Positions 1-10,270 of a stretch of DNA of 10,270 nt are shown one piece after another. The position numbers and the translations under genes are program-made. Below the pieces are notes generated by a model. It was not told the origin of the DNA and ran no database searches. It was given only the letters and a program-made list of their open reading frames with translations. Within the stretch, counting starts at the first letter, position 1. Every line of letters begins with the position of its first letter. The stretch is from Candidatus Tectimicrobiota bacterium (GTDB lineage: Bacteria; JACPSX01), in the NCBI GenBank assembly GCA_016193065.1, contig JACPSX010000181.1, positions 1 through 10,270 on the forward strand. The letters run 5' to 3'.

Positions 1-70
1 ACAAACTGTCCTCTTCCACACTGAGGTCAAACCGCTTGCCGTTGATGCTCAGGCGAAGTGGGATGGGCAT
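1..70 (-). CDS. Partial [2Fe-2S]-binding small subunit of a molybdenum hydroxylase (5' end only)
   Basis: Only the first 23 codons are in the window; the gene continues past the left edge. The visible peptide begins MPIPLRLSINGKRFDLSVEE and continues DSL. This matches the ferredoxin-like N-terminus of the small iron-sulfur subunit of xanthine dehydrogenase / CO dehydrogenase / isoquinoline oxidoreductase enzymes, where an 'INGK...L.VE.D..LL' strand-turn-strand precedes the cysteine cluster. In that family the subunit passes electrons from the molybdopterin subunit to FAD or an outside acceptor. The cysteines are not visible, so the family call rests on a short stretch. The start is the ATG ten codons after the MFS stop; a GGAGA about 9 nt upstream can serve as ribosome binding site. 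The short gap and same strand place it in an operon with the upstream transporter. Xanthine dehydrogenase, nicotinate, CO and aldehyde-oxidising members cannot be told apart here. Confidence 0.6.
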   Translation of the reverse strand, partial: MPIPLRLSINGKRFDLSVEEDSL

Positions 71-100
71 GATGGGACGTCTCCATTGTGATGGGCAAGT

Positions 101-1393
101 TCAAACATCGGCGCCGACCGCGGCGACCTGAACGGGCGAGGTCGTTTCCTTCAATGGGGCGCGGGGCCCTTTGAGAAAGGCCAGATGGGCGGCAAATCCG
201 ATGGCCATCAGTCCCAGGGCCGTGCTGACCATAAAGGCCAAAAAGTAGCTCCCCGAAAGATCGAAGATGTAGCCCCCGACGATTCCCCCTGACCCCATCC
301 CCAGGCTGGTCGCAAAAGAGTGCATCCCGTAAACGGTGCCGAAGCGGTTCAGCCCGAAGAGCTCCCGGGTCACGACGGCGTACTGGGGAAGCACGCCCCC
401 GTAAGCCAGCCCGAAGCCCACTGCGAAGACGTAGAAGGCCCCCAGGCTTTCGGCAAAAGCCACAACGAACATCATCATGGTCTGCAGGATGATGCAACAG
501 AGCACGGTTTTCCTGGGACCGATCCGGTCGGAGACGACTCCCCAGAGGAGCCGGCCGATCGCGGCCGAGATTCCGATGACGCCCAGGACACTGGCCGCTT
601 TCAAATCCGGGATCCCCCGGTCCGAGGCGTAGGCGACGATGTGGGCCAGGGGGAGAGAGTGACTCACGCAACAGGCCAGCCCGGTAATGATGAAGATCCA
701 GAAGACCCGGTTCCTGAGGGCTGCCGCCATCGTCCACTCTTCCTGCGCCGAGCCCAGGATTCCACGGGCGTCGGTGTCGATAGGGTTCTGTGCGGTGGGT
801 TTTCCGGCGGGTTCGACTTCCCCGGGCTTCGGCTTGCGGATGATCAGGGCGGCCGGCACCAGGATGAGCCAGATGAGGAGGCCCATGACGAGAAACGCCG
901 CTCTCCAGTCCGCGGCCGAGATTAAGTAGCGCGCCAGAGAGGGGAACAATAACGTCCCCACCCCGGTTCCGGACAGGGCGATCCCCACCGCCAGGCCCCT
1001 GCGCCGGTTGAAAAACTGGAAAACCGCGGACAGCAGAGGAGCCCTGGCTGCGGCCCTTCCGATCCCGCCGAGGACACCGAAGTAGAGGTAGAACTCCCAC
1101 AGGCTCTGGATGCGGCCGGAGAGAAAGATTCCCAGACCGAAGACGAGCCCGGAGAACACCAGCACCTTGCGGGTTCCGATCCGGTCCGAAAGCCAGCCGA
1201 GGTAGATCGCGGCGAATCCCGAGACCCACCACAGGAGCGTGTAGGCGAAGGCCGTGGCCCCCCGGCTCCACTGGAACTGCTCCGACAGCGGCTTCAGGAA
1301 GACGCCGAAGCTGAAATGTCCTCCCGAGTAGGCCATCTGCATGAGGAACGTCAAGGCCAGAACGATCCAGGCCATGGGCAGGCGGTTTTTCAT
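101..1393 (-). CDS. MFS transporter, monocarboxylate / oxalate-formate antiporter type
   Basis: A 430-residue protein of the major facilitator superfamily, the usual length for a 12-helix carrier. It has hydrophobic segments throughout and a polar central cytoplasmic loop (about residues 186-225, rich in K, P, E and D) between the two six-helix halves. The MFS motif A occurs in both halves: GWLSDRIGTRKV at 66-77 and WGVVSDRIGPRK at about 284-295. The RRGLAVGIALSGTGVG stretch near 131-146, followed by DWRAAF at 162-167, is typical of the monocarboxylate porter and oxalate/formate antiporter group. I chose the ATG at 1393 because GGAAGGA lies just upstream and helix 1 follows directly; the frame stays open further upstream but only inside the preceding gene. 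It probably moves a small organic anion across the inner membrane. It is flanked by a MetE-like gene and a molybdenum hydroxylase subunit, which suggests uptake or export of the substrate or product of that pathway. The substrate is unknown. Confidence 0.88.
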   Translation of the reverse strand: MKNRLPMAWIVLALTFLMQMAYSGGHFSFGVFLKPLSEQFQWSRGATAFAYTLLWWVSGFAAIYLGWLSDRIGTRKVLVFSGLVFGLGIFLSGRIQSLWEFYLYFGVLGGIGRAAARAPLLSAVFQFFNRRRGLAVGIALSGTGVGTLLFPSLARYLISAADWRAAFLVMGLLIWLILVPAALIIRKPKPGEVEPAGKPTAQNPIDTDARGILGSAQEEWTMAAALRNRVFWIFIITGLACCVSHSLPLAHIVAYASDRGIPDLKAASVLGVIGISAAIGRLLWGVVSDRIGPRKTVLCCIILQTMMMFVVAFAESLGAFYVFAVGFGLAYGGVLPQYAVVTRELFGLNRFGTVYGMHSFATSLGMGSGGIVGGYIFDLSGSYFLAFMVSTALGLMAIGFAAHLAFLKGPRAPLKETTSPVQVAAVGADV

Positions 1394-1485
1394 ACGGGTC
1401 CTTCCCTGATCATTTCTGGTTTCACACGCTTCTGTCCACCCGCTGCCACCGGAAGTCGTCCGAGTCTCCCTTGGGGAATGTTCAT
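1390..1485 (-). CDS. Possible 31-residue bridging ORF between the MetE-like and MFS genes
   Basis: A short frame of 31 codons plus stop fills almost exactly the gap between its neighbours. Its ATG overlaps the TGA of the MetE-like gene as ATGA (1482-1485), and its own TGA overlaps the ATG of the MFS gene as ATGA (1390-1393). The peptide is basic and glycine/proline-rich, begins MNIPQGRLGRL and ends EGPV; there is no membrane segment or recognisable domain. The MFS ribosome binding site GGAAGGA lies inside this frame. It could be a real small protein, or a frame whose translation carries ribosomes from one gene to the next. A frame this short can stay open by chance in GC-rich DNA; the two 4-nt overlaps are the only specific support. 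Confidence 0.3.
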   Translation of the reverse strand: MNIPQGRLGRLPVAAGGQKRVKPEMIREGPV

Positions 1486-2525
1486 GCCGGCTGGGTGACT
1501 GCAGCGTGGATTTTGAAGAGGTCCGGAACGTCTTTGCTGGCATAGCTGCGGCCGATGCCGCACTCAGTGGCCACGGCGAAGTCGGAGACCACCTTTTGCG
1601 CGGCCGCGATCCGCTTCCTGGTGCCCTGGACTCCGTCGGTATTGTGCACCAGCCCCAGGACCAACTCTGTTTCCGGATGCAGCTTAAGGTTCTTAAGGGG
1701 CGCGAAGTAGGCCTCATCGCTGCGGTCTTTGGGCACCGGCATGTGGATCCAGGCGATCGGGCGCTTGACTGCGGCCGAGATTGCATTGGCGAGAGCCACC
1801 ATCTTGCCGCTGTCCTCGGGCTCAATGAAGTGTTTCTTGTTCAAGTCGCCGTAGCAAAGGTGAAAGCCAAGCTGGACGTCGTCCGGAATCGGCTTGGAGA
1901 TGCGGGCCAACCGCTTGACGATCTCGTCCTCCGGGTTCTGCCAGGGGGACTTAAACAGCCGGCCGTCGTAAATGACCATCTCGCGGCACACGTCCCACTG
2001 CATAGCCAGCTCGTTGTGGGGGATCGCGGCCAGGATTCTTTCGACTTCGGCCATCATGGCCTGCTCGTAGGCAGGCTCGACCTTGAGTTGGTCGGCAAGC
2101 GTCACGTAGGCGTGGATCGGCGCAACCGGCGTTGGGAGGGAGACTTGGAACCGGCAGCGAACCGGGATCTTGCCGGCCTCCTTGGCCCGCTTGAAGTCGA
2201 AATACGAGATTCGGGCCTCCCGGGAGTAGCCGAGCTCCGGAAACTTCAGCTCCTCCGGCTTCACCCCGGGCCTGAGCCGCACAGGAGTCAGGGCGCCGGG
2301 ATGCTGGCCTTTCTCCGTCTCCGTCACTTCCAGATCGGGATGGACCCGGAAGAGGGCATACTGGTAGCTGATCCACCCCCGCCGGGGCCCGGGCTCCCCA
2401 TCAGGCAGGCGTTGCAGCCGGTCGCCGAGAATCGAGCCGGCCGTCTCGAACACCTCTTGCACGGTGCTGAGATTGACGCTGCCCACCAGATGAACGTGGC
2501 GCGGAGTATTTTGAGACGTCGTCAT
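1482..2525 (-). CDS. MetE C-terminal-like (cobalamin-independent methionine synthase / UROD-fold) protein
   Basis: A 347-residue protein resembling the catalytic C-terminal TIM barrel of cobalamin-independent methionine synthase, without the N-terminal half of MetE (full MetE is over 700 residues). The motifs run in MetE order: HLVGS near 12-16 and RLPDGEPGPR at 39-48 (N-terminal strand region), QWDVCREM at 176-183 (MetE-like QxD), FHLCYGD at 221-227 (zinc His-x-Cys), WIHMPVP at 259-265, VHNTDGVQGT at 293-302, and ATECGIGR at 319-326 (second zinc Cys region). His222, Cys224 and Cys322 sit where MetE has its zinc ligands; His261 appears where MetE has a glutamate. By family it should activate a thiol for methyl transfer, but members of this short branch are mostly uncharacterised and the substrate is unknown. 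ATG 2525 is preferred because GGAGG lies 7 nt upstream; a longer TTG start at 2579 lacks this. It leads the operon with the MFS gene and the molybdenum hydroxylase subunit. Confidence 0.7.
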   Translation of the reverse strand: MTTSQNTPRHVHLVGSVNLSTVQEVFETAGSILGDRLQRLPDGEPGPRRGWISYQYALFRVHPDLEVTETEKGQHPGALTPVRLRPGVKPEELKFPELGYSREARISYFDFKRAKEAGKIPVRCRFQVSLPTPVAPIHAYVTLADQLKVEPAYEQAMMAEVERILAAIPHNELAMQWDVCREMVIYDGRLFKSPWQNPEDEIVKRLARISKPIPDDVQLGFHLCYGDLNKKHFIEPEDSGKMVALANAISAAVKRPIAWIHMPVPKDRSDEAYFAPLKNLKLHPETELVLGLVHNTDGVQGTRKRIAAAQKVVSDFAVATECGIGRSYASKDVPDLFKIHAAVTQPA

Positions 2526-2550
2526 TGGTGTGCCTCCATTGTTTGGTAGG

Positions 2551-2579
2551 AATTTGCTTTCGGCAGCAGACAAAGTCAA
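2551..2579 (-). promoter_or_regulatory. Candidate sigma70-type promoter for the MetE-like operon
   Basis: Read on the minus strand, TTGACT (2574-2579) is followed after 17 bp by CAAATT (2551-2556), about 25 bp upstream of the MetE-like start. The -35 box is good (5 of 6) and the -10 is poor (3 of 6). It lies just outside the left end of the small mobile-element-like region, so it survives the insertion. Inference only; the short leader leaves room for little other control. Confidence 0.35.
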
Positions 2580-2581
2580 GG

Positions 2582-2594
2582 GATTTCTCGGTCT
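2582..2594 (+). repeat. Left copy of flanking direct repeat (putative target-site duplication)
   Basis: The 13-base word GATTTCTCGGTCT occurs here and again, identical, at 3026-3038, directly outside the inverted termini. The last T is shared with the inverted terminus, so the duplication is 12 or 13 bp. Two identical 13-mers 444 bp apart in the same orientation are very unlikely by chance. Confidence 0.65.
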
Positions 2595-3025
2595 TGCCCA
2601 CTCCCACTTTTGCGACAGTATAGTGGTGAGGCCGCCCTCCCGCCCTTCGCTGCACGCCTCCCGCAGCGGACCCTTACGGGGCGCCCAGGGTGGGAACCCT
2701 CCGCTACCGCCACGTTAAATGCTTGGCTATCTGCAAGCAAGTCTAGGCTGCGCGGTTTCCCATCCCTGGCCGCTCCCGGTGCGGGTACCCGCCTTGCGGG
2801 TGTTGCGCTGCTCCCGGCAGTTGCGCTCAGGGCGGGAAGGTCGGCCTCTGGTTCTCTTCCTCCGAGGGGTTGCCCCCGCAGGCGATCTAAGCGGTTGCGA
2901 GGAAGAGAACTCTCAATCTGGCCGACTCAATTCACGCCGCAAGCGCTTCGTGAGCCCAAGGGGGCAACCCGAGGAGTGGATGAGAGAGGGTAACAATTCC
3001 TCGGTAACGAAGTGGGGGTGGGCAA
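2594..3025. mobile_element. Small MITE-like element: 16-bp terminal inverted repeats, 12-13 bp flanking direct repeat, no transposase
   Basis: This 432-bp stretch fills the gap between spmB and the MetE-like gene and holds no gene I can support. Its left end TTGCCCACTCCCACTT (2594-2609) and right end AAGTGGGGGTGGGCAA (3010-3025) are inverted copies with 15 of 16 bases matching. Immediately outside lie identical direct repeats GATTTCTCGGTC (2582-2593 and 3026-3037); the next base, T, also matches. Terminal inverted repeats plus a 12-bp duplication are what a transposition event leaves; duplications of 10-12 bp are known for IS4-family elements, but I cannot name the parent. The interior is unusually rich in inverted repeats: agcgga/tccgct at 2665/2700, agggt-ggga-accct at 2687-2700, the 12-bp palindrome at 2781-2792, a 12-bp perfect stem at 2851-2862/2899-2910, and 10-bp and 7-bp pairs further right. 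Long plus-strand frames cross it but have no domain and extend antisense into spmB. Confidence 0.6.
2841..2925. repeat. Long imperfect hairpin with two inner hairpins (three-way junction) inside the element
   Basis: A perfect 12-bp stem pairs GTTCTCTTCCTC (2851-2862) with GAGGAAGAGAAC (2899-2910). It extends, after an asymmetric internal loop, with TCGGCC (2841-2846) pairing GGCCGA (2920-2925). The 36-nt loop can fold into two further hairpins: GGGG-TTG-CCCC (2866-2876) and CCGC/GCGG (2876-2879/2891-2894), which share one base. As DNA it could be a cruciform or transposase-recognised structure; as RNA, a folded branch in either orientation. I recognise no known RNA family. Confidence 0.5.
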
Positions 3026-3038
3026 GATTTCTCGGTCT
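3026..3038 (+). repeat. Right copy of flanking direct repeat (putative target-site duplication)
   Basis: Identical to 2582-2594. It lies 8 bp downstream of the spmB stop codon (reading the minus strand). Removing the element plus one copy would leave the ancestral spmB to MetE-like spacer about 70 bp long. Confidence 0.65.
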
Positions 3039-3045
3039 GGTAAAG

Positions 3046-3585
3046 CTAGGGTCCAAAGACAAGGCGGCAGATGATCAGGGCGGCGATGAGGCTCACCAGA
3101 TCGGCGAAGAGTCCGGCCAGTACGGCATGCCGCGCCTTCTTGATTCCCACTGCGCCGAAGTAAACGGCCAGGACATAAAAGGTCGTCTCGGTGCTGGCAT
3201 AAGCCGTGGCGGCCAGGCGGGCGATGAAAGAATCCGGGCCGTGGGTTTTGACCAGTTCGGTGACAATTCCCAGGGAACCGCTGCCGGAGAGGGGCCGCAT
3301 GATGGCCAGCGCAAGTATCTCCGCGGGCATTCCGACGCGGCTCAATACGGGATCCAGCCAGTGCGCCAGCAAGTCGATGGCCCCCGCTCCTCGCAGCATT
3401 CCGACGGCGATCAGGATCGCCACCAGATAGGGGATGATGCGCACCCCGACTTGAAATCCCTCCTTGGCCCCCTCCACAAAACTTTCATAAACTTTCACTC
3501 CGCGACATACGCCGTAGAGAGGGATGCCGACCAGGAAAGCCGGGATGGCCCACAGAGAAACAAAGCCGATCGCATTCTGGATCAT
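3046..3585 (-). CDS. spmB: SpmB-like nucleoside-recognition (Gate) domain membrane protein
   Basis: A 179-residue, very hydrophobic protein matching the length and motifs of SpmB, spore maturation protein B. Characteristic stretches are IPYLVAILIAVGMLRGAGA (about 51-69), MRPLSGSGSLGIVTE (96-110) and ASTETTFYVLAVYFG (130-144), the conserved core of the Gate / nucleoside-recognition fold. In Bacillus, SpmA and SpmB are needed for spore core dehydration; in non-sporulating bacteria the pair is common, is often fused, and its transported substrate is unknown. The ATG at 3585 overlaps the spmA stop as ATGA, so the two are translationally coupled, with GGGAAAGG just upstream as ribosome binding site. 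The open frame extends further upstream, but only within spmA. It is last in its operon: immediately downstream comes the small mobile-element-like region. Confidence 0.85.
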   Translation of the reverse strand: MIQNAIGFVSLWAIPAFLVGIPLYGVCRGVKVYESFVEGAKEGFQVGVRIIPYLVAILIAVGMLRGAGAIDLLAHWLDPVLSRVGMPAEILALAIMRPLSGSGSLGIVTELVKTHGPDSFIARLAATAYASTETTFYVLAVYFGAVGIKKARHAVLAGLFADLVSLIAALIICRLVFGP

Positions 3586-4199
3586 GAGGCCTTTCCCTCT
3601 CTGGCAGCGTTCTCGACGGAGAAGACCGGCAGGACCTCCAGGAACTTGGCCGCGGCCAGGCCGAACAGGAGAGATATGGCGGTCGCGGCAAAGGTCGTGC
3701 CGATGATGACCGTGGGGTCTTTTGACCCCGCCGCCGCCATGATGCTGACCATGGTTGCGGGGATGAGTTGCACCCCGGCGGTGTTGATCGTGAGGAACAT
3801 GCACATGGCGTTCGTGGCCACACCCGGTGTAGGGTTAAGCCGATCGAGATCCGCCATGGCCTTCAGTCCCAGAGGCGTGGCCGCGTTGCTCAATCCCAGC
3901 ATGTTCGCGGTGATGTTCATGAGCATGCTGCCCATGGCGGGATGATCGGCGGGAACGTCGGGGAAAAGCCGGCGCATGACCGGGGCGATGATCTTTGCCA
4001 GCAGCCTGACCAGACCTGAATCCTCGGCGATCTTCATGAGCCCCATCCACAGCGCCATGACCCCGATGAGACCGATGGCGATGGTCACGGAACTGCCGGC
4101 CGAATCGATGGCCGCCCGGGTCACGTCTTCGATTTTGCCGTTGATCCCTCCCACCACCACCGCAACAATAATCAGCGCAAGCCAAATGACGTTCAGCAT
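3582..4199 (-). CDS. spmA: SpmA-like nucleoside-recognition (Gate) domain membrane protein
   Basis: A 205-residue protein of the usual SpmA length. It starts with a hydrophobic helix (about 4-18), then shows the family's signature NITANMLGLSNAATPLGLKA (95-114) and NAMCMFLTINTAGVQLIP (130-147), with a further membrane helix at 166-187. It sits in the inner membrane and, with SpmB, makes a two-part Gate-domain system; the transported species is unknown. The start is the ATG at 4199 with GGAG 8 nt upstream. A sigma70-like promoter at 4289-4318 gives a leader of roughly 80 nt that can fold in two exclusive ways, so the pair may be controlled separately from the upstream yceI gene. Nothing else sporulation-related is in the window; I take these as the general bacterial homologs, not evidence of spore formation. 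Confidence 0.87.
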   Translation of the reverse strand: MLNVIWLALIIVAVVVGGINGKIEDVTRAAIDSAGSSVTIAIGLIGVMALWMGLMKIAEDSGLVRLLAKIIAPVMRRLFPDVPADHPAMGSMLMNITANMLGLSNAATPLGLKAMADLDRLNPTPGVATNAMCMFLTINTAGVQLIPATMVSIMAAAGSKDPTVIIGTTFAATAISLLFGLAAAKFLEVLPVFSVENAAREGKAS

Positions 4200-4212
4200 G
4201 ATTTCGTCTCCG

Positions 4213-4243
4213 GCAGGAGTACTCTCCCTGCAGGTTGTGCAGG
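4213..4243 (-). promoter_or_regulatory. Two mutually exclusive hairpins in the spmA leader
   Basis: In the minus-strand RNA, a hairpin CCUGCA-CAACC-UGCAGG (4243 to 4227) is perfect over 6 bp. The downstream arm of that hairpin can instead pair with CUCCUGC to form GCAGG(G)AG-AGUA-CUCCUGC (4231 to 4213), 7 bp with one bulged G. The two share 4227-4231, so only one can form at a time. The second ends two bases before the GGAG ribosome binding site. This could be a translational switch, but short GC-rich stems are common and no known riboswitch motif is seen. Confidence 0.3.
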
Positions 4244-4288
4244 CCTGAGCGCGACTTTCCGAAATTGGAACGTGAACAGCTTTCCGCC

Positions 4289-4318
4289 ACTATACAAGTA
4301 GCCAATCTCAAACGTCAA
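4289..4318 (-). promoter_or_regulatory. Sigma70-type promoter for spmAB
   Basis: On the minus strand, TTGACG (4313-4318) and TATAGT (4289-4294) are separated by 18 bp; each box matches consensus at 5 of 6 positions. It lies between the yceI stop and spmA in a locally AT-rich stretch, about 80-90 bp before the spmA start. It is the best promoter match in the window. Confidence 0.6.
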
Positions 4319-4334
4319 ACGAAATCGGAGAGGA

Positions 4335-4979
4335 TTAACGGCGGACGTTCAGGGTGAAGCTCACGTCCAGCGCGTCTTTGACCCTCACTAAGCCCAGCCC
4401 GGCCGTGACCGGTTCGATCCCGAAATCTGTTTGCTTGATCGTGAAGCTTCCCCTGGCTGTGATTGTGTCCTGCCCGAGGCTGGCCCGGACGACAACGGTG
4501 GTTGGCCGCGTGACGCCGTGCAGCGTCAGGTCGCCGGCGATCGTCAGGACGAGGCCGTCGGCCGTCTTTCCCGTCAGCGACACGGTGCGCGATTGAAACA
4601 GGATGGTCGGAAACCGCCGCACATCGAGCACGCGATCGCTCAGCATGGTCTGTTGGACTTCAGGAACATCCTCCGCAGGTTCCCCCCTGCCGGTGACCTT
4701 GAGCGCCGCTGCATCGAATTCAACCCGGACGGTGGAGCGAGCCGGCTCGTCGGGATCGAAGGACACCTCACCCCTGACCGCCGGTGCGATTACTTCATGG
4801 GTGTGCCCCGCGAAGCTGAGGAGGCCGGTTTTTCCCACGTTGATCACGACGTGGCTGCCTTCCGGTGCGATGGCGAAGACCTGCGGGCCCTCCAGACCTG
4901 CCGCGCCGGCAGGATTTATCAAGGCGGACACAAGGAGGGCCGGCCACATCCAGCGGCCGCGCCCAAGCGAAGCTTTCAT
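4335..4979 (-). CDS. Secreted YceI-family (lipocalin-like) protein
   Basis: A 214-residue protein with an N-terminal signal peptide (basic MKASLGRGR, hydrophobic 11-22, then small residues PAGAAG near 23-28), followed by a YceI domain. Typical stretches are LLSFAGHTHEV (53-63), GEVSFDPDE (70-78), RFPTILFQSRTVS (122-134), AGDLTLHGVTRPTTVVV (148-164) and FTIKQTDFGIEP (179-190). YceI proteins form a periplasmic beta-barrel lipocalin-like fold that binds isoprenoid-type lipids such as polyprenyl quinones; the physiological role is often unknown. The start is uncertain. The frame extends to a GTG at 5000 and another ATG at 4988, but the strong ribosome binding site AAGGAGGT lies at 5033-5040, too far for any of these. 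I chose the ATG at 4979 because the best signal sequence begins there and a short upstream frame ends on it as ATGA. The helicase stop codon is part of the same ribosome binding site, so the gene probably follows the helicase in one transcript. Confidence 0.85.
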   Translation of the reverse strand: MKASLGRGRWMWPALLVSALINPAGAAGLEGPQVFAIAPEGSHVVINVGKTGLLSFAGHTHEVIAPAVRGEVSFDPDEPARSTVRVEFDAAALKVTGRGEPAEDVPEVQQTMLSDRVLDVRRFPTILFQSRTVSLTGKTADGLVLTIAGDLTLHGVTRPTTVVVRASLGQDTITARGSFTIKQTDFGIEPVTAGLGLVRVKDALDVSFTLNVRR

Positions 4980-5029
4980 CGTTCGCATCCAGGCGTCCAC
5001 AGTGAGAAAAGAATGAGGAATACTCGCAA
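4976..5029 (-). CDS. Possible 17-residue leader ORF coupled to yceI
   Basis: A TTG codon at 5029 stands 4 nt after the strongest ribosome binding site in the window (AAGGAGGT, 5033-5040). It opens an 18-codon frame (TTG CGA GTA TTC ...) whose TGA overlaps the yceI ATG at 4979 as ATGA. The peptide is hydrophobic, ends in a cysteine-containing stretch (TPGCER) and resembles nothing known. Alternatively an ATT at 5030, in frame with yceI, could be a rare start. The spacing to TTG is shorter than ideal. Confidence 0.25.
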   Translation of the reverse strand: MRVFLILFSLWTPGCER

Positions 5030-5032
5030 TGG

Positions 5033-5040
5033 ACCTCCTT
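5033..5040 (-). promoter_or_regulatory. Near-perfect Shine-Dalgarno fused to the helicase stop codon
   Basis: The helicase frame ends TAAGGAGGT, so the TAA (5039-5041) is itself part of AAGGAGGT. This arrangement favours re-initiation on the next gene, yet the nearest ATG in the yceI frame is over 40 nt away. The site therefore decides, or complicates, the choice of yceI start. Confidence 0.55.
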
Positions 5041-6382
5041 ATGCTCGGCGGGGAGAAGCCTGGCAGCCCTGGAGCCTGCTGATCACCGCTCCGAGCGCTC
5101 CGATTTCCACAGGAACGCCATCCCGATAGGCGATCGCTTGATTGGAATAGGGCGAAACACGAGGACCGGGAGTGATGATGCCGACCAAGTTTAGGGGATC
5201 TGCGCTGGCCACGATCACTGTCTCCTGTTTCGCTTGCACGCGGCGCACGGCGCGTAGCGCTTCGACCGCTTCCGGCAGCGCGAATTGTTCGCCGATAAAC
5301 CCGTTCACAAACCGGCCCCCTCGAATCTCACCCCGGGCCTCGAGGCGGCGGTAAATTGAAAGAAGCATGCGCCACGGCGGCGCCTGGGTTTCCCGGGCCA
5401 GCAATTCGCGAAAAACCAGCCCGTAGCGGCGCAGAAGCTGGCGCGCCATGACCTCTTGGGCCTTTTCCCGATCGAAGCCCTGCGCGGCATCCCGGTGGAC
5501 GCGCCACAGAGACCAGCGCCCGACGGGCATTAAGCGTTCTGCCGCCCGGCCGCCTCGAAGCGTGCCCAGTCGAGGTCTTTTCCCCCTGCGCTTCACTTCA
5601 GGGGTGAGAAGAACTCGCAGACCCGCGACGCCGTCGCCGGTGGCCAGGCCGCGCGCCACCAGCTCCCAGAGGGCTTCTTCTGCCTGGATTTTCAGGCAAC
5701 CCACGTCGCGGGCGATATCCGCGAGGAACGAGGCCCCGCGCCGCTCGAGATAACGGGCGATGTCCGCGGCCAGGGGGGACAGGCCCTCCGCTTCTTCCCG
5801 GAGGTCCGGCAGGGGCTCTAAAAAGTTCGTCAGATCTTCGCGAAGGACGAAGGCAATCGGCGCCGAACGCGTGGGGGCCTGCCGGGATGTGCGCGATTTG
5901 GCGGGCCGCTGACCCTCTTTTTGGAGAACCTTCGGACCTGCCTCCCCGTCCTCTTGAGCTGAGCCGCCGGGTTTCAGCCTCCCCCATGCCACAACACCCG
6001 CAAGGCACAGGCTCTCCAGATCCTCCGGATCGTATTTTGCGATCCTTGAGAGGAGCACATGTTGTTCCCATGCCTGGGCCGGGAGCTCCAGTCCCTGAAG
6101 TTGCCGGACGATCCCCAGCACGCCTTCCCGGCCGTGCAGTCGGCAGGTGGGCAGCAGGTGCTGCCAGCGCAGAAGGAAGCGCAGGAAATCCGCCGCGGAA
6201 ACCGCCTCGATCTCCCGCCGCAGGGAGCCGATCGTCAAGCGGTGGATGCGCGCCAGGAGACCCCGCTCGCACCACTGGATTTCCTCGGACGGTGTCCCAG
6301 GCGTCCGCGCCGGCGCGAAGTGTCCCTGGAGAACTACACCGGAAGCTTCCAGGGCTGAAAGCCCCCTGCGGGCCTGTCCCAT
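5039..6382 (-). CDS. lhr: C-terminal part of a frameshifted Lhr-family DNA helicase
   Basis: The open frame of 447 codons is the downstream part of a large Lhr-type helicase and lies in a different frame from the N-terminal part. Its first residues, MGQARRGLSALEASGVVLQG, align with the second half of the winged-helix element that in full-length Lhr leads into the C-terminal region. Typical Lhr stretches follow: WCERGLLARIHRLTIGSLRR (about 38-57), FLRFLLRWQHLLP (67-79), a charged low-complexity linker (about 140-170), PIAFVLREDL (174-183), GLVFRELLARE and PPWRMLLSIYRRLEARGEIRGGRFVNGFIGEQFALPEA-type motifs near 330-375 (given here as family order, not contiguous proof), and ADPLNLVGIITPG near the end, with a normal C-terminus. 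There is no ribosome binding site before ATG 6382, so it is probably not translated alone. The TAA overlaps the Shine-Dalgarno preceding yceI. Confidence 0.75.
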   Translation of the reverse strand: MGQARRGLSALEASGVVLQGHFAPARTPGTPSEEIQWCERGLLARIHRLTIGSLRREIEAVSAADFLRFLLRWQHLLPTCRLHGREGVLGIVRQLQGLELPAQAWEQHVLLSRIAKYDPEDLESLCLAGVVAWGRLKPGGSAQEDGEAGPKVLQKEGQRPAKSRTSRQAPTRSAPIAFVLREDLTNFLEPLPDLREEAEGLSPLAADIARYLERRGASFLADIARDVGCLKIQAEEALWELVARGLATGDGVAGLRVLLTPEVKRRGKRPRLGTLRGGRAAERLMPVGRWSLWRVHRDAAQGFDREKAQEVMARQLLRRYGLVFRELLARETQAPPWRMLLSIYRRLEARGEIRGGRFVNGFIGEQFALPEAVEALRAVRRVQAKQETVIVASADPLNLVGIITPGPRVSPYSNQAIAYRDGVPVEIGALGAVISRLQGCQASPRRA

Positions 6383-9350
6383 TGGCGGAGATCTGCGGGT
6401 TTATCTGGAATCCGTGAAACAAGGCGCGCACCAGATCCAATCGTTCCGCTGCCACGTAGCCGCTCCGTTCCAGAGCTTCGTTTTCCGGCTGCCAGCGGGC
6501 TACGGTGGCCCGCCCCGCCGCAATCAGCTCCCCGGCCAACCCTTGCCATGATCGGCTCTCTTCCAGTGGCAGCAGAACGACACCGAGGAGGAGATCGTGT
6601 AGTTCGTCAGCGTCGCGAACGTCCGGCCAGGCTTGCGCGCGGACCTGCTCAATGGCTTCCGGGCTTAAGGCGCCTATGCCGCGAGCCAGATCGGGGTCCA
6701 CCCGGCGCAAGGCCACCGCCCGGGCGCGGCGCTCTTCCAGGGGGGCATCGTCAAGGAAAGCATACGGATTCGCGTTCAGGATCTCGTGAGCCATGGGGGA
6801 GGGGGAGGGTGTCTCAACGGCCATCGTCTGTAACTCGCCGCGCTCGATCCTCGCTAAAATTTCCCGGAGCCCGTCCAGGTCCATGGCCTCGCGCAGGCAG
6901 TTTTCCATGGTCTCCCGGACCAGCGGATGATCCGGGGGGTCAATCGAGCCGGTTCGGTTATCCTGACACATGACCTGTTCCGGAAAGACGGCAGCCAGAA
7001 GATCCTCGGCGCGCATGCGCTGGATCGCCATCGGCACCTTCTTGCCGGTGCGGAAGCGCTCCACGGCCAGGGACCGGGTGACGTTCCAGCGCCACCGGTT
7101 CGTGAACATCGGCGCCGCCAGGGCGGCCTGGATCAGATCCTTTTCAACCGTGTCGGCGCGGACATAGGAGAAAATTGCGTCCAGGGGAAAAGAGTGTCGA
7201 TCGGTGAGCGACAGGACCAGGCCGTCGTCCGTCGCGGCCGCTTGCAGTTCGAAGTCAAACGTCACACAGAAACGCTTGCGGAGCGCCAGTCCCCAGGCCC
7301 GGTTGATCCGGCCCCCGAAGGGGGTGTGGAGAACGAGCTGCATGCCTCCGGCTTCATCGAAGAAGCGTTCGGCGACGATGCACCGGCTGGTGGGAACGCA
7401 GCCCAACACCGCCATGGTTTCCCGGACGTAAGAGACGATCTGTGCCGCGGCCGGTTGCGGAACGCCGCTGGTTTCCTTGAGCCAGAGGATCGCACCGGGG
7501 ACATCGCTGATTCGGGCGGAAACTTCCCGCCTCAGCTCCGAGACGGCGGTGGAGAGCTCGGCAGTTCGCGACGGCGCCTCCCCGAGCCAAAACGGCACCG
7601 ACGGCGGCGCTCCTTGCGCGTCCTCAACCCACACCTTGCCCTGCGCCACCCGGCGGATTTTCCAGGACCGGTTGCCAAGGAGAAAAATGTCTCCGGCCAG
7701 GCTTTCCACGGCAAAGTCTTCGTTGACCTTTCCGACCATCATCTCACTGGGGGCCTCGATCACGTCGTAGTCCGCCGTATCGGGAATGGCCCCGCCGTTG
7801 GTGATCGCCGTGAGCCGCGTCCCGCGGCGAGCCCGCAGACGGCCGTGGACAAGGTCACGGTGGAGGAGGGCGCCCCGTCTTCCTCTTCTGCCGGCGATTC
7901 CCTCGGAGAGCATCTGCAAAATCTCTTCAAAATCTTCCCGGGTCAAATTTCGATAGGGGTAGGCCCCGCGCACGAGATCCCAGATCTCCTCCTCCGCCAG
8001 GCCGGAAGCTTCCTCTTCCTTAATGAAGGTAAGCTGCCTGCCCGGGTTCGGTTTTGCGGTCCTGCCGGCCACCGCCGCCGCGATCTGCTGAGCCAGGACA
8101 TCCAGGGGTTTCTCAGGAATGAAGATCCGGTCCAAGTCGCCGCGCCGCGCCGCCCGAATCGCCGCGGCGCATTGCACCAGCTCGTCACGGGTTAAAGGAT
8201 AAAGGACCCCTTTGGGCGTGGCGCCCAGCCAGTGCCCGGAACGACCGATTCTCTGCAGGAGAGTGGCCAGGGCGCGCGGAGCGCCGATGTGGCAGACCAG
8301 ATCCACATGGCCGATGTCGATGCCGAGCTCCAGCGACGCCGTAGCCACCACCACGGGGACCTCCGCCGCTTTCAACTTGTGCTCCGCTTCCAGACGGGTC
8401 CTGCGGGAGAGGCTGCCGTGATGCGCCAGGACCCGGCCTTCGCCCAGCCGGGTGGCCAGTTGATGGGAGACGCGCTCCACCAACCGGCGGGTATTGACAA
8501 AAACCAGCGTTGTCCGGTGCGCTTGCACGCGGGCGGCAATGCGGTCGTAAATCTCCGCCCAAAGTTCGTGGGTCGTGATGGGGCCGAGCTCTTGGTCGGG
8601 GACTTCGATGGTTAGGTCCAGGTCGCGGCTGTGGCCTTCGTCCACAACGGCGCAGTCCGGCGAGCCGTCGGATCTCAAGTGGTTCGTCCCGACCAGAAGA
8701 CGGGCAATCTCCGCGATAGGTTTTTGGGTGGCGCTCAAGCCGATGCGCTGCAGGCGGCGCCCGACGAGAGCATCCAGCCGTTCCAGAGAAAGCGCCAGAT
8801 GAGATCCCCTCTTGTCACCGGCTACCGCATGAATCTCGTCCACGATGACGGTCTGTGCCGTCTTTAAGAACTCCCGGCTGCCGGCGGCAGTCAAGAGAAT
8901 GTAGAGCGACTCGGGAGTGGTAATGAGAAGGTGCGGGGGGCGTCGTGCCATCCGGCGGCGCTCCCCCATGGGCGTGTCCCCGGAACGCACGGCCACCCGG
9001 ATCTCCGGAACGGTTAACCCTTCCGCTTGAGCCAACTGCAGGATTCCGTGCAGGGGTTCCCTCAGGTTTTTTTCGATGTCGTTGCCGAGAGCTTTCAGCG
9101 GGGAGACATAAACAACTCTGGTTTTGTCCTCCAGACGGCCTGCGGCAGCCTCGCGAACGAGGCGATCGATGAACCACAGAAAGGCGGCGAGGGTTTTCCC
9201 GGACCCGGTCGGCGCGGCGATGAGCGTATCGCTCCCCGCGGCGATGTGCTTCCAGCCCGATTCTTGGGGGGCGGTCGGATTGGAGAACCGCGCGGAGAAC
9301 CATCGCCAGACCAGGGGGTGGAAGGAACTGTCCGCTGGACTTGCCTTCAT
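5598..9350 (-). CDS. lhr: Lhr-family DEAD/DEAH-type DNA helicase, N-terminal catalytic part, frameshifted near 6385
   Basis: Superfamily 2 helicase of the Lhr type, a 3'-to-5' DNA (RNA:DNA) translocase linked to DNA repair. Motifs in order: APTGSGKT at 46-53 (Walker A), YVSPLKALGND at 81-91, TTPESLY at 144-150, VDEIH at 170-174 (DExH box), LSATQ at 205-209, then HHGSLSRRTR, ATASLELGIDIG and LLQRIGRSGHW in the second RecA-like domain, followed by the Lhr winged-helix and beta-bundle core. The helicase core looks intact. Family resemblance continues to RALFHGFQINPQIS (about residue 990, near 6385). After that the frame runs about 255 unrelated, Gly/Pro/Arg-rich residues to a chance stop at 5598, while the true C-terminus continues in another frame (5039-6382). 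The combined protein would be about 1440 residues, close to the roughly 1500 of full-length Lhr. The start ATG 9350 lacks a clear ribosome binding site, but the N-terminus (FHPLVWRWFSARF) fits the family. Confidence 0.85.
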   Translation of the reverse strand: MKASPADSSFHPLVWRWFSARFSNPTAPQESGWKHIAAGSDTLIAAPTGSGKTLAAFLWFIDRLVREAAAGRLEDKTRVVYVSPLKALGNDIEKNLREPLHGILQLAQAEGLTVPEIRVAVRSGDTPMGERRRMARRPPHLLITTPESLYILLTAAGSREFLKTAQTVIVDEIHAVAGDKRGSHLALSLERLDALVGRRLQRIGLSATQKPIAEIARLLVGTNHLRSDGSPDCAVVDEGHSRDLDLTIEVPDQELGPITTHELWAEIYDRIAARVQAHRTTLVFVNTRRLVERVSHQLATRLGEGRVLAHHGSLSRRTRLEAEHKLKAAEVPVVVATASLELGIDIGHVDLVCHIGAPRALATLLQRIGRSGHWLGATPKGVLYPLTRDELVQCAAAIRAARRGDLDRIFIPEKPLDVLAQQIAAAVAGRTAKPNPGRQLTFIKEEEASGLAEEEIWDLVRGAYPYRNLTREDFEEILQMLSEGIAGRRGRRGALLHRDLVHGRLRARRGTRLTAITNGGAIPDTADYDVIEAPSEMMVGKVNEDFAVESLAGDIFLLGNRSWKIRRVAQGKVWVEDAQGAPPSVPFWLGEAPSRTAELSTAVSELRREVSARISDVPGAILWLKETSGVPQPAAAQIVSYVRETMAVLGCVPTSRCIVAERFFDEAGGMQLVLHTPFGGRINRAWGLALRKRFCVTFDFELQAAATDDGLVLSLTDRHSFPLDAIFSYVRADTVEKDLIQAALAAPMFTNRWRWNVTRSLAVERFRTGKKVPMAIQRMRAEDLLAAVFPEQVMCQDNRTGSIDPPDHPLVRETMENCLREAMDLDGLREILARIERGELQTMAVETPSPSPMAHEILNANPYAFLDDAPLEERRARAVALRRVDPDLARGIGALSPEAIEQVRAQAWPDVRDADELHDLLLGVVLLPLEESRSWQGLAGELIAAGRATVARWQPENEALERSGYVAAERLDLVRALFHGFQINPQISANGTGPQGAFSPGSFRCSSPGTLRAGADAWDTVRGNPVVRAGSPGAHPPLDDRLPAAGDRGGFRGGFPALPSALAAPAAHLPTARPGRRAGDRPATSGTGAPGPGMGTTCAPLKDRKIRSGGSGEPVPCGCCGMGEAETRRLSSRGRGGRSEGSPKRGSAARQIAHIPAGPHAFGADCLRPSRRSDELFRAPAGPPGRSGGPVPPGRGHRPLSRAARGLVPRGYRPRRGLPENPGRRSPLGAGGARPGHRRRRRGSASSSHP
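6370..6400 (-). other. Frame break and apparent internal deletion in the Lhr-type helicase
   Basis: Here the helicase leaves its N-terminal frame (ending INPQIS) and resumes one base over (PPMGQARRGL). The family normally has about 40 residues between these points, including the first half of a winged helix (a 'GPVT..ELA..LGL'-type segment). That segment is missing in all three frames. So more than a single-base slip is needed: a deletion of roughly 120 bp whose length is not a multiple of three, or an assembly error. A 7-bp repeat CCCGCAG lies on both sides of the region at short spacing. Confidence 0.6.
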
Positions 9351-9356
9351 ATATGC

Positions 9357-9389
9357 TTCTGTTTACAAGCAGTTACAGGTTTGGATCAA
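9357..9389 (-). promoter_or_regulatory. Weak candidate promoter of the Lhr-type helicase in the divergent intergenic region
   Basis: The 86-bp region between the two divergent genes is markedly more AT-rich than its surroundings. On the minus strand TTGATC (9384-9389) is followed 16 bp later by TGTAAA (about 9362-9367), 12-20 bp before the helicase ATG. On the plus strand TTACA is repeated with 10-bp period (9363-9367 and 9373-9377), as helix-phased operator half-sites can be. Both matches are weak. Confidence 0.25.
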
Positions 9390-9436
9390 CTTCCTCTTGC
9401 CTGCTTTTCCTTTTGCGGGTATTTCTTTACCTCGTT

Positions 9437-10024
9437 ATGCCGTTGCTCTTTACCCCACAAATGGAGAAGCGGGTCACCCCGCGCCTGCGCCACATGCTGG
9501 AGGTGGCCTTGCGCCGTTTCCCGGAATTGCAGGGAAAAGCCATCACCGTAGGGTACACCCGGGCCAATCTCGGCACCGCCATTATCCCGCTCGGACCCGG
9601 ATCGGATGTGAAAATGGGCATTCGTCTGAACCCTCGCAATTTGACTTATAATACCATTGGTCACGAACTGACGCATCTGGTCCAGGGTCTATCCCAGCAT
9701 TCAAGAAAGGCTCACCGCAAAAGCAAGCGGGCAACGATGGGGAAAATCCCCGGTGGGGAAACGCAGTGCGATATCTGGACTTTGGCGCGCAGCGATCTGT
9801 TCTGTGATGATGCACCCCTGTATCTGCGCTTACCTCGTCATGTAAGAAAGAACTGGCCGCACTATGCCGGATCGGTTCGCACCCTTTGCATCGCCGCCAT
9901 CGAGAAACGCCAGACGTACCGGCTCTACATCCGCTGGCTGGAATCTCAGATCAAACAGCTCCCCCGACGGTCGCTTTTCACGAGCGCAGACGACAGGCAA
10001 CTGCGCCTCCCCTTTGACGACTGA
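9437..10024 (+). CDS. Putative HExxH zinc metallopeptidase-like protein (SprT/gluzincin-like)
   Basis: About 195 residues from the chosen ATG. The core is TIGHELTHLVQG (73-84), an HExxH zinc and catalytic motif with His76, Glu77 and His80. About 28 residues on, GGETQCDIW (106-114) offers Glu108 as a third ligand, with Asp112 one turn later; this spacing suits a gluzincin (HExxH...E) fold. The tail is basic and aromatic (QTYRLYIRWLESQIKQLPRR), which could bind nucleic acid, and ends LRLPFDD. I do not recognise a named family; SprT-like proteins and other small M48-like domains are the closest in style. The start is unsure: no ribosome binding site precedes ATG 9437 or ATG 9461. The frame opens earlier at ATG 9353, which would add a hydrophobic segment (LLFLLRVFLYLV) that could be a membrane anchor, but that stretch overlaps the promoter region. 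It diverges from the helicase and is the only plus-strand gene. Confidence 0.65.
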   Translation: MPLLFTPQMEKRVTPRLRHMLEVALRRFPELQGKAITVGYTRANLGTAIIPLGPGSDVKMGIRLNPRNLTYNTIGHELTHLVQGLSQHSRKAHRKSKRATMGKIPGGETQCDIWTLARSDLFCDDAPLYLRLPRHVRKNWPHYAGSVRTLCIAAIEKRQTYRLYIRWLESQIKQLPRRSLFTSADDRQLRLPFDD

Positions 10025-10270
10025 GGCGTCTCCTCCTCAAACTCTCAGGGTCCCCAGGAAGGCTGCGGAGCTCTCAGAGGATTTCCGCCGGGATTCGGCC
10101 TTCAATGTGCCAGGTCCCCTGCTCTAACCCCGATCCGACATTCATCAGATCCGGTAATCGTGGCTGATCCGCGCTCGATCACGAGAAAAAGTCGGTTCTG
10201 CCATGAATCGACCACTCACCTTCAGTGAGTTTATGGACCCCCCACCCATATCCCGACAGTCCTTGCCGCA
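10025..10270. other. 246 bp without a supported gene
   Basis: No convincing gene or terminator is seen. On the minus strand one frame is open from the window edge to a TGA at 10145-10147 (41 codons, ending SRDRARISHDYRI) and could be the end of a gene beyond the edge. On the plus strand a frame from ATG 10203 is open to the edge (MNRPLTFSEFMDPPP...), without a ribosome binding site. The hexamer GATCCG occurs three times (10132, 10148, 10166), and a 6-bp hairpin (ACTCAC/GTGAGT) spans 10214-10230 without a T-tract. Confidence 0.4.

Follow-up and report, generated by a model that had tools for sequence, protein, structure and literature searches.

TnGBS/ISLre2 elements (p-MULT 3) and part of the ISKra4 group (p-MULT 4) insert upstream of sigmaA promoters, a targeting termed atypical among prokaryotic elements; for TnGBS the distance to the -35 hexamer is 15-17 bp with a peak at 16 bp, and contact with the RNA polymerase initiation complex has been proposed (Guerillot et al. 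2014, PMC3942029). ISAjo2 of the IS1202 family keeps a fixed distance to another protein-binding site, lying 5 bp from the XerC site of pdif/dif, and contact between transposase and host protein has been proposed for it as well (PMC10132070). A survey of the IS4 family described strong target-arm specificity in some members and left promoters unmentioned (De Palmenaer et al. 2008, PMC2266710), and ISTth2, which is filed in the IS4 family, IS10 subgroup, appears in a Thermus IS survey that makes no mention of promoters (PMC6352166). A full-text literature search, incomplete in its coverage, returned no report of promoter targeting in IS4. Since such targeting has been published only for the Mutator superfamily and no IS4 report was found, the insertion upstream of promoters described here is a known behaviour in an unrelated transposase family.

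Here we describe a MITE family with IS4-type autonomous relatives that shares with TnGBS/ISLre2 and the ISKra4 group a fixed short distance upstream of the sigmaA -35 hexamer and, with those p-MULT elements that have near-symmetric ends, insertion in either orientation. The p-MULT elements have a Mutator/IS256-superfamily transposase, other ends and, for TnGBS, a distance of 15-17 bp, whereas here the transposase is IS4-type, with a distance of 13 bp and a 10-bp target duplication. The present element works like the p-MULT elements without being a member of that group, as the parent transposase is not of the Mutator type. With the IS4 family at large it has in common a DDE transposase with the Y2R3E6K motif and duplications of about 10 bp, but the parent transposase falls below the NCBIfam cut-off for transpos_IS4_2. 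ISAjo2 and the IS1202 family resemble it in the fixed distance and differ in both transposase family and target.

The element lies in a 10,270-nucleotide stretch of DNA from a Candidatus Tectimicrobiota bacterium (the window), where an initial annotation had placed a 432-bp MITE-like element at 2594-3025. Comparison with family copies set the ends as C...G (CTTGCCCAC...GTGGGCAAG), and the element therefore spans 434 bp with a 10-bp target duplication. The features of the locus are as follows.

2593-3026, no strand: MITE (non-autonomous IS4-type element), 434 bp, recognised by inverted repeats, a 10-bp duplication and ~50 related loci with differing duplications
2593-2609, plus strand: left terminal inverted repeat CTTGCCCACTCCCACTT, identical to the right end at 16 of 17 positions; family consensus CTTGCCCACCCCCAGTT
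3010-3026, minus strand: right terminal inverted repeat CTTGCCCACCCCCACTT (minus-strand reading)
2583-2592, no strand: target-site duplication, promoter-side copy, ATTTCTCGGT, identical to 3027-3036; length of 10 bp fixed by perfect family duplications
3027-3036, no strand: target-site duplication, distal copy, ATTTCTCGGT
2574-2579, minus strand: TTGACT, the targeted promoter's -35 hexamer, at a distance of 13 bp to the element end, in agreement with the family-wide +13 signal
2551-2556, minus strand: putative -10 CAAATT after a 17-bp spacer, weak (3/6), at the same offset as the family-wide TAnnnT
1482-2525, minus strand: MetE-like ORF behind the targeted promoter, with an ATG after a GGAGG ribosome-binding site
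2861-2975, no strand: interior hairpin module, found elsewhere as separate copies too; double compensatory changes in 7 of its 27 predicted pairs

The inverted repeats reported in the initial annotation are real, but they extend over 17 bp with 16 matches rather than 16 bp with 15. The flanking direct repeat GATTTCTCGGTCT is likewise present and exact over 13 bp (2582-2594 and 3026-3038); what had been read as a 12-13 bp duplication is a 10-bp one, the length in perfect-duplication copies from other genomes, and the remaining three bases are chance identity between the element ends and the flank. In none of 200 dinucleotide shuffles did an inverted repeat of at least 12/17 arise between the copies of a 10-bp direct repeat. 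As had also been noted, the element holds no transposase, and its interior is strongly folded (z = -6.7). The feature that the annotation missed, and the most unusual one, is the fixed position upstream of promoters.

The window element belongs to a family of about 50 loci in the host genome (2.9 Mb in 294 contigs, 86% complete), a MAG that is the sole representative of its phylum among the genomes compared. Searching with the element gave 47 matches at ~40 loci, with 78-95% identity over parts, and end-pattern searches added ~12 further loci that share mainly the ends. Paired copies carry different 10-bp duplications (for example CGATCCGTCC, YTTCATCTGA, GAWGCAAATG and CTTTTTWAGG), bearing out the earlier guess of a dispersed family. 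The copies range from ~64 bp (C15:3617) to ~450 bp, their interiors are mosaics of modules, and many contigs terminate within a copy, as expected where a repeat breaks assembly. At one locus (C169:2181-2223), a pair of element ends facing in opposite directions is separated by ~9-10 bp, which would fit insertion of one element next to another with a single duplication-sized spacer in common.

One interior module, the ~115-bp hairpin, is found both within MITEs and on its own, in copies with no recognisable MITE ends close by (for example L027:1501-1615, L030:1486-1600 and L094:1090-1205). Its double compensatory changes include GC to CG at columns 33/90 and CG to GC or AU at columns 34/89; such changes could stem from an RNA, from a DNA cruciform or from arm-to-arm repair. 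The initial annotation had suggested that the family might supply terminators or regulatory RNA, an idea that found no support in a terminator scan of 2500-3100, which returned no terminator-like site, or in an Rfam search of the element, which returned no match.

Reading outward from one end of the host copies, the 10-bp duplication is followed by 3 bp (often CC), TTGACA, 16-18 bp and TAnnnT, which places the -35 hexamer 13 bp (the duplication plus 3) from the element end and the -10 hexamer 16-18 bp further. Either end can face the promoter, and the element is found in both orientations. Among 48 host ends with at most two mismatches to the end pattern, TTG stood at +13 in 18, compared with 0-3 at any other offset, and at least 5/6 of TTGACA stood at +13 in 14 (p 9e-22). 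The -10 signal (T36 A37 T41), which played no role in selecting these ends, peaked at +36. A minority of copies had no promoter at the visible end. In the window, the minus strand carries TTGACT (2579-2574) and CAAATT (2556-2551) ahead of the MetE-like ORF (2525-1482); a generic consensus promoter scan did not call this putative -10, and the ORF had no Pfam match at 1e-4 and no relatives when its protein was searched in the genome contigs. A longest-ORF strand test of the downstream genes was uninformative (29/47, p 0.14), probably blurred by shadow ORFs in GC-rich DNA, and Pfam was therefore used instead. Pfam families of ordinary host genes matched 17 of the 19 ORFs behind targeted promoters, including rpsT (ribosomal protein S20), ribF (riboflavin kinase/FAD synthetase), rsmE (RNA methyltransferase), dacA (D-Ala-D-Ala carboxypeptidase), anmK (AnmK) and an ECF sigma factor.

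The same position recurs in more than a dozen other MAGs beyond the host and RBG_13_61_14, a deltaproteobacterial MAG described below. Scanning one genome per species with the pattern TGTCAA-N13..15-TTGCCCACYCCCA gave 31 loci, which belong to MAGs of Deltaproteobacteria, Nitrospinota, Acidobacteria, Troglogloeales and others, and the same gap length occurred in 30 of them though three gaps were allowed. Matches to the bare end pattern in IMG/VR (L112-L114) lacked both partner ends and promoters and were set aside as chance. Because the pattern scan itself demanded TTGACA, we assembled an independent set of 30 copies of a ~137-bp MITE from RBG_13_61_14, chosen by DNA similarity alone. TTG was at +13 in 27 of these 30 copies (27/60 flanks), and in 21 the hexamer there agreed with TTGACA at 5/6 positions or better (p 7e-34). 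Perfect 10-bp duplications flanked many of the copies, and TAnnnT occurred at 35-37 in 19/30 promoter flanks versus 2/30 opposite flanks. When the sets were pooled, TAnnnT followed TTGACA by 16-18 bp at 32 of 57 element-adjacent sites versus 25 of 153 sites elsewhere in the same loci (p 4e-8). Where the hexamer was poor beyond TTG, most copies nevertheless kept a -10; L147, L153, L154, L162 and L173 have TAnnnT at 16-17 bp.

An autonomous relative was found in Acidobacteria bacterium 37-71-11 (L137, 924-2785), where an 1861-bp copy with the family ends is flanked by a perfect 10-bp duplication (GTCCGCGCCC), has TTGACA at +13 and encodes a 454-aa IS4-type transposase together with a DUF6788 ORF. 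This transposase contains the Y(2)R(3)E(6)K motif (YRERMQVEQGFRDLK), and residues D160, D226 and E332, assigned by motif, are spaced by 65 and 105, which fits D(60-110)D(100-150)E. It matched PF01609 (DDE_Tnp_1) at 5e-11, above cut-off, and NF033591 (NCBIfam transpos_IS4_2) at 2e-35, below the curated cut-off; no ISKra4, ISLre2 or IS256 model was returned by the Pfam and NCBIfam scans. The parent transposase is a single ORF, a hallmark in the IS4 survey, and the additional DUF6788 ORF adjoins it both in L137 (2329-2745) and in L204 (74-430), a second copy that encodes the IS4-type transposase and has family ends on both sides.

Homologues with 40-61% identity were recovered when the transposase alone was searched in 396 genomes of the L137 phylum. 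L207 has related ends (CTTGCCGCCCCCCAGTTTT), a perfect 10-bp duplication (ATCAAACGCC) and TTGACA at +13; the hexamer is at +13 in L208 and at +12 in L206, and L203, L204 and L205 have no promoter at their single visible flank. Three further genomes (G056, G048 and G043) contain transposase fragments whose ends are those of the family or nearly so, and all the gene-carrying copies with MITE ends that were found code for an IS4-type transposase. One locus (L177, G056:C62) is a 1.2-kb transposase-bearing unit with TTGAC at +13 outside both ends; its duplications do not match, which would fit a joining of ends that came from two separate insertions.

These copies confirm the IS4-type parent that had been proposed from the long duplication, and the window element is confirmed as a MITE: it is short, has inverted repeats and no transposase, occurs in multiple copies with distinct duplications, and has autonomous relatives with the same ends. 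Full-length elements sharing those ends were found in other genomes (L137 and L204) and none in the host assembly (86% complete), where a search for an IS4-type transposase gave no hit. Multicopy IS are frequently missing from MAGs. The parent transposase was absent from viral contigs and its DNA from plasmids. The only transposases found in the host genome belong to IS1380-like and ISKra4 elements, both with other ends; on contig C242 (L062, 367-1779 and 1950-3780), an IS1380-family transposase gene adjoins an ISKra4-family element, and the latter has inverted repeats GGGTGTGCGACAAATTTGTGG, a 9-bp duplication (CAGCCATCT) and no TTGACA at +13.

The nearest named plasmid relative is ISTth2 of Thermus, whose transposase is 30% identical to that of the L137 parent. 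Each of the eight distinct Thermaceae plasmid sites examined for the ISTth2 group shows TTGACN at +12 or +13, counted from one of the two ends. ISTth2 shares the fixed TTGACN position (the duplication plus 3 bp), the YREK motif and a 9-10 bp duplication with the present family, but it is autonomous, has unrelated inverted repeats (CTGAGCTCTCATCACTTT) and shows no DUF6788 ORF. To judge from these sequences, promoter targeting does not seem to require the DUF6788 ORF. IS4_2 relatives from Klebsiella (L193) and from Chlorohelix, Chloroflexota (L195), were not beside promoters, and the trait is therefore confined to part of the IS4_2-like transposases. The L193 element (1293-2604, Klebsiella michiganensis plasmid) lies in a palindromic, terminator-like site (CGCTTAATAGCG...GGGCTTTTTT), which suggests that other members of the IS4_2 transposase group use other structured targets.

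Taken together, the MITE is very probably mobilised in trans by an IS4-family transposase and inserted at a fixed position upstream of the sigma70 -35 hexamer. In the mechanism we propose, a cut-and-paste IS4-family (DDE, YREK) transposase, encoded by an autonomous form that shares the ends and has a small DUF6788 ORF besides, would act in trans on the MITE and join both ends to the target with a 10-bp stagger, producing the 10-bp duplications. The choice of target is non-random: whichever way the element is turned, strand transfer would take place between 3 and 13 bp ahead of the -35 hexamer of a sigma70 promoter, so that both hexamers survive the insertion and the duplicated segment would correspond to about -39 to -48 relative to the transcription start. 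Sigma region 4 and alpha-CTD bind close to this segment. The site could be found via promoter-bound RNA polymerase, which the transposase perhaps contacts, or by reading the -35 DNA; the likely benefit would be a safe landing site outside coding DNA, and the host copies would have been moved by a parent now missing from the assembly. Whether an IS4 clade reaching from uncultured Acidobacteria, Deltaproteobacteria and Nitrospinota to ISTth2 independently evolved targeting of the upstream face of RNA polymerase-bound sigma70 promoters, at ~-49/-39, is in our estimate evenly balanced.

The serious rival to polymerase-guided insertion is that the transposase reads the -35-like TTGAC as a DNA motif and gene insertions are lost, with RNA polymerase uninvolved. 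We consider this quite possible though short of probable: TTG at +13 is nearly invariant among the similarity-selected copies, CC frequently precedes it, and direct reading combined with loss of harmful insertions could yield much the same pattern. Such reading fits less well with -10 hexamers being far commoner beside elements than at other TTGACA sites, or with the TAnnnT kept by the poor-hexamer copies, although selection against gene insertions could explain part of this.

A Mutator-superfamily mover of the ISKra4/ISLre2 type would bring known insertion upstream of promoters, and elements of the ISKra4 type can adjoin promoters upstream in both orientations (PMC3942029). This appears very improbable here, since the ISKra4-family element in the host genome (C242) is a single copy with ends and a 9-bp duplication unlike those of the MITE, and the gene-carrying copies with MITE ends are all IS4-type, with no Mutator-type model in the NCBIfam scan. 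It is also hard to credit that insertion was random and that selection alone retained copies upstream of promoters; intergenic retention of IS copies is common, but a permissive intergenic region would not be expected to give a one-base-sharp +13 peak across unrelated genomes, and recent copies should show a spread of -35 distances where only 12-13 bp, rarely 15 bp, was observed. A non-mobile regulatory or structural repeat (REP/BIME-like or an RNA gene) with coincidental end repeats would suit the modular, strongly folded interior and the compensatory changes in one hairpin, but it is extremely unlikely given the different target duplication at each locus, the autonomous relatives with the same ends and the lack of an Rfam match.

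With insertion by an IS4-family transposase as the preferred reading, the same geometry in an IS4 lineage means that promoter targeting probably arose more than once, and promoter-upstream targeting can now be compared between unrelated transposases. In one genome, dozens of structured spacers now stand immediately upstream of the promoters of ordinary host genes, put there by the modular MITEs, and for uncultured phyla the elements serve to pinpoint likely promoters in a genome to the exact base. As the trait reaches ISTth2 of Thermus thermophilus, a culturable model, the question of polymerase contact is open to testing.
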